Source: Roseateles aquatilis
GTDB lineage: Bacteria > Pseudomonadota > Gammaproteobacteria > Burkholderiales > Burkholderiaceae_C
DNA: 64,000 nucleotides
Assembly: GCF_002205645.1 (NCBI RefSeq)
Contig: NZ_NIOF01000015.1
Coordinates: 62,001-126,000 of the forward strand
Direction of reading: 5' to 3'
Part shown: piece after piece, positions 1 through 64,000 of the stretch
How the letters are laid out: each line of letters opens with the position of its first letter
Position numbering within the stretch: position 1 is the stretch's first letter
Made by a program: the position numbers and the translations under genes
Notes under the pieces: generated by a model
Databases searched by the model: none
Told to the model about the DNA's origin: nothing
What the model saw: only the letters and a program-made list of their open reading frames with translations

Positions 1-805
1 CATAACCGCCGAACGGCGCGAAGACGATGGACGCGAAGCCGGTGGTGGCGATGGTCGCCGACACCGGCGTCCGGTAGCCCGAGGCGCGCTGCGCGGCGAC
101 GCCGGGCAGGTTCTGCGAGGCCATCGTGACCAGGAACAGCGGCAGCGCCACGCCGATCAGCGCCGTCACCGAGAAGCCCGGCGTGACCCACACCGGCTGC
201 GCCCAGCCCCACTCGACGGCCTCCAGATGCAGCCGGCCCTGCGTCGCGGCGACCGCCACGCCGGCCAGCAGCACCAGCGGCGTCGCGTAGCGGGGCAAGA
301 AGCGGCGCGCGAGGACATACGTCAGCGCCATCGTCAGGACCAGCGTCGGGGCGGACCGGGTCGCCAGCACCGCGTCCAGGCCGAAGCGCGCCAGCACGCC
401 GGCCAGCAGCGCCGACGCGATCGCGATGGGGATGCGGTCCATGATCCGTTCGAACCAGCGGGTCGCGCCGGCGATCAGGATCAGCGCGCCGCAGACGATG
501 AAGGCGCCGACCGCCTCCGACATCGTCACGCCGGAGACCCCGGCCAGCAGCGCCGCGCCGGGCGTGGACCAGGCGGTCAGCACAGGCTGGCGCGTCCACA
601 GCGACAGGCCCAGGCTGGTCAACCCCATGCCCAGACCGAGCGCCCAGATCCACGAGCTGGTCTGCGCCGGTGTCGCGCCCAGCGCCTGCGCGGCCTGGAA
701 CACGATCGCCACCGAGCTGGTGAAGCCCACCAGCACCGCGACGAAACCCGCCACCGCGGCGGACAGGGACAGGTCTTGCAGCCAGCGTTTCATGGGCAGG
801 AGCAT
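1..805 (-). CDS. benE: BenE-family benzoate/H+ symporter, C-terminus cut by the window edge
   Basis: The minus-strand frame is open from a start at 805 (MLLPMKRW) or 793 (MKRWLQDL) to base 1. The translation is a run of hydrophobic helices containing stretches typical of BenE transporters, such as QPVLTAWSTPGAALL and GVTMSEAVGAFIVCGALI. The family consists of inner-membrane proteins of about 390 residues that import benzoate or related aromatic acids with protons; roughly 265 residues are present. It starts 18 bp after the kup stop on the same strand, so the two may be cotranscribed. No benzoate catabolic genes are visible, so the substrate is not established. Confidence 0.85.
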   Translation of the reverse strand, partial: MLLPMKRWLQDLSLSAAVAGFVAVLVGFTSSVAIVFQAAQALGATPAQTSSWIWALGLGMGLTSLGLSLWTRQPVLTAWSTPGAALLAGVSGVTMSEAVGAFIVCGALILIAGATRWFERIMDRIPIAIASALLAGVLARFGLDAVLATRSAPTLVLTMALTYVLARRFLPRYATPLVLLAGVAVAATQGRLHLEAVEWGWAQPVWVTPGFSVTALIGVALPLFLVTMASQNLPGVAAQRASGYRTPVSATIATTGFASIVFAPFGGY

Positions 806-823
806 AACGACCGCGGACGGCCG

Positions 824-2707
824 TCAGATCTCGACCTTCGATCCCAGCTCGACGATCCGGTTGGCCGGCAGATGCAGGAAGTCCGCCGCCGCCGCCGCGT
901 TGCGGTGCATGCTGGCGAAGAGCTTTTCCCGCCACAGCGCCATGCCCGAGCCGATCGTCGGGATCACGATGTCCCGCGACAGGAAGTAGCTGGTCTCCAT
1001 CTCGTCCAGGTGGACGCCATGGGATTCGAGCAACCTCAGCGCGTCCGGCACGTCGGGCTCGTTCTTGAAGCCGAAGTGCAGCGTCACCTGCCAGCAGTCG
1101 TTGTCCAGGCTCTCGACCTCGACGCGGCGGTCGAAGCCGATCCACGGCACCTCGTGATGCTTGACGCTGACGAACAGGTTTTGCTCGTGCAGCACCTTGT
1201 TGTGCTTGAGGTTGTGCAGCAGCGCGTTGGGCGTCACGCCCTGCTCCGAGGACAGGAACACCGCGCTGCCGGTGACGCGCGTGGGCGGATTGATGAAGAC
1301 CGCCTCCAGGAAGCTCTTCAGGTCGATCGCGTCCTCGCGCAGCTTGTTGGACAGCAGCCGGCGGCCCTGCTTCCAGGTCAGCATCAGCGTGAACATGCCG
1401 ATGCCGATCAACAGCGGGAACCAGCCGCCGTGCGCGACCTTGAGCAGGTTGGACGCCAGGAAGGTGGCGTCGATGACGAAGAACACGCCCGTGGCCACGA
1501 TGCACAGCCACAGCGGATAACGCCAGCCGAAGCGGATCACGAAGAAGGTCATCACCGTGGTGATCGTCATGTCGATCGTCACCGCCACGCCGTAGGCGCC
1601 GGCCAGCTTGCTCGACGAGCCGAAGAACGCCACCGCCATGACGACGAAGGCGAACAGGCCCCAGTTGACGAAGGGCACGTAGATCTGCCCGATGTCCCGC
1701 ACCGACGTGTGCACGATCCGCATGCGCGGCAGCAGGCCCAGTTGCACCGCCTGTTTCGTGACCGAGAACGCCGCCGTGATCAGCGCCTGCGACGCGACGA
1801 TCGCCGCCAGCGTGGCCAGGCAGAAGAGCGGGATCTCCGCCCAGGACGGCGCGATCAGGAAGAACGGGTTCTTGATCGCTTCCGGCCGGTCCAGCAGCAG
1901 CGCGCCCTGGCCGAAGTAGTTGAGCGTCAGCGCCGGCATCACGAAGCCGTACCAGGCGATGCGGATCGGCTTCTTGCCGAAATGCCCCAGGTCGGCGTAC
2001 AGCGCCTCGCCGCCCGTCACCACCAGCACCACCGCGCCCAGCGCGACGAAGGCGACCCAGCCGTACTGCACGCAGAACTCGACCGCGTAGAGCGGATTGA
2101 TGGCCTGCAGCACATGCGGGTTGCGCACGATCTGCGGAATGCCCAGCGCCGCCAGCGCCGAGAACCACACCAGCATCACCGGCCCGAAGGCCTTGCCCAC
2201 GCCGCTGGTGCCGAAGCGTTGCACCGAGAACAGCCCCGCCAGCACCAGCAGCGTGACCGGCACGATGGCGTCGTCGTACTGCGGCATGTAGACGTCGATG
2301 CCCTCCACCGCGCCCAGCACCGTCATGGCCGGCGTGATGACCGCATCCCCGAAGAAGATGGCGGTGCCGAACAGCCCCACCAGCATCAGCCCGCGGCGCA
2401 GCGACGGTTTCTCGCGCACGGCCGTGGTGGCCAGCGCCAGCATCGCGATCAGGCCGCCCTCGCCGTTGTTGTCGGCGCGCAGGATCAGCAGCACGTACTT
2501 CAGGGAGACGACGATCGTCATCGTCCAGAACAGCAGCGACAGCACCCCGAGGATGTTGTCGTGGTTCAGCGGCACGTGGCCGCCATGGAAGACTTCCTTC
2601 AGCGCATAAAGCGGGCTGGTGCCGATGTCACCGTAGACGACGCCCAGGGCGCCGACGGTCATGCCGGCCAGGGCGGCGGGCGAGCGTGCCGCGTTGTGTG
2701 AACTCAC
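824..2707 (-). CDS. kup: KUP-type potassium uptake transporter
   Basis: This is an inner-membrane K+/H+ symporter of the KUP/HAK/KT family. The signature [19 protein letters not shown] lies in TM1 near the N-terminus, followed by about twelve membrane segments and a cytoplasmic C-terminal domain (from about residue 450). A GTG at 2707 ([13 protein letters not shown]) gives 627 residues, the usual family length, and matches where homologues start, but it lacks a clear Shine-Dalgarno. A TTG at 2785 with GGGAGG 5 nt upstream would add 26 residues. I prefer 2707 because the intervening codons look less coding-like and TTGACG at 2785 could be a -35 box. The benE-like gene follows 18 bp downstream. 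Confidence 0.93.
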
Positions 2708-2778
2708 GAAAAGCGCGCGCGGCCCGGCGGGGCCGCGGGAAGTCGAAAGCACGTATTGTCTGCCGTCCGTTGTGCGGT

Positions 2779-2821
2779 GCGTCAACCCGGCCTCCCGACG
2801 TTGCGGGGGTGGGGTTGACGC
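2779..2821 (-). promoter_or_regulatory. Long inverted repeat in the kup leader
   Basis: GCGTCAACCC (2779-2788) is perfectly complementary to GGGTTGACGC (2812-2821), giving a 10-bp stem with a 23-nt loop upstream of kup. On the minus strand the second arm contains the alternative TTG start at 2785, and GGGAGG sits in the loop. It could be an operator, or an RNA hairpin controlling translation. The function is inferred only from position. Confidence 0.4.
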
Positions 2822-2942
2822 GCGACGCCGAGTGCGCTTGAACCCGGAAATTTCACCTGCACCCGGCCTGAAACCCGGCGGAAAGGACGGTCACTGACCG
2901 CCCCAGAACCGCAGGGAGGTCCCGCGGAAACCGCATCTCGAC

Positions 2943-3824
2943 ATGCCCTTCAGGATTTCGCTCTCCCGCATCCCCTTTCTTTCCTGCACCGCACCGCCCG
3001 GCTCGCACAAGCCTCGCGACAAGGCGGGAGAAGCCCGCGAGTTGCTGGAGGTGTTCCGGAGCGAAGGCGCCGACGTTGGGCGGCGACTGGACGCCCAACG
3101 GCGAGTGCAACCACCGCCGCGACAGACGCTGCCCGTGCGCAATGCCCCTTTGACGGTGATCGGCCTCGTCATCGAGACGACCGACGGCTTTCGCGACCTG
3201 CCCGCCGCCTGGGACCACACACGGCCCTCCAACCAGACCGAGGTGGTGACAGTCGGCTTGGTCGCCAACACCCTGGAGCCGGCGCGTCTGGAGAAGTTGC
3301 TGACTCGCATCGATCTCGTGCGACAGATCCCGCACACGGAGATCGGCGTGAGCGCGCCGCCCGGCCTCCTGCTCAAGGAGCTGATCAGCGTGGCCAGCCA
3401 GTTGCGCGACACCGCGAAGGCGGGCGCCCTGCCCGACGACGGCAAGGCGGCCGTAATGGCGGCCTGCCTCGCCGTCGCCCCGTCGGCGCAGTTCGACGAC
3501 ATGGATCTCGCCGCATTGTGCGCATACGACCTCTACTGCCGGGCAACGATCCCGGCAGCCAGCCGCCGCCAGTCCGCGATCGCCAAGGCCGCGCAGGGAT
3601 ACCACGGCCGGCGGCCCGAGCCACTGCCGGAGGCGGTGCTCGCGCGTGAAGAGCCCAGGACGATCACCGGCAAGACAACGGTGACTGCCGCCATGCCCTC
3701 CTCGCGTCCCTGCCGGCGGTGGCGCTTCCGGCAGAACGCGCTACCGCCTGCACCAATCACTGCGCCCTCGGCCGCGCCGTCGCCCTCGGCGCTGCGCACC
3801 ATGCGGGCGGTCCAGGCGCGCTGA
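2943..3824 (+). CDS. Hypothetical protein, possibly a degenerate tyrosine-phosphatase-like fold
   Basis: This is a 293-residue frame with strongly G/C-biased third positions. No confident family is recognised. Its middle (TVIGLVIETTDGFRD, then a segment ending KAGALPDDGKAAVMAACLAV and later AASRRQSAIAKAA) lines up loosely with the phosphatase-like protein encoded at 8172-9407 and with the order of PTP elements: strand before the P-loop, P-loop, and the late Q-containing helix. The position of the catalytic Cys would be Ala-Leu-Pro, so it could not be an active phosphatase. Residues 1-60 and 230-293 are low-complexity and Pro/Arg-rich. It is convergent with the TonB receptor gene. A secreted effector-like role is possible but unproven. 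Confidence 0.6.
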   Translation: MPFRISLSRIPFLSCTAPPGSHKPRDKAGEARELLEVFRSEGADVGRRLDAQRRVQPPPRQTLPVRNAPLTVIGLVIETTDGFRDLPAAWDHTRPSNQTEVVTVGLVANTLEPARLEKLLTRIDLVRQIPHTEIGVSAPPGLLLKELISVASQLRDTAKAGALPDDGKAAVMAACLAVAPSAQFDDMDLAALCAYDLYCRATIPAASRRQSAIAKAAQGYHGRRPEPLPEAVLAREEPRTITGKTTVTAAMPSSRPCRRWRFRQNALPPAPITAPSAAPSPSALRTMRAVQAR

Positions 3825-3869
3825 CGCGCGATGCAGGACGGGTAGAACCGAGAAGAGAGGAAGCGGATG

Positions 3870-3902
3870 AAAAAAGGCCGGCACCTCGGGGAGATGCCGG
3901 CC
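3870..3902 (-). terminator. Rho-independent terminator of the TonB receptor gene
   Basis: Read on the minus strand, a hairpin with stem GGCCGGCA/TGCCGGCC (3876-3902) is followed directly by a run of six T (3870-3875). It lies 65 bp after the stop of the TonB-dependent receptor. Confidence 0.85.
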
Positions 3903-3967
3903 TGCAACGAGGATCCTCCAGGAGCGCCGTCGTCATCGGCGTCCCTGGACTTCACAGCTTCAGACGA

Positions 3968-6949
3968 TCACTGGAACGAGTAGTTCGCGCTCAGCGTGAA
4001 GCGGCGACCCAGCACGGCGGTCGAGCCGGAGTCGTAGTAGCTGAACACGGTCGGGATGCCGTTCGCACGGTCGTAGTCGTTGAAGATGTTCAACATGCTG
4101 GCCGACAGCGTCAGGTTCTTGACACCGCTGTAGGACGCGCCCACGTCGATGGTCTTGTCACGACCGACGCGGCAGCGATTCAGGTTGGTCAGGAACGCGC
4201 GCTGCGCGGCCGTCACCGACGAGCACACCGTGCTGGACAGCGGGTCGGCGTGGTTGAAGCGCACCCAGGCACGGGCCATGTCGGTGGTCCAGCGGAAGGT
4301 CGCGCTGGCACGCGTCTTGGAGATGTCCGAGTTGGTCGTGCCGACCTGACGCTGCACGTCCTGACCCTTCACCACCAGCTGGTCGAAGCGGGCGGTGTAG
4401 GTGCCGTTGACGTTCATGCTGAACTTGCCCCACGACGTGCCCGGCAGACGCAGGTTCAGGTCGTAGTCCAGGCCCGAGGTCTTGGTCCACTCGTTGTTGC
4501 CGTACTGGCGCACCAGCATGATGATCGGGCCGCTGTTGGCCACGCCCGGCAGCCAGGTCTCCGGGTTGGGATCGCGCACCACCTGCAGGTTGCTGCTGCT
4601 CGGCGCCGAGTTGTACGTGTCCATGATGTCCACGCCACGCTGCGAGCGAATTTCGTTCTTGCGATGGAAGTACCAGCCGTCCAGCGCCAGGTCCGCCCAC
4701 TTGCTCGGCGTGAAGATCATGCCGAAGGTGAACGAATTGGACTTCTCCGGCTTCAGGTTCGGATTGGCGCTGATGACGGTCGGGATGCTGCCCGGGTTGG
4801 TCGTGCCGGCCGGCACCGCGCTGTAGCCCAGCACGTTGCAGTCCCGGTTGTTGGACACCGGGGCCTTGCTGACCGGCGAGTTCGGGTTGCTCGTGTCGCA
4901 ACGCAGGCTGTCGAAGACGCGGCGCTCCTGGAAGCTGTGGAAGGACAGCGCGAAGGAGTTGCCGATCTGCGAGATCGCCGGCGCGCGGAAGCCCGTCGCG
5001 GCCGTGCCGCGGAAGGCCATCAGCGACGGCAGCGCCGACCACTTGAAGCCCAGCTTGCCGGTGGTGCTGTTGCCGAAGTCGTCGAAGTGCTCGAAGCGGG
5101 CGGCGGCCTGCAGCTCCAGCTGCTTGACCACTGGCAGGCTCAGTTCCGAGAACGCGGCCACCGACTTGCGGGAGCCCGACGCGCCGTTGGCCACCAGGCC
5201 GATGTAGTCGCCGGTGCGGTAGATGTCGTCCGGAATCGCTTCCAGCTTTTCCTTGCGCACTTCGGTGCCCAGCGCGATCGCGGCGTTGCCGCCCGGCAGC
5301 GCGAACAGCTCACGGCTGGCGCGGATGTCCCAGGACATCAGGCGCGACTTGCCTTCGTTGTACGCGGTGGAGGACACGCTGGCGATGCCTTCGGCGGTGT
5401 TCTGCTTGCCGAAGCGGTAGCTGCCGTTGGCGATGGCGGCGTTCAGCAGCGAGCTGCGCACGCGGCCTTCCTGGAAACGCTCGTTGTTGTTCTGGCTGAA
5501 CAGCACGGCGGTGTCGAAGTCCCAGCCGTAGGCCGTGCCTTCCAGGCCCGCGGTCAGGCGGGTCGAGCGCAGGATGTTGATGTCGCCGGTGGGCAGATCT
5601 TCGAAGCGATAGATCAACTGCACCTGCTGCGGCGTGGCGGTGCCGTTGGTCGGGTTGTCCGGGTGGCCGACCGGCAGGATGATGGTGTCCTGACGCAGGA
5701 AGCTGCCGTCCAGCTTCGGCCAGGTGGTGGCGGTCTTGTTGCCCGAGGTGACCAGGGTCGTCGTCAGCGCGTAGGGGACGCGTTGCTCGACCGTCTTGGT
5801 CTTCGAGTACATGACGTCCGCGTAGGCCGTCAGGTTGTTGTTGATCGCGTAGGTGCCGCGCACCATGCCGCTCTGACGATCCTGGGCGGTGATGATCTCG
5901 TCCGCGTCGTCGAGGTTGAAGCGGCAGAAGCCGTTGCGCAGCGAGGCGGTCGTGGGCAGGAAGCCGTCCGGACGGTTGGGCACGCCCTTGCCGACGGTGC
6001 GCTCGTCCGGGCAACCCGACAGGGTGCCCAGGTAATTGGCGCCCGACAGGTTGGTGTTGGCGACGCTGATGCCGCCGATGGTCGTGGAGCCCGACAGGCT
6101 GGTCGGCACGCGGTAGTAGTTGCCGTAGAGCGAGGCCGACGAGTCGGGCGTGAAGCGCGCCAGCGAGCCGTTGGAGGTCAGGTACTGGTTCTGCAGCGCG
6201 AGGTTGCCACGATCCTTGAGCTCGTTGGCCATCACGTGATCGCGCTTGGACACTTCCAGGCCGCCGAAGACGTTGAAGCGCTGCGTGTCGAGGTTGCCGA
6301 AGCCGAAGGTCAGGGCGCCCTTCTTGGTCGCGCCCACGCCCTTGTCATTGGCGCTGTACGAGCCGCTGGCCTCGATGCCCTGATAGTCCTTGCGCAGGAT
6401 GTAGTTCACCACGCCGGCCATGGCGTCGGAGCCGTACATCGCCGAGGCGCCGTCCTTCAGGATGTCGATGCGCTCGATCGCTTCCTTCGGGATGGTGTTG
6501 ATGTTGATCATCGTGCCGCGACCGAAGTTCACGTCCACGGCGGCCACCGGTGCCGTGCGGCGGCCGTTGATCAGGATCAGGGTGCCTTGCGAGCCGAAGC
6601 CGCGCAGCGAGATGGTCGAGATGCCACCGACGAAGCCGGAAGCGGCGCCGTCGCCGATGGAGCTCAGGTCGACGGCGGAGTTCGCACGCAGCAGGTCCTC
6701 GACGTCGGCATAACCCGAGTTGCGAATGTCTTCACGCGTGATACTTTGGACGACCGACGGGGTCTCCTTGTCGGTCCGCTTGATCAGCGTGCCGGTAACC
6801 TCGACGCGCTCAAGCTTCTTGGACTCTTCCGCAGGTGCGGGAGCGGCTTGCTGGGCTTGCGCCTGGCTGGCGAAAGCCAGGACGGCCACCGCGGCCCATT
6901 GCAGACGATGGGGCATGCGGTGCTGGCGGGAGAAACAACGACGGTCCAT
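3968..6949 (-). CDS. TonB-dependent outer-membrane receptor
   Basis: A 993-residue outer-membrane active transporter. It has a signal peptide (about residues 1-33, ending AFASQAQA), a plug domain with the TonB-box-like ERVEVTGTLIKR segment, VVQSITREDIRNSGYADVEDLLR and LRGFGSQGTLILINGRR, and a long 22-strand-type barrel ending in an aromatic residue after FTLSANYSFQ. The ATG at 6949 is chosen because AGGAG lies about 10 nt upstream; an earlier in-frame start at 6991 lacks this support. The plug sequence is of the large Xanthomonas/Caulobacter-like class whose substrates are often carbohydrates or peptides, but the ligand cannot be read from sequence. It is divergent from a LysR gene that is its likely regulator. 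Confidence 0.95.
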   Translation of the reverse strand: MDRRCFSRQHRMPHRLQWAAVAVLAFASQAQAQQAAPAPAEESKKLERVEVTGTLIKRTDKETPSVVQSITREDIRNSGYADVEDLLRANSAVDLSSIGDGAASGFVGGISTISLRGFGSQGTLILINGRRTAPVAAVDVNFGRGTMININTIPKEAIERIDILKDGASAMYGSDAMAGVVNYILRKDYQGIEASGSYSANDKGVGATKKGALTFGFGNLDTQRFNVFGGLEVSKRDHVMANELKDRGNLALQNQYLTSNGSLARFTPDSSASLYGNYYRVPTSLSGSTTIGGISVANTNLSGANYLGTLSGCPDERTVGKGVPNRPDGFLPTTASLRNGFCRFNLDDADEIITAQDRQSGMVRGTYAINNNLTAYADVMYSKTKTVEQRVPYALTTTLVTSGNKTATTWPKLDGSFLRQDTIILPVGHPDNPTNGTATPQQVQLIYRFEDLPTGDINILRSTRLTAGLEGTAYGWDFDTAVLFSQNNNERFQEGRVRSSLLNAAIANGSYRFGKQNTAEGIASVSSTAYNEGKSRLMSWDIRASRELFALPGGNAAIALGTEVRKEKLEAIPDDIYRTGDYIGLVANGASGSRKSVAAFSELSLPVVKQLELQAAARFEHFDDFGNSTTGKLGFKWSALPSLMAFRGTAATGFRAPAISQIGNSFALSFHSFQERRVFDSLRCDTSNPNSPVSKAPVSNNRDCNVLGYSAVPAGTTNPGSIPTVISANPNLKPEKSNSFTFGMIFTPSKWADLALDGWYFHRKNEIRSQRGVDIMDTYNSAPSSSNLQVVRDPNPETWLPGVANSGPIIMLVRQYGNNEWTKTSGLDYDLNLRLPGTSWGKFSMNVNGTYTARFDQLVVKGQDVQRQVGTTNSDISKTRASATFRWTTDMARAWVRFNHADPLSSTVCSSVTAAQRAFLTNLNRCRVGRDKTIDVGASYSGVKNLTLSASMLNIFNDYDRANGIPTVFSYYDSGSTAVLGRRFTLSANYSFQ

Positions 6950-7088
6950 TTTTGGAATCACTCCTGTGACAAGACTCGGGGGAGGCGGCACGGATGCTGT
7001 CGCGCAGACGACAGCCCATGCCAGTCACGGTAAAGATGTGTTTCCAGGACGTCATGAAGCTTTGTGATGGAACTGTGAACCTTTGGTT

Positions 7089-8063
7089 ATGAATGAGTCA
7101 TCCACCTCCCCCGAGGCCGCCGAGCACTTCGTCATCCGCCGCATGACGCTCCGACATGCCCGGGTCCTGCTCGCCTTGCAAGACACAGGAAACATCAGCC
7201 AGGCGGCGGATTTCCTGCATGTCAGCCAGCCCGCGGTCAGCAAGACTTTGGCCGAGCTGGAGCACGGGCTGGGACAAACCCTGTTCCTGCGGCGCGGACG
7301 CAACATGCAACCCACGCCGCTGGGGCGGCGGCTGCTCGAGCTGGCGCGCAAGCTCGATGCCGACCTGCAACGCGCGGCCGGCGACGTGGCCTCGATGGTG
7401 CGTGGCGCCTCAGGGGAACTACGGATAGGCGCGACCAATGCGTCGCTCGCGCGGCTGCTGCCGCAAGCGATCACGGCCATGAAACTCGAAAGCCCGCGCG
7501 TGACCGTCAGCGTGCGGACGCATGCGCTGCGGTCGCTGTTCTCGGAGCTCCAATCGGGCGGCCTGGACCTGATCGTGGCGCGCACGATGCCGCAGGACGA
7601 GCCGCTCGGGCTGGCCCGCCACCCGCTGGGTCCGCAGCCCGAGGTGCTGACGATGAGCGCCCATCACCCGCTCGCGCGCACGCCGCGCTTGAGCTGGGAG
7701 GTCCTGGGCGCGCAGCGCTGGATCTGGCACCTGCCGGGCACGCGCACGCGGATGCTGATGGACCGGCTCTGGCAGGAGATGGGCCTGGCGCCCCCGACCG
7801 ACCTGATCGAAAGCGGCGACGCGATGTTCGCTGTCAGCCTGATGCACGAGATGCCGCTGGTCGCCGTGATGCCGCACGACCTCGCGATGGCCGCCGCCAA
7901 ACGCGGCGTCGTCGTGATCCTCCCGCATGCGGTGGACCTTGGCCTGGGACCGACCTGCGTCTGGCATCTGCCCGATACGCAGAACGAAGCGGTGGATCGA
8001 TTCAAGCAGTTGCTGCTGGAACATTCGGCCTGCGAGCCCGTCCTTGCAGGTTCGCTGGCCTAG
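7089..8063 (+). CDS. LysR-family transcriptional regulator
   Basis: A 324-residue LysR regulator. The N-terminal winged HTH (residues 17-75) includes NISQAADFLHVSQPAVSKTL and the conserved TPLGRRLLE; the rest is the periplasmic-binding-protein-like effector domain. The sequence is closest in feel to the GbpR/PcaQ branch, which senses aromatic acids or sugars. ATG 7089 is preferred over a TTG at 7083. It is transcribed divergently from the TonB receptor across a 139-bp gap holding two TGTGA copies 11 bp apart (7063 and 7074), so it probably controls that receptor and itself. The effector is unknown. Confidence 0.93.
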   Translation: MNESSTSPEAAEHFVIRRMTLRHARVLLALQDTGNISQAADFLHVSQPAVSKTLAELEHGLGQTLFLRRGRNMQPTPLGRRLLELARKLDADLQRAAGDVASMVRGASGELRIGATNASLARLLPQAITAMKLESPRVTVSVRTHALRSLFSELQSGGLDLIVARTMPQDEPLGLARHPLGPQPEVLTMSAHHPLARTPRLSWEVLGAQRWIWHLPGTRTRMLMDRLWQEMGLAPPTDLIESGDAMFAVSLMHEMPLVAVMPHDLAMAAAKRGVVVILPHAVDLGLGPTCVWHLPDTQNEAVDRFKQLLLEHSACEPVLAGSLA

Positions 8064-8171
8064 CCTCTCGTAGCCAAGGAAAGAACAACTGTTGTCACGA
8101 GAACCTGAAGGCGCGACGGGCAACTGAACCTGACAACCATGGGATGGTCCCGTGGGCTTGAAAGGTTCCGC

Positions 8172-9407
8172 ATGCCGATCAGTTCAACGACGTCCGCCGC
8201 AAGCGCATCGATCATCGCCGGGGTGTCCTCCGGCGACATCGTCCGCAAGAGTTTCGCGCCCGAGCACGAGGCGCTATGGGCCAGGCTGAACGAGCTCAGC
8301 CGGGACCTGCCGGTCGACGGCTGCAAGGCCCGGCGTCTGGCGCCAGGCTCGCCGTTGGGGCTGGATGGGCACCGCATCGGCAACGACACGATCGTGATGG
8401 CGGCACCTCACAACGGTGCCGCGAACATGGTGAATTGCGCCACCATGCTGATGGATCAGGTGGTCGGGCTAGTCATCGATTTGAGCGCCGATGCGCGCGC
8501 CCGCGGGGCACTCGTCGGGCGTTACGCGAGCCCCAGTCTTGACGTCGTCCATTTCAAGGCTGAACCGGCGAAGCTGCCTCCGGAGCTCCCGAGCAGTGTC
8601 TTTCCCACGACGCTGTGCATTCAGACCACCGGCGTGGGCAAGACACGCCGCAAGGCTACTCTTTCGCAGCTACGACTGCCCGGCCTGAGCGCGGCCGACA
8701 TCGACGCGGCGACGCTTCATCAGCTCGCCAGCTACTGCATGCTCCAACGGGAGCGCCATCCGGATCGCACGATCGTGGTGATGTGCAACGACGGTCGGGG
8801 GGTCTCCGCCCGTCTGGCCGCCGCTGAAATGCTGCTGAATCTTCGCAATCGGGGCGTCCTGTTGCCGGAGGTGGTGCCCGAGGCGCTGCTCGACATCGCT
8901 CGGAACCTGCGCGTGCAACGGGGACGCGGGACCTTGAGCGCCGATGATCTTGCCGTGCTGCTGGAAATGGGCCGAGACATCGCCAAGCGCCAACCCAACA
9001 AGCCGCTGACAAAATCGCGTCCCGCGCCGCCGGTGCCGGTGCCTCGCACCCAGTTGCCAGCGGCATCGACGGCAGCAACGCCGTCAGCTGCTCCAGTGCT
9101 GCAGAAAGTACCGCCAAAGCGCCCCGGAACAGCTCCCAAGCGCGTCATCCGTCCAAACCCCTCACCCCAGCATCAACTGCCGGCGGCGGCGAGCAACGCG
9201 CCGGCCGCCAAGGCGGCCGCGGACAGCCCCCATTGGAACGCGCGAATGCAAGGTCTCTCGGATTCACCGCCGCGCTCGCGCCGCGCCAGGAACTGGGTAC
9301 TGGTGAACCCCAGCCATCTGATCGCGCGGATCACGCAGGCGAGCAGCACCTTCGTGTTCACGCCCCAGACCTCGCGCCTGGACGGCGCGAAGCCGCCTCA
9401 GGCGTAG
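8172..9407 (+). CDS. Tyrosine-phosphatase-like protein with a non-canonical P-loop
   Basis: A 411-residue protein starting at 8172, where GAAAGG lies 6 nt upstream (an ATG at 8139 is also in frame). The order of elements fits a PTP domain: DTIVMAAPHNGAANMVN, a DQVVGLVIDLS strand, the P-loop region IVVMCNDGRGVSARLAAAEML and the late ARNLRVQRGRGTLSADDLAVLLEM helix. The Cys is at residue 205, but the invariant Arg six residues later is Val211 and the preceding His is Met. It therefore looks like a pseudophosphatase or binding domain. Residues about 285-355 are Pro/Ala-rich and probably disordered. It ends convergently, overlapping the gshA stop by 10 bp. PTP-like proteins of this kind are often secreted effectors, but no secretion signal was identified. 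Confidence 0.65.
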   Translation: MPISSTTSAASASIIAGVSSGDIVRKSFAPEHEALWARLNELSRDLPVDGCKARRLAPGSPLGLDGHRIGNDTIVMAAPHNGAANMVNCATMLMDQVVGLVIDLSADARARGALVGRYASPSLDVVHFKAEPAKLPPELPSSVFPTTLCIQTTGVGKTRRKATLSQLRLPGLSAADIDAATLHQLASYCMLQRERHPDRTIVVMCNDGRGVSARLAAAEMLLNLRNRGVLLPEVVPEALLDIARNLRVQRGRGTLSADDLAVLLEMGRDIAKRQPNKPLTKSRPAPPVPVPRTQLPAASTAATPSAAPVLQKVPPKRPGTAPKRVIRPNPSPQHQLPAAASNAPAAKAAADSPHWNARMQGLSDSPPRSRRARNWVLVNPSHLIARITQASSTFVFTPQTSRLDGAKPPQA

Positions 9408-10693
9408 TCCTCCGCCTCCGGATCGGTCGTCTCCAGCTCGTAGCTGGCCGCGAGCATCGCCAGGCGGCCGATCACGCCGTACATATAGAAGCGGTTGGGC
9501 GCGCTGGCGCCGGGTTTCTCGCCCGGCGCCGGCAGGTGCGACGAATGCGCGAAGGCCAGCGGCACGAAGCTGGAACCGGGCGCGTTGAGGTTCTCGTCCT
9601 CGGCGCGCTCGGCGTGCACGCGATAGAAGCCGCCGACCACGTAGCGATCCATCATGTAGACGACCGGCTCGGCCACCGCGTCATGCATGCGCTCGTGCGT
9701 GACCACGCCTTCCTGCACCAACACCTGGGACAGCGCCGGCACGCTCTTCAGGCCGGCCAGCTTCTCGCGGGCGCGCGGCGCCAGCGCGTCCAGGTCCTTC
9801 GCGTCGCGGATCGTCATGATGCCCAGGCCGTGCGTGCCCGCGTCCGGCTTGACGACGACGAAGGGCTTCTCCTGGATGCCGTATTCCTTGTACTTGCGGC
9901 GCGTCTTCGTCAGCACCGCGTCGACCTGCGACTGCAGCGCATCCAGGCCCGCGCCGGTGTTGAAGTCCAGGCCATCGACGGCCACCGACTGCGGGTAGAT
10001 CAGCCACGGATCCATGCCCAGCAGCTTGGCGAATTTTTTGGAGACTTCCTCGTAGGCCTTGAAGTGCTGGCTCTTGCGGCGGTTCGCCCAGCCGGCGTGC
10101 AGCGGCGGCAACAGGTACTGCTCATGCAGATGGGTGAGCAGGTCCGGCACGCCGGCCGACAGGTCGTCGTTGAGCAGGATGGTGCAGGGATCGAAGTCCT
10201 TCAGCCCCAGCCGCGACCGCTGGCGCAGCAGCGGCTCCAGCGTCAGCGTGGTCGCGTCGGGCAGGGTGATCGTCGTCGGCTCCTTGATCGACTCATCCAG
10301 CGAACCCAGCCGCACGTTCAGCCCCGCCATCGTGAAGATGCGCATCAAGGTCGCGACGTTGGACAGGTAGAAGCTGCCGCGGTTCTTCGCCTCGGGCACC
10401 AGCAGCAGGTTCTTGGCCTCGGGGCAGATCTTCTCGATCGCCGCCATCGCCGCCTGCACGGCCAGCGGCAGCATTTCCTGGGTCAGGTTGTTGAAGCCGC
10501 CCGGAAACAGGTTGGTGTCCACCGGCGCCAGCTTGAAGCCGGCATTGCGCAGGTCGACCGAGCTGTAGAACGGCGGCGTGTGCTCCATCCATTCGAGGCG
10601 GAACCAGCGTTCGATCGCCGGCATCGACTCGAGCACGCGCTGCTCCAGTTCATTGATGGGGCCGGTCAGGGCGGTGATGAGGTGAGGGACCAT
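9398..10693 (-). CDS. gshA: Glutamate-cysteine ligase, proteobacterial type 3
   Basis: A 431-residue enzyme that makes gamma-glutamylcysteine, the first step of glutathione synthesis. It matches the compact betaproteobacterial/Acidithiobacillus-type GshA rather than the E. coli type. Recognisable segments are MVPHLITALTGPINELE at the start, PVDTNLFPGGFNNL, VKPDAGTHGLGIMTI and the C-terminal PNRFYMYGVIGRLAMLAA. The start at 10693 fits homologues, with AGG upstream. A 5-oxoprolinase gene lies 91 bp upstream on the same strand; the two enzymes act on the same pool (5-oxoproline to glutamate, then glutamate to gamma-glutamylcysteine), so coexpression would make sense. Confidence 0.93.
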   Translation of the reverse strand: MVPHLITALTGPINELEQRVLESMPAIERWFRLEWMEHTPPFYSSVDLRNAGFKLAPVDTNLFPGGFNNLTQEMLPLAVQAAMAAIEKICPEAKNLLLVPEAKNRGSFYLSNVATLMRIFTMAGLNVRLGSLDESIKEPTTITLPDATTLTLEPLLRQRSRLGLKDFDPCTILLNDDLSAGVPDLLTHLHEQYLLPPLHAGWANRRKSQHFKAYEEVSKKFAKLLGMDPWLIYPQSVAVDGLDFNTGAGLDALQSQVDAVLTKTRRKYKEYGIQEKPFVVVKPDAGTHGLGIMTIRDAKDLDALAPRAREKLAGLKSVPALSQVLVQEGVVTHERMHDAVAEPVVYMMDRYVVGGFYRVHAERAEDENLNAPGSSFVPLAFAHSSHLPAPGEKPGASAPNRFYMYGVIGRLAMLAASYELETTDPEAEDYA

Positions 10694-10784
10694 GATGAGC
10701 GACGCCTGGACAGCCGGTTGGGGCGGGTGTTCTGATTCTAGGCACGCGCACATGAGGGTCATCCGCCCCATCTCAAGGGGGCGC

Positions 10785-14429
<3,645 letters not shown>

Positions 14430-14500
14430 CGTTGATTCCGCAGGTTCTTCGGGAGGTGGGGGAGTCGGTTCCCCGAATGTTGCAGCAAAAGCGCGAGGAC

Positions 14501-14528
14501 GAAAAAAAGCCGCCCTGGAGGGGCGGCT
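14501..14528 (-). terminator. Rho-independent terminator after amtB
   Basis: On the minus strand the hairpin AGCCGCC/GGCGGCT (14508-14528) is followed by a run of T (14502-14507). It lies about 110 bp beyond the amtB stop and just before the 5-oxoprolinase start, separating the nitrogen operon from the glutathione genes. Confidence 0.85.
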
Positions 14529-14635
14529 TCAACATTGCAGGAGACTTCTTGTGTTCGCCCTGTTCCGGCCCCGACACGTCCGCCGAGGGCGATGCAGGGA
14601 CCGAGCGCTGGGCTCGGGTTCACGAGATCACGAGA

Positions 14636-16171
14636 TCACTTGTGATACGCGGTCTCGCCGTGGGACGAGATGTCGAGGCCTTCGCGCTCTTCCTCTTCGT
14701 TGACACGCAGGCCGATGACCAGGTCGACGATCTTGAAGGCGATCACCGAGACCACGCCCGACCACACGATGGTCAGCAGCACGGCCTTCAGCTGGGTGAA
14801 GACCTGCGCGCCGATCGAGTAGGCATCCGGCGCGATGGCCGTGGCGGTGACCCAGTCGCCGACGGCCGAGGGGCCGCCCAGGCTGGGCGAGTTGAAGACA
14901 CCCGTCAGCAGCGCGCCGACGATGCCGCCCACGCCGTGCACGCCGAAGACGTCCAGCGAGTCGTCCGCGCCCAGCAGCTTCTTCAGTCCGGACACGCCCC
15001 ACAGACAGGCGAAGCCGGCGACCAGGCCGATCACCAGACCGCCGCCGATGCCGACGTTGCCCGCCGCCGGGGTGATCGCGACCAGACCGGCCACGGCGCC
15101 CGACGCGGCGCCCAGCATCGAGGCCTTGCCCTTGAGCAGCGCCTCGCCCACGCACCAGGCCAGCACGGCGGCGGCGGTGGCGAACAGCGTGTTGATGAAG
15201 GCCAGCGCGGCGAAGCCGTTGGCTTCCAGCGCCGAGCCGGCGTTGAAGCCGAACCAGCCCACCCACAGCAGCGAGGCACCGACCATCGTCAGCGTCAGGC
15301 TGTGCGGCGTGAACGCTTCCTTGCCGTAGCCGATGCGCTTGCCGACCATGAAGGCGCCGACCAGGCCGGCGACCGCGGCGTTGATGTGCACGACCGTGCC
15401 GCCGGCGAAGTCCAGCGCGCCCCATTGCCAGATCAGGCCGGCCTTGCTGTTCATCTCGTCGACGACGGCGGCGCTGGTGTACGCGTCGGGGCCCATCCAG
15501 AACCAGACCATGTGGGCCATCGGCGCGTAGCTGAAGGTGAACCACAGCACCATGAACAGCAGCACCGCGCTGAACTTGATGCGCTCGGCGAAGGCGCCCA
15601 CGATCAGGCAGCAGGTGATGCCGGCGAAGGTGGCCTGGAAGGCGGCGAAGACGATCTCCGGGATCACGACGCCCTTGCTGAAGGTCGCGCCGTTGACGAA
15701 GGTGCCGGCGACGTTGTCCCAGATGCCCTTCATGAACAGCCGGTCGAAGCCGCCGATGAACTTGTTGCCCTCGGTGAAGGCCAGGCTGTAGCCGTACAGG
15801 GCCCACAGCACGACGATCAGCGAGAAGGTCACCATCACCTGCATCAGCACCGACAGCATGTTTTTGCTGCGCACCAGGCCGCCGTAGAACAGCGCCAGGC
15901 CGGGGACGGTCATGAGGATCACCAGCAGGGTGGAGACCATCATCCAGGTGGTGTCACCCTTGTTGGGGACGGGCGCCGGCGCGGCGGCGGCCGAGGCGGC
16001 TTCCGCGGGGGCGGAGGCGGCCGGTGCCGCGGGAACCGCGGCGGGCGCGACGGCGTCGCTCGCCGCGACCACGGACGCCGGCGCGGAGGCCGCGTCCTGC
16101 GCCCAGGCCGCGGGGGCCAGGGAGGTGAAGGCTGCCGCGGCCAAGGCCAGGCAGGCAAGGAGTTTCTTCAT
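14636..16171 (-). CDS. amtB: Ammonium transporter AmtB
   Basis: A 511-residue inner-membrane ammonium channel with a signal peptide (MKKLLACLALAAAAF...AWAQ), an Ala/Pro-rich periplasmic linker to about residue 75, then eleven membrane segments. Family residues seen include the two pore histidines (GGTVVHINAAVAGLVGA and FGVHGVGGIVGALLTG), ALYGYSLAFTEG and LWVGWFGFNAGSAL. The C-terminal tail DEEEEREGLDISSHGETAYHK-like segment is the GlnK-responsive region. It follows glnK by 127 bp in the usual glnK-amtB order, under the sigma-54 promoter described upstream. The extended Ala/Pro linker is longer than in E. coli AmtB but common in Burkholderiales. Confidence 0.96.
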   Translation of the reverse strand: MKKLLACLALAAAAFTSLAPAAWAQDAASAPASVVAASDAVAPAAVPAAPAASAPAEAASAAAAPAPVPNKGDTTWMMVSTLLVILMTVPGLALFYGGLVRSKNMLSVLMQVMVTFSLIVVLWALYGYSLAFTEGNKFIGGFDRLFMKGIWDNVAGTFVNGATFSKGVVIPEIVFAAFQATFAGITCCLIVGAFAERIKFSAVLLFMVLWFTFSYAPMAHMVWFWMGPDAYTSAAVVDEMNSKAGLIWQWGALDFAGGTVVHINAAVAGLVGAFMVGKRIGYGKEAFTPHSLTLTMVGASLLWVGWFGFNAGSALEANGFAALAFINTLFATAAAVLAWCVGEALLKGKASMLGAASGAVAGLVAITPAAGNVGIGGGLVIGLVAGFACLWGVSGLKKLLGADDSLDVFGVHGVGGIVGALLTGVFNSPSLGGPSAVGDWVTATAIAPDAYSIGAQVFTQLKAVLLTIVWSGVVSVIAFKIVDLVIGLRVNEEEEREGLDISSHGETAYHK

Positions 16172-16298
16172 GATCGGGACTCTCTTCGTTGGATCTAGGG
16201 GATCGGCGGAGCGCGCATCGGCTGCGGCGGCTCACCCTCGGACACAGTGACTGCGACGGACTGCGAAGGCGGCTGCCCGGGGGCGGCCGCGGCGCGGA

Positions 16299-17780
<1,482 letters not shown>

Positions 17781-17804
17781 TCACGAGCACGGCTGTGCTT
17801 CAGA

Positions 17805-18161
17805 GTGGTCGCGATCGGCCTTGCGGCAGCCGTGCTGGCGCTGATCGCAACCACGCTTCACTGGGTGGTTGCAGCGTTCGTCGACGGCCTGTGGACGCCG
17901 GAGTCCCAGCATGCAGCGGTGGCGGTGGCGGTGGCGGTGGCGGTGGCGGTGGCGGTGATCAGTCTCCTGATCGTCGGCGCGATCGTGCGGGCTATAGGCA
18001 GGGTCCGCGCCACCTTCCCGCTGACGGTCAGGCGAGACATCGCGTCCCGCGCCGTGTCTACGCCGACCACCGCCCCGTCGCCGGACTTGCCCGGCATCGA
18101 GTGGCTCAAGGCGGTCACCGACGCCATCGCCACCGTCCTCAAGGGCATCCCCCCGCGCTGA
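17805..18161 (+). CDS. Small two-helix membrane protein with an Ala-Val repeat
   Basis: A 118-residue frame from GTG 17805. No family is recognised. TM1 is at residues 2-25; TM2 begins in a run of seven Ala-Val pairs and continues ISLLIVGAIVRAI (to about residue 64); a short basic and polar C-terminus follows, ending IEWLKAVTDAIATVLKG. Codon third positions are G/C rich, supporting coding. The start is uncertain, since no clear Shine-Dalgarno is visible. It ends 27 bp before comM on the same strand. The hexanucleotide repeat inside TM2 can change length without shifting frame. Confidence 0.55.
   Translation: MVAIGLAAAVLALIATTLHWVVAAFVDGLWTPESQHAAVAVAVAVAVAVAVISLLIVGAIVRAIGRVRATFPLTVRRDIASRAVSTPTTAPSPDLPGIEWLKAVTDAIATVLKGIPPR
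17916..17957 (+). repeat. Seven tandem copies of GCGGTG
   Basis: A 42-bp perfect hexanucleotide microsatellite encodes (Ala-Val)7 in the second membrane helix of the small protein that contains it. Slippage would alter helix length in two-residue steps. Confidence 0.95.
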
Positions 18162-18188
18162 GTTGAGCGCGATCACCGGCGTGAGCTC

Positions 18189-19046
18189 ATGTCCCTGTCC
18201 ATCATCCACAGCCGCGCCCTCGACGGCCTGTCCGCCGCGGCGGTCGACGTCGAGGTGCACCTTGCCAACGGCCTGCCGAGCTTCACGCTGGTGGGGCTCG
18301 CCGACATCGAGGTCAAGGAATCGCGCGAGCGCGTCCGCGCCGCGCTGCAGAGCAGCGGGCTGGACTTCCCGGCCAACAAGCGCATCACGGTGAACCTGTC
18401 ACCGGCGGATCTGCCGAAGGAAGGCTCGCGCTTCGATCTGCCGATCGCGCTGGGGCTGCTGGCCGCCAGCGGGCAGGTCGACGCGGACCTGCTCGGCAAC
18501 ATCGAGTGCGCCGGTGAACTCGGGCTGTCCGGCGAGTTGCGGCCGGTGCGCGGCGCGCTGGCGATGGCGCTCGCGCTGCGCGCGGCGAAGCTCGACCGCG
18601 AGCTGATCCTGCCGCGCGGCTGCGCGGACGAGGCCGCCCTGGTGCAGGGGCTGGTGGTGCGCGAGGCATCGCATTTGCTGGACCTCGTCAACGCCCTGCA
18701 GCCTCGGAGCGACGCACCGCTGACGCGCGTGCAGCGCGATCCGCCCCCAACCCACGAGGCCCTGGCCGACCTGCATGACATCAAGGGGCAGACGGGTCCC
18801 AAGCGCGCGCTGGAGGTCGCGGCCGCCGGAGGCCTGAGCCTGCTGCTGGTGGGGCCGCCGGGCACCGGCAAGTCGATGCTGGCGCAACGGCTGCCGTCGC
18901 TGCTGCCGCCGCTGGAGGAGGCGCAGGCGCTGGAGTCCGCCGCGCTGCTCAGCGCCAACGGCCAGTTCCGGCCATCGCAATGGGCGAGACGGGCGTTCAG
19001 GGCGCCGCATCACAGCGCGTCGGCAGCGGCGCTGATCGGCGGCGGC
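18189..19046 (+). pseudogene. comM: comM (YifB-type AAA ATPase), truncated at its 3' end
   Basis: Only the first 286 residues of about 500 are present. The N-terminal Lon-protease-like fold (MSLSIIHSRALDG, VGLADIEVKESRERVR, FDLPIALGLLA) and the Walker A motif GPPGTGKSML are intact, and the reading continues through FRAPHHSASAAALIGGG. ComM should then read on to the PGEISLAHHGVLFLDE Walker B region; instead the frame runs into unrelated sequence (CEVAESL...) and stops at 19106. ComM is the branch-migration helicase used in natural transformation; this copy would lack most of its ATPase. The break at the Gly-Gly-Gly codons coincides with the candidate transposon end that follows. The missing half is not in the window. 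Confidence 0.92.
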
Positions 19047-19093
19047 TGTGAGGTTGCCGAATCGTTGCGACAAATGCGAAATCGCTGCGACCT
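19047..19093. mobile_element. Candidate Tn7-like element end inside comM
   Basis: The sequence starting exactly where comM homology stops begins TGTGAGG and carries two 17-nt direct repeats, TGCCGAATCGTTGCGAC (19055-19071) and TGCGAAATCGCTGCGAC (19075-19091). They are identical at 14 of 17 positions and spaced 20 bp. A TGT terminus with tandem transposase-binding repeats is typical of Tn7/Tn5053-like ends, and comM is an established target of such islands (AbaR in Acinetobacter). The transposase genes and opposite end would be beyond base 64000. Confidence 0.6.
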
Positions 19094-19195
19094 GAACTCC
19101 CACTAAGGGGTTGCAACTCCAGGCGCCGCGTGATGCCGAGGGAAGCGATTAAGACGCCCTACTGCTCGGGGTAGAACTCTTCAACCTGGGCCGCG

Positions 19196-19603
19196 TTGCA
19201 TCGTCCAATCCCCAAGCTCGCTGCGCGAGCCTACGTCTTTCACGCGTTCGACCAGCGCCGCGTATTGCTCACCGCAGTGCGCTTGCTACGCAGATCCGCG
19301 TTGCAGCCCGCCGTCGACGCGAGCCAGCTCAAGCCGTGCCGCTGGACAAAGCGAGTTCCAGGCACTGAAGGTTGGGTCAAGCCAATGACCGTGGTCGAAG
19401 TGGCTTTTTCCGAATGGACGCCAGACGGCCAGATCCGCCACGCGACCTTCAGAGGAGTTCGCACCGATAGGCGGGCAAACACCATCGTGCGGGAAGGCGC
19501 GAGCATGCCCGCCGCACAGCTCGCGAAGGGAGCCGCACGCGTCGCACCGCCGCCTTCAGTTGCGAAAGGAAAGTCGGCGTCACCATCTATCAAGATCAGC
19601 TAG
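19196..19603 (+). pseudogene. Fragment of an LigD-type ATP-dependent DNA ligase
   Basis: The frame includes GWVKPMTVVEVAFSEWTPDG followed by RHATFRGVRTDRR and IVREG, the C-terminal signature of the LigD ligase (OB-fold) domain of bacterial non-homologous end joining. The adenylation domain with its KxDG motif and any polymerase or nuclease domain are absent, and the sequence before about 19310 is not recognisable ligase. It ends in a stop after SPSIKIS, where intact LigD would continue. I call it a decayed remnant inside the putative island. Confidence 0.7.
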
Positions 19604-19716
19604 CGCAGCGAATCGGGGTCGTTCGACCGCGAATTCCGTAGAGGTTGACGTAGGCCACCCTGCCATGCAAGCTTGCCCATAGGTGCATCGTCAGAGTGCA
19701 TTCAGGGGGCTTGTTC

Positions 19717-21870
19717 ATGTCGATCGTCCATCCCGGTAAATCGGGATCTTCCACCGCGCCTCGCTCGGAGCCCGATGGCCGGCAGCGGCTGGCCGATCGA
19801 CCTATCTCGTTTGGCATCCGCGCCCGAATGCTGGCGGCGGTAGGTGCCGCCTGCGTGACCGTGCTTGCTTTGACTGGCGCCGTGATAGCCGTCCAGTTGG
19901 GCGCCATCGAGACATCAGCCAGGTTAGAGGCTCGCAATCTGGCAGCGTCGGTTGCCTATAGCGTTGCGTTCAATCAGGACTCGTTGCAAGCCTATGTCGA
20001 AGGCTTGGACGACCTCTACAAACGCGACCTGTTCATCGTCGATCGTGAGCGGCGGACGATGGCGGACATCGTACAGTCTGAGCTCGGCGAGATATACCGC
20101 GAAGACCGCGGTGGAGAAATCGAGGCCACCATGCGCGACGGCGTGGCGCGAGGTTTTGTCGAGATCAGCGCGCAACATCCCAGCGGCGCAAAGCAGCTGG
20201 TGGTGCCGCTTCACGACGCGCCCCGGCCGAACGCGCGCATCGTCGGTGCGGTTGTGCTGGAGTACACCGAAATCGCGCGCCAGCTCTTCGAGGCTGAGGT
20301 AGGTACGCTATATCTGGTGGGGATAGCCGGACTTGCGGCATCTCTCGGCATCGCGGTCTTCGGCCTGCGCGTCACCAGCAGGATTGTCCGCGGCGTTCGT
20401 CAACTCCACCAGGCCGTGCGCGAGTTCTCGCGCGAAACACCCCCACCGCCGCTGACGCCACAGGACCGCGATGAGATCGGCGAACTGACGCTGGCCTTCA
20501 ACGCCATGTCTGAAGATCTGCAGCAGAGCTACCGCGAGTTGCTGCTGGAGACGGAGATGGCCAACGAGGCCGCCCGCCAGGTGGAGATCCTCGCCTACAC
20601 CGACAAGCTCACCGGCCTGGCCAATCGAACCCAGTACGCGCGCTCGATGGCGCAGGCGATGGCTGAGGCGGCCCGCTACCAGCGTCGGCTCGCGTTGGTC
20701 GTCGTCGACCTGGATCGTTTCAAGAACGTCAACGACACGCTCGGACATGAGGCCGGCGACGCGTTGCTGATAGAGATGGCCGAGCGTCTGAGTCGGTGCA
20801 TGCGTGAAAGCGACCTGATCGCCCGCATGGGCGGTGACGAGTTCGTGCTGCTGCTTCCCGAAGTGGATCAGCCGGAGCGCTTGGGCGTCGTCGCACGCAA
20901 ACTGCTGAAAGCGTTGTCGCAGCCACTCCGCCTTGAGGGTCAGGAGTTGCGTGTGACGGCCAGCGTGGGCATCAGCATCTATCCCGAGGACGGCGGCGAC
21001 GAGCCGACCCTCATGAAGCACGCGGACATCGCGCTGTATCAGGCCAAGGAGGACGGTCGCAACGGCTTCGCCTTCTACTCCCCGGCGCTGAACCGCCATT
21101 CGATCGAACGCCTGGCCTTTGAGACGGAACTGCAGCGCGCGTTCGACCAGGGTCAGTTGCAGGTGCACTACCAGCCCAAGGTTCTGGCGGCCGATGGTCG
21201 CATCAAGGGCGTGGAGGCCTTGTTGCGATGGCCGCACCCGGAAATGGGCGCGGTATCGCCTGCCAAGTTCATCCCGGTGGCAGAAGAGACCGGCCTGATC
21301 GTGCCGCTTGGACGTTGGGTGCTGGAGGAAGCCTGTCGTCAGCAGGTGGCTTGGAAACGTGAAGGTCGGCCGGACTTGGTCATGGCGGTGAACTTGTCCG
21401 CGCGACAGTTCTCGGACGAGGCCCTGTTCGACGACGTCGCCTCGATCGTGACTGCGACTGCGATTGATCCGGGCAACCTGGAGCTGGAAATTACCGAGAG
21501 CATGCTGATGCGCGACATCGAACGCGCGTCATCGTTGCTGGGACGCTTCAAGCGCATGGGCTTGCGACTGGCGGTCGACGACTTCGGCACGGGATACTCA
21601 TCGCTCGCCAACCTCAGACGCTTCCCGATCGACACCCTCAAGATCGACCGGGCGTTCGTGCGTGATCTGGAAGGCAGCGGGGAGGATCAAGCCATCGCGC
21701 AAGCCATCATCACGATGGCCAAGTCGCTGGGCTTGAACGTCGTCGCCGAGGGCGTCGAAACCCTGCCGCAGGTGGACTTTCTGCGCGACCGGGGTTGCGA
21801 CGAATTGCAGGGCTTCTATTTCAGCAAGGCGGTACCGGCGCAGGAACTCTTGGCGCTGTTGAGCCGCTGA
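19717..21870 (+). CDS. Membrane-anchored GGDEF-EAL cyclic-di-GMP enzyme
   Basis: A 717-residue protein from ATG 19717 (AGGGGG upstream). The order is: TM1 (about 32-55), periplasmic sensor (55-200), TM2 (about 202-222), HAMP (225-280), GGDEF and EAL. The cyclase site MGGDEF is intact, with an inhibitory RESD I-site five residues before it. The phosphodiesterase part keeps EALLRW, NLSARQF, ELEITES, DDFGTGYSSL and VAEGVET. Both activities are therefore possible in sequence, and which dominates cannot be told. A chemoreceptor gene follows after 33 bp, probably in one transcript, suggesting joint control of motility or surface life. Confidence 0.95.
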   Translation: MSIVHPGKSGSSTAPRSEPDGRQRLADRPISFGIRARMLAAVGAACVTVLALTGAVIAVQLGAIETSARLEARNLAASVAYSVAFNQDSLQAYVEGLDDLYKRDLFIVDRERRTMADIVQSELGEIYREDRGGEIEATMRDGVARGFVEISAQHPSGAKQLVVPLHDAPRPNARIVGAVVLEYTEIARQLFEAEVGTLYLVGIAGLAASLGIAVFGLRVTSRIVRGVRQLHQAVREFSRETPPPPLTPQDRDEIGELTLAFNAMSEDLQQSYRELLLETEMANEAARQVEILAYTDKLTGLANRTQYARSMAQAMAEAARYQRRLALVVVDLDRFKNVNDTLGHEAGDALLIEMAERLSRCMRESDLIARMGGDEFVLLLPEVDQPERLGVVARKLLKALSQPLRLEGQELRVTASVGISIYPEDGGDEPTLMKHADIALYQAKEDGRNGFAFYSPALNRHSIERLAFETELQRAFDQGQLQVHYQPKVLAADGRIKGVEALLRWPHPEMGAVSPAKFIPVAEETGLIVPLGRWVLEEACRQQVAWKREGRPDLVMAVNLSARQFSDEALFDDVASIVTATAIDPGNLELEITESMLMRDIERASSLLGRFKRMGLRLAVDDFGTGYSSLANLRRFPIDTLKIDRAFVRDLEGSGEDQAIAQAIITMAKSLGLNVVAEGVETLPQVDFLRDRGCDELQGFYFSKAVPAQELLALLSR

Positions 21871-21903
21871 CCCGTTCATGACCGATCCACGATGGAGCAA
21901 CCG

Positions 21904-23904
21904 ATGAACCAACAGCATTCCGGCGGGCTCAGGGCCGATGGCGCCGCGAGGTCCGACCGCGGCCTGGGGGAATTCTTCCGATACCACGGATGGCTCTCGC
22001 CGGGCGTGCGGCTGTTCCGAAGCATCGGCTTTCCGATGAAGGCGCTCCTGCTGTCATCGGCCTTCGTCCTGCCGCTGGTCATCGTGTTGGCCTACCTCGT
22101 CGAGGACACGCGTGAGCAGCTTCACCGGACGACGGACGAGCAACGCGGTCTGACCTACTTCCGGCCCGTGCTCGAGTTGCTGTCCGCGACGCAGCAGCTG
22201 CGGCTGGCGCAAGCCTCGGGGGCGGATACCAGCACGGCTCGGCAGTCCGTGGACCGGGCAGCCAAAGCCATCGAGAGTCGGCAGGCGGAGTTGGGCCGCG
22301 TCTTCGATCTGACCGAGCCCTACAACGGCATGCGTTCGGCCTTGGCGGCGTTGGACTCGGGGGCGGCCGGAGCTGACGGGACCGCCGGGGAGGTGCGAAT
22401 GGCTGCCCAGTCTCGGCTCGCGGCGGCCGTGCTTGTTCTCGCCAGGGAGGTCGCCGATGGGTCCAGCCTCGCGGTGGATCCCAGCCTGGATACCCATCAC
22501 CTGGCCAACATCGGCGTACTCGCCGGCGTGCGGTCGATGGAGGCCGCGGCGGCCTTGCGCGATTGGGCGGTGCAGGCGGCCGGCGCCAAGAGCGTGTCGC
22601 GGCCGACCCGCGATCAACTGAGCCAGGCGCGGTCCTTGCTGTCCGCCCTGCGCGATGATGTGGCGAATTCGCTGGATGCGGTGTACTCGGCGGCCCCCGC
22701 GCTCAAGGGCAGCATCGATCAGCGCGGCACGGATGACGCGCTGAACGCGCTCGTGACCCTGGTGGACGGCAAGATTCTGGCTGGCGATGTGAGCGCCGAG
22801 ACGACGACGCTGACCGCCGCAGGCAATGCGGCGCTCGAGCGGCAGCGCGCACTGGTCGACGATGCGCTGCATCAGCTTGAGGATCGCTTGACGCAGCGCG
22901 TCGGCGAGCTGCGCGCCAGCCTGTGGGGACATCTTGCCGTGGTCGTGTCTTTCCTGTTGCTGGCGGGTTACCTGATGCTGGCCTTCTACCGCGTCATGCA
23001 GGGTGGGTTGCGGGAGGTTGCCGGGCATCTGGAAGCCATCACGAACGGCAACCTCACCACCATGCCCAAGCCCTGGGGACGCGATGAGGCGGCGCGTCTG
23101 ATGGGAACGTTGGGAGAAATGCAGGCCAGCCTTCGGCGTGTGGTCGGCGTCACGCTGGATGGTTCCGCCCATGTGCAGTCGGCGAGCGGCGAGATCGCGG
23201 CCGCGTCCATGGATCTGTCGCACCGGACGGAGCAAACCGCCGCCAACCTGCAGCAGACCGCCTCCAGCATGGAAGAGATATCAGCCACCGTGAGACATAC
23301 CTCGGCGCGCGTGGAGGAGGCGGTCAAGATCGTTCGAGACAACGCCTCCGCGGCCACCCGTGGTGGACAGGTGATCGGGCAGGTGGCGCAGACGATGGAC
23401 GACATCCGGAACTCGTCCGGAAAGATCGCCGAGATCATCGGCGTGATCGACTCGATCGCGTTCCAGACCAACATCCTGGCGCTTAATGCTGCGGTGGAGG
23501 CAGCCCGTGCGGGCGAGCACGGAAAGGGATTCGCCGTGGTGGCTTCCGAGGTCCGCGCGTTGGCGGGGCGCACGTCGACCGCGGCGCGCGAGATCAAACA
23601 GCTCATCAACACCAGCGTCGAACGCGTGGAAGCCGGTCACGAGATCACGACAGATGCGGGCCGGACCGTGCAAGTCATCGTCACGAATGCGGAGCGCATC
23701 GCTGTGCTGATGGGTGAGATCGCCACGGCAACGCAGGAGCAGAGTTCAGGCATCGCGTTGGTGGACGCGGCGGTGCAGGAGCTGGATCAATCGACCCAGC
23801 AGAACGCCGCGCTGGTGGAACAGTCGAGCGCCGCGGCTGGGACCTTGTCGGAGCAGGCGCAGCGGCTATCCGCCGAGATGTCGTTCTTCCGGTTGCCAGC
23901 TTGA
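21904..23904 (+). CDS. Methyl-accepting chemotaxis protein with large periplasmic domain
   Basis: A 666-residue chemoreceptor. GGAG 6 nt upstream favours ATG 21904 over 21892. A cytoplasmic N-terminus of about 40 residues precedes TM1 ([20 protein letters not shown]); a long helical periplasmic sensor of about 270 residues follows, then TM2 ([17 protein letters not shown]), HAMP and the coiled-coil signalling domain with the hairpin tip [20 protein letters not shown]. No C-terminal CheR-tethering pentapeptide is seen. It signals through CheA/CheW to the flagellar motor or an alternative pathway. The ligand is unknown. Confidence 0.95.
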
Positions 23905-23962
23905 CCGCCTGGGCGACGACGCGCTGCGGTGCGCGCTCGTGCGTCAGATGAGCCAGTGGCAG

Positions 23963-24187
23963 CTAGAGCCGCAGAAGGTTCACGGTGTCGCCAGCAAGGC
24001 GGATCACTGCTTGTTCAGGAGACTCTCCTAGGCCGAGCAGGTCGCCGCCGGCAATGGTCAGCTGCGCTTCTACGCAGTCAACAACAGCCGTCCACCGAAT
24101 GGATCTGCCGCGCGCGTAGAAGTCAGCAGTGACTGCCACCCATCTTCGGGATGAACGGTGTTCGTGGCGAAACGTGATCTGCGCCAT
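23963..24187 (-). CDS. Small hypothetical protein
   Basis: A 74-residue frame from ATG 24187 (MAQITFRHEH...), ending SPEQAVIRLAGDTVNLLRL. Composition and codon use look genuine: it is a compact alpha/beta-sized protein with the segment IRWTAVVDCVEAQLTIAGGDLL. No family is recognised with confidence. It is transcribed toward the chemoreceptor gene. The remaining 216 bp up to 24403 show nothing. Confidence 0.5.
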   Translation of the reverse strand: MAQITFRHEHRSSRRWVAVTADFYARGRSIRWTAVVDCVEAQLTIAGGDLLGLGESPEQAVIRLAGDTVNLLRL

Positions 24188-24403
24188 GGGGCAGCCCGGT
24201 TTTCGAAGTTCTCGTTTCTACGCGGCGTAGTCTCCGCCGGATCACTCTCCCGCTCAGTCCCGGGACGCCGATCAGCTTCTGGCGGATGACGCACGGCATG
24301 CTAATGGTGACCAGGCCAACGCATGGAGATGGCTCATGGCAACTGAAGCTTTCCGATCATCATCTCTGAGGAACTGCGAGAACGGGAAACGTCGCATATT
24401 CTT

Positions 24404-25372
24404 CTAGGAAGAAAATCGGGCTCCGAAGTACTCTTCCTCTCTGGAGGCGCGAAGCGAATGCGGCGATGTGTCAGCAGCCCCCTTGGTTTGCTCGACAAGA
24501 GCAATCAAAAAGTCCAAACGTTCGCCGGCAGAAAGCGAGCAGAAAAATTTCTCTACCGCTTCCCCCCAAATGGCTTTTCGCTTGTCCGCAAAATAAACTA
24601 CGGCGGGCAAGAACGTGTACCATTTCAGCTCTCCTGCGCGCCATCCGGGCACAAGATGTTGATAACCAAGTGCGGTTAGTTGAACTGCACAAAATACGCA
24701 ACAATATTTATCAATCGATAGTCTTGGGCTTGGAGTCGCAACTCCTAATACTAATCTATTAGTTAGGCGCAACTCGGCGTGGCGTGCCGCTACTGCGCCA
24801 TACATGCTCTGGCCTGTCGGCAAACCCTGATTTGCCTTAAAGAATTCAATGGCGATTTCACTCAATTTCTCGCCATTTATAAAATTCAAGGCAAAAGCAG
24901 TCTTTTGACCAATTTTTAGAACTGCTTTGCAGTTGACGTATTGAGGAATTTGAGGAGTGTTTTGGAGTTGCCAATTTAGTTCGACATAAATTGTGCTTTC
25001 CTGGCTTTCAAGTTGAACAATTGTTTGTTGGGCTAGACTCTCGATCATATGATGCCAAGCCATTTTTGAATATTTGGCTATTTCTGCAACAATGCCGGCT
25101 CTCATTAGAATAAAATCGTCATCGTAAACTGCGTTTTGGTCTACGGTGTGCCTCCCACTGGTTCCGAGTGAGTGCCATTGGCTTGTTGCGAATGGATCAT
25201 AATGTTCACCCAAGAGGCGGGTGTAGACAAAATCCTTGGTTTCTTTGTTTAATAGAGCGAGGCCAATGTGCTCAGAAGTTCTTAAGAAGCTAAGAATATT
25301 CTTTGTGATCGGATCATGGGCAAATATTGAATTAAGTAGATTTCTATTTGGTGCGAATTCATTCGTCTTCAT
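24404..25372 (-). CDS. Deaminase-fold protein with F-box-like N-terminus
   Basis: A 322-residue protein from ATG 25372 (GGGGAG about 10 nt upstream). It is visibly AT-richer than everything around it, with many A/T third positions, so it was probably acquired. The C-terminal part has a zinc-deaminase signature: His198-Ala-Glu200 (RHAELRLTN) and Cys225-x2-Cys228 (DKYCCVFCAVQL). The arrangement resembles the OTT_1508-like deaminase family described from Orientia, other intracellular bacteria and fungi. Residues 19-58 (HDPITKNILSFL...LLNKETKDFVYTRLL) resemble an F-box helix set. The F-box likeness is weaker than the deaminase call. A toxin or host-directed effector role is inferred; no secretion signal or immunity gene was identified. 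Confidence 0.65.
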   Translation of the reverse strand: MKTNEFAPNRNLLNSIFAHDPITKNILSFLRTSEHIGLALLNKETKDFVYTRLLGEHYDPFATSQWHSLGTSGRHTVDQNAVYDDDFILMRAGIVAEIAKYSKMAWHHMIESLAQQTIVQLESQESTIYVELNWQLQNTPQIPQYVNCKAVLKIGQKTAFALNFINGEKLSEIAIEFFKANQGLPTGQSMYGAVAARHAELRLTNRLVLGVATPSPRLSIDKYCCVFCAVQLTALGYQHLVPGWRAGELKWYTFLPAVVYFADKRKAIWGEAVEKFFCSLSAGERLDFLIALVEQTKGAADTSPHSLRASREEEYFGARFSS

Positions 25373-25462
25373 TCTTTCACTCCCCTGTTGGAAGAATAGT
25401 AAGAAGCCGCGCGCGGCAAACGTCAATCAGCAGGTATCGCCGAATTCCTTGTCCACAGTGCT

Positions 25463-25710
25463 GCGTCGTCGGGCTAGACGACAATCCCTTCGTGCTGTCC
25501 AACGGTGCGCACATCTACTTTCTTGGCGCCAACGCAGGTACAGCCCACGTTTAGCAGTACAGCTTTTACTTTGACGACTTGTTTTGGTCGCACCGCTTCG
25601 AGGGGCTTAGCAAGGTCGACTCTGGCCTGCAGCCTTATGAGTCCTGGGTTAGTCGGGAAATGGCGGACCCAGTGATTGAAGGATTTCAACGTCTTCGTGA
25701 GAAGCTGTAA
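25463..25710 (+). pseudogene. Remnant of a P2-type phage terminase ATPase subunit
   Basis: In one frame, SNGAHIYFLGANAGTAHV, a TAG stop (25552-25554), then QYSFYFDDLFWSHRFEGL and SKVDSGLQ can be read. This matches the Walker-B-side region of P2 GpP-like large terminase subunits (FLGTNARTAQ ... NFYFDEFFW ... ELNKVASG). About 80 of roughly 590 residues remain, with an internal stop and no start. It is a prophage scar. Confidence 0.7.
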
Positions 25711-26463
25711 GACCTTCCAGTGCAACGTTTGCGTGTGGATCCGGCGTCAGCCGAGCCGAATCGCCTCAAGCTGTGGGCCGCTCACTTCCAGAAGTCTGTC
25801 GCCCAAGGCCGCAATGCCACGAGCACTAACGTGCGCTACGGCGCACTTCAACATGCTCAGCCCGAAGTCGCGCACCTAGCCAGTGACCGGCGGTGCATGC
25901 CGTCTGCCCACCCTGTCCAAGGTCGAAGACTGCTGCCGGCCCTTGCGCACGCCCCATCCCTGACCCCTGTCTCTCGAATCCCATTGCAGATCTCGGCATA
26001 GAGCGCAGCCGCTACTGGCACACCACCGCTGTCATCCGGATGAGTGCATCGCGCGAGGTGAATTACATGAGCGGCCGATCGACCAAATGAAAGAACTGAA
26101 GTGCTAGCCTGGAGCCAGCAGTAGCGCGCGTAATCCGATGCCCTTGGCGAACTCAAGCAGCGAACCGCTGGGGACACCATTGCCTTGAGCGCCTTGGTAT
26201 CCACGTCCACCATTTCTGATCGACTCGCTAATTGAGGCAGCCTCAATCCGATCACTAGAAGCGTTTTCACGCGACCTCAGCCTAGTGGAGACGAGCGCCT
26301 GACAGAGATTGCGGTCATGTGGCCAGAAAAAACTGCTTCGTCTGCTCGATCTCCTCAATCTTGTGGACGCATTGTTTTTCGGGCCTGGCGATCATCCAGC
26401 GCTGTCATCTGGCCATAGCTTCTTGATGCTCATATCGCCGAGGCTCTTAGGTGAAGTCATGAT
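25711..26463. other. No intact gene; degraded sequence
   Basis: Short open frames on both strands lack recognisable protein features and consistent codon bias. The stretch follows a phage terminase fragment and is most simply read as decayed mobile DNA. A good ribosome-binding site (GGGAGGA, 26464-26470) marks the start of the next gene. Confidence 0.6.
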
Positions 26464-26477
26464 GGGAGGACATGCAT

Positions 26478-28865
26478 ATGTCGGTGCTGGACCTGCAGTA
26501 CAACTTTTCCGGACTGTCACTGAAGGACCTCCTTGAGGCCCGAGACGCCTACCACTTCCACCTATTGAGCAAGGCCAATGTCGTTGGCACGGCTGTGGGC
26601 TACTACCTGATCCGCAAAACGGATCCCTGGCCCACGAAATCTGGCGAGAGCCGCTTGGGCCACGGAAAGCCCAAGACCCCTCGCACCCTCGACAACTCTG
26701 AGGTTCGCGACTATTCATGGCCTTGCGTTCTGGCCTTCGTCAAGAAGTGGGCGGCCGACGAGGAATTCGGTCCGGCCGGCCAGTACGACCCGTCGCAGAG
26801 CCTGCCGAAGACGCTGTATATGCAGGATGGCCGGGCGGTTCCAGTGTGTACTGTTGAGGTCGGTGAAACGCGGACGCACAAGGTGGCGGAGCCGGTGTGG
26901 GGGCCTCGGCCTTCGCATCCGTTGGGCGGCGGTTGCCCGATCATCGTGGAGCGCCAAGGGGAGCGTCGCTCCGCAACTGCCGGTTGCCTTGTGACCGACG
27001 GTTTCACCACCTATGCGTTGACAGCCAGGCATGCAAGTGGCGACGTGGGAACGATCGTGCGCAGCGTCTTGCGTGAGGGCGAGGATCGAATTGGTGTGAG
27101 CTCAGGAGTGAACCTGATGCGGCTACCTTTCAGCGAGGTATATCCGAACTACCCGGGCCGTCGCTCGTTCTCGGCGTTGGATGTCGGCCTTGTCACGCTG
27201 GACCGCCTCGAAGACTGGACCAGCAACACGTACGGTTTGCCGGCACTCGGACCTATGGCCGACGTGCATGAGGGCAACCTGTCGCTACGGCTTATCGACC
27301 AACCGGTCTTGGGCTACGGTGCGGCGTCAGGGTTGATCCGGGGCAAGCTCAAGGCGCTGTTCTATCGCCACCGGTCTGTCGGCGGGTTCGACTACGTGGC
27401 CGACTTCATGATCGCGCCGGGCGACGGCGTAGAGACCCGTCCGGGCGACTCGGGCATGGTCTGGCACCTGGACGTGACACCTCGCGACCAGAGGGTCGAC
27501 GTCATACCGCTGGCCAAGCGCGACCTGAGGCCGCTGGCCGTGGAATGGGGCGGCCAGGTCCTTGGAGACACCTCGCATAGCGCCAGCTATGCGGTCGCGA
27601 CTAGCCTCAGCACGGTCTGCCGTCAGCTCAACGTGGAGTTGGTCACCGATGTCGGCCGCGGAGTGTCCGGTTACTGGGGGCGTACGGGCCACTACTCCAT
27701 TGCCGCTCTGGCAATCACTGCAGTCCGGGATCCGAAACTCAAGGCATTGATGGAGACGAACTCCTCGATCCTGAGTTTCGACCTCGACGCCATCGAGCAG
27801 AGCGGGTTCGACGCCTCCGTCGGTGCCTTGAGCAGCGATGACAAGTTCGTGCCCCTCGCTGACGTTCCCGACGAAATCTGGAAGAAGCTGCCCAAGAGCT
27901 CTGGCGGCCGCACTGGCGGTCGCGACAGCTCAGGTGGAGGCGGCATGACGAATGGGCCGGAGCATCCGACGCACTATGCGGACATTGATGCAAAGCACCC
28001 GGACCAAGCGACCAACCTTCGGGAGCTCTGTCGGACCGACCCGGACACCTACCTCACGATCGAGGCTTGGCAGAATTACTACAAGCGCTTGACCGAAGTA
28101 GCAAAGGCCGAGGGGCGGCCGAAGGAGGCCAATCAGTATTCGAACAAATTGAAGAAGGGCCTGTTGCCGTTCCGGCTCTGGCAGTTTTTTGACACGATGG
28201 TCGAGTGCCTTAGCCGAAGCGACATCGTCGGTTTCGTAACTGCTGCCGGTATCGCCGCGCACTACATGGGTGATGCATCGCAGCCCCTGCACGGCTCCTA
28301 TTTGGCGGACGGGGACAAGTACCGCGATGGGCCGCGGGTCGATGCGGATGGCAATGCCATCCCTTATGGCGACGGCGTCCACAGCGCGTACGAAACCAAG
28401 ATGGTTTCTCGGTTCGCATCGACCCTGCTGCCAGAGGCCGTCAACGAACTCGCGGCGATGAATGAGCTACGGTTGTGTAAGAGCGGTGCACAGGTAGCTC
28501 GGGCCACCATTGAGCTGATGCATGTGGTCGCCGAGGAGCTTCCACCCCAGAAGATTCTGGACGTGTTCGAAGAGGCTGGCGGTGGCAGCAAGGTGGCCAT
28601 GCTCAAGGCTATGAACGATGAGCTTGCCGAACCCACAACAAAGGTTCTGGCTCATGGCGCTCGCTATCTGGCACTCCTATGGGACTCCGCCTGGTTCCAA
28701 GCCAGCAGCGCTGGCATGCAGCCTGCGTCGCCCGCGAAGCTGGAACCCAAAGACGTCAGAGCCAAGTACATCAAGAAAACCTTCGTTCCGTCGCTCACCC
28801 TCGACGAAGTGGGCGACGTGCTCAAGGTTGCGACTCACTCTCCACCGTCGGGCTGGCACCCATAG
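26478..28865 (+). CDS. Trypsin-like protease fused to S1/P1-type nuclease domain
   Basis: A 795-residue protein. GGGAGG 8 nt upstream selects ATG 26478 over ATG 26472. Residues 1-60 are a helical lead (LSLKDLLEARDAYHFHLLSK) of unknown role. Residues about 130-400 form a chymotrypsin-fold protease with a full triad: His185 (TARHAS), Asp235 (LDVGLV) and Ser325 (PGDSGM). After a Gly/Ser linker (about 480-490), residues 495-790 resemble S1/P1 nuclease or zinc phospholipase C, including HPTHYADID, His595 in HYMGDASQPLH and GVHSAYETK. No signal peptide is seen, so it probably acts in the cytoplasm. Protease-plus-effector fusions are typical of bacterial conflict systems. It converges on the six-gene subtilase/AAA operon. 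The GC content matches the surroundings. Confidence 0.78.
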   Translation: MSVLDLQYNFSGLSLKDLLEARDAYHFHLLSKANVVGTAVGYYLIRKTDPWPTKSGESRLGHGKPKTPRTLDNSEVRDYSWPCVLAFVKKWAADEEFGPAGQYDPSQSLPKTLYMQDGRAVPVCTVEVGETRTHKVAEPVWGPRPSHPLGGGCPIIVERQGERRSATAGCLVTDGFTTYALTARHASGDVGTIVRSVLREGEDRIGVSSGVNLMRLPFSEVYPNYPGRRSFSALDVGLVTLDRLEDWTSNTYGLPALGPMADVHEGNLSLRLIDQPVLGYGAASGLIRGKLKALFYRHRSVGGFDYVADFMIAPGDGVETRPGDSGMVWHLDVTPRDQRVDVIPLAKRDLRPLAVEWGGQVLGDTSHSASYAVATSLSTVCRQLNVELVTDVGRGVSGYWGRTGHYSIAALAITAVRDPKLKALMETNSSILSFDLDAIEQSGFDASVGALSSDDKFVPLADVPDEIWKKLPKSSGGRTGGRDSSGGGGMTNGPEHPTHYADIDAKHPDQATNLRELCRTDPDTYLTIEAWQNYYKRLTEVAKAEGRPKEANQYSNKLKKGLLPFRLWQFFDTMVECLSRSDIVGFVTAAGIAAHYMGDASQPLHGSYLADGDKYRDGPRVDADGNAIPYGDGVHSAYETKMVSRFASTLLPEAVNELAAMNELRLCKSGAQVARATIELMHVVAEELPPQKILDVFEEAGGGSKVAMLKAMNDELAEPTTKVLAHGARYLALLWDSAWFQASSAGMQPASPAKLEPKDVRAKYIKKTFVPSLTLDEVGDVLKVATHSPPSGWHP

Positions 28866-29368
28866 CTGCTGGACTCGGGCACATCAACGCTCGCAAGAGG
28901 ACTAGCGCTTGGCAGGAATGACGTTCCAGCATTCGAGCGAGGTCGGGGTGGAGATGGCGACGTGCAAGACCAGGCGGTAGCGGTCGTCGGGATACACGCG
29001 GCGCAATGTCGCGGCGGTCTGCCAAGGCGACAACTTTCAGGACAGCATGTCGTCACGATTCCCTACAGGACACGCTTCGGATCGGGGCGGGTCGGACCTC
29101 TGGCAGTCCGTCACAGACACGCCCGTCCGCGCTGCGCCGCTTGCGATTCGTAGGCATCGTTCTTGGCGCATTGCGATCAAGCTCACAGCTAGAAGCTGGC
29201 GGGCAACCGGCCAAGCCGTTGGCCGAGCTCGCGCCGCCGCGGCGGCGGCCCGAGATGTCTAGTTCTTCCATCTGATCTCGCTCCTCATAGCCGTCACGCG
29301 ACGCCTCGAAGTTGCATTCGTTATCGCGGAAGTTCAAGTCGCTGGGATTCCGCACTCCTGTGGCGAAG
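28866..29368. other. Intergenic stretch with one coding fragment
   Basis: Between the convergent protease-nuclease gene and the coiled-coil gene no intact gene is supported. The only coding-like piece is the fragment listed at 28902-29033. No hairpin-plus-T-run terminator was found for either converging unit. Confidence 0.55.
28902..29033 (-). pseudogene. C-terminal protein fragment of unknown family
   Basis: The frame reads SPWQTAATLRRVYPDDR followed by YRLVLHVAISTPTSLE and CWNVIPAKR before a TAG. The residue pattern and G/C third positions look like a true protein end, but a TGA lies directly upstream and no start is visible except TTG 29033. It could be a 43-residue gene; I think it more likely a remnant. 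Confidence 0.3.
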
Positions 29369-29857
29369 TCAGCGGACTGAAGGAATGAAGATGATGGCTA
29401 GGCCCACCGTCAGCGCGACGCCGATCGCCAGCCCGCCCGCGGCATATATGAGCATGCGCTGCTCAACCTTTTCTTGCTGCGCGTGAATAGCAATCTGGGC
29501 CTGGCGCACCGTGCGCTCGAAGGAGTTCGCCAGCTTGACGAGATCTTCCGTTTTGTTTTTCACGTCGGCAGCGATCGTCTCGCTTGCGCCTGTCACTGCT
29601 TCGTCAAATCGCTTTGCGACAGCTACGGCTACCTGTGTAGTCAGGCGTTCTTGAAGCGCGTTGGCGCACGCAACCAGACGTTCGCTGGCCTGGGCACTAT
29701 CCACTGCAGCCTCGTCGAGCCTCTTTACTGAGGCGGCGGCCTGCCCCTGAAGTTCCTCTGCATGGTCCATGATGTCGTCCAGCGCTTGCACGATGGCATC
29801 CAGATCACGGCGTGGGGGTCGTGCGGAGGATGGAGCGGGTGGAAGCGGTGCGTTCAT
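29369..29857 (-). CDS. Tail-anchored coiled-coil protein, last gene of the subtilase/AAA operon
   Basis: A 162-residue protein from ATG 29857 (a GTG at 29899 would add 14 residues). A Pro-rich N-terminus of about 20 residues is followed by an almost continuous helix (residues 22-130, heptad-like, no Cys or Pro) and one C-terminal membrane segment (IYAAGGLAIGVALTVGLAIIFI) ending SVR. The topology suggests a C-tail anchor with the coiled coil in the cytoplasm. No family is recognised. It follows the PD-(D/E)XK-like gene by 66 bp on the same strand. It could position the system at the membrane or act as a membrane effector; both are guesses. Confidence 0.7.
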   Translation of the reverse strand: MNAPLPPAPSSARPPRRDLDAIVQALDDIMDHAEELQGQAAASVKRLDEAAVDSAQASERLVACANALQERLTTQVAVAVAKRFDEAVTGASETIAADVKNKTEDLVKLANSFERTVRQAQIAIHAQQEKVEQRMLIYAAGGLAIGVALTVGLAIIFIPSVR

Positions 29858-29923
29858 GGGCAGGGGTAGGTGATGAGATTTTGGGCTCCAGTGGAGCACC
29901 GATGCGTAGACCGCCGTTCAAAA

Positions 29924-30715
29924 TCAATGTTCGCGACCATTGTCCCGGTTGCCAGGCCCGGCCCTTTCGGGAGCGCTCCGGCGCTGCAGGGTGGTCTGCT
30001 TCTGCAAGACCCGCGATTGGCGCTCCGCCTCAAGCAAGCGCGCTGTCTCACGCTGGCGAACCTCCTCCAGATACCGCAGCTCTAGCATCCGAGCGGTACC
30101 GCGAAGATCGGCAAAGTTGGGCACCGGCAAGTATGTAATCCCCCCAGTACCGCCATCGCCGCCGGCGTTCACTCCGACGAGCAGACCGCCGGCGTTGTAA
30201 CGTCGCACGCCCGCCAGCGTTTCCACGATCGCCATGTAGTCGGCAAGCTCGTCCTCGTCCGTGAAGCGCCCCTTGCACGCTTGCTGCACCAGGTCTTGCG
30301 CGAATGCTTCCATCGGGATCGCCTGATCTCCCGTCTGATGAAGATACGGGCGCACCGTCATCGGGTAATGCTGCGGCGAAGGGGATTGGCCCTGTTGATC
30401 GGGTCCGTTGACCAAGTACCAATGCACTTGGCGCGAGATGGCGCGCAGCCGCTGCCGCCCGCGCGCCGGGCTTGTGGCGGCCAGGAACTTCCTGCGTTTG
30501 CGATGCTCCTTCTTTTCATCACCTCCGGTGCGCTTGAATTCGATCAGGCGCCACACGCCGGGGAACTGCAGCATGACGTCTCCAAGTACAGGATCGGCCG
30601 GCGTCTGCTGCAGCAGGTTGACGCAGGCAGGTGCCGGGCCGGCCTGTCTCCCCATCGCCAGACCCAAGCTGTAGAGGAAGTTGCCAATGATGATGTTCTC
30701 GTACGGATGGAACAT
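29924..30715 (-). CDS. PD-(D/E)XK nuclease-like protein
   Basis: A 263-residue protein. Residues 40-61 (ADPVLGDVMLQFPGVWRLIEFK) fit the PD-(D/E)XK core: Asp46 on one strand, and Glu59-Phe-Lys61 on the next after the expected spacing. A basic stretch follows (KKEHRKRRK), as often seen after such cores. The C-terminal third is Gln/Arg-rich helix, probably coiled coil. No overall family is recognised, so nuclease activity is an inference from the motif. It is fifth in the operon, 69 bp after the gene encoding the unknown beta-rich protein. Confidence 0.65.
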   Translation of the reverse strand: MFHPYENIIIGNFLYSLGLAMGRQAGPAPACVNLLQQTPADPVLGDVMLQFPGVWRLIEFKRTGGDEKKEHRKRRKFLAATSPARGRQRLRAISRQVHWYLVNGPDQQGQSPSPQHYPMTVRPYLHQTGDQAIPMEAFAQDLVQQACKGRFTDEDELADYMAIVETLAGVRRYNAGGLLVGVNAGGDGGTGGITYLPVPNFADLRGTARMLELRYLEEVRQRETARLLEAERQSRVLQKQTTLQRRSAPERAGPGNRDNGREH

Positions 30716-30784
30716 GCGTCTCCAGCCAATGTTGTCAGGGGCAGGGGCGACAAGACGACCGCGCGTGCTGCGGGTTGGTACCTG

Positions 30785-31675
30785 TTAGTCCTCTGGATCC
30801 GCGACGTAGTCGGAGATACCAAACACCATGTAGTTGAAGTCGACCGGCTGGCCTTGGTCCTTCGCTTGAAGCACTTGCGCATCGGTGTTCCAGACAAACG
30901 CGTCCCACTTCCAATCCGCGCTCAGGTTGCTTTGCACCACGAGGTAAGTGCCGAGCTGGAGTCGCGCGGACGACACGTTCGCGCCGAAGTCCAGCCCCAG
31001 ATCGAACGAGTGAACCTGCTTGTTGAACCGGCGCTTGAGCACGTTCTTCACGACGGCTTCCGCCAGGGACGATAGCGGCTTGAGCGCAGGCTGCGTCGTG
31101 GTCAGCAGCTTCAGGCCGCTTTGAAATGCCGGGCTGTCGAGCGTGCTCAAGACAGTTTCGTCGCCGTCGCTGGACACATTGATGGTGCGGCCTTCGAAGG
31201 AGATCCCGTTGGCTCCGACCGTGAGGCCGAGGAACAGCGGCACGCCCCCGATCGCGGCGGCGTCCTTGTCACGTGCGCGAAAGCGCAGCGCGAACTGCAG
31301 CGGCTCCGCCGCGCTCTTTGCCTGGTTGCGGCCTGCAAACTCACACAGGATGTTGTGCGTGCCAAGACCTGGATAGTTGTGAACGTAGAACTTGTCCAGC
31401 GTGATCTTGATGCGTTTGCCCACCAAGGTCTTGTCGCCCGGAATCTGACTGAGGCCGACGATGTCGTGACGGGGACCGACGCCGCCTGGCGGGATGTAGC
31501 CGAGTACCGCGCCGGTGTGATCGTAGGGCGAGGCCGCCCCTATAAGCCCTTGCCCGCCAGCCATGCCTCCAACGTAGCGCGCTGCTCCCTTGAGGTCATT
31601 GATGCCGGTGAGGTACTCCGAAATCTGAGGCGCCGCTAGCGCGCCAAGCGAGTCTGCGGGGTCGAATTTGCTCAT
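30785..31675 (-). CDS. Beta-rich protein of unknown function coupled to the subtilase
   Basis: A 296-residue protein from ATG 31675. The ATG overlaps the subtilase stop (ATGA) and has GGGAGG upstream, so translation is probably coupled. Residues 65-290 alternate short hydrophobic strands (KITLDKFYVHNYPGLGTHN, LQFALRFRARDKD, LFLGLTVGANGISFEGRTI, LQLGTYLVVQSNL), suggesting a beta-sandwich or two. No catalytic motif, signal peptide or membrane segment is seen. No family is recognised. Its tight coupling points to a direct role with the protease, as substrate, inhibitor or effector. Confidence 0.8.
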   Translation of the reverse strand: MSKFDPADSLGALAAPQISEYLTGINDLKGAARYVGGMAGGQGLIGAASPYDHTGAVLGYIPPGGVGPRHDIVGLSQIPGDKTLVGKRIKITLDKFYVHNYPGLGTHNILCEFAGRNQAKSAAEPLQFALRFRARDKDAAAIGGVPLFLGLTVGANGISFEGRTINVSSDGDETVLSTLDSPAFQSGLKLLTTTQPALKPLSSLAEAVVKNVLKRRFNKQVHSFDLGLDFGANVSSARLQLGTYLVVQSNLSADWKWDAFVWNTDAQVLQAKDQGQPVDFNYMVFGISDYVADPED

Positions 31676-34320
31676 GCTGCCCTCCCTGCGCGCACGGTGT
31701 CGCGTTGCTGCGCACGTGCCGCGATTGCCTGTTGAACTTCCTGGTACAGCCCGGTACGCACCGACTGCGCCATCTCCATCGTGATGGCCAGCGCGTAGGG
31801 CACTGGCTGCTTGTTGAGCGAGCGGTGCCTCGACATCGCTTGCACGCACACAAAGATGCCGTCGGCGTTGGCCGCTTCAAGCAGCGTGGATCCGCTGAGC
31901 TTCACGTGCACCAGGGTGCCTTTCTCGCATGTCGTGATCGTGGGCTGCGTGCTCTTGTCGCGCTCCACACCGTCCCAGAAGTCTCCCTTGCCGGTGCCAC
32001 TGACCAGCCGCAGGGAGACGCCGCGGTAGTCGATGGTCGTGGGCAGGATCGGGGTGGCCCACGCAAGGGTCATCGTGATGGTGCGGAGTTCCTTGTTGTT
32101 GAGCATGGCCTTCGGAATCGGCAGGCGGTACTCATGGCGCTCGTCATGCGCGATCTCATCGTCGGCGAGCAAGGTGATACGGTTGTCGTCGCCGCTGATG
32201 ACGCGCGTGATGTCGAGATTGCCGTAGCCCAGGAGCTTGGCGATGGCATCGCGTCGTCGCTGCCAGTTCTCCTGGTGCTTGAAAGATTCCTCGAGGGTGT
32301 CGCCGATGTCGCCCCAGCTGCTGCCATGCGCCAGCAGCGCCTTGAGGATGACGGCCCGCGTACGTTTGTTCAGCCAGGTCGTCGCATCACCCGCGTAGGC
32401 CAGGTCCACAGCGTCGGCGAGTTGCACGCCAGCCCGAGTGACGAGAGCCGCAGCGTTGCTCGTGCCGGCCATGCGCGTGGTGTGACGCAAGTTGCCTGTC
32501 GTCGACGGTGCAGCCACCAGTTGGCCCACGCGGACCGACCGGTTCGGGCTGACGGTGACACCGCCGCCGTCGACGTTCGAGGCCACGACCGCGAAGCGGC
32601 CGCCCGGGTGCAGCAGATCGGGCTTGAGACTCTTGTTGACGCCGAAGCCCAGCGCGGAGGCCAAGTTGGGCATTTGCTGCGTCGGATAGGGATCGATGCC
32701 CGCGCCAAAGTTTTCGGGTGACTCGTCCACGTGCGCGGCGCCGACGGTCAGCCCGTTGATGGACTCCGCAGGAGAGAGGATGCCGCGCTGCCCCTTGGAT
32801 GCCTCAAGCGAGGTGATGATCACAGCCTCCCGCTCCGCCGCCTCGGCCGCTTCGAACTCGGCGGCGTCGTTGTACTGGTTCAGTGGGAACGCGGAGAAGA
32901 TGTTTCCTGCGCTGATGACGAACAGCAGTCTGTGGGTGAAGCTGTAGTAATCGAGAAGCGCGGCCCAGGGCGACGGCCGCCTGGCAAACGGAGCAAAGGT
33001 ATCGCCCAGCGAGTGGTTCACGATCGTGACGTGCCGCAGGTCAGGCTGCGCCTGTGGATCTGCGTTGACGATGGCCTGAAGGGCGCGGTGAATCACGCCG
33101 ATGGCGAGCTTATTGCGGGGCGTCGACTCCTGAGGGCTCTGAGGGTCGCCGGTCAGCACCGGGATCAAGGCCACCTTGCGCGTGAGTGCGGGCTGGTCCT
33201 TGTGGAGGTCGCCATGTAGGACGAGGGACGCCATCGCCGTGCCGTGATGGCGAGACGAGACTGGCACGTCCGCCGTCTTCACATCCACTTCATGCACGGC
33301 CAGGCGTCCTTGCAGCGCGGCGTGACCAGCGACTGGATATCCGTCCAAGATCGCTGCGACGCAGGGGCCGGTGAGCACCGGGACATCTCCCAGATCTCGC
33401 AGGTTCGCGTCCTGCGGTCGATCGGCGCTGGGCAAGTAGGCCGATTGAGGCCTGATGCTCATGACGTCATCGAGCCGGGCGAGTGATGCGTCCGAACGTT
33501 GGACCATGTCCAGCGCCACGGCCGCGGGAAGCCTCACCAGTGCGCCTTGATATCCGATCTCGTGGATTTCGACGAAGTCCACCCGGGCACCGCCCGTTTG
33601 CTCGAGCAGCGCGTCAAGTGTGGCCACCGCCCTGTCGCGTTGGCGTTCATCCTTGCGGTACCAGAAGTTGAACTCGATCAAGACCTCCCGGTCGGGCTCC
33701 TCCTCCAGCATGGCTTTCACATAACGGGCGATGCTCGGATCCATGCGGTCCCGGACCGACCACGTCCGCAAGTCCAACAAGCAGGAAAACATGTTCCAAA
33801 GCGGGGCAAGGCCGCGGGGCGCTTTTCCGCCGAGGAGTTTTTCCTTCTTAAAGGCTTTCCACTGCGCGAGGAGCTTGCTGAGGCTCTCCTGGGTCGGCAT
33901 GGTCATGTACATGACCTGCGCCTTGGGCGCGGCGGATTCGTCAGTGACGTCTGCGAGATCCTCCATCAGCTGCTCGCCGTCGAGTTCCGCTTCGGTGACG
34001 GACGCGTCGGGCAGCTCCTCCTCGATCAACCAGTTGAAGCCGAGGGCCTGCACTGCAACATCAAAGCGTTCGATGGAGCCGCTGACTTCAAAGACCAGGG
34101 CGCGCTCGGGCACGACCATGCGCGGATCGGTCGAGACGTCGACCCCGCCGGCTACGTTCTTGAGGGACTGCTCAAGGTCAGCGAACGCTTGCTCGAATCG
34201 CTCAATCTGCCTTTGGTACGGAAGCTTCTGAGGTGCCTGAGGGGCTCCGCCCCCCCGCTTCAGGCGAGGCAGTTTTTCGTGCTCTCTTGCGAGGCGCACG
34301 ATTGGATAGTTTCGGTTCAT
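31672..34320 (-). CDS. Subtilisin-like (S8) serine protease, IetS-like
   Basis: An 882-residue protein. The first 310 residues are a mixed N-terminal region with an EVSGSIERFDVAVQAL segment. The S8 catalytic domain follows with Asp326 (AAILDGYP), His359 (RHHGTAMAS), oxyanion Asn473 (VISAGN) and Ser621 (MAGTSNAAAL); all are present. Residues 680-870 form a C-terminal beta-rich domain. No signal peptide is seen, so it is cytoplasmic, unlike secreted subtilases. Its start lies 119 bp inside the end of the AAA ATPase gene. S8 proteases paired with an AAA ATPase are the IetAS arrangement, reported as plasmid-incompatibility and anti-phage modules; assignment here is by architecture and order. Confidence 0.9.
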   Translation of the reverse strand: MNRNYPIVRLAREHEKLPRLKRGGGAPQAPQKLPYQRQIERFEQAFADLEQSLKNVAGGVDVSTDPRMVVPERALVFEVSGSIERFDVAVQALGFNWLIEEELPDASVTEAELDGEQLMEDLADVTDESAAPKAQVMYMTMPTQESLSKLLAQWKAFKKEKLLGGKAPRGLAPLWNMFSCLLDLRTWSVRDRMDPSIARYVKAMLEEEPDREVLIEFNFWYRKDERQRDRAVATLDALLEQTGGARVDFVEIHEIGYQGALVRLPAAVALDMVQRSDASLARLDDVMSIRPQSAYLPSADRPQDANLRDLGDVPVLTGPCVAAILDGYPVAGHAALQGRLAVHEVDVKTADVPVSSRHHGTAMASLVLHGDLHKDQPALTRKVALIPVLTGDPQSPQESTPRNKLAIGVIHRALQAIVNADPQAQPDLRHVTIVNHSLGDTFAPFARRPSPWAALLDYYSFTHRLLFVISAGNIFSAFPLNQYNDAAEFEAAEAAEREAVIITSLEASKGQRGILSPAESINGLTVGAAHVDESPENFGAGIDPYPTQQMPNLASALGFGVNKSLKPDLLHPGGRFAVVASNVDGGGVTVSPNRSVRVGQLVAAPSTTGNLRHTTRMAGTSNAAALVTRAGVQLADAVDLAYAGDATTWLNKRTRAVILKALLAHGSSWGDIGDTLEESFKHQENWQRRRDAIAKLLGYGNLDITRVISGDDNRITLLADDEIAHDERHEYRLPIPKAMLNNKELRTITMTLAWATPILPTTIDYRGVSLRLVSGTGKGDFWDGVERDKSTQPTITTCEKGTLVHVKLSGSTLLEAANADGIFVCVQAMSRHRSLNKQPVPYALAITMEMAQSVRTGLYQEVQQAIAARAQQRDTVRAGRAA

Positions 34321-35272
34321 CTTCCCTGATTTCCGCTTCTTGTGGCGGCCGCACGATGGCGCGGTCCAAGACCTGCCGCACGGCTTCAGGGGCTGACAAA
34401 CCTCCCTTGGCTAGGACCAGTTTGCGTCGCACGTCCAATGTGAACGCCTCGACCGCAGACATGTTCTCTCCTGCCATGTGGCTTGCAAATTGTTGCGTAC
34501 TGATACCAATCGGTCCAGCTCCCAGGGATTGCTCAAAGCGTTCAAACCACACTGCAAGTTCCGCAGGGCCGGGGCGCCCAATCTCGAGCTTGATCTCGAA
34601 CCGGCGCCACACTGCCCGGTCTAGCAGTTCAGGGTGATTGGTCGCGCACACTACGACCGCGTGGCTGGGCAACCGATCCATTTGCATGAGCAGCGTGCTC
34701 ACGACGCGCTTGATCTCACCAGTTTCCTGCGAGTCGCTGCGTTCCTTGCCCACAGCGTCGAACTCGTCAAAGAACAACACGCAGGGGTTGAGCGTGGCGT
34801 GGTCGATCAGCTTGCGAAGACGATTGGAGGTTTCGCCAAGGAAGCTGTCCACGATCGCGTCATAGCGCACCGACAACAACGGTAACGACAGCTCCGCGGC
34901 GATGGCCTCGGCCAGGCTTGTCTTGCCATTGCCTGGAGGGCCGACCATCAATATCGTGTGCCGCGGCTCTAAGGAGTGCTCTCTGAGCAGAGCCGCTTGC
35001 GAGTATTCGTAAAGGAACTCCTCGATGTCCGTCACGAGCTCAGGGCGCAGCACCAAGTCGGCCAGGCGCCGACGGGGGACTAACTCGTACACGAGTTCCG
35101 CAATACGTTCGGGAACGTTGCTGGTACCAACCGGGCTGGACGATTGGGGCGCCGATACAGCTGGCCGATCCAGACCGGGCAATTGACGTTGCGCAGCCTT
35201 GCGCTTTGAGTCAGCGATGATGGCCTCCATCGTGCGCTGTAGCGCGCGGCGGTCCCCCTGAACGTTTCCCAT
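34202..35272 (-). CDS. AAA+ ATPase, IetA-like
   Basis: A 356-residue AAA+ protein. Walker A GPPGNGKTS (111-119), Walker B VLFFDEFDAVG (Asp169-Glu170), the sensor-1-type ATNH and an RRFE arginine-finger-like motif are all present. The N-terminal 90 residues are helical, and the C-terminal 45 are charged and low-complexity (NRAPRKRARKTASPE). ATG 35272 has GGGGAG upstream and starts 3 bp after the stop of the HTH gene. Its 3' end overlaps the subtilase gene by 119 bp in another frame. In IetAS pairs the ATPase is thought to control the protease; that is carried over here by analogy. Confidence 0.9.
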   Translation of the reverse strand: MGNVQGDRRALQRTMEAIIADSKRKAAQRQLPGLDRPAVSAPQSSSPVGTSNVPERIAELVYELVPRRRLADLVLRPELVTDIEEFLYEYSQAALLREHSLEPRHTILMVGPPGNGKTSLAEAIAAELSLPLLSVRYDAIVDSFLGETSNRLRKLIDHATLNPCVLFFDEFDAVGKERSDSQETGEIKRVVSTLLMQMDRLPSHAVVVCATNHPELLDRAVWRRFEIKLEIGRPGPAELAVWFERFEQSLGAGPIGISTQQFASHMAGENMSAVEAFTLDVRRKLVLAKGGLSAPEAVRQVLDRAIVRPPQEAEIREDEPKLSNRAPRKRARKTASPEAGGRSPSGTSEASVPKAD

Positions 35273-35275
35273 CCC

Positions 35276-35671
35276 TTACTCCCCTTTTTCTTCAATTCGG
35301 CTGACCGAAGGTGTTCCGGGACCAGCGACGCTCCACTGCGGCTGAGCGCCTGCTTCCAACGCATCAATGAGCGAGACCACCCGCGTGCACAGATCGCGCA
35401 GGCCTTGGAGCTCTGGTGCAAGTCCTGGGCGCGACGCGTGCGGTTTCTGTTGCTCGGCAACACCCGTTCCTGCCGTTTCACTTTGCAGCGCCGACAGGCT
35501 GCGGTCCAACGCCAGCCGCGTTCGGGAAATCGCACAGCCGGAGTTTGCAAAACGCCAAAGCGTGACGCGATTGACGCCAAGCTGGCGAGCCGCGGATGCA
35601 ACACTTCCTGTGAGCAAAATGAACGCCGCTACGCGCGACAGCAGATGATTGTCTCTAGTAACGCTGGGCAT
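35276..35671 (-). CDS. HTH protein, probable operon regulator
   Basis: A 131-residue protein with an N-terminal helix-turn-helix (about residues 20-46: TGSVASAARQLGVNRVTLWRF), of the Fis/sigma-54-activator type. The rest is helical with a Pro-rich middle. ATG 35671 has AGGG 8 nt upstream. It is the first gene of the operon, 3 bp before the AAA ATPase, and lies 43 bp from three perfect 11-bp repeats. The simplest reading is an autoregulator binding those repeats; the sequence alone does not prove it. Confidence 0.75.
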   Translation of the reverse strand: MPSVTRDNHLLSRVAAFILLTGSVASAARQLGVNRVTLWRFANSGCAISRTRLALDRSLSALQSETAGTGVAEQQKPHASRPGLAPELQGLRDLCTRVVSLIDALEAGAQPQWSVAGPGTPSVSRIEEKGE

Positions 35672-35714
35672 TGCGATCCCTTAAACACCTGAGCAGGCTA
35701 AACCACGCACGCCG

Positions 35715-35747
35715 AAAACGCAACCAAAACGCAACCAAAACGCAACC
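35715..35747. repeat. Three perfect 11-bp direct repeats, candidate operator
   Basis: AAAACGCAACC occurs three times head to tail with no mismatch. An 11-bp period places each copy on nearly the same face of the helix. The array lies immediately upstream of the HTH-AAA-subtilase operon, where a regulator or initiator would bind. Confidence 0.92.
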
Positions 35748-35887
35748 ATCACCCGTGCACCGTTTCACTTTTCGGAAATCTGAATTGGCGCGGTCGCATG
35801 CGTACGATGCCTACGCAGATTGCCAACGAAGGTCAGTAGACGTCACCGGGAGGGCAATTTCGACGCAACAGCACGTACCCTTGGCCC

Positions 35888-36130
35888 ATGGACGCTGAAC
35901 AGTTTTGGGCAGATGTGCAGGTGCAGGAGAGCGAAGACGGCACCTTCTATCCCGTTTTGGTGGTCGGCATTGGCAAAGACCCCAGTCAGACAGTTCGCGT
36001 ACCGTTGGCGGGCACGTACAGACTGCCGGACGATGCGCGCGACGCGGCGCGGGAAGCCATCGCGACCATGTCACTTGAGGGAGACATGAGCCGAAGCATC
36101 GAAGACGATAAGCGTCCGCCGCAGGCGTAG
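35888..36130 (+). CDS. Small acidic hypothetical protein
   Basis: An 80-residue frame (MDAEQFWADVQVQESEDG...) with coding-like codon use, divergent from the HTH-AAA-subtilase operon. It is predicted to contain a short beta region (YPVLVVGIGKDPSQTVRVPL) followed by a helix. No family is recognised and no Shine-Dalgarno is obvious. Confidence 0.55.
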   Translation: MDAEQFWADVQVQESEDGTFYPVLVVGIGKDPSQTVRVPLAGTYRLPDDARDAAREAIATMSLEGDMSRSIEDDKRPPQA

Positions 36131-36203
36131 TACTGCGTGAGGACTTGGCAGCTCGCGGCCCGAGACGCCGTGGCGAGGGGCGCCGCTCATCCCGCGACCG
36201 ATA

Positions 36204-36223
36204 TACTGTATGCAAATACAGTT
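36204..36223. promoter_or_regulatory. LexA (SOS) box
   Basis: TACTGTATGCAAATACAGTT contains the CTGT-N8-ACAG dyad (36206-36221), with the flanking T and A typical of E. coli-type SOS boxes. TATACT (36202-36207), which could serve as a -10, overlaps it. The box directly precedes the hypothetical gene starting at 36228. Confidence 0.88.
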
Positions 36224-36227
36224 ATCC

Positions 36228-36617
36228 ATGCTGGTCTATGCCCTCCGCCTTCGCCGCGCTGGCGTCAAACTGACGCCGGTGGAAGTTCGCGGGCAGACGC
36301 CATTGTTGGGAAATCTCGCCTTCCGACGCAGCTTCTACGAGGGGCGGGACGATCGCGGCCCGATGGTGTGCCTCCTTACCCCCCAGAGGGGTGAGTGCGG
36401 CTGGCATGTTGAGCTGCTCAATGCGCAGGTGCTGCGCATTGAGCCTCGCGGGATGTTGATCGCCGGCGAGGAGGATGAGTGGGTGCGCAAGAAGCGAACT
36501 AGCCACAGACAAGCGATATGGGCATGGCCCGCAGGTGCCGCACCGCAGACGGCGCCACCGGCTGGTTCCACACTCGAGTCCGTGAAGTTTCTGGCCGCTC
36601 TGGAAGCGCTGGTGTGA
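36228..36617 (+). CDS. SOS-controlled hypothetical protein
   Basis: A 129-residue protein (MLVYALRLRRAGVKLTP...). An in-frame ATG at 36210 lies inside the LexA box, so I start at 36228, although neither has a good Shine-Dalgarno. The central part (CGWHVELLNAQVLRIEPRGMLIAGEE) looks like a compact beta domain; the C-terminus ends ESVKFLAALEALV. No family is recognised. The LexA box implies induction by DNA damage, which in mobile DNA often marks genes tied to transfer, excision or host-damage sensing. Confidence 0.7.
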   Translation: MLVYALRLRRAGVKLTPVEVRGQTPLLGNLAFRRSFYEGRDDRGPMVCLLTPQRGECGWHVELLNAQVLRIEPRGMLIAGEEDEWVRKKRTSHRQAIWAWPAGAAPQTAPPAGSTLESVKFLAALEALV

Positions 36618-36838
36618 CACACCGCTGTCGCTGGCCTCGACGCAATCGGCGGTTTTCGACCCCGTGTTCCGAGAAGACGCGAGCGATGTCCGATCGGCTC
36701 GCGGCCTAGCCAACGTCGGCGATCGCCTGGTCCCGCACCTGCGTGGCTCAACCGCTCTACCCTTGCGTTGGGAGCGGCCTTTGCCGAGGACTAAATCGAC
36801 CGTGCTGCTGTGCCACGAGGCTCTGGAGGAGAACTCAC

Positions 36839-37252
36839 ATGGCGCCCAATACTTTGCATCGACTCAAGGGGCGTGTGCTCTTTATCGAGGACAACGAGGT
36901 GAACATCCGGCTCATGCAGTGCTGGGCCGAAGGGTTCTCGGGACTGACGTTGACGGTCGCAGAGAACGGGCTCGATGGCATCGCCGCCTATGAAAGAGAG
37001 CAGCCGGATGCCGTCATCCTGGACATGAATCTGCCCGACCTCGGAGGCGTGGAAGTGCTGCGTCGACTGCTCGCTCTTTCGTCGCCCCGGGCAGCCCCCA
37101 TCGCCCTCTTGACCGGCAACGTGGATGCGGAGAGCGTCCAAGCGGCAGTCAGAGCCGGCGCTTGCGCCTTCTGGTTCAAGCCCGTGGACTTCAGACAGCT
37201 GGAGACGGAACTAGGCGACTTGCTTGCCGCGGGATGCCCACCCTCTGACTGA
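36839..37252 (+). CDS. Single-domain response regulator
   Basis: A 137-residue CheY-like receiver from ATG 36839 (GGAGGAGAAC upstream). It has the acidic pair in FIEDNE, the phospho-acceptor Asp in ILDMNLPD, Thr in LLTGN and Lys in FWFKPVD. There is no output domain. It converges on a chemoreceptor gene, but its histidine kinase is not in the window. Confidence 0.92.
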   Translation: MAPNTLHRLKGRVLFIEDNEVNIRLMQCWAEGFSGLTLTVAENGLDGIAAYEREQPDAVILDMNLPDLGGVEVLRRLLALSSPRAAPIALLTGNVDAESVQAAVRAGACAFWFKPVDFRQLETELGDLLAAGCPPSD

Positions 37253-37295
37253 GCGAACCGGGGCCAGTAAGGGCGCATAAAGCCCAGGATGCAGA

Positions 37296-38822
37296 TCACG
37301 CCGTCCGGAAGCGCTCCATGAGGGTCACGAGACGCTGCGACTGCGTGCGCAGGCTCTCCGCGGCCGCTGAGGTCTCCTCCACCAGCGCAGCGTTCTGCTG
37401 AGTGCCTTCTTCGATGCGTACGATGGCTTCGTTGACGTGACCGACGCCAATGCTCTGCTCGCCGCTGGACAGGCTGATCGCCTGAACGAGTCTGGACAGA
37501 TTGACGATAGCCTCTTCGACCCTTTGCATGGTGGCGCCCGCACTTTGCACTTCGCCGGCGCCTGCTTCAACGCGCGACGAACTGGCCAGGATCAGCTCCC
37601 GGATCTCCTTCGCGGCGCTGGAACTGCGTTGAGCCAGCGTTCGCACTTCTCCGGCCACGACCGCAAAACCGCGCCCCAGCTCACCGGCGCGAGCCGCCTC
37701 GATGGCCGCGTTGAGCGCCAGGATGTTGGTCTGGAAGGCGATCCCGTCGATCACCTCAATGATGTCCACGACACGTTGGGAGGCATCCTGAATGCTGGTC
37801 ATCGTCCCGACCACCGCGCCGATGGCCTTGCCGCCTTCGGTGGCGATGTCGCTGGCCTTGGACGCAAGATCGTTGGCCGCCCTGGCGTGTTCAGCATTGC
37901 TGCGAACCGTGGTGGCGAGTTGGTCCATTGACGAAGCAGTGACCTGCAGCGCGGACGCTTGATGCTCGGTACGCGCGGCCAGGTCACCGTTGCCCGCCGC
38001 GATTTCAGAACTCGCCGAGGCCACCTGCTCGGCGTTGCCACGCACCTCGATCACCAGCTCGCGCAGCTGCATCTGCATAGCCGACAGCGACTGCAGCAGA
38101 TGACCCACTTCGTCGCTTCGGCTCGTTTCGATGCGCTGCGCCAAGTTGCCCTGTGCGACTTCTTCCGCGACAAAGACGGCCTGCTTGAGCGGCTTCACGA
38201 CGGCGCGCGTGATGAGGATGCCGATGAGCACGCCCAAGGCAGTGGCCGTAATCATCAGCACGAAGCTCAACCGCGTGGCCTGAGTGCCTTGGGCGTAGGC
38301 GTCGCTGGCCACCGCTTCACTGCGCTGAGCGATGGTCGCAGCCAGCTCTCGGAGCAACTTCGCCGGTTCCCGGTCCACGCCCCGCACCGCCATATCGCCG
38401 ACGGAAGCATCCATGCCGGAGTTCTGGAACTTTTCCAACCCGCTGCGATAGCCGGCCGCCATCTTGCGATGCTGTTCCAGGAAGCGCTCGGTCAATTGCC
38501 GCAGCTCCGGATCATCGAGCATCGTCAACAGGCGGCCTGACTTGTCCTGCACCGCCTTCTCCTCGTCCTGGAACGCTTTCCAATGCTTGTCCAGGAGCCC
38601 GGCATCCGAGCCGCGCAGCAGAACGTTCTTCCACTCCTGAACTTGGGTCTTGAAGTGGCTCTCGAGTTCGGCCGCCATGCGCTCTTCCGTGACGTGGCCT
38701 TGGACCTCGGTCTGGAAGACCTGGAGCGATCGGTGGGCTGTCCACAGCCCGAAAAAGCCGGCGGCCAGTGTGAGCAGCAATGCTGTGGCGATGGCCAGTG
38801 GAAGCTTGCGACTGAGATTCAT
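37296..38822 (-). CDS. Methyl-accepting chemotaxis protein
   Basis: A 508-residue receptor of the Tar/Tsr layout: TM1 (about 7-27), a four-helix periplasmic sensor (28-190) with [12 protein letters not shown]2 ([20 protein letters not shown]), HAMP and a cytoplasmic coiled coil with the tip [20 protein letters not shown]. The start ATG 38822 fits the family. No terminal tethering peptide is present. The ligand is not predictable from sequence. Confidence 0.95.
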
Positions 38823-38971
38823 GTGCGTACTGCGTAGGTCGTCGACTGGAATGCAGGTGTTGTCGTCGACTCAGTAATTACCCTGTGAAGCGCATTCTGA
38901 AGGGCGATCTTTAACGCTTCTATCACCGCAAAGTGACAAAAGTGAACTTTTTCGCGGGTGACGCGGATGAC

Positions 38972-39412
38972 TGCATGTTGTCCGCTGAATTGCCAAACGC
39001 TTGCGGAGGGTTTCCCCGCGTGGAGCCCTGTCATCCTGTTCCCCAGACTCTGCCCGGTCTGACCCACTGCACCCCCGTGCCTACCAGCCCCTCTGACGGC
39101 ATTCCGGCGCATCGCGCCGCCGCCCTGATACCAAGAAGCTTCCATGCCGCCGCCGCGGCAGGTATCCCCTTGCGCGCGATTTTCGAGATCGCGGAGGAGA
39201 GCAAGGACGGGGAGGTGTCCGACCGAGCCCTTGATATTGCCGGCTCTTGTCTGGGTGGGTGGTTGCGGCATGCGCATCTCGCCGAACTCGAGCTCCCGCC
39301 ATCGGCCAAGGAGTTTGCGGACGTCGAGGCACGGCGGCGCCATGTCTTCCACGAAGTTGCCACAGTGCTCGCGATCGTGGAGGCGTTTCAAAGGCGCGCT
39401 GGCCCACTCTGA
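38972..39412 (+). CDS. Hypothetical protein
   Basis: A 146-residue frame (in-frame GTG at 38933 is an alternative start). The first 55 residues are Pro/Cys-rich and poorly structured; the second half (FHAAAAAGIPLRAIFEIAEES ... HVFHEVATVLAIVEAFQRR) is helical and coding-like. No family is recognised. The 159 bp that follow, to 39571, show nothing. Confidence 0.45.
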   Translation, partial: CMLSAELPNACGGFPRVEPCHPVPQTLPGLTHCTPVPTSPSDGIPAHRAAALIPRSFHAAAAAGIPLRAIFEIAEESKDGEVSDRALDIAGSCLGGWLRHAHLAELELPPSAKEFADVEARRRHVFHEVATVLAIVEAFQRRAGPL

Positions 39413-39571
39413 ATAGACGTGGTGGCCGCAATACCGGCGCTGGCTGGGCAGAACCACGGCAAGGGCGTGACTTTGGGGTTTCTACTTAATCCACTTGCTC
39501 TTGAACTCGCCTCGACAAGTTCCTAAATCCGTGTCGAACCGCCATCCATCGATTCGGATGAGGACTGGACC

Positions 39572-39778
39572 ATGGCCAAGCAACTACCTGATGCCACCGA
39601 TGTTTCGGAAGAGCCCGTCTCCCGGCGCAAAAGGCTCCCGTTGAGCCCGGCACAGCTTCAAGCCTACCTGCTCGCACGCGAGACGCTGCGACGGCTGAAA
39701 CCCACGTCGGGACCCTGTTTCGCGCGTCACCCAGCAGCCCTGAGGCCCGCTGGTGAGCGCCTCTGCGACAAACGCTGA
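39572..39778 (+). CDS. Small basic hypothetical protein
   Basis: A 68-residue frame with GAGGA 7 nt before ATG 39572. The middle is a basic helix (LSPAQLQAYLLARETLRRLK); the end is Arg/Pro-rich. No family is recognised. It lies 156 bp upstream of the Hsp20 pair. Confidence 0.4.
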   Translation: MAKQLPDATDVSEEPVSRRKRLPLSPAQLQAYLLARETLRRLKPTSGPCFARHPAALRPAGERLCDKR

Positions 39779-39934
39779 ACCGCGGTCGCTGATCGGCACG
39801 AGAGCTGAGCTTTAGCGTCGCCATCGGCATGAGCCGGCGCAAGGCCCGGTCGCAACAGCCCACGGCTTCATCGCGGCTCGAAACGCCAGCGCCGACGCCT
39901 ACTGTCGACTCATCGATCAACGAAAGGATTTCTG

Positions 39935-40387
39935 ATGTTCGACACCGCTTTCCACCGTCCCCAAGGGTTGCTGGAGCAACTCGCGCAGCTGCAGCAGGCA
40001 CTGTCGCGCTCCCGCTCGTCCGACGGATTTGCGGACGGCATCCGGTCCTCGACCGCCGCAAGCTTCCCGAGCCTGAACATCGGACGCACCGAACGGTCCA
40101 TCGAGGTCTACGCTTTTGCGCCGGGCTTGGATGCCCAGGCCATCGACGTGACCGTGGAGCGCGGCGTGCTACGGATCTCCGGTGAGCGCAAGCAGACTGA
40201 GCGCAGCGCGTCGGAGGCGGTGCAGCTGTACGCCACGGAACGCTGGCACGGCCGCTTCAGCCGCGCAGTCACGCTACCCGACGAGGCAGATACCGGGAGC
40301 GTCGAGGCGCAATACCGCGACGGCGTGCTTCGCGTGAGCGTCGGTCTTCGCGAAGCGGCTCGGCCGCAGCGCATCAACGTTCAGTGA
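39935..40387 (+). CDS. Hsp20-family small heat-shock protein
   Basis: A 150-residue cytoplasmic holdase chaperone. The alpha-crystallin domain spans about residues 45-140, with RSIEVYAFAPGLDAQAIDVTV, LRISGERK and the GVLRVSV segment. The N-terminal arm is short. AAAGGA lies upstream of ATG 39935. A second hsp20 gene follows 30 bp downstream, so the two form a pair, likely hetero-oligomerising as in other bacteria with class A/B sHsps. Confidence 0.93.
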   Translation: MFDTAFHRPQGLLEQLAQLQQALSRSRSSDGFADGIRSSTAASFPSLNIGRTERSIEVYAFAPGLDAQAIDVTVERGVLRISGERKQTERSASEAVQLYATERWHGRFSRAVTLPDEADTGSVEAQYRDGVLRVSVGLREAARPQRINVQ

Positions 40388-40417
40388 TCGGTTGAATCAA
40401 GTTTGCAAGGAACCACC

Positions 40418-40849
40418 ATGTCTGCTCAAACGCAACTGACCCGCACCGAGCCGGTACACGCACAACTCTCGGCGTCCGATGCCAGCGCGTCGGCGGCCAA
40501 CCGATCGGCGACCTCTCGCGAGGCCGCCGAGCCCGCGGTTGAGATCTTCGAAGACGCGGCGAGCATCACTGTCCTTGCGGATATGCCGGGCGTTCCGCGC
40601 GAAGGCTTGGATGTCCGGCTGGACGGCCAGACGCTGGTGATCGAGGGCGAGGTGGCTGTCATCGCGCCCGAGGGCATGCGTGGCATGTGGGCCGAGCTCA
40701 ACGTGCCGCGCTACCGACGTGCCTTCACCCTCAGCCGTGAACTCGACACGGCCCGCATCGAGGCAGGCGTGAAGGACGGCGTGCTGACGCTGCGCATTCC
40801 GAAACAGGCGCATGCCCAGCCGCGACGCATTGCCGTTTCGGTGGTTTGA
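40418..40849 (+). CDS. Hsp20-family small heat-shock protein, second copy
   Basis: A 143-residue sHsp with AAGGA before ATG 40418. The domain carries AVEIFEDAASITVLADMPGV, LVIEGEV, ELNVPRYRRAFTLSRELD and GVLTLRIPK. The N-terminal arm is Ala/Ser-rich. It diverges clearly from the first copy, so this is not a recent duplication. Confidence 0.93.
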   Translation: MSAQTQLTRTEPVHAQLSASDASASAANRSATSREAAEPAVEIFEDAASITVLADMPGVPREGLDVRLDGQTLVIEGEVAVIAPEGMRGMWAELNVPRYRRAFTLSRELDTARIEAGVKDGVLTLRIPKQAHAQPRRIAVSVV

Positions 40850-40907
40850 GGTCCTGAACGTTGGACGGCGAACTCACCCAACCAGAACTACAACCATACG
40901 CTGCACC

Positions 40908-41171
40908 ATGGAGTGCTATCGCATCAAAGTGCCAGCGGGCGTGCGACTGGCCGGCTACACCGTAGCCGGCCGACGCGTGCCCATCCTGCCTGGGGAGTAC
41001 CACGTGCACCGCATGCGTCCCAAAGTGCCGATGCCGGGTCCTGGGCGCGCACATGCGTTGCGATTCGTCGGCGCATATGGACCGGACGCGGACATTCATG
41101 TTCCACTGCCCGAAAGCGCTGACGTAAGCGTCGCGCTTCCTCCGGAGGTGACCGCCGACGCGATCTCTTGA
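40908..41171 (+). CDS. Small hypothetical protein next to hsp20 genes
   Basis: An 87-residue protein from ATG 40908 (MECYRIKVPAGVRLAG...). The pattern VPAGVRLAGYTVAGRRVPILPGEYHVHRM suggests a short all-beta fold. The codon bias fits. No family is recognised. It follows the second hsp20 by 58 bp and may share its transcript. Confidence 0.6.
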   Translation: MECYRIKVPAGVRLAGYTVAGRRVPILPGEYHVHRMRPKVPMPGPGRAHALRFVGAYGPDADIHVPLPESADVSVALPPEVTADAIS

Positions 41172-41247
41172 TGGACGGACGGTGGGCAATCACGCGTCGC
41201 GGCGTCTAAGTCGCGCCTGTGCAGCGTAAGTGGAAGTGGGTGTGCCA

Positions 41248-41436
41248 ATGAAGCGAGTCAAGGTCGCACCGGGGAAGTTCGTCTTGATCAGCGACGAGCT
41301 GGCCAACAAGGCAGCCAAATTGCGCTTTCCCACGAAGGCACAGATGACCGCCGTGGCGCTGCTGGAACCAAAGTCGGCCGGCGGACCGATGCTTGGGAAC
41401 AAGCTACGGCACAGACGCAAGCCTAAGCGAGGCTGA
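41248..41436 (+). CDS. Small basic hypothetical protein
   Basis: A 62-residue frame (MKRVKVAPGKFVLISDELANK...) ending in a basic tail RHRRKPKRG; a GTG at 41233 is an alternative start. It is coding-like but not recognised. Confidence 0.5.
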   Translation: MKRVKVAPGKFVLISDELANKAAKLRFPTKAQMTAVALLEPKSAGGPMLGNKLRHRRKPKRG

Positions 41437-41511
41437 AACGAAGCGTCCGGTGCGCCATCATCCCACCAGCCTCGCCAACGCTCATCCAACGCCCGTTTGG
41501 CTGCGTCAACC

Positions 41512-41700
41512 CTAGCGCGCGTTCGCGCGCGCACCTCGGTGCTGAAGGTCCTTCCTGGCAAGCTGCCGCCGGGCATCCATGAGCTCGCTCACCAAGCTCC
41601 GGGACTGCTCCGGAGGCACGGCAGGATTTGATCGGCGCCAGAGTCGTCCCATCATTACGAAGTACCGACCGTCAGGAGTCACGGGGTGCTTGTCCGACAT
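41512..41700 (-). CDS. Conserved small hypothetical protein
   Basis: A 62-residue protein (MSDKHPVTPDGRYFVMMGRLWRRSNPAVPP...SLVSELMDARRQL). The pattern DGRY-V--GRLWRRSNP followed by LV-ELM-ARR is common among small unannotated proteobacterial proteins. ATG 41700 is chosen where that family begins. The role is unknown. Confidence 0.7.
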   Translation of the reverse strand: MSDKHPVTPDGRYFVMMGRLWRRSNPAVPPEQSRSLVSELMDARRQLARKDLQHRGARANAR

Positions 41701-41739
41701 CGGTGCTTTGCTCCACTCGAAGCGCATTCTTGTTCAGTT

Positions 41740-41893
41740 CAGCATTCGTCGTCGATCGGGTGCCCCTCAGATGTACTTCAACATCGCTGGCCTCTTTGCC
41801 GACATGTCCGACCGACTCGCGAACCTGCGCTTCGGTAACGCCCAACTTTTCGGGCCACGATCAACACATCAGCGCATTTCAGGCGACAACGCC
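41740..41893 (-). pseudogene. DUF3606-like gene with a frameshift
   Basis: One frame gives LKCADVLIVARKVG. After one extra base the next frame gives GVTEAQVRESVGHVGKEASD followed by VEVHL. Together they match the DUF3606 pattern (a short helical protein of about 60 residues). The single-base shift near 41845 suggests inactivation or a sequencing error. Confidence 0.45.
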
Positions 41894-41932
41894 TGACCAC
41901 TAACTGGCCGCATGCGGGCCGCCCAGGAGCGT

Positions 41933-43393
41933 TCAGTTGCTGGTGGCCACCTGATGCGCAGTGGGCTGCCAGCCGCCACCAAGCGCCTTGAACGACGCGA
42001 TCGCGGCTCGGGCGGATTCAGCTGACGCCTGGGCGCGCGCATCAGAAGCCTGCAGTAGTTTTTCGTCTGCATGTAGTACTTCGATCAGGCTCACGACGCC
42101 CTTCTCGTACGCGGCGAACGTCGCGGCACGTGAACGGGTGAGCGCGTCGACCGCCCGCGTGAGCTCCGCCACCTGGGCCTCCCTGTATACGAGGTTAGCG
42201 AAAGCGTTCTCGACGTCCTCTGTCGCCTTCAGGGCGGCCAGCCGATAGCTGGCCAGCAGCTCGGCTTCCTGGCCCTTGGCCTGCTCGATCTGCGAGTTGA
42301 TGCGACCGAAGTCGAACAGCCGCCATCTCAGGCCGAGGACGCCTGCGTACTGGCTCGCGCCGCCGGTGAAGAGGTTGCCGCCGGAAATGGAAGTGGCACT
42401 GCCGACCAGACCGCTCAGCGAGAACTTCGGGTAGTACTCGGTGATTGCCACACCGATACGGGCATTGGCCGCAGCGAGGCGGCGCTCGGCCACGATGAGG
42501 TCTGGGCGGCGACGCAGCAACTCGGCAGGGGCGCCGGAAACGCCGATCTGCGGGGCCGCCGGGATGGCGCCGCCAGTCGATAGCGCGGCGCTGTAGGTGC
42601 CCGGTACTGCACCCAGCAGCACATCCAATGCATTCATGGCGGTCGACAAGCCGGCCTGGAGCACCGGGATGGACGAACGCACTTGCGACAGCTCACCGAC
42701 GACCTGATCGACCTGCAGCTCGGCGGCCAGACCCTTGCCGTAAAGCAACTTGACCTTGGCGAGAAGATCCTGCTGGGTCTCGACCTGGCGGAGCGCGATC
42801 GACAGGCGGGTCTGTAGTCCGCGGATGCTCACGTAGACGTCGGCGGTCTGGGCCGCAACGACGAGCCGCACGGCGACGGCACCGGCTTCCGACGCCTGGT
42901 AGTCGGCCAGGGCCGCCTCTTTTCCGCGCCGCAGTCCGCCAAACACGTCGAGTTCCCAGCCGGCGGTGGCGTTGGCTTCATAGGAGCTGCCGTAGCGATC
43001 AAAGTTCGGGTTGGAGTTCAGCACCCGGCCAAGCGGCGTCTCCACCGACTGGTAGGCCCGAGCGGCTTGTGCGCCGACGGCGGCGGACGGCAGCAGAGCG
43101 GCGTTTGCCATACCCACCGCGGCGCGCGCCTGGGTAACCCTGGCAGTCGCTTGAGCCAGATCCAGGTTCTGCTCCAGTGCAATCTTGACCAGTTGCGCCA
43201 ATTGCGCGTCGTCGAAGGCCGCCCACCACTCGGCAAGATCGGCGCTGCCGGTGGCGGTCCGGTGTTCCACTGGCGCCTGCCCTTGAAAGTGGTCAGGGAT
43301 GGCGACGCTGGGGCGGGTGTAAGTCGGGCTGACGGCGCACCCGACGGTCAGGCTGGCAATAAGGAGGGCGGCGAAAGCGAGCCGGGAGTGCAT
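41933..43393 (-). CDS. RND efflux outer-membrane factor, NodT/OprM type
   Basis: A 486-residue outer-membrane lipoprotein. ATG 43393 has AAGGA 9 nt upstream and a lipobox LTVGC. Two OEP repeats are seen, with AEWWAAFDDAQLAQLVKIALEQN, ATAGWELDVFGGLRRGKEAALADY and LLRRRPDLIVAERRLAAANARIGVA. It forms the exit duct for the adaptor and pump encoded at 44174-48417. It is transcribed divergently from tetR across a perfect palindrome, so repressor, pump and duct share control. Confidence 0.94.
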   Translation of the reverse strand: MHSRLAFAALLIASLTVGCAVSPTYTRPSVAIPDHFQGQAPVEHRTATGSADLAEWWAAFDDAQLAQLVKIALEQNLDLAQATARVTQARAAVGMANAALLPSAAVGAQAARAYQSVETPLGRVLNSNPNFDRYGSSYEANATAGWELDVFGGLRRGKEAALADYQASEAGAVAVRLVVAAQTADVYVSIRGLQTRLSIALRQVETQQDLLAKVKLLYGKGLAAELQVDQVVGELSQVRSSIPVLQAGLSTAMNALDVLLGAVPGTYSAALSTGGAIPAAPQIGVSGAPAELLRRRPDLIVAERRLAAANARIGVAITEYYPKFSLSGLVGSATSISGGNLFTGGASQYAGVLGLRWRLFDFGRINSQIEQAKGQEAELLASYRLAALKATEDVENAFANLVYREAQVAELTRAVDALTRSRAATFAAYEKGVVSLIEVLHADEKLLQASDARAQASAESARAAIASFKALGGGWQPTAHQVATSN

Positions 43394-43428
43394 AGAGCGC
43401 GTCCTTGAATCTTGAGTGACCATAATAC

Positions 43429-43445
43429 CAAATGGTCACCATTTG
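43429..43445. promoter_or_regulatory. Palindromic TetR operator between the duct gene and tetR
   Basis: CAAATGGTCACCATTTG is a perfect 17-bp palindrome in the divergent promoter region, 36 bp from each start codon. Related GGTCAC half-sites recur upstream of the adaptor gene. Confidence 0.85.
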
Positions 43446-43480
43446 TCCAACCACGCTTGTCTGCCGTAAGCTGACACCCT

Positions 43481-44098
43481 ATGACCCAAACGAGTTCATC
43501 AACTGCGCCGGCACGCGGACCGGTAGACCATGATGTGCGCGATCAGATCGTGGCAGCCGCCACGGAGCACTTCAGCAGGTACGGCTACAGCAAGACCACG
43601 GTTTCCGACTTGGCGAAGGCCATCGGCTTCTCCAAGGCCTACATCTACAAGTTCTTTGAATCCAAGCAGGCGATCGGCGAAATGATCTGCGCGAACTGTC
43701 TCGCGGAGATCGAGGCGGACGTCTGCCAGGCAGTGTCGGAAGCGACCCTGCCACCTGACAAGCTCAGGCGAATTTTCAAAGTCATCACAGAGGCAAGCCT
43801 TCGCCTCTTCTTCCAGGACCGCAAGCTTTTCGAGATCGCCGCTTCCGCCGCGACCGAGGATTGGCAGGCCGTCGTGGAGTACGACGCCCGCATGCGCCAG
43901 CTGCTCTTGGACGTTTTGCAAGAGGGGCGGCAGTCAGGTGACTTTGAGCGCAAGACCCCTCTGGACGAGACGGTGACATCCATCCACTTGGTCATGCGCC
44001 CCTTCCGCAATCCACTGCTGCTTCAGCACAGTATGGAGGGCAGCGAAGAAGCGCCGGCATTGCTGGCGAGCCTCGTATTGAGAAGTCTGTCGCCTTAG
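43481..44098 (+). CDS. TetR-family repressor of the first RND system
   Basis: A 205-residue regulator. The N-terminal HTH (AAATEHFSRYGYSKTTVSDLAKAIGFSKAYIYKFFESK) is canonical; the C-terminal ligand domain is helical. It lies between the divergent duct gene and the adaptor gene, flanked by matching operator sequences, which makes autoregulation and repression of both units very likely. Confidence 0.93.
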   Translation: MTQTSSSTAPARGPVDHDVRDQIVAAATEHFSRYGYSKTTVSDLAKAIGFSKAYIYKFFESKQAIGEMICANCLAEIEADVCQAVSEATLPPDKLRRIFKVITEASLRLFFQDRKLFEIAASAATEDWQAVVEYDARMRQLLLDVLQEGRQSGDFERKTPLDETVTSIHLVMRPFRNPLLLQHSMEGSEEAPALLASLVLRSLSP

Positions 44099-44105
44099 CA
44101 TCCAT

Positions 44106-44141
44106 GTGACCATTGACTGAATTGGTCACTGGTACCAAAAT
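44106..44141 (+). promoter_or_regulatory. Promoter and second TetR operator before the adaptor gene
   Basis: GTGACCA (44106-44112) and TGGTCAC (44123-44129) form an inverted repeat around TTGACT (44113-44118). With 17-bp spacing this -35 is followed by CAAAAT (44136-44141). The GGTCAC half-sites match the palindrome at 43429, so repressor binding would cover the promoter. Confidence 0.65.
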
Positions 44142-44173
44142 GAAGGTCCTGATTAGTCATCAAAGGGACCTTC

Positions 44174-45292
44174 ATGCGCCGGCGTCGCCTCGCTCTCTCT
44201 GCAGTCTTCTGCGTATTGCCGCTGGCCTTGGTCGCCTGTGGCGAATCAACGGCCATCCCGGATGCGCGTACCCAGCTGCCGCTGGTGCGTACCGCATCCG
44301 TCCAAGACGCCTCGGGCTCATCGCGATCTTTCACGGGAATCGTGGCGGCTCGGGTCCAGAGCGACTTGGGCTTCCGGGTGCCGGGCAAGGTGCTGGAGCG
44401 GCTGGTCGACGCTGGCCAGACCGTGAAACGCGGTCAGCTCCTGATGCGTATCGACCCCGAGGACCTGAAGCTGGCGGCCGAGGCCCAGCACAATGCGGTC
44501 GCGGCAGCCAAGGCTCGCGCTCAGCAGACTGCTGACGACGAACTCCGGTATCGCGATCTTCGCGGCACCGGCGCCATCTCGGTTGCGACCTACGACCAAG
44601 CCAAGGCAGCGGCCGATGCGGCCAAGGCGCAGCTCAGCGCCGCCGAAGCCCAAGCCAGCGTCGCGCGCAACGCAAGTCGCTACGCTGAGCTGGTCGCCGA
44701 CGCTGACGGCGTCGTCACAGAAACGCTGGCCGAGCCCGGCCAGGTGGTGGGTGCTGGTCAACCGGTGGTGCGTCTGGCCCATGCGGGACTTCGTGAGGCA
44801 GTTGTCCAACTCCCCGAGACGCTGCGACCGGCGATCGGCTCCAAAGCCGAAGCGCGGCTGTTCGGCAGTGAAGGCGCCGCCAGCCCCGTCAAGCTGCGCC
44901 AACTCTCAAGCGCGGCCGACCGGCTCACCCGCACGTTCGAAGCGCGCTACGTGCTGGACGGCCCGCTGGGCGATGCCCCGCTGGGCGCCACGGTCACGGT
45001 GGGCATGATGACCGAGGCATCGAATGGCCAGACCGCCCTGCAGGTGCCGATCGGCGCGCTGTTTGACGCCGGCAAGGGCCCCGGGCTATGGGTCGTCAGC
45101 GGTTCGCCGACGAAGGTCAGTTGGCGGCCGGTTGCCGTCAAGCGCGTCGACGATGACCGCGCTCAGATCGCGGGCGACATCAAGCGCGGCGATGTGGTTG
45201 TCGCGCTCGGCGCGCACCTGCTGCGCGATGGTGTCCAGGTTCGCGTGATGGACCAGACCGCGGCCGCGGTGAAGACTGGGAGCCACCCGTGA
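44174..45292 (+). CDS. RND periplasmic adaptor (membrane fusion protein)
   Basis: A 372-residue lipoprotein (lipobox LVAC). Its barrel-sandwich and hairpin elements are typical: GFRVPGKVLERLVDAGQTVKRGQLLMRID, a helical hairpin rich in Ala, then DGVVTETLAEPGQVVGAGQPV. The stop overlaps the GTG start of the pump gene (GTGA), so the two are translationally coupled. Confidence 0.94.
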   Translation: MRRRRLALSAVFCVLPLALVACGESTAIPDARTQLPLVRTASVQDASGSSRSFTGIVAARVQSDLGFRVPGKVLERLVDAGQTVKRGQLLMRIDPEDLKLAAEAQHNAVAAAKARAQQTADDELRYRDLRGTGAISVATYDQAKAAADAAKAQLSAAEAQASVARNASRYAELVADADGVVTETLAEPGQVVGAGQPVVRLAHAGLREAVVQLPETLRPAIGSKAEARLFGSEGAASPVKLRQLSSAADRLTRTFEARYVLDGPLGDAPLGATVTVGMMTEASNGQTALQVPIGALFDAGKGPGLWVVSGSPTKVSWRPVAVKRVDDDRAQIAGDIKRGDVVVALGAHLLRDGVQVRVMDQTAAAVKTGSHP

Positions 45293-48200
45293 GCGAGGGC
45301 CGCTTCAACCTGTCGGCGCTCGCGGTTCGCGAGCGCGCCATTACTGTCTTTCTGCTGCTACTGGTCTCCGCGGCAGGGGTGTTGTCGTTCTTCAAACTCG
45401 GCCGCGCCGAAGATCCTGCCTTCACGATCAAGGTGATGACGATCGTCACTGCCTGGCCGGGCGCCACCGCGCAAGAGATGCAGGACCAGGTCGCCGAGAA
45501 GCTCGAGAAGCGCATGCAGGAGTTGCGCTGGTACGACCGTACCGAGACCTTCACCCGACCGGGCCTCGCCTTCACGACACTGACGCTGCTGGACAAGACG
45601 CCGCCCGCGGAGGTCCAGGAGGAGTTCTACCAAGCTCGCAAGAAGGTGGGCGATGAGGTGAGGAACCTCCCTCCTGGCGTAGTTGGTCCGTTCGTCAACG
45701 ACGAGTACTCGGATGTCACTTTTGCCCTGTACGCGCTGAAGGCCAAGGGCGAGCCGCAGCGCGCTCTCGTGCGTGACGCGGAGAAGCTGCGCCAGCGCCT
45801 GCTGCACGTGCCGGGCGTCAAGAAGGTCAACATCGTCGGCGAGCAATCCGAACGCATCTTTGTCGAGTTCTCCCACGAGCGCATCGCTACCCTGGGGCTC
45901 AGCCCGCAGGACGTGTTCGCCGCCTTGAATGGCCAGAACGCACTGACGCCTGCCGGCTCCGTCGAGACGCACGGCCCCGAAGTCTTTATTCGCGTCGACG
46001 GCGCGTTCGACGACTTGCAGAAGATTCGCGATACCCCGGTGGTCGCCCAGGGCCGCACGCTGAAGTTGTCGGATATCGCCACCGTCAAGCGCGGCTATGA
46101 AGACCCCGCGAGCTTCCTGATCCGCAGCGGCGGCGAGCCAGCACTGCTGCTCGGCATCGTCATGCGCGACGGCTGGAACGGCCTGGACCTCGGCAGGGCG
46201 CTCGACGGTGAGATGCAAAGCATCAACGCCGAACTGCCCACCGGCATCAGTCTCACCAAGGTCACCGACCAGGCCGTGAACATCAGTTCGGCCGTGGACG
46301 AGTTCATGGTGAAGTTCGTCGTCGCCTTGCTGGTGGTGATGGTGGTGTGCTTCGTCAGCATGGGCTGGCGCGTTGGCGTGGTGGTGGCTGCCGCGGTGCC
46401 CCTGACGCTGGCGGCTGTCTTCGTTGTCATGCTGGCGACGGGCAAGAACTTCGACCGGATCACGTTGGGATCGTTGATCCTGGCACTAGGCCTGCTGGTT
46501 GACGACGCCATCATCGCCATCGAAATGATGGTGGTGAAGATGGAGGAGGGCTACAGCCGCCTGGCCGCCTCGGCCTACGCCTGGAGCCACACCGCGGCGC
46601 CCATGCTGTCCGGGACGCTCGTGACGGCCGTCGGATTCATGCCCAACGGCTTCGCGCGCTCCACCGCTGGTGAATACACCAGCAACATGTTCTGGATCGT
46701 CGGCATCGCGCTGATCGCATCTTGGTTGGTCGCGGTGTTCTTCACGCCATACCTGGGCGTTAAGCTGCTCCCGAACTTCAAGACCGTCGAGGGCGGGCAC
46801 GAGGCGCTGTACGACACGCCGCGCTACAACCGCTTCCGCAAGACCCTGGGCCGCGTCATCGCGCGCAAATGGCTGGTCGCCGGCTCGGTCGTCGGGTTGT
46901 TCGTGCTGTCCGTGGTCGGAATGTCCGTGGTGAAGAAGCAGTTCTTCCCCATCTCGGATCGGCCTGAAGTGCTGGTCGAGGTGCAGATGCCCTACGGCAC
47001 GTCCATCAGCCAAACCAGCGCAACGGCATCCAAGGTCGAGGCCTGGCTGTCCAAGCAGGCCGAGGCCAAGATAGTGACAGCCTACGTTGGGCAGGGCGCG
47101 CCACGCTTTTACTTCTCAATGGCGCCCGAGCTGCCCGATCCGTCGTTCGCCAAGATCGTCGTGCGCACGGACAACCAGAATGAGCGCGAGGCACTGAAGT
47201 TGCGTCTGAGACAGGCCATCGCCGATGGCTTGGCCCCTGAGGCTCGCCTGCGCGTCACCCAGCTGGTGTTCGGTCCCTACTCGCCGTTCCCGGTGGCCTA
47301 CCGGGTGACCGGTCCCGATCCCGAGGTGCTGCGCAAGGTCGCGATGGACGTGCAGCACGTGATGGACCTCAGTCCCATGATGCGCACAGTCAACACGGAC
47401 TGGGGCACGCGCACGCCGACGCTGCACTTCACACTGCAGCAGGAGCGCCTGCAGGCCGTGGGCCTGAGCTCGAGCTCGGTCGCTCAGCAGCTGCAGTTCC
47501 TGCTCAGCGGCGTGCCGGTCACCACAGTTCGCGAGGACATCCGAACGGTCCAGGTGGTCGCGCGTTCCGCCGGCAACGTGCGCCTCGATCCGGCCCGAAT
47601 CGGTGACTTCACGCTGGCAGGTGCCAACGGTCAGCGCATCCCGCTGTCCCAGGTTGGCGTCGTCGATGTTCGCATGGAAGAACCCGTCATGCGCCGCCGC
47701 GACCGGATGCCCACGATCACGGTCCGTGGCGACATCGCTGAAGACTTGCAGCCGCCGGATGTGTCAACGGCCATCACGCAGCAGCTCAAGCCCATCGTGG
47801 ACAAGCTGCCGGCTGGCTACAAGATCGAGGAGGCCGGCTCCATCGAGGAATCAGGCAAGGCGATGGTCGCGATGCTGCCGATCTTCCCGATCATGCTGGC
47901 GGCCACGCTGCTGATCCTCGTGCTGCAAGTCCGCTCGCTGGCTGCGATGGTGATGGTCTTCCTAACCAGCCCACTAGGTCTGATCGGCGTGGTGCCGACG
48001 CTGCTCGTGTTCCACCAGCCCTTCGGCATCAACGCGCTGGTCGGCCTGATCGCGCTGTCGGGCATCTTGATGCGCAACACGCTCATCCTGATCGGTCAGA
48101 TCCACCACAACGAGCAGGCCGGGTTGTCGCCCTTCCATGCGGTGGTCGAAGCGACCGTGCAGCGCGCCCGACCGGTGATCCTGACCGCGCTGGCAGCGAT

Positions 48201-48417
48201 CCTGGCCTTCATCCCACTCACCCACTCGGTGTTCTGGGGGACGCTGGCCTACACGCTGATCGGTGGCACCTTGGCCGGCACCGTCCTGACGCTCGTCTTC
48301 CTGCCGGCGATGTATTCGATCTGGTTCCGCATCCGACCCGGCGGAGACAAGGTGGTGAACGGCGCTCCGTTGGCAAGCCACGCCCCGGCTGGCGACTCCT
48401 CGAGTCACGTTACCTGA
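45289..48417 (+). CDS. RND efflux pump, inner-membrane subunit
   Basis: A 1042-residue proton-driven exporter of the HAE-1-like group with twelve TM segments and two large periplasmic loops. The TM4 proton-relay pair is intact (GLLVDDAIIAIEM). It starts with GTG 45289, overlapping the adaptor stop. With the divergent duct it makes a complete tripartite pump. The substrate is unknown. Confidence 0.95.
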   Translation: MSEGRFNLSALAVRERAITVFLLLLVSAAGVLSFFKLGRAEDPAFTIKVMTIVTAWPGATAQEMQDQVAEKLEKRMQELRWYDRTETFTRPGLAFTTLTLLDKTPPAEVQEEFYQARKKVGDEVRNLPPGVVGPFVNDEYSDVTFALYALKAKGEPQRALVRDAEKLRQRLLHVPGVKKVNIVGEQSERIFVEFSHERIATLGLSPQDVFAALNGQNALTPAGSVETHGPEVFIRVDGAFDDLQKIRDTPVVAQGRTLKLSDIATVKRGYEDPASFLIRSGGEPALLLGIVMRDGWNGLDLGRALDGEMQSINAELPTGISLTKVTDQAVNISSAVDEFMVKFVVALLVVMVVCFVSMGWRVGVVVAAAVPLTLAAVFVVMLATGKNFDRITLGSLILALGLLVDDAIIAIEMMVVKMEEGYSRLAASAYAWSHTAAPMLSGTLVTAVGFMPNGFARSTAGEYTSNMFWIVGIALIASWLVAVFFTPYLGVKLLPNFKTVEGGHEALYDTPRYNRFRKTLGRVIARKWLVAGSVVGLFVLSVVGMSVVKKQFFPISDRPEVLVEVQMPYGTSISQTSATASKVEAWLSKQAEAKIVTAYVGQGAPRFYFSMAPELPDPSFAKIVVRTDNQNEREALKLRLRQAIADGLAPEARLRVTQLVFGPYSPFPVAYRVTGPDPEVLRKVAMDVQHVMDLSPMMRTVNTDWGTRTPTLHFTLQQERLQAVGLSSSSVAQQLQFLLSGVPVTTVREDIRTVQVVARSAGNVRLDPARIGDFTLAGANGQRIPLSQVGVVDVRMEEPVMRRRDRMPTITVRGDIAEDLQPPDVSTAITQQLKPIVDKLPAGYKIEEAGSIEESGKAMVAMLPIFPIMLAATLLILVLQVRSLAAMVMVFLTSPLGLIGVVPTLLVFHQPFGINALVGLIALSGILMRNTLILIGQIHHNEQAGLSPFHAVVEATVQRARPVILTALAAILAFIPLTHSVFWGTLAYTLIGGTLAGTVLTLVFLPAMYSIWFRIRPGGDKVVNGAPLASHAPAGDSSSHVT

Positions 48418-48531
48418 CCAAGCCGCCGCGAGACCGACCCGCGGCCCTCCCAACCACAAGGCGTCACGCGTGCGCAGGTACGCGTGGAGGCCGAGCTTCG
48501 CCCTGCCTCAGCTCGCTAACCAGAGATTTCC

Positions 48532-49338
48532 ATGACCAGTCAACCTGTCGTCCTGATCACAGGCGTTTCATCCGGAATCGGACTCGCCACGGCCAAGAAG
48601 TTCGTCGCGAGAGGTAGTCGCGTCTTCGGTACGGTGCGCGACCTGGACAAGGCCGCGCCGATCACTGGCGTCGAGCTGGTTGAGATGGATGTGCGCGATG
48701 ACGCCTCCGTGCTGGTCGGCGCGCTGAAGGTGATCAGCCGTGGGGGGCATGTCGACGTCCTGGTCAACAACGCCGGCGTCAACCTGCTGGGGTCGGTGGA
48801 GGAGACCACGCCTAAAGAGGTGGCCACCTTGTTCGACACCAACCTGCTCGGTGTTCTCCGCGTGACGCAGGCGGTCCTGCCGCACATGCGCGAGAAGCGG
48901 CAAGGTCGGATCATCAACATCAGCTCGGTGGTGGGCTTCCTTCCGGCCCCGTACATGGGGCTGTACGCGGCATCCAAACACGCCGTCGAGGGCATGTCGG
49001 AATCGCTGGACCACGAACTCCGCCAGTTCGGCGTCCGGGTGACTCTGGTCCAGCCCACCTACACCAGGACAAACCTTGAGGCGAACACGCATCGGGCAGC
49101 GACGCTGATCGACGCTTACGACCGCGAACGCAGCTTGGTCACGCGGGCTGTTTCGGCCAGCCTCAACGGTGGCGATGACCCCGAGAAGGTCGCCGCGACC
49201 GTCGTCGCTGCGGCCTTCGGCACCTGGCAGATGCGCCGTCCGGTTCCCGGCCAGGCCGGCCTGCTGAGCAAGCTGCGGCGCTTCATGCCGGCCGGCCCCG
49301 TCGCCACGAGCCTGCGCAAGCAATTCGGGCTGGACTGA
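48532..49338 (+). CDS. Short-chain dehydrogenase/reductase
   Basis: A 268-residue classical SDR. It has the NAD(P) motif [16 protein letters not shown], the catalytic Ser ([13 protein letters not shown]) and [10 protein letters not shown] (Tyr-x3-Lys). It lies 114 bp after the pump gene on the same strand. The substrate is not predictable. Confidence 0.92.
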
Positions 49339-49413
49339 GATCAGGCCAGCACGCCCCATCGGCAACTCACTGCCGTACGACGCCCCACCGGGCAAACCTT
49401 GAAGGAGCTACCC

Positions 49414-49563
49414 ATGAAGACTTACCTCCGCGTTTCTCTCCTGGCAGTGCTCGCTGCTCTTACCGGCGGCTGCGCAGCACCGGGAGACAAGAAAGCCTGC
49501 GATCCGCCCAACGTCCAGCGTGAGCTCGGCTACACCCCGCCGGGCTGCGAGCTGAACCCCTGA
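49414..49563 (+). CDS. 49-residue lipoprotein
   Basis: A very short gene with a strong ribosome-binding site (GAAGGAG). The signal and lipobox (MKTYLRVSLLAVLAALTGGC) leave a mature peptide of about 30 residues with two further Cys (KKACDPPNV and PPGCELNP) that could form a disulphide. It sits between the dehydrogenase and porin genes, all on the plus strand. The function is unknown. Confidence 0.75.
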   Translation: MKTYLRVSLLAVLAALTGGCAAPGDKKACDPPNVQRELGYTPPGCELNP

Positions 49564-49627
49564 GCCCGAACGCGGCCAGCGCCACGCGTTGGCCCGTCAT
49601 TCAAACCAGAACATTCCGGGGACAAGC

Positions 49628-50980
49628 ATGAGGATTCGAACTCGAGTCGGCCTTGCGGCCGCTCTTTCCGTTGGCGCTGGCGCGGCCAGCGCGCAGACCA
49701 CCCTAAAGCTATACGGGAACATCGACACCGCGATCGACACGACGCACAAGACGACGGGCAGCGTCGGCACACCCACGGGTGCGTCCACTGCGTTGATCTT
49801 TCCGCCGGGGAGCGCCGGGACCAAGACCCGCGTGACGCAGAGCCTCTCGCGCACCAACACTGTGGGCTTCAAGGGACGCGAGGACCTGGGCAGCGGCTAC
49901 GCCGCTGGCTTCGTGCTTGAGTCGCAGCCCGGCAGCGACGACGGCACGTTGTCGCAGGATGGCCGTTTCTTCGGCAAACAAGCCATGGTCTACCTGACGA
50001 CGCCCGGCGGTGAGGTTCGCCTGGGTCGCCAGTACGCGCCGATCTTCATCTCCTTCGCCGCGGGCACTCCGGATGGCCTCGCTGGCACCGATCTTTTCAC
50101 CGCCGGCCTTGTCACGAACACGCTGCAAGTCAGGCAGGACAACCAGATCAGCTATTGGGCCCGCGTCGGTGGGTTTGCCGCCGCAGTTTCCTACAGCCCC
50201 AACGCGGGTGTCTCGCGCATCGTGAGCCCGGCGCGCGGCAGCGCCGTGACCACCTCCACCGGATCGATGCTTGGCGGTGCCACTTCAGGCGTCGAAGCAT
50301 CGGGCTCCGAGTCCGGCGGCAAGCGCGGGCGTTCCGGTGGCCTGTTCCTTGGCTATACCGCACCGACGTTCAGCGTGAGCGCAGGCTTGCACTACAACGA
50401 GTTCGATGTGCCGGTGTTGTCGCAGGGAGGCTCGATCTTCGAACTGGATCGTTACTGGGGCGTCGCGCTGTCGGGGAAGTACATGCTGTCGGTCGACGGC
50501 GCGTCGTTGCACGCCATGTACCACGCCGGCCGCTACTTCGATGGCGACGTGCTCAACCTGCCTGGCCAAGCGCCGCTCAACCTGCCTGGTGCCGGTAGCT
50601 TCGATCCAAAGATCCAGACCTTCGTCGTCGGCGCGCGTGTGCCGGTCGGCAACTTCGTCTGGATCGCCGAGGCCGGCGAGAGTCGCTTCACGAACTTCAC
50701 GCGCGGCAAGAACCTTGGCGTCTCGCTGGGCGTGGACTACCAGCTATCAAAGCGGACGGTGATCTATTCGCGCTTGGCCGTGGCAGAAGACCGGCAAGGC
50801 AACGTGTTGCCCATCGTGGGCGTGACGCCCACGGGCGCGCGGCCGATCAACGTATCAGGTGGCCCCGACGCGATCCTCGCCGCGCTGGGGCTGCGCGAGA
50901 CGCCCGCCTTCAACGGCGTCGGCATCTCACCGGGCGGTAGGTCCAGCATCCTTGCGCTTGGCATCCGGCACAGCTTCTGA
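49628..50980 (+). CDS. Burkholderiales-type outer-membrane porin
   Basis: A 450-residue general porin with signal peptide ending AASAQ, followed by TTLKLYGNIDTAIDTTHK, the constriction-loop region FFGKQAMVYLTTPGGEVRLGRQYAP and a C-terminal GIRHSF ending in Phe, all typical of OmpC-like trimeric porins. A perfect 13-bp hairpin follows the stop. Confidence 0.93.
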   Translation: MRIRTRVGLAAALSVGAGAASAQTTLKLYGNIDTAIDTTHKTTGSVGTPTGASTALIFPPGSAGTKTRVTQSLSRTNTVGFKGREDLGSGYAAGFVLESQPGSDDGTLSQDGRFFGKQAMVYLTTPGGEVRLGRQYAPIFISFAAGTPDGLAGTDLFTAGLVTNTLQVRQDNQISYWARVGGFAAAVSYSPNAGVSRIVSPARGSAVTTSTGSMLGGATSGVEASGSESGGKRGRSGGLFLGYTAPTFSVSAGLHYNEFDVPVLSQGGSIFELDRYWGVALSGKYMLSVDGASLHAMYHAGRYFDGDVLNLPGQAPLNLPGAGSFDPKIQTFVVGARVPVGNFVWIAEAGESRFTNFTRGKNLGVSLGVDYQLSKRTVIYSRLAVAEDRQGNVLPIVGVTPTGARPINVSGGPDAILAALGLRETPAFNGVGISPGGRSSILALGIRHSF

Positions 50981-50995
50981 GATGACTCTGAATCG

Positions 50996-51026
50996 CCTCA
51001 ACGCACCCAAGATGGGTGCGTTGAGG
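50996..51026 (+). terminator. Hairpin after the porin gene
   Basis: CCTCAACGCACCC and GGGTGCGTTGAGG pair perfectly around AAGAT. No T-run follows, so it may be a weak terminator or an mRNA-stabilising 3' hairpin. Confidence 0.55.
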
Positions 51027-51849
51027 TACTGGCCTGCCCCCAATCCGCCGCACCACTCATTGCGAGGGAGTTCTTGGGGCTCAAGGGTATCGCCAATGCG
51101 GCGGTTGAAGGTGAACCTGCATCGGCAGCCTGCTGCCGATGCACGCATGCGAAGCACCTGGGTGGAAGGCGGCCGATGCTCGAATGTGGCCACACCTCGC
51201 TGCAGTCCTGCGTCCAGGCCTGGATCACGACTCGGCTTGCGCCAGCGTCTCGAACCTGCATCTCAGCAAGACCGGCGCTTTCTCCAACCGCCCGGAACTG
51301 AGTTGTCTCCTGATTGAGGCTATCCAGCAGCGTCGCCAGTGTGAAGCTCCCCCATGGCAGAGCAGGTCGTCAATGTCTCCGCGCATGAGTTGAAGATGGC
51401 TTGGCAGTGAGCACGGTCTCACTGAGCGTGTGTTCGGCAACTGTTCCCGGCAACAGCCGAAGGTAGGAGATTGCAAGCACGGGCAACGGCGCGTATGCTG
51501 CGCTGCAACATCAGTTTTCTTGACCGGTTGTCTCCTCCACCGCCCATGGGTGGATTGACCCCCGAAGGTTCTCCCGTCGGGGGTCTTTTCTTGGTCGACG
51601 ACGTTTTCGACCTGCTGGAAGCAGGCGGGTGGGAAAGTCAGTTTGACGATCTTGCTTCCACGCCGTCAAACCTTGTGCCTTGAGCGAATCTCAATCCTGG
51701 TCAATGAACCATGCCCGATGGCTGGCGTTGCCCGCGCTGTGGTCATGACGCTCGCGTGGCAGGCCCATGGCATGTTTAAGTGCCAGGCCGCCAGCATCAG
51801 TCGTCGTTGACGGCCGGCACGTTGATGGCCGACACCAAGCTGGCAATGA
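51027..51849. other. No supported gene
   Basis: Several short frames lack recognisable features. The only clear structure is the terminator-like hairpin at 51557-51588. The stretch abuts an IS66 left end and is probably debris of rearrangement. Confidence 0.5.
51557..51588 (+). terminator. Rho-independent terminator-like hairpin with no gene before it
   Basis: GACCCCCGA (51557-51565) pairs with TCGGGGGTC (51577-51585), followed by TTTTCTT. The structure is a good intrinsic terminator on the plus strand, but no intact gene ends nearby. Confidence 0.7.
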
Positions 51850-52133
51850 GTAAGCGTCCTGGCAAGTCATGTTGATCCACTGAGCCACGCCTAGGATTTT
51901 CGTGTCCATTGACGATCAAATGGATGCGTACGCACTATGGACAAAGCAGCAGTAGGCCGCCGACGGCGAGTTCACGGCGCCGATTTCAAGGCTCAGGCCG
52001 TGCAAGCCCAGCAGCAGCCGAGCTTTTCCTTGGCCGTTGTCGCGAAAGCTCACGGCATCAACGCCAACCTGCTGCGGCGTTGGATTCACCAGGGGGCTCA
52101 GTCGCCTGCCGACGCTGCGGCGGTCCGCGGTCT
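51850..52133 (+). mobile_element. Truncated IS66-family element (left end and tnpA start)
   Basis: GTAAGCG at 51850 matches the conserved start of IS66 terminal repeats. Eighty bp later ATG 51937 opens a frame (MDKAAVGRRRRVHGADFKAQ ... AKAHGINANLLRRWIHQ) that matches IS66 TnpA, an HTH protein. Homology fades near 52133; tnpB, tnpC and the right end are missing. Two point changes against the usual family pattern may also be present. Confidence 0.75.
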
Positions 52134-52146
52134 AGCCCACCTTGCG

Positions 52147-52602
52147 CTACTTCGCCGGCATTGCCGTTGCACCAGGCTTGGACAACTGGCCAGCCTTAAT
52201 GCGCCATCCGTCCGGCGTTTTCACGACCGCGAGCAGCAGCACGTTGGGAGGTTCCATGCGCTTGCCGTCCTGACCTAGAAAGCCTGCCTTGAACAGCACC
52301 GCCGCGGCGCTGTCGGAGAGGGGCGACACCACTACGTCGCTCGAGGCCATGGTGGTGCGACCCGCCCAGATGGCATGGGCCTGCTTCAAGTCAGCCACGA
52401 TTTGCGCGCGGCCCGACAAGCGACTCTCAACGACCGGCACCCACCAAGCGTCTTCGGTAAAGAGGCCCTCGAAGTTCTGCGCGTCGTGTGAGTTCCAGGC
52501 GTCGACGAACGCCTGCGCCGTCAGTTCTGGCGTAGGCGGTGCCGCTCGCGCGACGAGGGTGCACGTCACCAGGAGGGCCGAGAGGCCCATGGATCGAATC
52601 AT
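52147..52602 (-). CDS. Secreted SnoaL/DUF4440-like protein
   Basis: A 151-residue protein from ATG 52602 (GGAGCAAGTA upstream), with a signal peptide (MIRSMGLSALLVTCTLVARAA). The mature part has the NTF2-like pattern AQAFVDAWNSHDAQNFEGLFTEDAWWV and LLLAVVKTPDGWRIKAGQ. Members are small cone-shaped binding proteins or ketosteroid-isomerase-like enzymes; the substrate is unknown. Its stop lies just beyond the truncated IS66, so the 3' end could have been affected. Confidence 0.8.
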   Translation of the reverse strand: MIRSMGLSALLVTCTLVARAAPPTPELTAQAFVDAWNSHDAQNFEGLFTEDAWWVPVVESRLSGRAQIVADLKQAHAIWAGRTTMASSDVVVSPLSDSAAAVLFKAGFLGQDGKRMEPPNVLLLAVVKTPDGWRIKAGQLSKPGATAMPAK

Positions 52603-52982
52603 TACTTGCTCCGTTGGGACGATAGGAAAGGTGCAACTGGTCTTGCCCTGCATATCTGACGAAGAACTCGCTGAATAACTGGCCGCGGTACCCTCGATGG
52701 AATTCCACCACTTCTGCTGAGTCGTGGCCGGGTCCTCTTGCGGATCCAGCCGGGCCGTGCGCGTCCGGGCAGCCCGACTATCGGCCCGTTGCGAGTGGCG
52801 CGGGCAACAGCCTCTCCGGACGCTTTAGCGTCCCGACAACCGGGTTGCCGCTTGCGACTTGGGCTCACTGGAGGCGGACCTGAAGGCTGCGCGCCAGTGG
52901 CATCTTAGCGAGCCCCACAGCGGCTAACAGGCCTAATCACGACTCGCCGCAAGTTCGCCGCCGGTCTTACCGTCCTCGATGT
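52603..52982. other. No gene seen
   Basis: The 380 bp between the SnoaL-like gene and the lipase gene contain no convincing frame, hairpin terminator or repeat. Confidence 0.5.
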
Positions 52983-54365
52983 TCAGGGGTGGTCCACTTG
53001 CCGCGCGAGGGATCGCTGCACCCGGAGGAACTCCGGTGAGCGGCGCAAGGCCTCGGCGCCGGCGTCCTGGAGTTGTCGAACGTCCGCCGCCTCGATGGTG
53101 AAAGCGGTTGGCACTCGCAGCAGGCTGTGCCGAATCTTGTCGTCCGGCACATCATTGAGGCTGACGCTGATCACGTGCATCTCGGCGTCGCCAGAAAACG
53201 GGCTGCCGGCGCGACCACGGGTGCGGGCCAGCTCTTCGCTCCACCGCCGCAAGTCGTCGTTCAGCATCGCCAGGGTCACCTGTGTCTCGCGCGAGCCCGC
53301 CCCGAAGATCAGGGACTCCATCACCTGGATCGTGGTCGGAATGCGATCGCTGCTGTCGATGCGCTCCGCAAGTCCCCGCTCCGAGTTCACGGTGATCAAG
53401 ACCAGGCGACGGATCGACCCCTCCGGTGCGTCCGCGAAGTTGGACGTCATGGACCCGCCAACAATCAGCCGGTCCAGCATGAGGCGAACGCCCAAGTTAT
53501 CCGTCACCCCGCCGTCGACCAGATGAATGAACGGGCGTTCCTTGGCGTTGCGGTAACCCTCGGCACTGCGGCGCAGTAGTCGCGCTCGATAGTCTTCGTC
53601 GACGGCATCTTGCTTATTTGACGATGTCGGACTGGCGCATTCGTCAGCGTAGTTGCGCACGGTGATGGGCGACAGCAGCAGCGGCACCGCCGAAGATGCC
53701 GCGACCGCAAACGACAGGGGCGTCTTTGAAAGATCCGAGCAGATCAGGTCAAACTGTTCTGGCGTGAAGTCGAAAGGGGCGCCGGTGGTGAGATCGGTCG
53801 CGGTGATCATCAGGTCCGGCGCACCTGGCCGTCGCCGCACGTCCGCGAAGGTGCGTCCGCCGTAGAGCTCATCGAGCCGCTGTGCGAGCACCTGGGTCCT
53901 CCCATACCAAGGCGAGCTCATCCGGTACAGCCGCGTCGGCCAAAGCGCCTCACGAATCAGACGGCTTTCGAAGGGCACCATCAGGAAATCCGGCTCAAAG
54001 CGGCTCAGCGTGTCGTCGCCGAACGCGGCGAAATGCGCCGCCAGGATGCTACCGCCCGACACGCCGCTCACGAGCACCACGTGATCGAGCAGCGTGGTTT
54101 GTCGACCGTCCAGCTCGAACTGCGTGGCCTTGAGTTCCCTCAGCACACCCAGCCCAAACGCTGCCGCCCGTGCCCCGCCACCGGACAGAGTTACGGCCAC
54201 CATGACTGGGCGCGGCGGCTGCGCCTCACGAGAAGCCTTTGACGCGGCTCCGCTGGCCGGCAGAGCCTGATTCACCCATGGCCGGTAGCTTGAACAACCA
54301 GCCAAGCACACGGTCAGCAGTGCGACCATCCATTTTCGCGCGTCAAGCACCACAGTCGCTCCCAC
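52983..54365 (-). CDS. Patatin-like phospholipase lipoprotein
   Basis: A 460-residue protein from GTG 54365, with a lipobox CLAGC, so membrane-anchored in the envelope. The patatin Ser-Asp dyad is present: the oxyanion loop LSGGGARAAAFGLGVL, the nucleophile in SGVSGGS and the Asp in LVDGGVTDNLG. It probably hydrolyses phospholipid or lysophospholipid. It is last in a minus-strand series with an SMR exporter and a DUF3313 lipoprotein. Confidence 0.9.
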   Translation of the reverse strand: MGATVVLDARKWMVALLTVCLAGCSSYRPWVNQALPASGAASKASREAQPPRPVMVAVTLSGGGARAAAFGLGVLRELKATQFELDGRQTTLLDHVVLVSGVSGGSILAAHFAAFGDDTLSRFEPDFLMVPFESRLIREALWPTRLYRMSSPWYGRTQVLAQRLDELYGGRTFADVRRRPGAPDLMITATDLTTGAPFDFTPEQFDLICSDLSKTPLSFAVAASSAVPLLLSPITVRNYADECASPTSSNKQDAVDEDYRARLLRRSAEGYRNAKERPFIHLVDGGVTDNLGVRLMLDRLIVGGSMTSNFADAPEGSIRRLVLITVNSERGLAERIDSSDRIPTTIQVMESLIFGAGSRETQVTLAMLNDDLRRWSEELARTRGRAGSPFSGDAEMHVISVSLNDVPDDKIRHSLLRVPTAFTIEAADVRQLQDAGAEALRRSPEFLRVQRSLARQVDHP

Positions 54366-54440
54366 AGTTCATGCTTGCTTCCCGCAGCATTGGGCACGTC
54401 ATGACGGTGCCGAACCTCATGATGCTACCGAGGCGTTCGT

Positions 54441-54773
54441 TCAGTGTGTCGTGCTGTCGGAAAAAACGTTGAGCACGACCACACCGGCAACGATCATCGC
54501 CATCCCGACGATCGCAGCAGCGTCAAGTCGTTGCTTGAAAACGATCCACGCCACGACGGCCGTGAGCACGATGCCGACACCAGACCAGAGCGCGTAGACG
54601 ACTCCCACCGGCAAGACCTTCAAGGTCAAGGACAAGAGATAGAACGATCCGGCGTACCCCGCCACGGTAGCCAGGCTCGGCCACAGGTTGGTGAACCCGT
54701 CGGAGGCTTTGAGAAAGGATGTCGCGACGACTTCGAGGACGATCGCAGCGCCGAGGTACAGGTAGATGTTCAT
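54441..54773 (-). CDS. SMR-family multidrug exporter
   Basis: A 110-residue protein with four TM helices of the EmrE/QacE type. The essential Glu14 is present (IVLEVVATSFLKAS), as is ALWSGVGIV. It exports quaternary cations as a dual-topology dimer. Confidence 0.94.
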   Translation of the reverse strand: MNIYLYLGAAIVLEVVATSFLKASDGFTNLWPSLATVAGYAGSFYLLSLTLKVLPVGVVYALWSGVGIVLTAVVAWIVFKQRLDAAAIVGMAMIVAGVVVLNVFSDSTTH

Positions 54774-54865
54774 GGGTACTTCCGTTCGATGGGTAAGGCT
54801 GAGCGGTGTGACCTTCGCGATGAGGTGCTGTTTGCCGGAGGCGAGGCACCTGCATCACGTGGACC

Positions 54866-55549
54866 CTACTGCTTTTTTGTGCTGCTCAACGGGGTCAGAA
54901 ATGCGCTGGCGTCCGTGGCAAATCGCGTGGCGAGCGCGCGAGCATGAGCACTTCGGTTGAAATTGCCGAGGAAGTCTTTGGCCACGCCGCCAGAGTCGGC
55001 CCACAGCATCAGCGCCAACTGCTTGCCGGACGCGGCGTCAACGGCTTCCAGTTCCGCGGCGAGCGCGCCATTGCGAAGCGGCCCCACCAGCGCGGTGGTG
55101 AGCACGTTGAGGGCCGGAGACGCTTCCGTGATACGAGTGATCCGAACGCGAAGCACGACCGTGGGACGGCCCGCTGACTGTTCACTCGCGCGATCGCTCA
55201 AGCTGAACGTCTGACGCACCTCCTTGTCCAGGATGCTCTGCAGAACTTCCAGCACTTCCTTGGACGTGTCCGGAGACACTGACGAGGAGACGGCTTCGTC
55301 GATCTGGATCGGCTCGATGATCGCCCATCCATAGCGGCCGAGATCTGGCTGTTTGGGCGAGATCACCATGGACTGGTCGCCGCGCTTTTCCAGGCCTTGG
55401 TAGGAGACCGCATGGTTTGAACGGACGGGCGTGGTGGATGCGCATGCGGCGAGCAGCAGACCACACGTCAAAGCGAGCAGCGTCGTGCTGGCGTAGCGCA
55501 CCAGATCCGTGGTCTGAGTGCGTCTCGAAGAGCGTTGAGTTTTGGTCAT
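54866..55549 (-). CDS. DUF3313-family lipoprotein
   Basis: A 227-residue lipoprotein with lipobox LLAAC and the DUF3313 features YQGLEKRGDQSM, LGRYGWAIIEPIQI and a C-terminal segment on removal of local pools (LWADSGGVAKDFLG). ATG 55549 gives a more normal signal peptide, but ATG 55615 overlaps the pump stop (ATGA) and would couple translation; the true start is unsure. The function of the family is unknown. It follows the second RND pump. Confidence 0.85.
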   Translation of the reverse strand: MTKTQRSSRRTQTTDLVRYASTTLLALTCGLLLAACASTTPVRSNHAVSYQGLEKRGDQSMVISPKQPDLGRYGWAIIEPIQIDEAVSSSVSPDTSKEVLEVLQSILDKEVRQTFSLSDRASEQSAGRPTVVLRVRITRITEASPALNVLTTALVGPLRNGALAAELEAVDAASGKQLALMLWADSGGVAKDFLGNFNRSAHARALATRFATDASAFLTPLSSTKKQ

Positions 55550-55611
55550 GGCGAGTCTTGCGGACTTGATCGTTCGCGTGAGGTTGCATCGTTTAGAAGT
55601 TGAAGGCGAAG

Positions 55612-58600
55612 TCATGCGTGTGTCGCTGAAGCGTCAGAGTCACTCGGCGATCGCCCGGTCGTCTTGCTGGCGATCCACTTCGAAAGCTTGCTGTCGAACA
55701 GCGCCTCGTACAGCGCCGGCACCATGCCGAGGGTGACGAGCGTGCCAAGCGCTAATCCGCCGATGATGGTGATGGCCATCCCCGACCAGAGGGGGCCGCC
55801 GAAGAGCAGTAATGGAACCAGGCCAGCGACGCAGGTCAGCTTCGTCATGACGATGGGACGCAGCCGCTGAACGGCGGCATTGATGACCGCCTCTCGCGAG
55901 TTGCGTCCCGCGTGCAGTTCCGCCTCGATGCGCTCCAGCAGGAGAACGGCGTTGTTGACGATGATCCCGGCCAACGAGAGCAGACCGAAGTTCGCCATGA
56001 AGCCCAGGGGCTCGCCGGCCAGCTTCAGCGCGGGAGCCACGCCGATCAGGGTGAACGGGATGATCGACAGGATCAGCAGTAGCTTGCGGAACGAGCCGAA
56101 CTGCCAGATGAACAGGATGAGCATGGCGATGGCCGCATGAGGCAGGTATTCGCTCAACGCGGCGTTGGCTTCGGCGGCCTCTTCGATCTCCGCACCGAGC
56201 TGGATGGAATAGCCCGGCGCAAGCTTGAGTGCCGACACGAAGGGAGCCAGTCGATCCACCACCTGCTGAGCCGTTTCCGTCTCGCTTCGGCCCTCCACCG
56301 TGAGGGTGCGTGAGAGATCGCGACGCCGGACGACGGAGGGCTCGGAACCCAGCGACACGGCCGCGATCGCCGACAGGGGCACAGGGGCGGCGCCGGCGGG
56401 ATAGATGAGCGTGTTGGCCACGTCCTCGGTGCGCTGACGTTGCATGGGGGTGCCACGGACGACCACGGGCACCAAGGTGTCACCGTCGCGCAGCATCGAG
56501 ACATCGACGCCGGAGAATCGGGCGGCCAAGGAGGTGGCGACGTCCTCGCTCGTCACACCCAGCCGACGCGCTTTGGCTTGGTCAATTTGGACGTTGAGTC
56601 GGGGGATGCGGTTGTTCCAGTCGTCGCGCACTCCCACGACGCCGGGCACCTCGCGCAGTTCCTTCTTGATCTGCTCGCCCAGGCTCTTGAGCACGACTTC
56701 GTCGGGTCCGAAGATCCGATAGGCCACCGTGCCCGAATCGCTGGAACCCAAGGAGAACCGCTTGGCCTCCGCGCGCAGCTCAGGATAGTGCTGAGCCAAA
56801 TGATCACGCGTGCGCGCAATCATCGTGTCCAGTTCCTTCTTCGACGTCACGCCGACCGTGAAGTAGCCGATGTGCGAAGCGGGCAGCGGCGGATTCAGAC
56901 CCAGGATGATGCGAGGTCCGCCGTCGGCGACGTAGCCGATGCTGGTCGTGACCTCGGGGTTGATCTTCTTGTCCGACAGCCAACGGCTGATTTGCTGCAC
57001 CTTCTCCAGCGTGATGCGCGAATCGCTGCCGGGCTGCAATTCGATCGAGACCTGGTACTGAGGGCGGTCGGACTTCGGAAGGAATCCCGCCGGCACGGTC
57101 GACAGCAGCGCGAGCGCCAGCGCGAGCAGCGCCGCCATGGTTCCGAAGAAGATCAGCTTGTGATTAAGCACCGCATGGATGACTCGACGGTAGGTCCGAT
57201 AGAAGCGAGCCTCGGAGTTGACGCCGGTGCTGTCCTCGGTGCTGTGACCGGTGCTGTGACCGGTGATGTGACCGCCAGGCACCGCCGCGGATTTCGACGT
57301 GTGATGCGAAGCGTTGAGGAAGTAGAAGCACAGCAGAGGCGTCACTGTGAGACAGAGCAGCCACGAGCCCAGCAAGGCGATCGCGAGCACGACCACCAAC
57401 GGACGGAGGTACTCGTTGATGGAGGTGTCGCCGAAGAAGAACGGCGAGAACGCGAAGATGATCACCAGCGACGAGGTGAGCAACGGAATGGCCAGGGTTT
57501 TGCCGGCCTGGATACAGGCCTCACGCCGCGCTTCGCCACTGGCCAGGCGGCGCTCGACGTCTTCGACGATGACGATGCCGTTGTCCACCAGCAGCCCAAG
57601 CGCGATGATGATGGCGGCCATCGAGACGCTGTGCAGTTCGATGTGCAGGAACTGCATCGAGATCAAGGTCCCCAGGATGGTCAGCGGCACGATGCTGCCG
57701 ACAATGATCCCGGCGCGCCAGCCGAGGAAGAGCACCACGACCGTCATGACGATCACGATGGTCTCGCCCATCACCTGGTTCATCTTGCCCATCTCACGCT
57801 CCACCACGTCGGCCTGGAAGGTGACGTAGTCGAGCGTGAACCCAGCCGGCAGCAACTGTTGGAGTTCGCCCATGCGGGACTTCAGACTTTGGCCGAACGC
57901 CTTGATGTTCTGGCCAGCGCTCATCGAGACGCCGAGCACCACCGCCGGATCGCCCTTGTAGATGGCGGCGGAGTCGGGAGGATCGGCGGGCAGCACCTTG
58001 ATTTGCGCGATGTCGCCCAGGCGCAGGGTGTTCTCGGATTGGCCGTTGCGGTCGGGCACGCTGAGCACGAACTCTCGCAGTGCTTCCAGCGAGCGAATCT
58101 CTCCCGAAGCGACCAATGCGCTGTTGAGGCCACTCATGACCATCTGGCCGCCAGAAAGCACCACGTTTTGCTGCTGCAGCTGTTGCAAGACGGCGGGGAC
58201 GGCCAGACCCAAGCCGGCAAGGCGAGCCCGATCGAACTCGATGTAGACGCGCTCGTCCTGGAGGCCGTGAAAGCTCACGTTCTGCACACCGTGAAGCGCG
58301 TAGAGCCGATCGCGGACTCGCTTGAGCGGCTCGCGCATTTCACTCATGGTGAAGCCAGGCGCGGTGACCGCGATCGAGGCGACCGCCACGCGTCCGAAGT
58401 CGTCGTTGACGATGGGAGGCAAAGTGCCGGTGGGGAATTGCGGCGACGCCTCCGTGACCTTGGCGCGGACCTTCTGCCAGATCGGCGCAAGATCGGAGTA
58501 CCGCTCAAGGATCGTGACCTGCACGATGACGGAGCCGGTGCGCACGGTGCTCACCACGTGCTTGATCTCCGGCAATTCGCGCAACCGAGCTTCGAGTGGT

Positions 58601-58794
58601 CGGGCGACGAGTTGCTCCATCCGTTCAACCGGCAGCCCCGGGTTGTAGACGAAGATCATCGCGTCCCGAATGGTGGTGGACGGCTCTTCCTGGGACGGAA
58701 ATCTCAGGAACGCAAGAACGCCAGCAACGAGCACCAGCACCGCGACGAAGAGCGTGAGTCGGCTTGAACCCAGTGCCGATTCGGTGAGCTTCAT
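55612..58794 (-). CDS. RND efflux pump, second system
   Basis: A 1060-residue RND transporter with twelve TM segments. In TM4 the usual Asp-Asp pair reads LLVDNGIVIVEDVERR, so the second Asp is Asn; this occurs in a recognised subgroup and does not by itself mean inactivity. A His/Thr/Gly-rich insertion (GHITGHSTGHSTEDSTG) lies in the central cytoplasmic loop. Its ATG overlaps the adaptor stop (ATGA). Confidence 0.94.
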   Translation of the reverse strand: MKLTESALGSSRLTLFVAVLVLVAGVLAFLRFPSQEEPSTTIRDAMIFVYNPGLPVERMEQLVARPLEARLRELPEIKHVVSTVRTGSVIVQVTILERYSDLAPIWQKVRAKVTEASPQFPTGTLPPIVNDDFGRVAVASIAVTAPGFTMSEMREPLKRVRDRLYALHGVQNVSFHGLQDERVYIEFDRARLAGLGLAVPAVLQQLQQQNVVLSGGQMVMSGLNSALVASGEIRSLEALREFVLSVPDRNGQSENTLRLGDIAQIKVLPADPPDSAAIYKGDPAVVLGVSMSAGQNIKAFGQSLKSRMGELQQLLPAGFTLDYVTFQADVVEREMGKMNQVMGETIVIVMTVVVLFLGWRAGIIVGSIVPLTILGTLISMQFLHIELHSVSMAAIIIALGLLVDNGIVIVEDVERRLASGEARREACIQAGKTLAIPLLTSSLVIIFAFSPFFFGDTSINEYLRPLVVVLAIALLGSWLLCLTVTPLLCFYFLNASHHTSKSAAVPGGHITGHSTGHSTEDSTGVNSEARFYRTYRRVIHAVLNHKLIFFGTMAALLALALALLSTVPAGFLPKSDRPQYQVSIELQPGSDSRITLEKVQQISRWLSDKKINPEVTTSIGYVADGGPRIILGLNPPLPASHIGYFTVGVTSKKELDTMIARTRDHLAQHYPELRAEAKRFSLGSSDSGTVAYRIFGPDEVVLKSLGEQIKKELREVPGVVGVRDDWNNRIPRLNVQIDQAKARRLGVTSEDVATSLAARFSGVDVSMLRDGDTLVPVVVRGTPMQRQRTEDVANTLIYPAGAAPVPLSAIAAVSLGSEPSVVRRRDLSRTLTVEGRSETETAQQVVDRLAPFVSALKLAPGYSIQLGAEIEEAAEANAALSEYLPHAAIAMLILFIWQFGSFRKLLLILSIIPFTLIGVAPALKLAGEPLGFMANFGLLSLAGIIVNNAVLLLERIEAELHAGRNSREAVINAAVQRLRPIVMTKLTCVAGLVPLLLFGGPLWSGMAITIIGGLALGTLVTLGMVPALYEALFDSKLSKWIASKTTGRSPSDSDASATHA

Positions 58795-59903
58795 GGTTGG
58801 GCTCCGTGAAGCAGCGTCGTGGAGGCGTGCGCCACTGCCGCTTGCCCCTCGCTCAGAAAGGCCGCACCGGCAACCACCACATGGTCGCCAACCTTCAGTC
58901 CAGAGATCACGGGGATTCGCCCATCGGGCAGTAGACCCGCTCCAAGTTGAACCGATCGCTCGACAAGCTGCGACTGCTCCAGCACGAAGACCTTGCCCCG
59001 TCCCGGCGCTGCATCGAGCAGCAACGCCGCTGCGGGGACCGAGACCCCTCGGTTGGCAACACCAGGCAACTCGAGAGAAACCATCGCACCGCTGCGCAAC
59101 GTCGGCGCGGCGCCGTCGATGCGGAATATGGCCTGCACCAGCGAGCCGCTGTCATTGCGGCTTGAGATCCGCTCCAGCTTCAGCGGCAATGCGGCGCCGA
59201 CCTGCCCGGACTGCGAGACGGCCGCACGCGCGGACTGGCCGGGCGACATGCGGGCCGCCACTGCCTCGGGCAACATGGCCACCACTTCCAACGCCTGACC
59301 CGCTTCGATCTGGAAAACGGGTAATCCCGCGCTGATGTCGGAGTACGGCTGTACGTTGCGGGCGACGATCACGCCGTCAAACGGGGCCGTGATGCGGGAC
59401 AGCGTGAGATCCCTTCGAGCGAGCGCCAATGCGGCTTCGGCCGCCTGGAGCTGACTGTGGGCGATGCGGTGTTGCGTCTGGGCCGATTCCAGCGTCACCG
59501 GCGAGACGATGCCGTCCTTGGCCAGCGACTCATTCTGTCGGAGTTGGGTCGCGCGCTCGGTCAAGGCGGCGGCTGCGGCAACGCGGTCCGCCTCCGCTTT
59601 CTCCAGGCGCCGCAGCGCCGGCGCTTCATCCAGTCTGGCAAGCACTTGGCCAGAGCGCACCCGGTCCCCGACATCCACCAGAATGGCGCTGATGCGGCCA
59701 GACGACTCGAACCCGAGCTCCGAGCGCTGGCGCGCTCGAACGGTGCCGATGAACGACTCGGTCAGCAGCGCGGTTCCGCTGCCGATGGCTTCCACCTTCA
59801 CAGGACGAGGCGGTGCAGGTGCGGGCGTGGATGTGCGGGCACAGCCCGAAATCATTGCGGCCAGCAATGCGGCGGCCGCGACCGTGAAGGTCGAAGAGGA
59901 CAT
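58791..59903 (-). CDS. RND periplasmic adaptor, second system
   Basis: A 370-residue lipoprotein (lipobox MISGC). It has the adaptor motifs LGFESSGRISAILVDVGDRVRSGQVLARLD and APFDGVIVARNVQPYSDIS, and a C-terminal membrane-proximal domain. It follows its tetR gene by 18 bp and is coupled to the pump gene. Confidence 0.93.
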   Translation of the reverse strand: MSSSTFTVAAAALLAAMISGCARTSTPAPAPPRPVKVEAIGSGTALLTESFIGTVRARQRSELGFESSGRISAILVDVGDRVRSGQVLARLDEAPALRRLEKAEADRVAAAAALTERATQLRQNESLAKDGIVSPVTLESAQTQHRIAHSQLQAAEAALALARRDLTLSRITAPFDGVIVARNVQPYSDISAGLPVFQIEAGQALEVVAMLPEAVAARMSPGQSARAAVSQSGQVGAALPLKLERISSRNDSGSLVQAIFRIDGAAPTLRSGAMVSLELPGVANRGVSVPAAALLLDAAPGRGKVFVLEQSQLVERSVQLGAGLLPDGRIPVISGLKVGDHVVVAGAAFLSEGQAAVAHASTTLLHGAQP

Positions 59904-59921
59904 GGAACTCCCGTAGCAGGG

Positions 59922-60476
59922 TTAGGGGATTTGTCGTGCCAGCGTATGAAGCGCGTGGCGCATGGCTTCTCGCTGAGGCTCGGGGAACTGATGGAAGTCC
60001 AACAGCTCAAGCATCGAGAGGCCATCCAATGCCGCGGCGATCACCAAAGCAATTCCGGACTGCGGCCCGGATTGGGAGAAATCGCCGTAGAGGCGGCCAT
60101 ACAGATCACGCACAGGCCCCAGCAGATGGGGATAGCTGGAAGCGGCCGCGAGCAAGCTGCTGATCAGCTGTCGCTCCTCGGTGGGCATATCGAAGGTGTC
60201 GTCGATCATGGCCCTGATCAAGTCGCCGGCCGTGTTCCCGGCCTGAGTCGCCTTCGTGCGACTGCGTCGATCCCACTCATCGATCAGGGACTGCACGACG
60301 GCCGCAAGCAGTTCGTCCTTGGTTTTGAAGTGGTAGATCAACCCACCTTTGGTGACGCCGGCCGCTGCCGCAACGCCTTCTATGGTGAGTTCGTGAACAC
60401 CTTGCGACGCGACGATCGCCGATGCGACATCGATGAGGCGTTGCTTCGCACTGGTGCGCTGTGACGAGTTGGACAT
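59922..60476 (-). CDS. TetR-family repressor of the second RND system
   Basis: A 184-residue regulator (HTH: IVASQGVHELTIEGVAAAAGVTKGGLIYHFKTKDELL). It heads the unit tetR-adaptor-pump and is divergent from the outer-membrane factor across a palindromic operator, which argues for local autoregulation. ATG 60476 is chosen; upstream codons contain the operator and promoter. Confidence 0.92.
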   Translation of the reverse strand: MSNSSQRTSAKQRLIDVASAIVASQGVHELTIEGVAAAAGVTKGGLIYHFKTKDELLAAVVQSLIDEWDRRSRTKATQAGNTAGDLIRAMIDDTFDMPTEERQLISSLLAAASSYPHLLGPVRDLYGRLYGDFSQSGPQSGIALVIAAALDGLSMLELLDFHQFPEPQREAMRHALHTLARQIP

Positions 60477-60490
60477 GGCATTGCTGACCG

Positions 60491-60519
60491 TTGAAACTGT
60501 ACTGTACGTATAGTACATT
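60491..60519 (+). promoter_or_regulatory. Promoter and palindromic TetR operator of the second RND system
   Basis: TGTACTGTACGTATAGTACA (60498-60517) is a 20-bp palindrome with one mismatched pair. It overlaps a promoter for the plus-strand duct gene: TTGAAA (60491), 17 bp, TACATT (60514). Confidence 0.82.
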
Positions 60520-60554
60520 TCTGGCGTGCAACATGTCAACGCAGAAAGCTCACC

Positions 60555-61943
60555 ATGCGAGTCCTGACTCCCAGCGTCCTATCCCGTGCTGCGATCGCGG
60601 CACTGATTCCTGCGATGCTCGCGGGCTGTTCCACTTCTCCACGCGTCGCCCCGCCAGCCGTCTCCGTGCCAGCAGCGTGGAGCTTTGACGAGCGGAGCGC
60701 CTCTCAAGCGGCATCGATGTCTACCGACTCGTGGTGGCGCGACTTCGGCAACTCTGAACTGGACGGGCTGGTTGAAACCGCACTGCTTGCGAATCGTGAT
60801 GTCCGTATAGCCGCGGCAAGGGTTGAACAGGCGCGTGCGTTCGTGAGCATCACCGACGCCGACCGGATGCCCCAACTTGGCTTGGAGGCTGGCGTGCGAG
60901 GCGGCCGTGACTCAGGCGCGGATCCGAAGGCCAAGGTTGCGCGGGCCGGCTTCCGTGCAAGCTGGGAGCTGGACCTCTTCGGAGACAAGCGGTTGGCGAG
61001 TCTTGCAGCGGAGAAGGATTTTGAAAGTGCCGAACTTGCCCGTCAGAGCGTGCGTGTAGCCGTCGTCGCCGAGCTGATGACGGCCTATTTCGATGCTCAG
61101 GCGCTGACGCAACGAGAGGCCGTGGCGCATGAAGCCGCAATTACCCTCGAACGCCAGACCGAGGTCGCTCAGAAGCGATTCCTTGCAGGACAGACCAGCA
61201 AGCTCGATGTGGACCGGCTGAAGGCGGAGCTCGAGCAGGAGCGTGCGAACGCGGCCCAATTGCGCGGAGCACGGGACGTCAGGTTGCGACAGATGGCTGT
61301 GTTGCTTGGCGCCGCTCAGCCGCCGTTGGGGTTGACCTTTCCTGCGATGGCCAGCGCCGCCCCGGGTCTGCCCGCGCTGATGCCCATTGACTTGCTGGAG
61401 CGCCGTCCCGACGTCCATGGGCCGGCTCGTGACGTTGAGGCTGCAGCCGCGCGTCTGGGTGTTGCCAAACGCGATCTGTATCCCCGCATTGCGCTTGACT
61501 GGTCTGGGAGCAGAGAGCGGCTGTCGGTCGGAGGGGCGAGTGCGTCGCCCACGAGTGTCGTCGGGTATGGCCTGGCGCTTTCGCTGCCCATCTTCGACGG
61601 GGGGCGCATCCGGGCCAACATCGAGGTCCACGAGGCCAAGGCCAAGGAGGCTATGCTCGTGTACGAGAAGGCAATCCTGAACGCGCTAGCGGATGCAGAA
61701 ACGGCGGCGGCGCAGCTGGCGGCCGCGCGGTCGACTGTGGCAGCGCTTGAGAATGCACAAAAGGCTGGGGCCGACGCAGCAGCTCGAAGCGCTCGGCTTT
61801 TCGACTCAGGCTTGGTGGATCTGAACACCGTGCTCGATGCGCGGCGCGGTTATTTGAAGGCGCAGGACGGTCTGCTGCAAGGGCAAGGCGCTCTGCTGGT
61901 GGCCTCCGTTTCCGTGCGCCGTGCGTTCGCAGGGAGCGTTTGA
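60555..61943 (+). CDS. RND outer-membrane factor, second system
   Basis: A 462-residue NodT/OprM-type lipoprotein (lipobox MLAGC). It carries WWRDFGNSELDGLVETALLANRDV, ASWELDLFGDKRLASLAAEKDF and DLLERRPDVHGPARDVEAAAARLGVAKRDLYP; the more usual RRPDI-AAE-- is altered to DVHGPARD. It completes the second tripartite pump. Confidence 0.93.
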   Translation: MRVLTPSVLSRAAIAALIPAMLAGCSTSPRVAPPAVSVPAAWSFDERSASQAASMSTDSWWRDFGNSELDGLVETALLANRDVRIAAARVEQARAFVSITDADRMPQLGLEAGVRGGRDSGADPKAKVARAGFRASWELDLFGDKRLASLAAEKDFESAELARQSVRVAVVAELMTAYFDAQALTQREAVAHEAAITLERQTEVAQKRFLAGQTSKLDVDRLKAELEQERANAAQLRGARDVRLRQMAVLLGAAQPPLGLTFPAMASAAPGLPALMPIDLLERRPDVHGPARDVEAAAARLGVAKRDLYPRIALDWSGSRERLSVGGASASPTSVVGYGLALSLPIFDGGRIRANIEVHEAKAKEAMLVYEKAILNALADAETAAAQLAAARSTVAALENAQKAGADAAARSARLFDSGLVDLNTVLDARRGYLKAQDGLLQGQGALLVASVSVRRAFAGSV

Positions 61944-62117
61944 GCGTCGGAACGGTCAGTCGCCGGGTGGCCGCTTCTTCCCGCGACGTGTCCACGGCGG
62001 GAAGCGGCAGCGGACGCGCATGAAACGGGGCCGGTGGCAGACGGGAAGCGTGAGTGTTTCCGGCAGCATGAACCAACTGGGCACCTAGATAGACCTCACT
62101 GCGCCGAAGGGCGAGGG

Positions 62118-62798
62118 TCAGCTGGCTTCTGGGAAGTCGACGAAGAGGTGGCAAATCCTGACGTACCCCGCGCTGGGGAGTTTCTCCGCCGGCCGCAGGT
62201 GCTCGGTGTCGAAATGCGCTTCTTTGGGGAATGACCGCGACGGCGCCACGGTGCGCGCCGACGCATCTCGCCAGCCCAGTGCATCGCAGCGCTTGGACTC
62301 CAGCACCGCCTTCAACTTGCCCACGCATGTCTCCTTCGGCGACACCGAGATGCCGGCCATGAAAACAACCGGCTGCTTGATAGCGTAGTCGCCTTCAATG
62401 AACCGCCCCATGCCATCAGGACCCCAATATTTGGTCAGGGAGCGTGCGTTGGCGCCGTCGATCTTCTTGAACTCGTAGACCAGCTTGAGCACCGGCGTCG
62501 AGCGGTTGGAGAAGTATTCGATGTCCGTCCGGTAGCTGGTTAGCCTCTTCCCCTTGGCAGGATCGATCTTGCCAGAAGGGTTCTCCTGGCCCCATCTCCC
62601 CGTCAAACGCCCTGTCCCTTCTGATATCGACTTCAGATGCTCGCACAGGATGTCGGTGAGTTTTGGCTCGGAGAGCTCTGCGGTGAACTCTGTGCCGGGG
62701 GAACTCGCAAGCTGAGACCAGGCCTGCATCAGCAGCTTTGTCGCAATCGCCGACTCATCGGCCGGAAACGCGTTCCCCCAACTCAGCCCCGTGCTCAA
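62118..62798 (-). CDS. PD-(D/E)XK-like protein coupled to a methylase-like gene
   Basis: A 226-residue protein whose most likely start is TTG 62798, overlapping the upstream stop (TTGA). The core RTDIEYFSNRSTPVLKLVYEFKK fits a PD-(D/E)XK site (Asp92 ... Glu109-Phe-Lys111). The rest is unrecognised. The coupling to a restriction-type partner suggests the cleavage part of a defence system; the nuclease call is motif-based. Confidence 0.6.
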   Translation of the reverse strand: MSTGLSWGNAFPADESAIATKLLMQAWSQLASSPGTEFTAELSEPKLTDILCEHLKSISEGTGRLTGRWGQENPSGKIDPAKGKRLTSYRTDIEYFSNRSTPVLKLVYEFKKIDGANARSLTKYWGPDGMGRFIEGDYAIKQPVVFMAGISVSPKETCVGKLKAVLESKRCDALGWRDASARTVAPSRSFPKEAHFDTEHLRPAEKLPSAGYVRICHLFVDFPEAS

Positions 62799-64000
62799 GC
62801 CGCCTCCGCCCGCGTTTGATCGCCAGCGCCGCGGGCGGCTTCCACAATACGTTGGGCGTCTTGCAGCGCACTTCGGCGCAACCAAGCTCTGCGTTGCATC
62901 GGTTTGACCATGTAAGCCGAGGAGTCCATGAGGATCACGACGTCTGCAGCCAGAAAGATGTTGGTGGTGACCTGAAGCGGCAATAGCTGCCGCTCCTGCA
63001 ACATGCGCACGGTCGCCCTGATGGCATCCTCGGACATCGCGTCTGCCACCATGACTTGGCGGTTGGCCTCCGGCACCAGGTCCACCCGCACGACAGCGAA
63101 GCGGCCCTGACCCACAGCCGTCGCCTGCACTGAAACGTCGAACTGTCCCTGCCCCGAAGTCGCCTTGCGCCAAGCCTCGAGCTCGGTGCGCAGCGCCTTC
63201 GCATAATCGGACAAGTGGCTGGTGGTTGCTTCGCGTTGGAGATCGGTGCTCAGAGCGCCGAAGCTGCGCGGCTGAATCGACGGGATGACGTCGCGCACCA
63301 GTTCCTGCACCAGCGAGATCTCAACAGCGCTCAGGCCGAAGTACTGGAAGATCAGCTTCTGCAGCTTGGGGCGAAGTTGGCGGAACCGGTCCTCTTGCTC
63401 GAACACGTCCCTGTCATGCACGTCTTTGATCGCGTCCGCTGCCTCTTTGACGATCGCCCGTGCCCGCTCCGGGTTTGGATGGTGGGAGGGTGGCACAAAC
63501 GGCAAGCTGCGCATGTCCTTGAGCGTGATCCGATCCTGCGCGACAAGCACCGAGTACTGACTCATGACCACGAAGTAACTCACCAGATCCGACCGCAGAT
63601 AGACGGCCAGGAATCTCAGTAAATCGGCGTCTTCGTCGGGACCGCTGACAACGCCGATGCTGCTGCTAAAGGAGGCTTGCGCTTCGATGAAGTGAGCTCG
63701 AACCTCGAGCACCGGAGAAGGGCCGTCAGGGAAGACCACGCGAGGGCCCCGAAAGACTCGGAGCAGCCCATCATCGAGCCCGACCACCGTCTTCTGCTCG
63801 CGGGGGAAGGCGCCAAGCAACGCTTCCTCCACGACAGGAAGCGACCCCTGCAGAATCTGCACGGGAAGGTAGCTCATCGCCTGTAGCTTGGTAGCCTTTT
63901 GCGCCGTCCGCGACGCGTCCTTGAAGTGAACGCCTTTTCTGATCTGCCAAGAGCCGAATCGGCCGTTGGTCATATCGTCAAGCCGGCCAAGAAGTCTCAG
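62795..64000 (-). CDS. Methylase/specificity-like protein, 5' end beyond the window
   Basis: The frame is open to the right edge (at least 401 residues). An internal ATG at 63973 is probably not the start, because the frame continues upstream without a stop. Segments such as FGSWQIRKGVHFKDASR, the LRFLAVYLRSDLVSYFVVMSQY region, ITLKDMRSLPFVPP and a following helical stretch resemble the target-recognition and C-terminal part of N6-adenine DNA methylases. Catalytic motifs (NPPY, SAM loop) would lie outside. A function in restriction-modification or a related system is inferred. Confidence 0.55.
   Translation of the reverse strand: MRLLGRLDDMTNGRFGSWQIRKGVHFKDASRTAQKATKLQAMSYLPVQILQGSLPVVEEALLGAFPREQKTVVGLDDGLLRVFRGPRVVFPDGPSPVLEVRAHFIEAQASFSSSIGVVSGPDEDADLLRFLAVYLRSDLVSYFVVMSQYSVLVAQDRITLKDMRSLPFVPPSHHPNPERARAIVKEAADAIKDVHDRDVFEQEDRFRQLRPKLQKLIFQYFGLSAVEISLVQELVRDVIPSIQPRSFGALSTDLQREATTSHLSDYAKALRTELEAWRKATSGQGQFDVSVQATAVGQGRFAVVRVDLVPEANRQVMVADAMSEDAIRATVRMLQERQLLPLQVTTNIFLAADVVILMDSSAYMVKPMQRRAWLRRSALQDAQRIVEAARGAGDQTRAEAA

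Follow-up and report, generated by a model that had tools for sequence, protein, structure and literature searches.

Organization of the locus

The region analysed lies on contig NZ_NIOF01000015.1 of Roseateles aquatilis, within a stretch of 64,000 nt (hereafter the window), and consists of six minus-strand ORFs preceded by a promoter-like segment.

35695..35748, minus strand: putative promoter-operator, with three perfect 11-bp repeats and a -35/-10-like pair
35276..35671, minus strand: HTH gene, 131 aa, Fis-type HTH (PF02954, 19.5 bits, under the 22-bit cut-off)
34202..35272, minus strand: AAA+ ATPase, IetA-like, 356 aa (PDLC04232, E 3.6e-120; PF00004, E 1.1e-33)
31672..34320, minus strand: S8 subtilase, IetS-like, 882 aa (PDLC04233, E 1e-260; PF00082, E 4.7e-16; catalytic triad invariant)
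30785..31675, minus strand: g4 (the "unknown" protein), 296 aa, predicted helical N-terminus and C2-like beta-sandwich
29924..30715, minus strand: g5, PD-(D/E)XK-like, 263 aa, first gene of the g5-g6 pair
29369..29857, minus strand: g6, coiled-coil-like, 162 aa, with a C-terminal hydrophobic segment by hydropathy, second gene of the g5-g6 pair

All six genes described in the earlier note were found as ORFs at these positions, and the tight spacing claimed for them was borne out: a gap of 3 bp separates the HTH and AAA genes, the AAA and S8 reading frames overlap by 119 nt, S8 and g4 are joined by a 4-nt overlap (ATGA), and gaps of 69 bp (g4/g5) and 66 bp (g5/g6, with the ATG at 29857 as the start of g6) follow. 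When the flanking DNA was compared with 40 relatives to find an empty site, the methyl-accepting chemotaxis repeats present in both flanks gave matches all over.

The AAA+/subtilase pair

The assignment of the core to the IetAS type was confirmed by the PADLOC profiles, which matched the S8 protein as IetS and the AAA protein as IetA, nearly over the full length and in adjacent genes in the order A-S, the arrangement of IetAS in the PADLOC sense. The catalytic and nucleotide-binding motifs, read as intact from the beginning, are invariant among relatives: the Asp-His-Ser triad (D326, H359, S621) in all 11 S8 proteins aligned, and both G111, G114, G116, K117 and T118 of Walker A (GPPGNGKT, 111-118) and D169-E170 of Walker B in 11 of 11 aligned AAA proteins, with zero internal stop codons in the S8 and AAA rows used. 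The pair was not filed under the NCBIfam equivalogs IteA and IteS (NF042959, NF042956) because its scores of 220.5 and 58.2 bits are below the curated cut-offs of 510 and 900 bits, respectively. A sequence search of the PDB with S8 gave no match at E 0.01, and a search of the INPHARED phages for IetS gave no match.

Overlap of the AAA and S8 genes is a general feature, ranging from 59 to 137 nt across 14 loci (excluding L027, where the position used showed no start codon), and the two genes of the pTi-type locus L029 probably overlap as well. By analogy with related pairs, the subtilase is the probable toxin and the AAA+ ATPase the probable antitoxin. An anti-phage role of IetAS was reportedly described by Gao and co-workers in 2020, and the PADLOC and NCBIfam names are consistent with such a role.

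Genes co-inherited with the pair

Homologues of g4 were collected, as the earlier note had proposed, and the co-occurrence of all six genes was examined among a total of 20 g4 loci: the window, 16 genome contigs, two plasmids (L026, L027), and one locus (L042, genome G311) from 349 genomes of the order. S8 is located directly upstream of g4 in 17 of the 20. As to the three g4 loci without adjoining S8, L020 retains an intact g4 together with just 99 residues from the C-terminal end of S8, L023 carries a fragment of g4 and no S8, and the contig of L024 starts within g4. After removal of L009, in which S8 is reduced to its C-terminal half, and of L010, which starts inside S8, 15 loci with a complete S8 remained, the window included. 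An AAA gene precedes S8 in all 15, and a relative of the HTH gene lies ahead of AAA in 12, being not found in L016, L026 and L027 even by a lax search. The four-gene set recurs, but outside the window not one of the 19 g4 loci had g5 in the DNA examined, which extends about 8-10 kb past g4 in most loci and is shorter in L014 (2.8 kb), L015 (945 nt) and L024 (4.7 kb). Related proteins after g4 were found between no two of 18 loci (3.5 kb or less), which places the end of the shared unit at g4 and led us to reject a fifth common gene.

The evolutionary distances of S8 correlated with those of g4 nearly as with those of AAA (0.88 vs 0.91 in 14 loci, leaving out L026 with its g4 split by a frameshift); in the 12 loci with HTH the values were 0.84 and 0.93, respectively, and HTH distances tracked those of S8 less well (0.71). 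The S8/g4 junction is the 4-nt overlap in six of 15 loci, and in the rest the two genes either share a base or stand up to 22 nt apart.

Surveys starting from IetS gave the same picture at a smaller scale. Among 72,556 plasmid records, 112 carry an IetS relative and two of these carry g4; the two hold the closest IetS (52% and 41% identity), the next one (35%) being without g4. In the order, an IetS match was detected in 16 of 349 genomes, with g4 only in the genome of the window and in G311, which also scored highest for IetS (1322 and 1152 bits), the other 14 scoring 580 bits or less. In the class, 19 of 369 genomes gave an IetS match, and g4 was not seen among the genes adjoining IetAS in 18 of them (own genome excluded; a contig end is close by in three of these loci). 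On a tree of 36 IetS, 15 with g4 fall on one side of a branch and 21 without g4 on the other (SH-aLRT 100 by a quick method), so that the presence of g4 takes one change against a mean of 11.8 after shuffling. This clustering is partly built in because most of the 15 were found through g4; the IetS-led surveys agree with the tree, but are small, with four g4-type loci.

The HTH gene and its upstream motif

The HTH protein reached no cut-off of Pfam or NCBIfam and matched no PADLOC model. Just upstream of its gene, at 35715-35748, the 11-bp unit GGTTGCGTTTT is repeated perfectly three times (3.1 copies with 100% match by TRF); the final copy overlaps with a -35-like TTGCGT, which is followed 17 nt on by a -10-like TAGCCT (35695-35723). 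A generic sigma-70 promoter scan found none at this site. Other genera have the core of the repeat ahead of their HTH gene as well: the most shared 7-mer was present in eight of 10 loci (L014 and L019 being left out as near-copies) against at most five in 100 shuffles. The word GTTGCGTT, derived from the same sequences as those counted, had 11 occurrences, counted on both strands, in the 1,920 nt that precede HTH in 12 loci, seven of which contain it, against seven occurrences in the remaining 274,140 nt. Where HTH is lacking, the 700 nt ahead of the AAA gene were scanned, and the word was absent from all three of these g4 loci; among 21 IetAS loci without g4, it was present in one (600 nt). 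An element TTGCNN-N16-18-TANNNT, a pattern written after inspection, starts 52-60 nt before the HTH start in nine of the 12 loci, those without it being L015 and two Methylopila loci. We infer from these sequence patterns that the site may be a promoter with its -35 box inside a putative operator of the HTH protein. The HTH protein is probably an autoregulator, because its gene is preceded, across genera, by a motif of the GTTGCGTT type that coincides with a promoter-like site.

The predicted beta-sandwich protein g4

The search with g4 remained below cut-off in Pfam and NCBIfam and identified no PHROGs family, and the best PADLOC model matched at chance level (E 0.053). The protein nevertheless belongs to a sizeable family: a search of the protein database with a threshold of E 1e-3 gave 305 relatives, a close one being 92% identical. 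Structure modelling predicted a helical N-terminus followed by a C2-like beta-sandwich with a helical insert; the helical segment 171-213 is conserved and partly of low model confidence. The variable stretches are short (roughly residues 62-80 and 263-278) and are separated by conserved blocks. By Foldseek, a model of a giant-virus protein (Hokovirus) is a structural counterpart over most of the length of the g4 family (E 3e-8); folds of gasdermins, protease inhibitors and pore-formers were absent among the structure matches listed. A sequence search of the PDB with g4 gave nothing credible, and a search of IMG/VR for g4 relatives gave 37 pattern stretches, of which zero were confirmed. The idea that g4 might be a divergent form of the genes adjoining other IetAS was rejected, the best match of a lax g4 profile to 22 neighbouring proteins being at E 0.61.

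The g5-g6 pair

The residues D46...E59-x-K61 of g5 are kept in 30 of 30 aligned relatives, as is characteristic of the PD-(D/E)XK type with its conserved D...E-x-K motif. No Pfam or NCBIfam cut-off was reached by g5, and a sequence search of the PDB gave nothing credible, with no match better than E 0.37; a close relative in the protein database is 89% identical. The C-terminal hydrophobic segment of g6 has a Kyte-Doolittle value of 2.44 over 143-161, and by reading of the sequence the protein has a putative coiled coil.

A total of 10 g5 loci were examined, leaving out L038 (E 3.2e-5) and L041 (E 9.5e-14), whose matches to g5 are weak. In nine of the 10, g5 is followed by a g6-like gene without IetAS, and the tenth is cut by an IS. 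The g6-like gene lies directly after g5 in L046, L132 and L133 (phmmer E 4.9e-10, 5.6e-10 and 8.6e-8, respectively), and is more divergent in L032, L039, L040, L090, L091 and L092. These loci are partly non-independent, since genes are shared among the Pseudomonas aeruginosa plasmids L031, L091 and L092, two loci (L032 and L090) come from Pantoea plasmids, and a single genome supplied both L132 and L133. One genome of the same family carries two g5-g6 pairs and no g4. The g5-like match of L041, by reading, sits among fatty-acid-type genes, and a search of the INPHARED phages with the g5 relative of L032 gave no match.

Because the 19 g4 loci outside the window yielded neither g5 nor g6 in the DNA examined, and the two genes form pairs at loci lacking IetAS, g5-g6 (29369-30715) is most likely a separate two-gene module adjoining the IetAS unit. 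The proposal of an extended IetAS in the earlier note therefore holds for two of the four added genes, HTH and g4 being conserved partners, and fails for the nuclease-like and membrane genes, so that a single unit of six genes can no longer be maintained. Independence from the AAA/S8 pair, which that note took as evidence against its proposal, was found for g5-g6, but for g4 the adjoining S8 is lacking only in L020, L023 and L024. A sensor part, also suggested in that note, would in the case of g4 be a guess.

A likely four-gene IetAS subtype and its proposed mode of action

The four genes HTH, IetA, IetS and g4 (35671-30785) most likely form a real, coherent and unnamed subtype of the known IetAS kind. 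Its gene order, its co-inheritance, its conserved motifs and active sites and the single branch of g4-type IetS are matters of observation. That these genes are one distinct unit working in the way set out below is the reading that we favour with some reserve.

By binding to the GTTGCGTT-type repeats that cover the -35 box of its own gene, the HTH protein would keep expression of the operon low; translation would be coupled by the long overlap of AAA with S8 and by the junction of S8 with g4. The AAA+ protein would hold or remodel the subtilase and thereby render it harmless. This restraint is proposed because the subtilase is toxic and is neutralised by the ATPase in two-gene relatives, namely SgiAT of SGI1 (PMC5006074) and TA132/3 of mycoplasmas (PMC8562856), as described in the available parts of these papers; loss of the ATPase alone is lethal in mycoplasmas according to earlier work cited in the latter. 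An invader might upset the balance, upon which the freed subtilase would cut cell proteins and the cell would stop. As to g4, it would bind the protease as a dedicated partner, S8 either needing g4 or acting on it. We infer not only the repression by HTH but also the whole role of g4 and the trigger. A regulator or adaptor of the protease is our first choice for g4, on which opinion is evenly balanced, and its main substrate or effector a tentative second choice. On a bolder and rather doubtful version, an AAA+-controlled cytosolic subtilase has g4 as its one dedicated client, giving a specific, perhaps membrane-directed, response and not general proteolysis; if this is true, g4, from a nameless family, turns protease release into a specific response.

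The strongest rival explanation, that the unit is a stabilisation (addiction) module of plasmids or islands and not an anti-phage system, deserves serious attention even though we lean against it. Both ietAS of pTiC58 and sgiAT of SGI1 are tied to replicon stability in the available parts of PMC5006074 and PMC8562856 (for pTiC58, through citations therein), two g4-type loci are on plasmids, and 50 of the 112 IetS plasmids were typed as conjugative. On the other hand, the G311 locus lies on a single contig of 2.6 Mb, the 16 genome contigs with g4 are not labelled as plasmid, and L009 adjoins the Zorya genes ZorC/ZorD. Addiction and anti-phage roles are compatible with each other.

It is unlikely that g4 is an effector activated by cleavage by IetS, of which a freed beta-sandwich or helical part would bind or break the membrane in a gasdermin-like manner. 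The location of g4 right after the protease gene, the conserved helical segment and the sandwich itself, since C2-type sandwiches commonly bind lipids, are in line with such an activity; but g4 is without a hydrophobic span (best Kyte-Doolittle value 1.54), its variable stretches between conserved blocks are only short, and the structure matches listed include no gasdermin or pore-former, which excludes nothing. A single six-gene defence operon, in which S8 or AAA would control two effectors, the membrane protein and the PD-(D/E)XK nuclease, is highly improbable and was rejected on the co-occurrence data of the 20 g4 and 10 g5 loci. In its favour, co-transcription through g5-g6 is possible, as the genes share a strand with short gaps and no terminator-like site on the minus strand from g4 to the g6 start; close relatives of both g4 and g5 are in the protein database; and activation of a pro-nuclease by a trypsin-like protease is known in Hachiman/AVAST (PMC12799240, in its available part).

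For the preferred four-gene unit, these observations have several consequences. The trigger and targets of IetAS subtilases are, in the available parts of the literature, not worked out, and the g4 family, co-inherited with the protease, is a directly testable candidate partner or substrate. The shared promoter motif offers a handle on the control of the unit, and the distinction of the likely four genes from their two neighbours matters for any cloning.

Comparison with known systems

No description of an HTH or g4 partner of IetAS was found in the available parts of open-licence PMC papers. As in the IetAS of PADLOC, the AAA+ gene is located directly upstream of the S8 subtilase gene with motifs intact, but the unit differs from that two-gene system by the upstream HTH gene with operator-like repeats, the downstream g4 and its own IetS branch. 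The pair of an AAA-ATPase antitoxin and a subtilase toxin is shared, as a probable analogy, with SgiAT, IetAS of pTiC58 and TA132/3 (PMC5006074, PMC8562856), which are described as two genes in the available text, against four here; the pTi-type IetS of L029 (Rhizobium rhizogenes) is 32% identical and is placed outside the g4 branch. With respect to g5, it differs from PD-(D/E)XK proteins of the Hjc/RecU type in its long C-terminal helix and in the paired gene with coiled-coil-like and TM features. The location of a protease beside a possible partner in a defence operon is similar to Hachiman/AVAST, for which a protease-activated partner has been described, and to the canu nuclease-protease pairs, but these systems, as far as the available part of PMC12799240 describes them, combine a trypsin-like or caspase protease with an MBL-fold nuclease, whereas here a subtilase stands next to a predicted beta-sandwich.

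Surroundings of the six-gene stretch in the window

The region at 24-36 kb of the window, which holds the six-gene stretch (29369-35671, minus strand), is bordered by genes for a chemotaxis receptor and a response regulator, and may represent an insertion hotspot. The G+C content is 0.52 at 24000-26000, as against 0.59-0.72 elsewhere within 14-46 kb, and family search with a 340-aa ORF at 24404-25426 gave no match. The following gene is convergent with the six-gene stretch:

26472-28865, plus strand, protein of 797 aa (match to PADLOC "trypsin-like" PDLC03017, 6.6e-127)

The C-terminal part of this protein is weakly similar to S1/P1 nucleases, under the Pfam cut-off, and a protease-nuclease fusion is possible. 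No relatives of the protein were seen in the collected loci carrying g4, the gene for the 296-aa predicted C2-like beta-sandwich protein. In one of these loci (L009, with truncated IetS and g4), Zorya genes were identified in the adjoining position (ZorD, 1391 bits; ZorC, 466 bits). When g4 was compared by Foldseek with a viral structure library, the sole match at E ≤0.001 was BFVD A0A1V0SF49 (E 3.1e-8, probability 1.00), an uncharacterised protein of a giant virus, Hokovirus HKV1.

Genes associated with g5-g6 and with another IetAS lineage

The module of the PD-(D/E)XK-like gene and the coiled-coil-like/TM gene (g5-g6) may be larger than two genes, because the pair is preceded by MscS-like channel and Sel1-repeat genes in L132 and by a Sel1-like gene (under the cut-off) on its 5' side in L133, a locus of the same genome. 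An HTH_17 gene lies directly 5' of the AAA gene in L073 and L074 of another IetAS lineage (74% identity between the two HTH_17 genes), and is an unrelated regulator acquired separately.

IetAS beside restriction-modification genes

Among the IetAS loci of the class survey, a KwaB-like gene was noted in the vicinity of L082. Restriction-modification operons adjoin or enclose IetAS in six of the 18 loci, as follows:

L085, gene order hsdM-ietA-ietS-hsdS
L072, ietS overlapped by 4 nt by an HsdS-like gene (21.8 bits; cut-off 22)
L087, HsdM-type fragment at IetAS
L078, L080 and L081, ietS followed directly by Mod-like (N6_N4_Mtase) methylases
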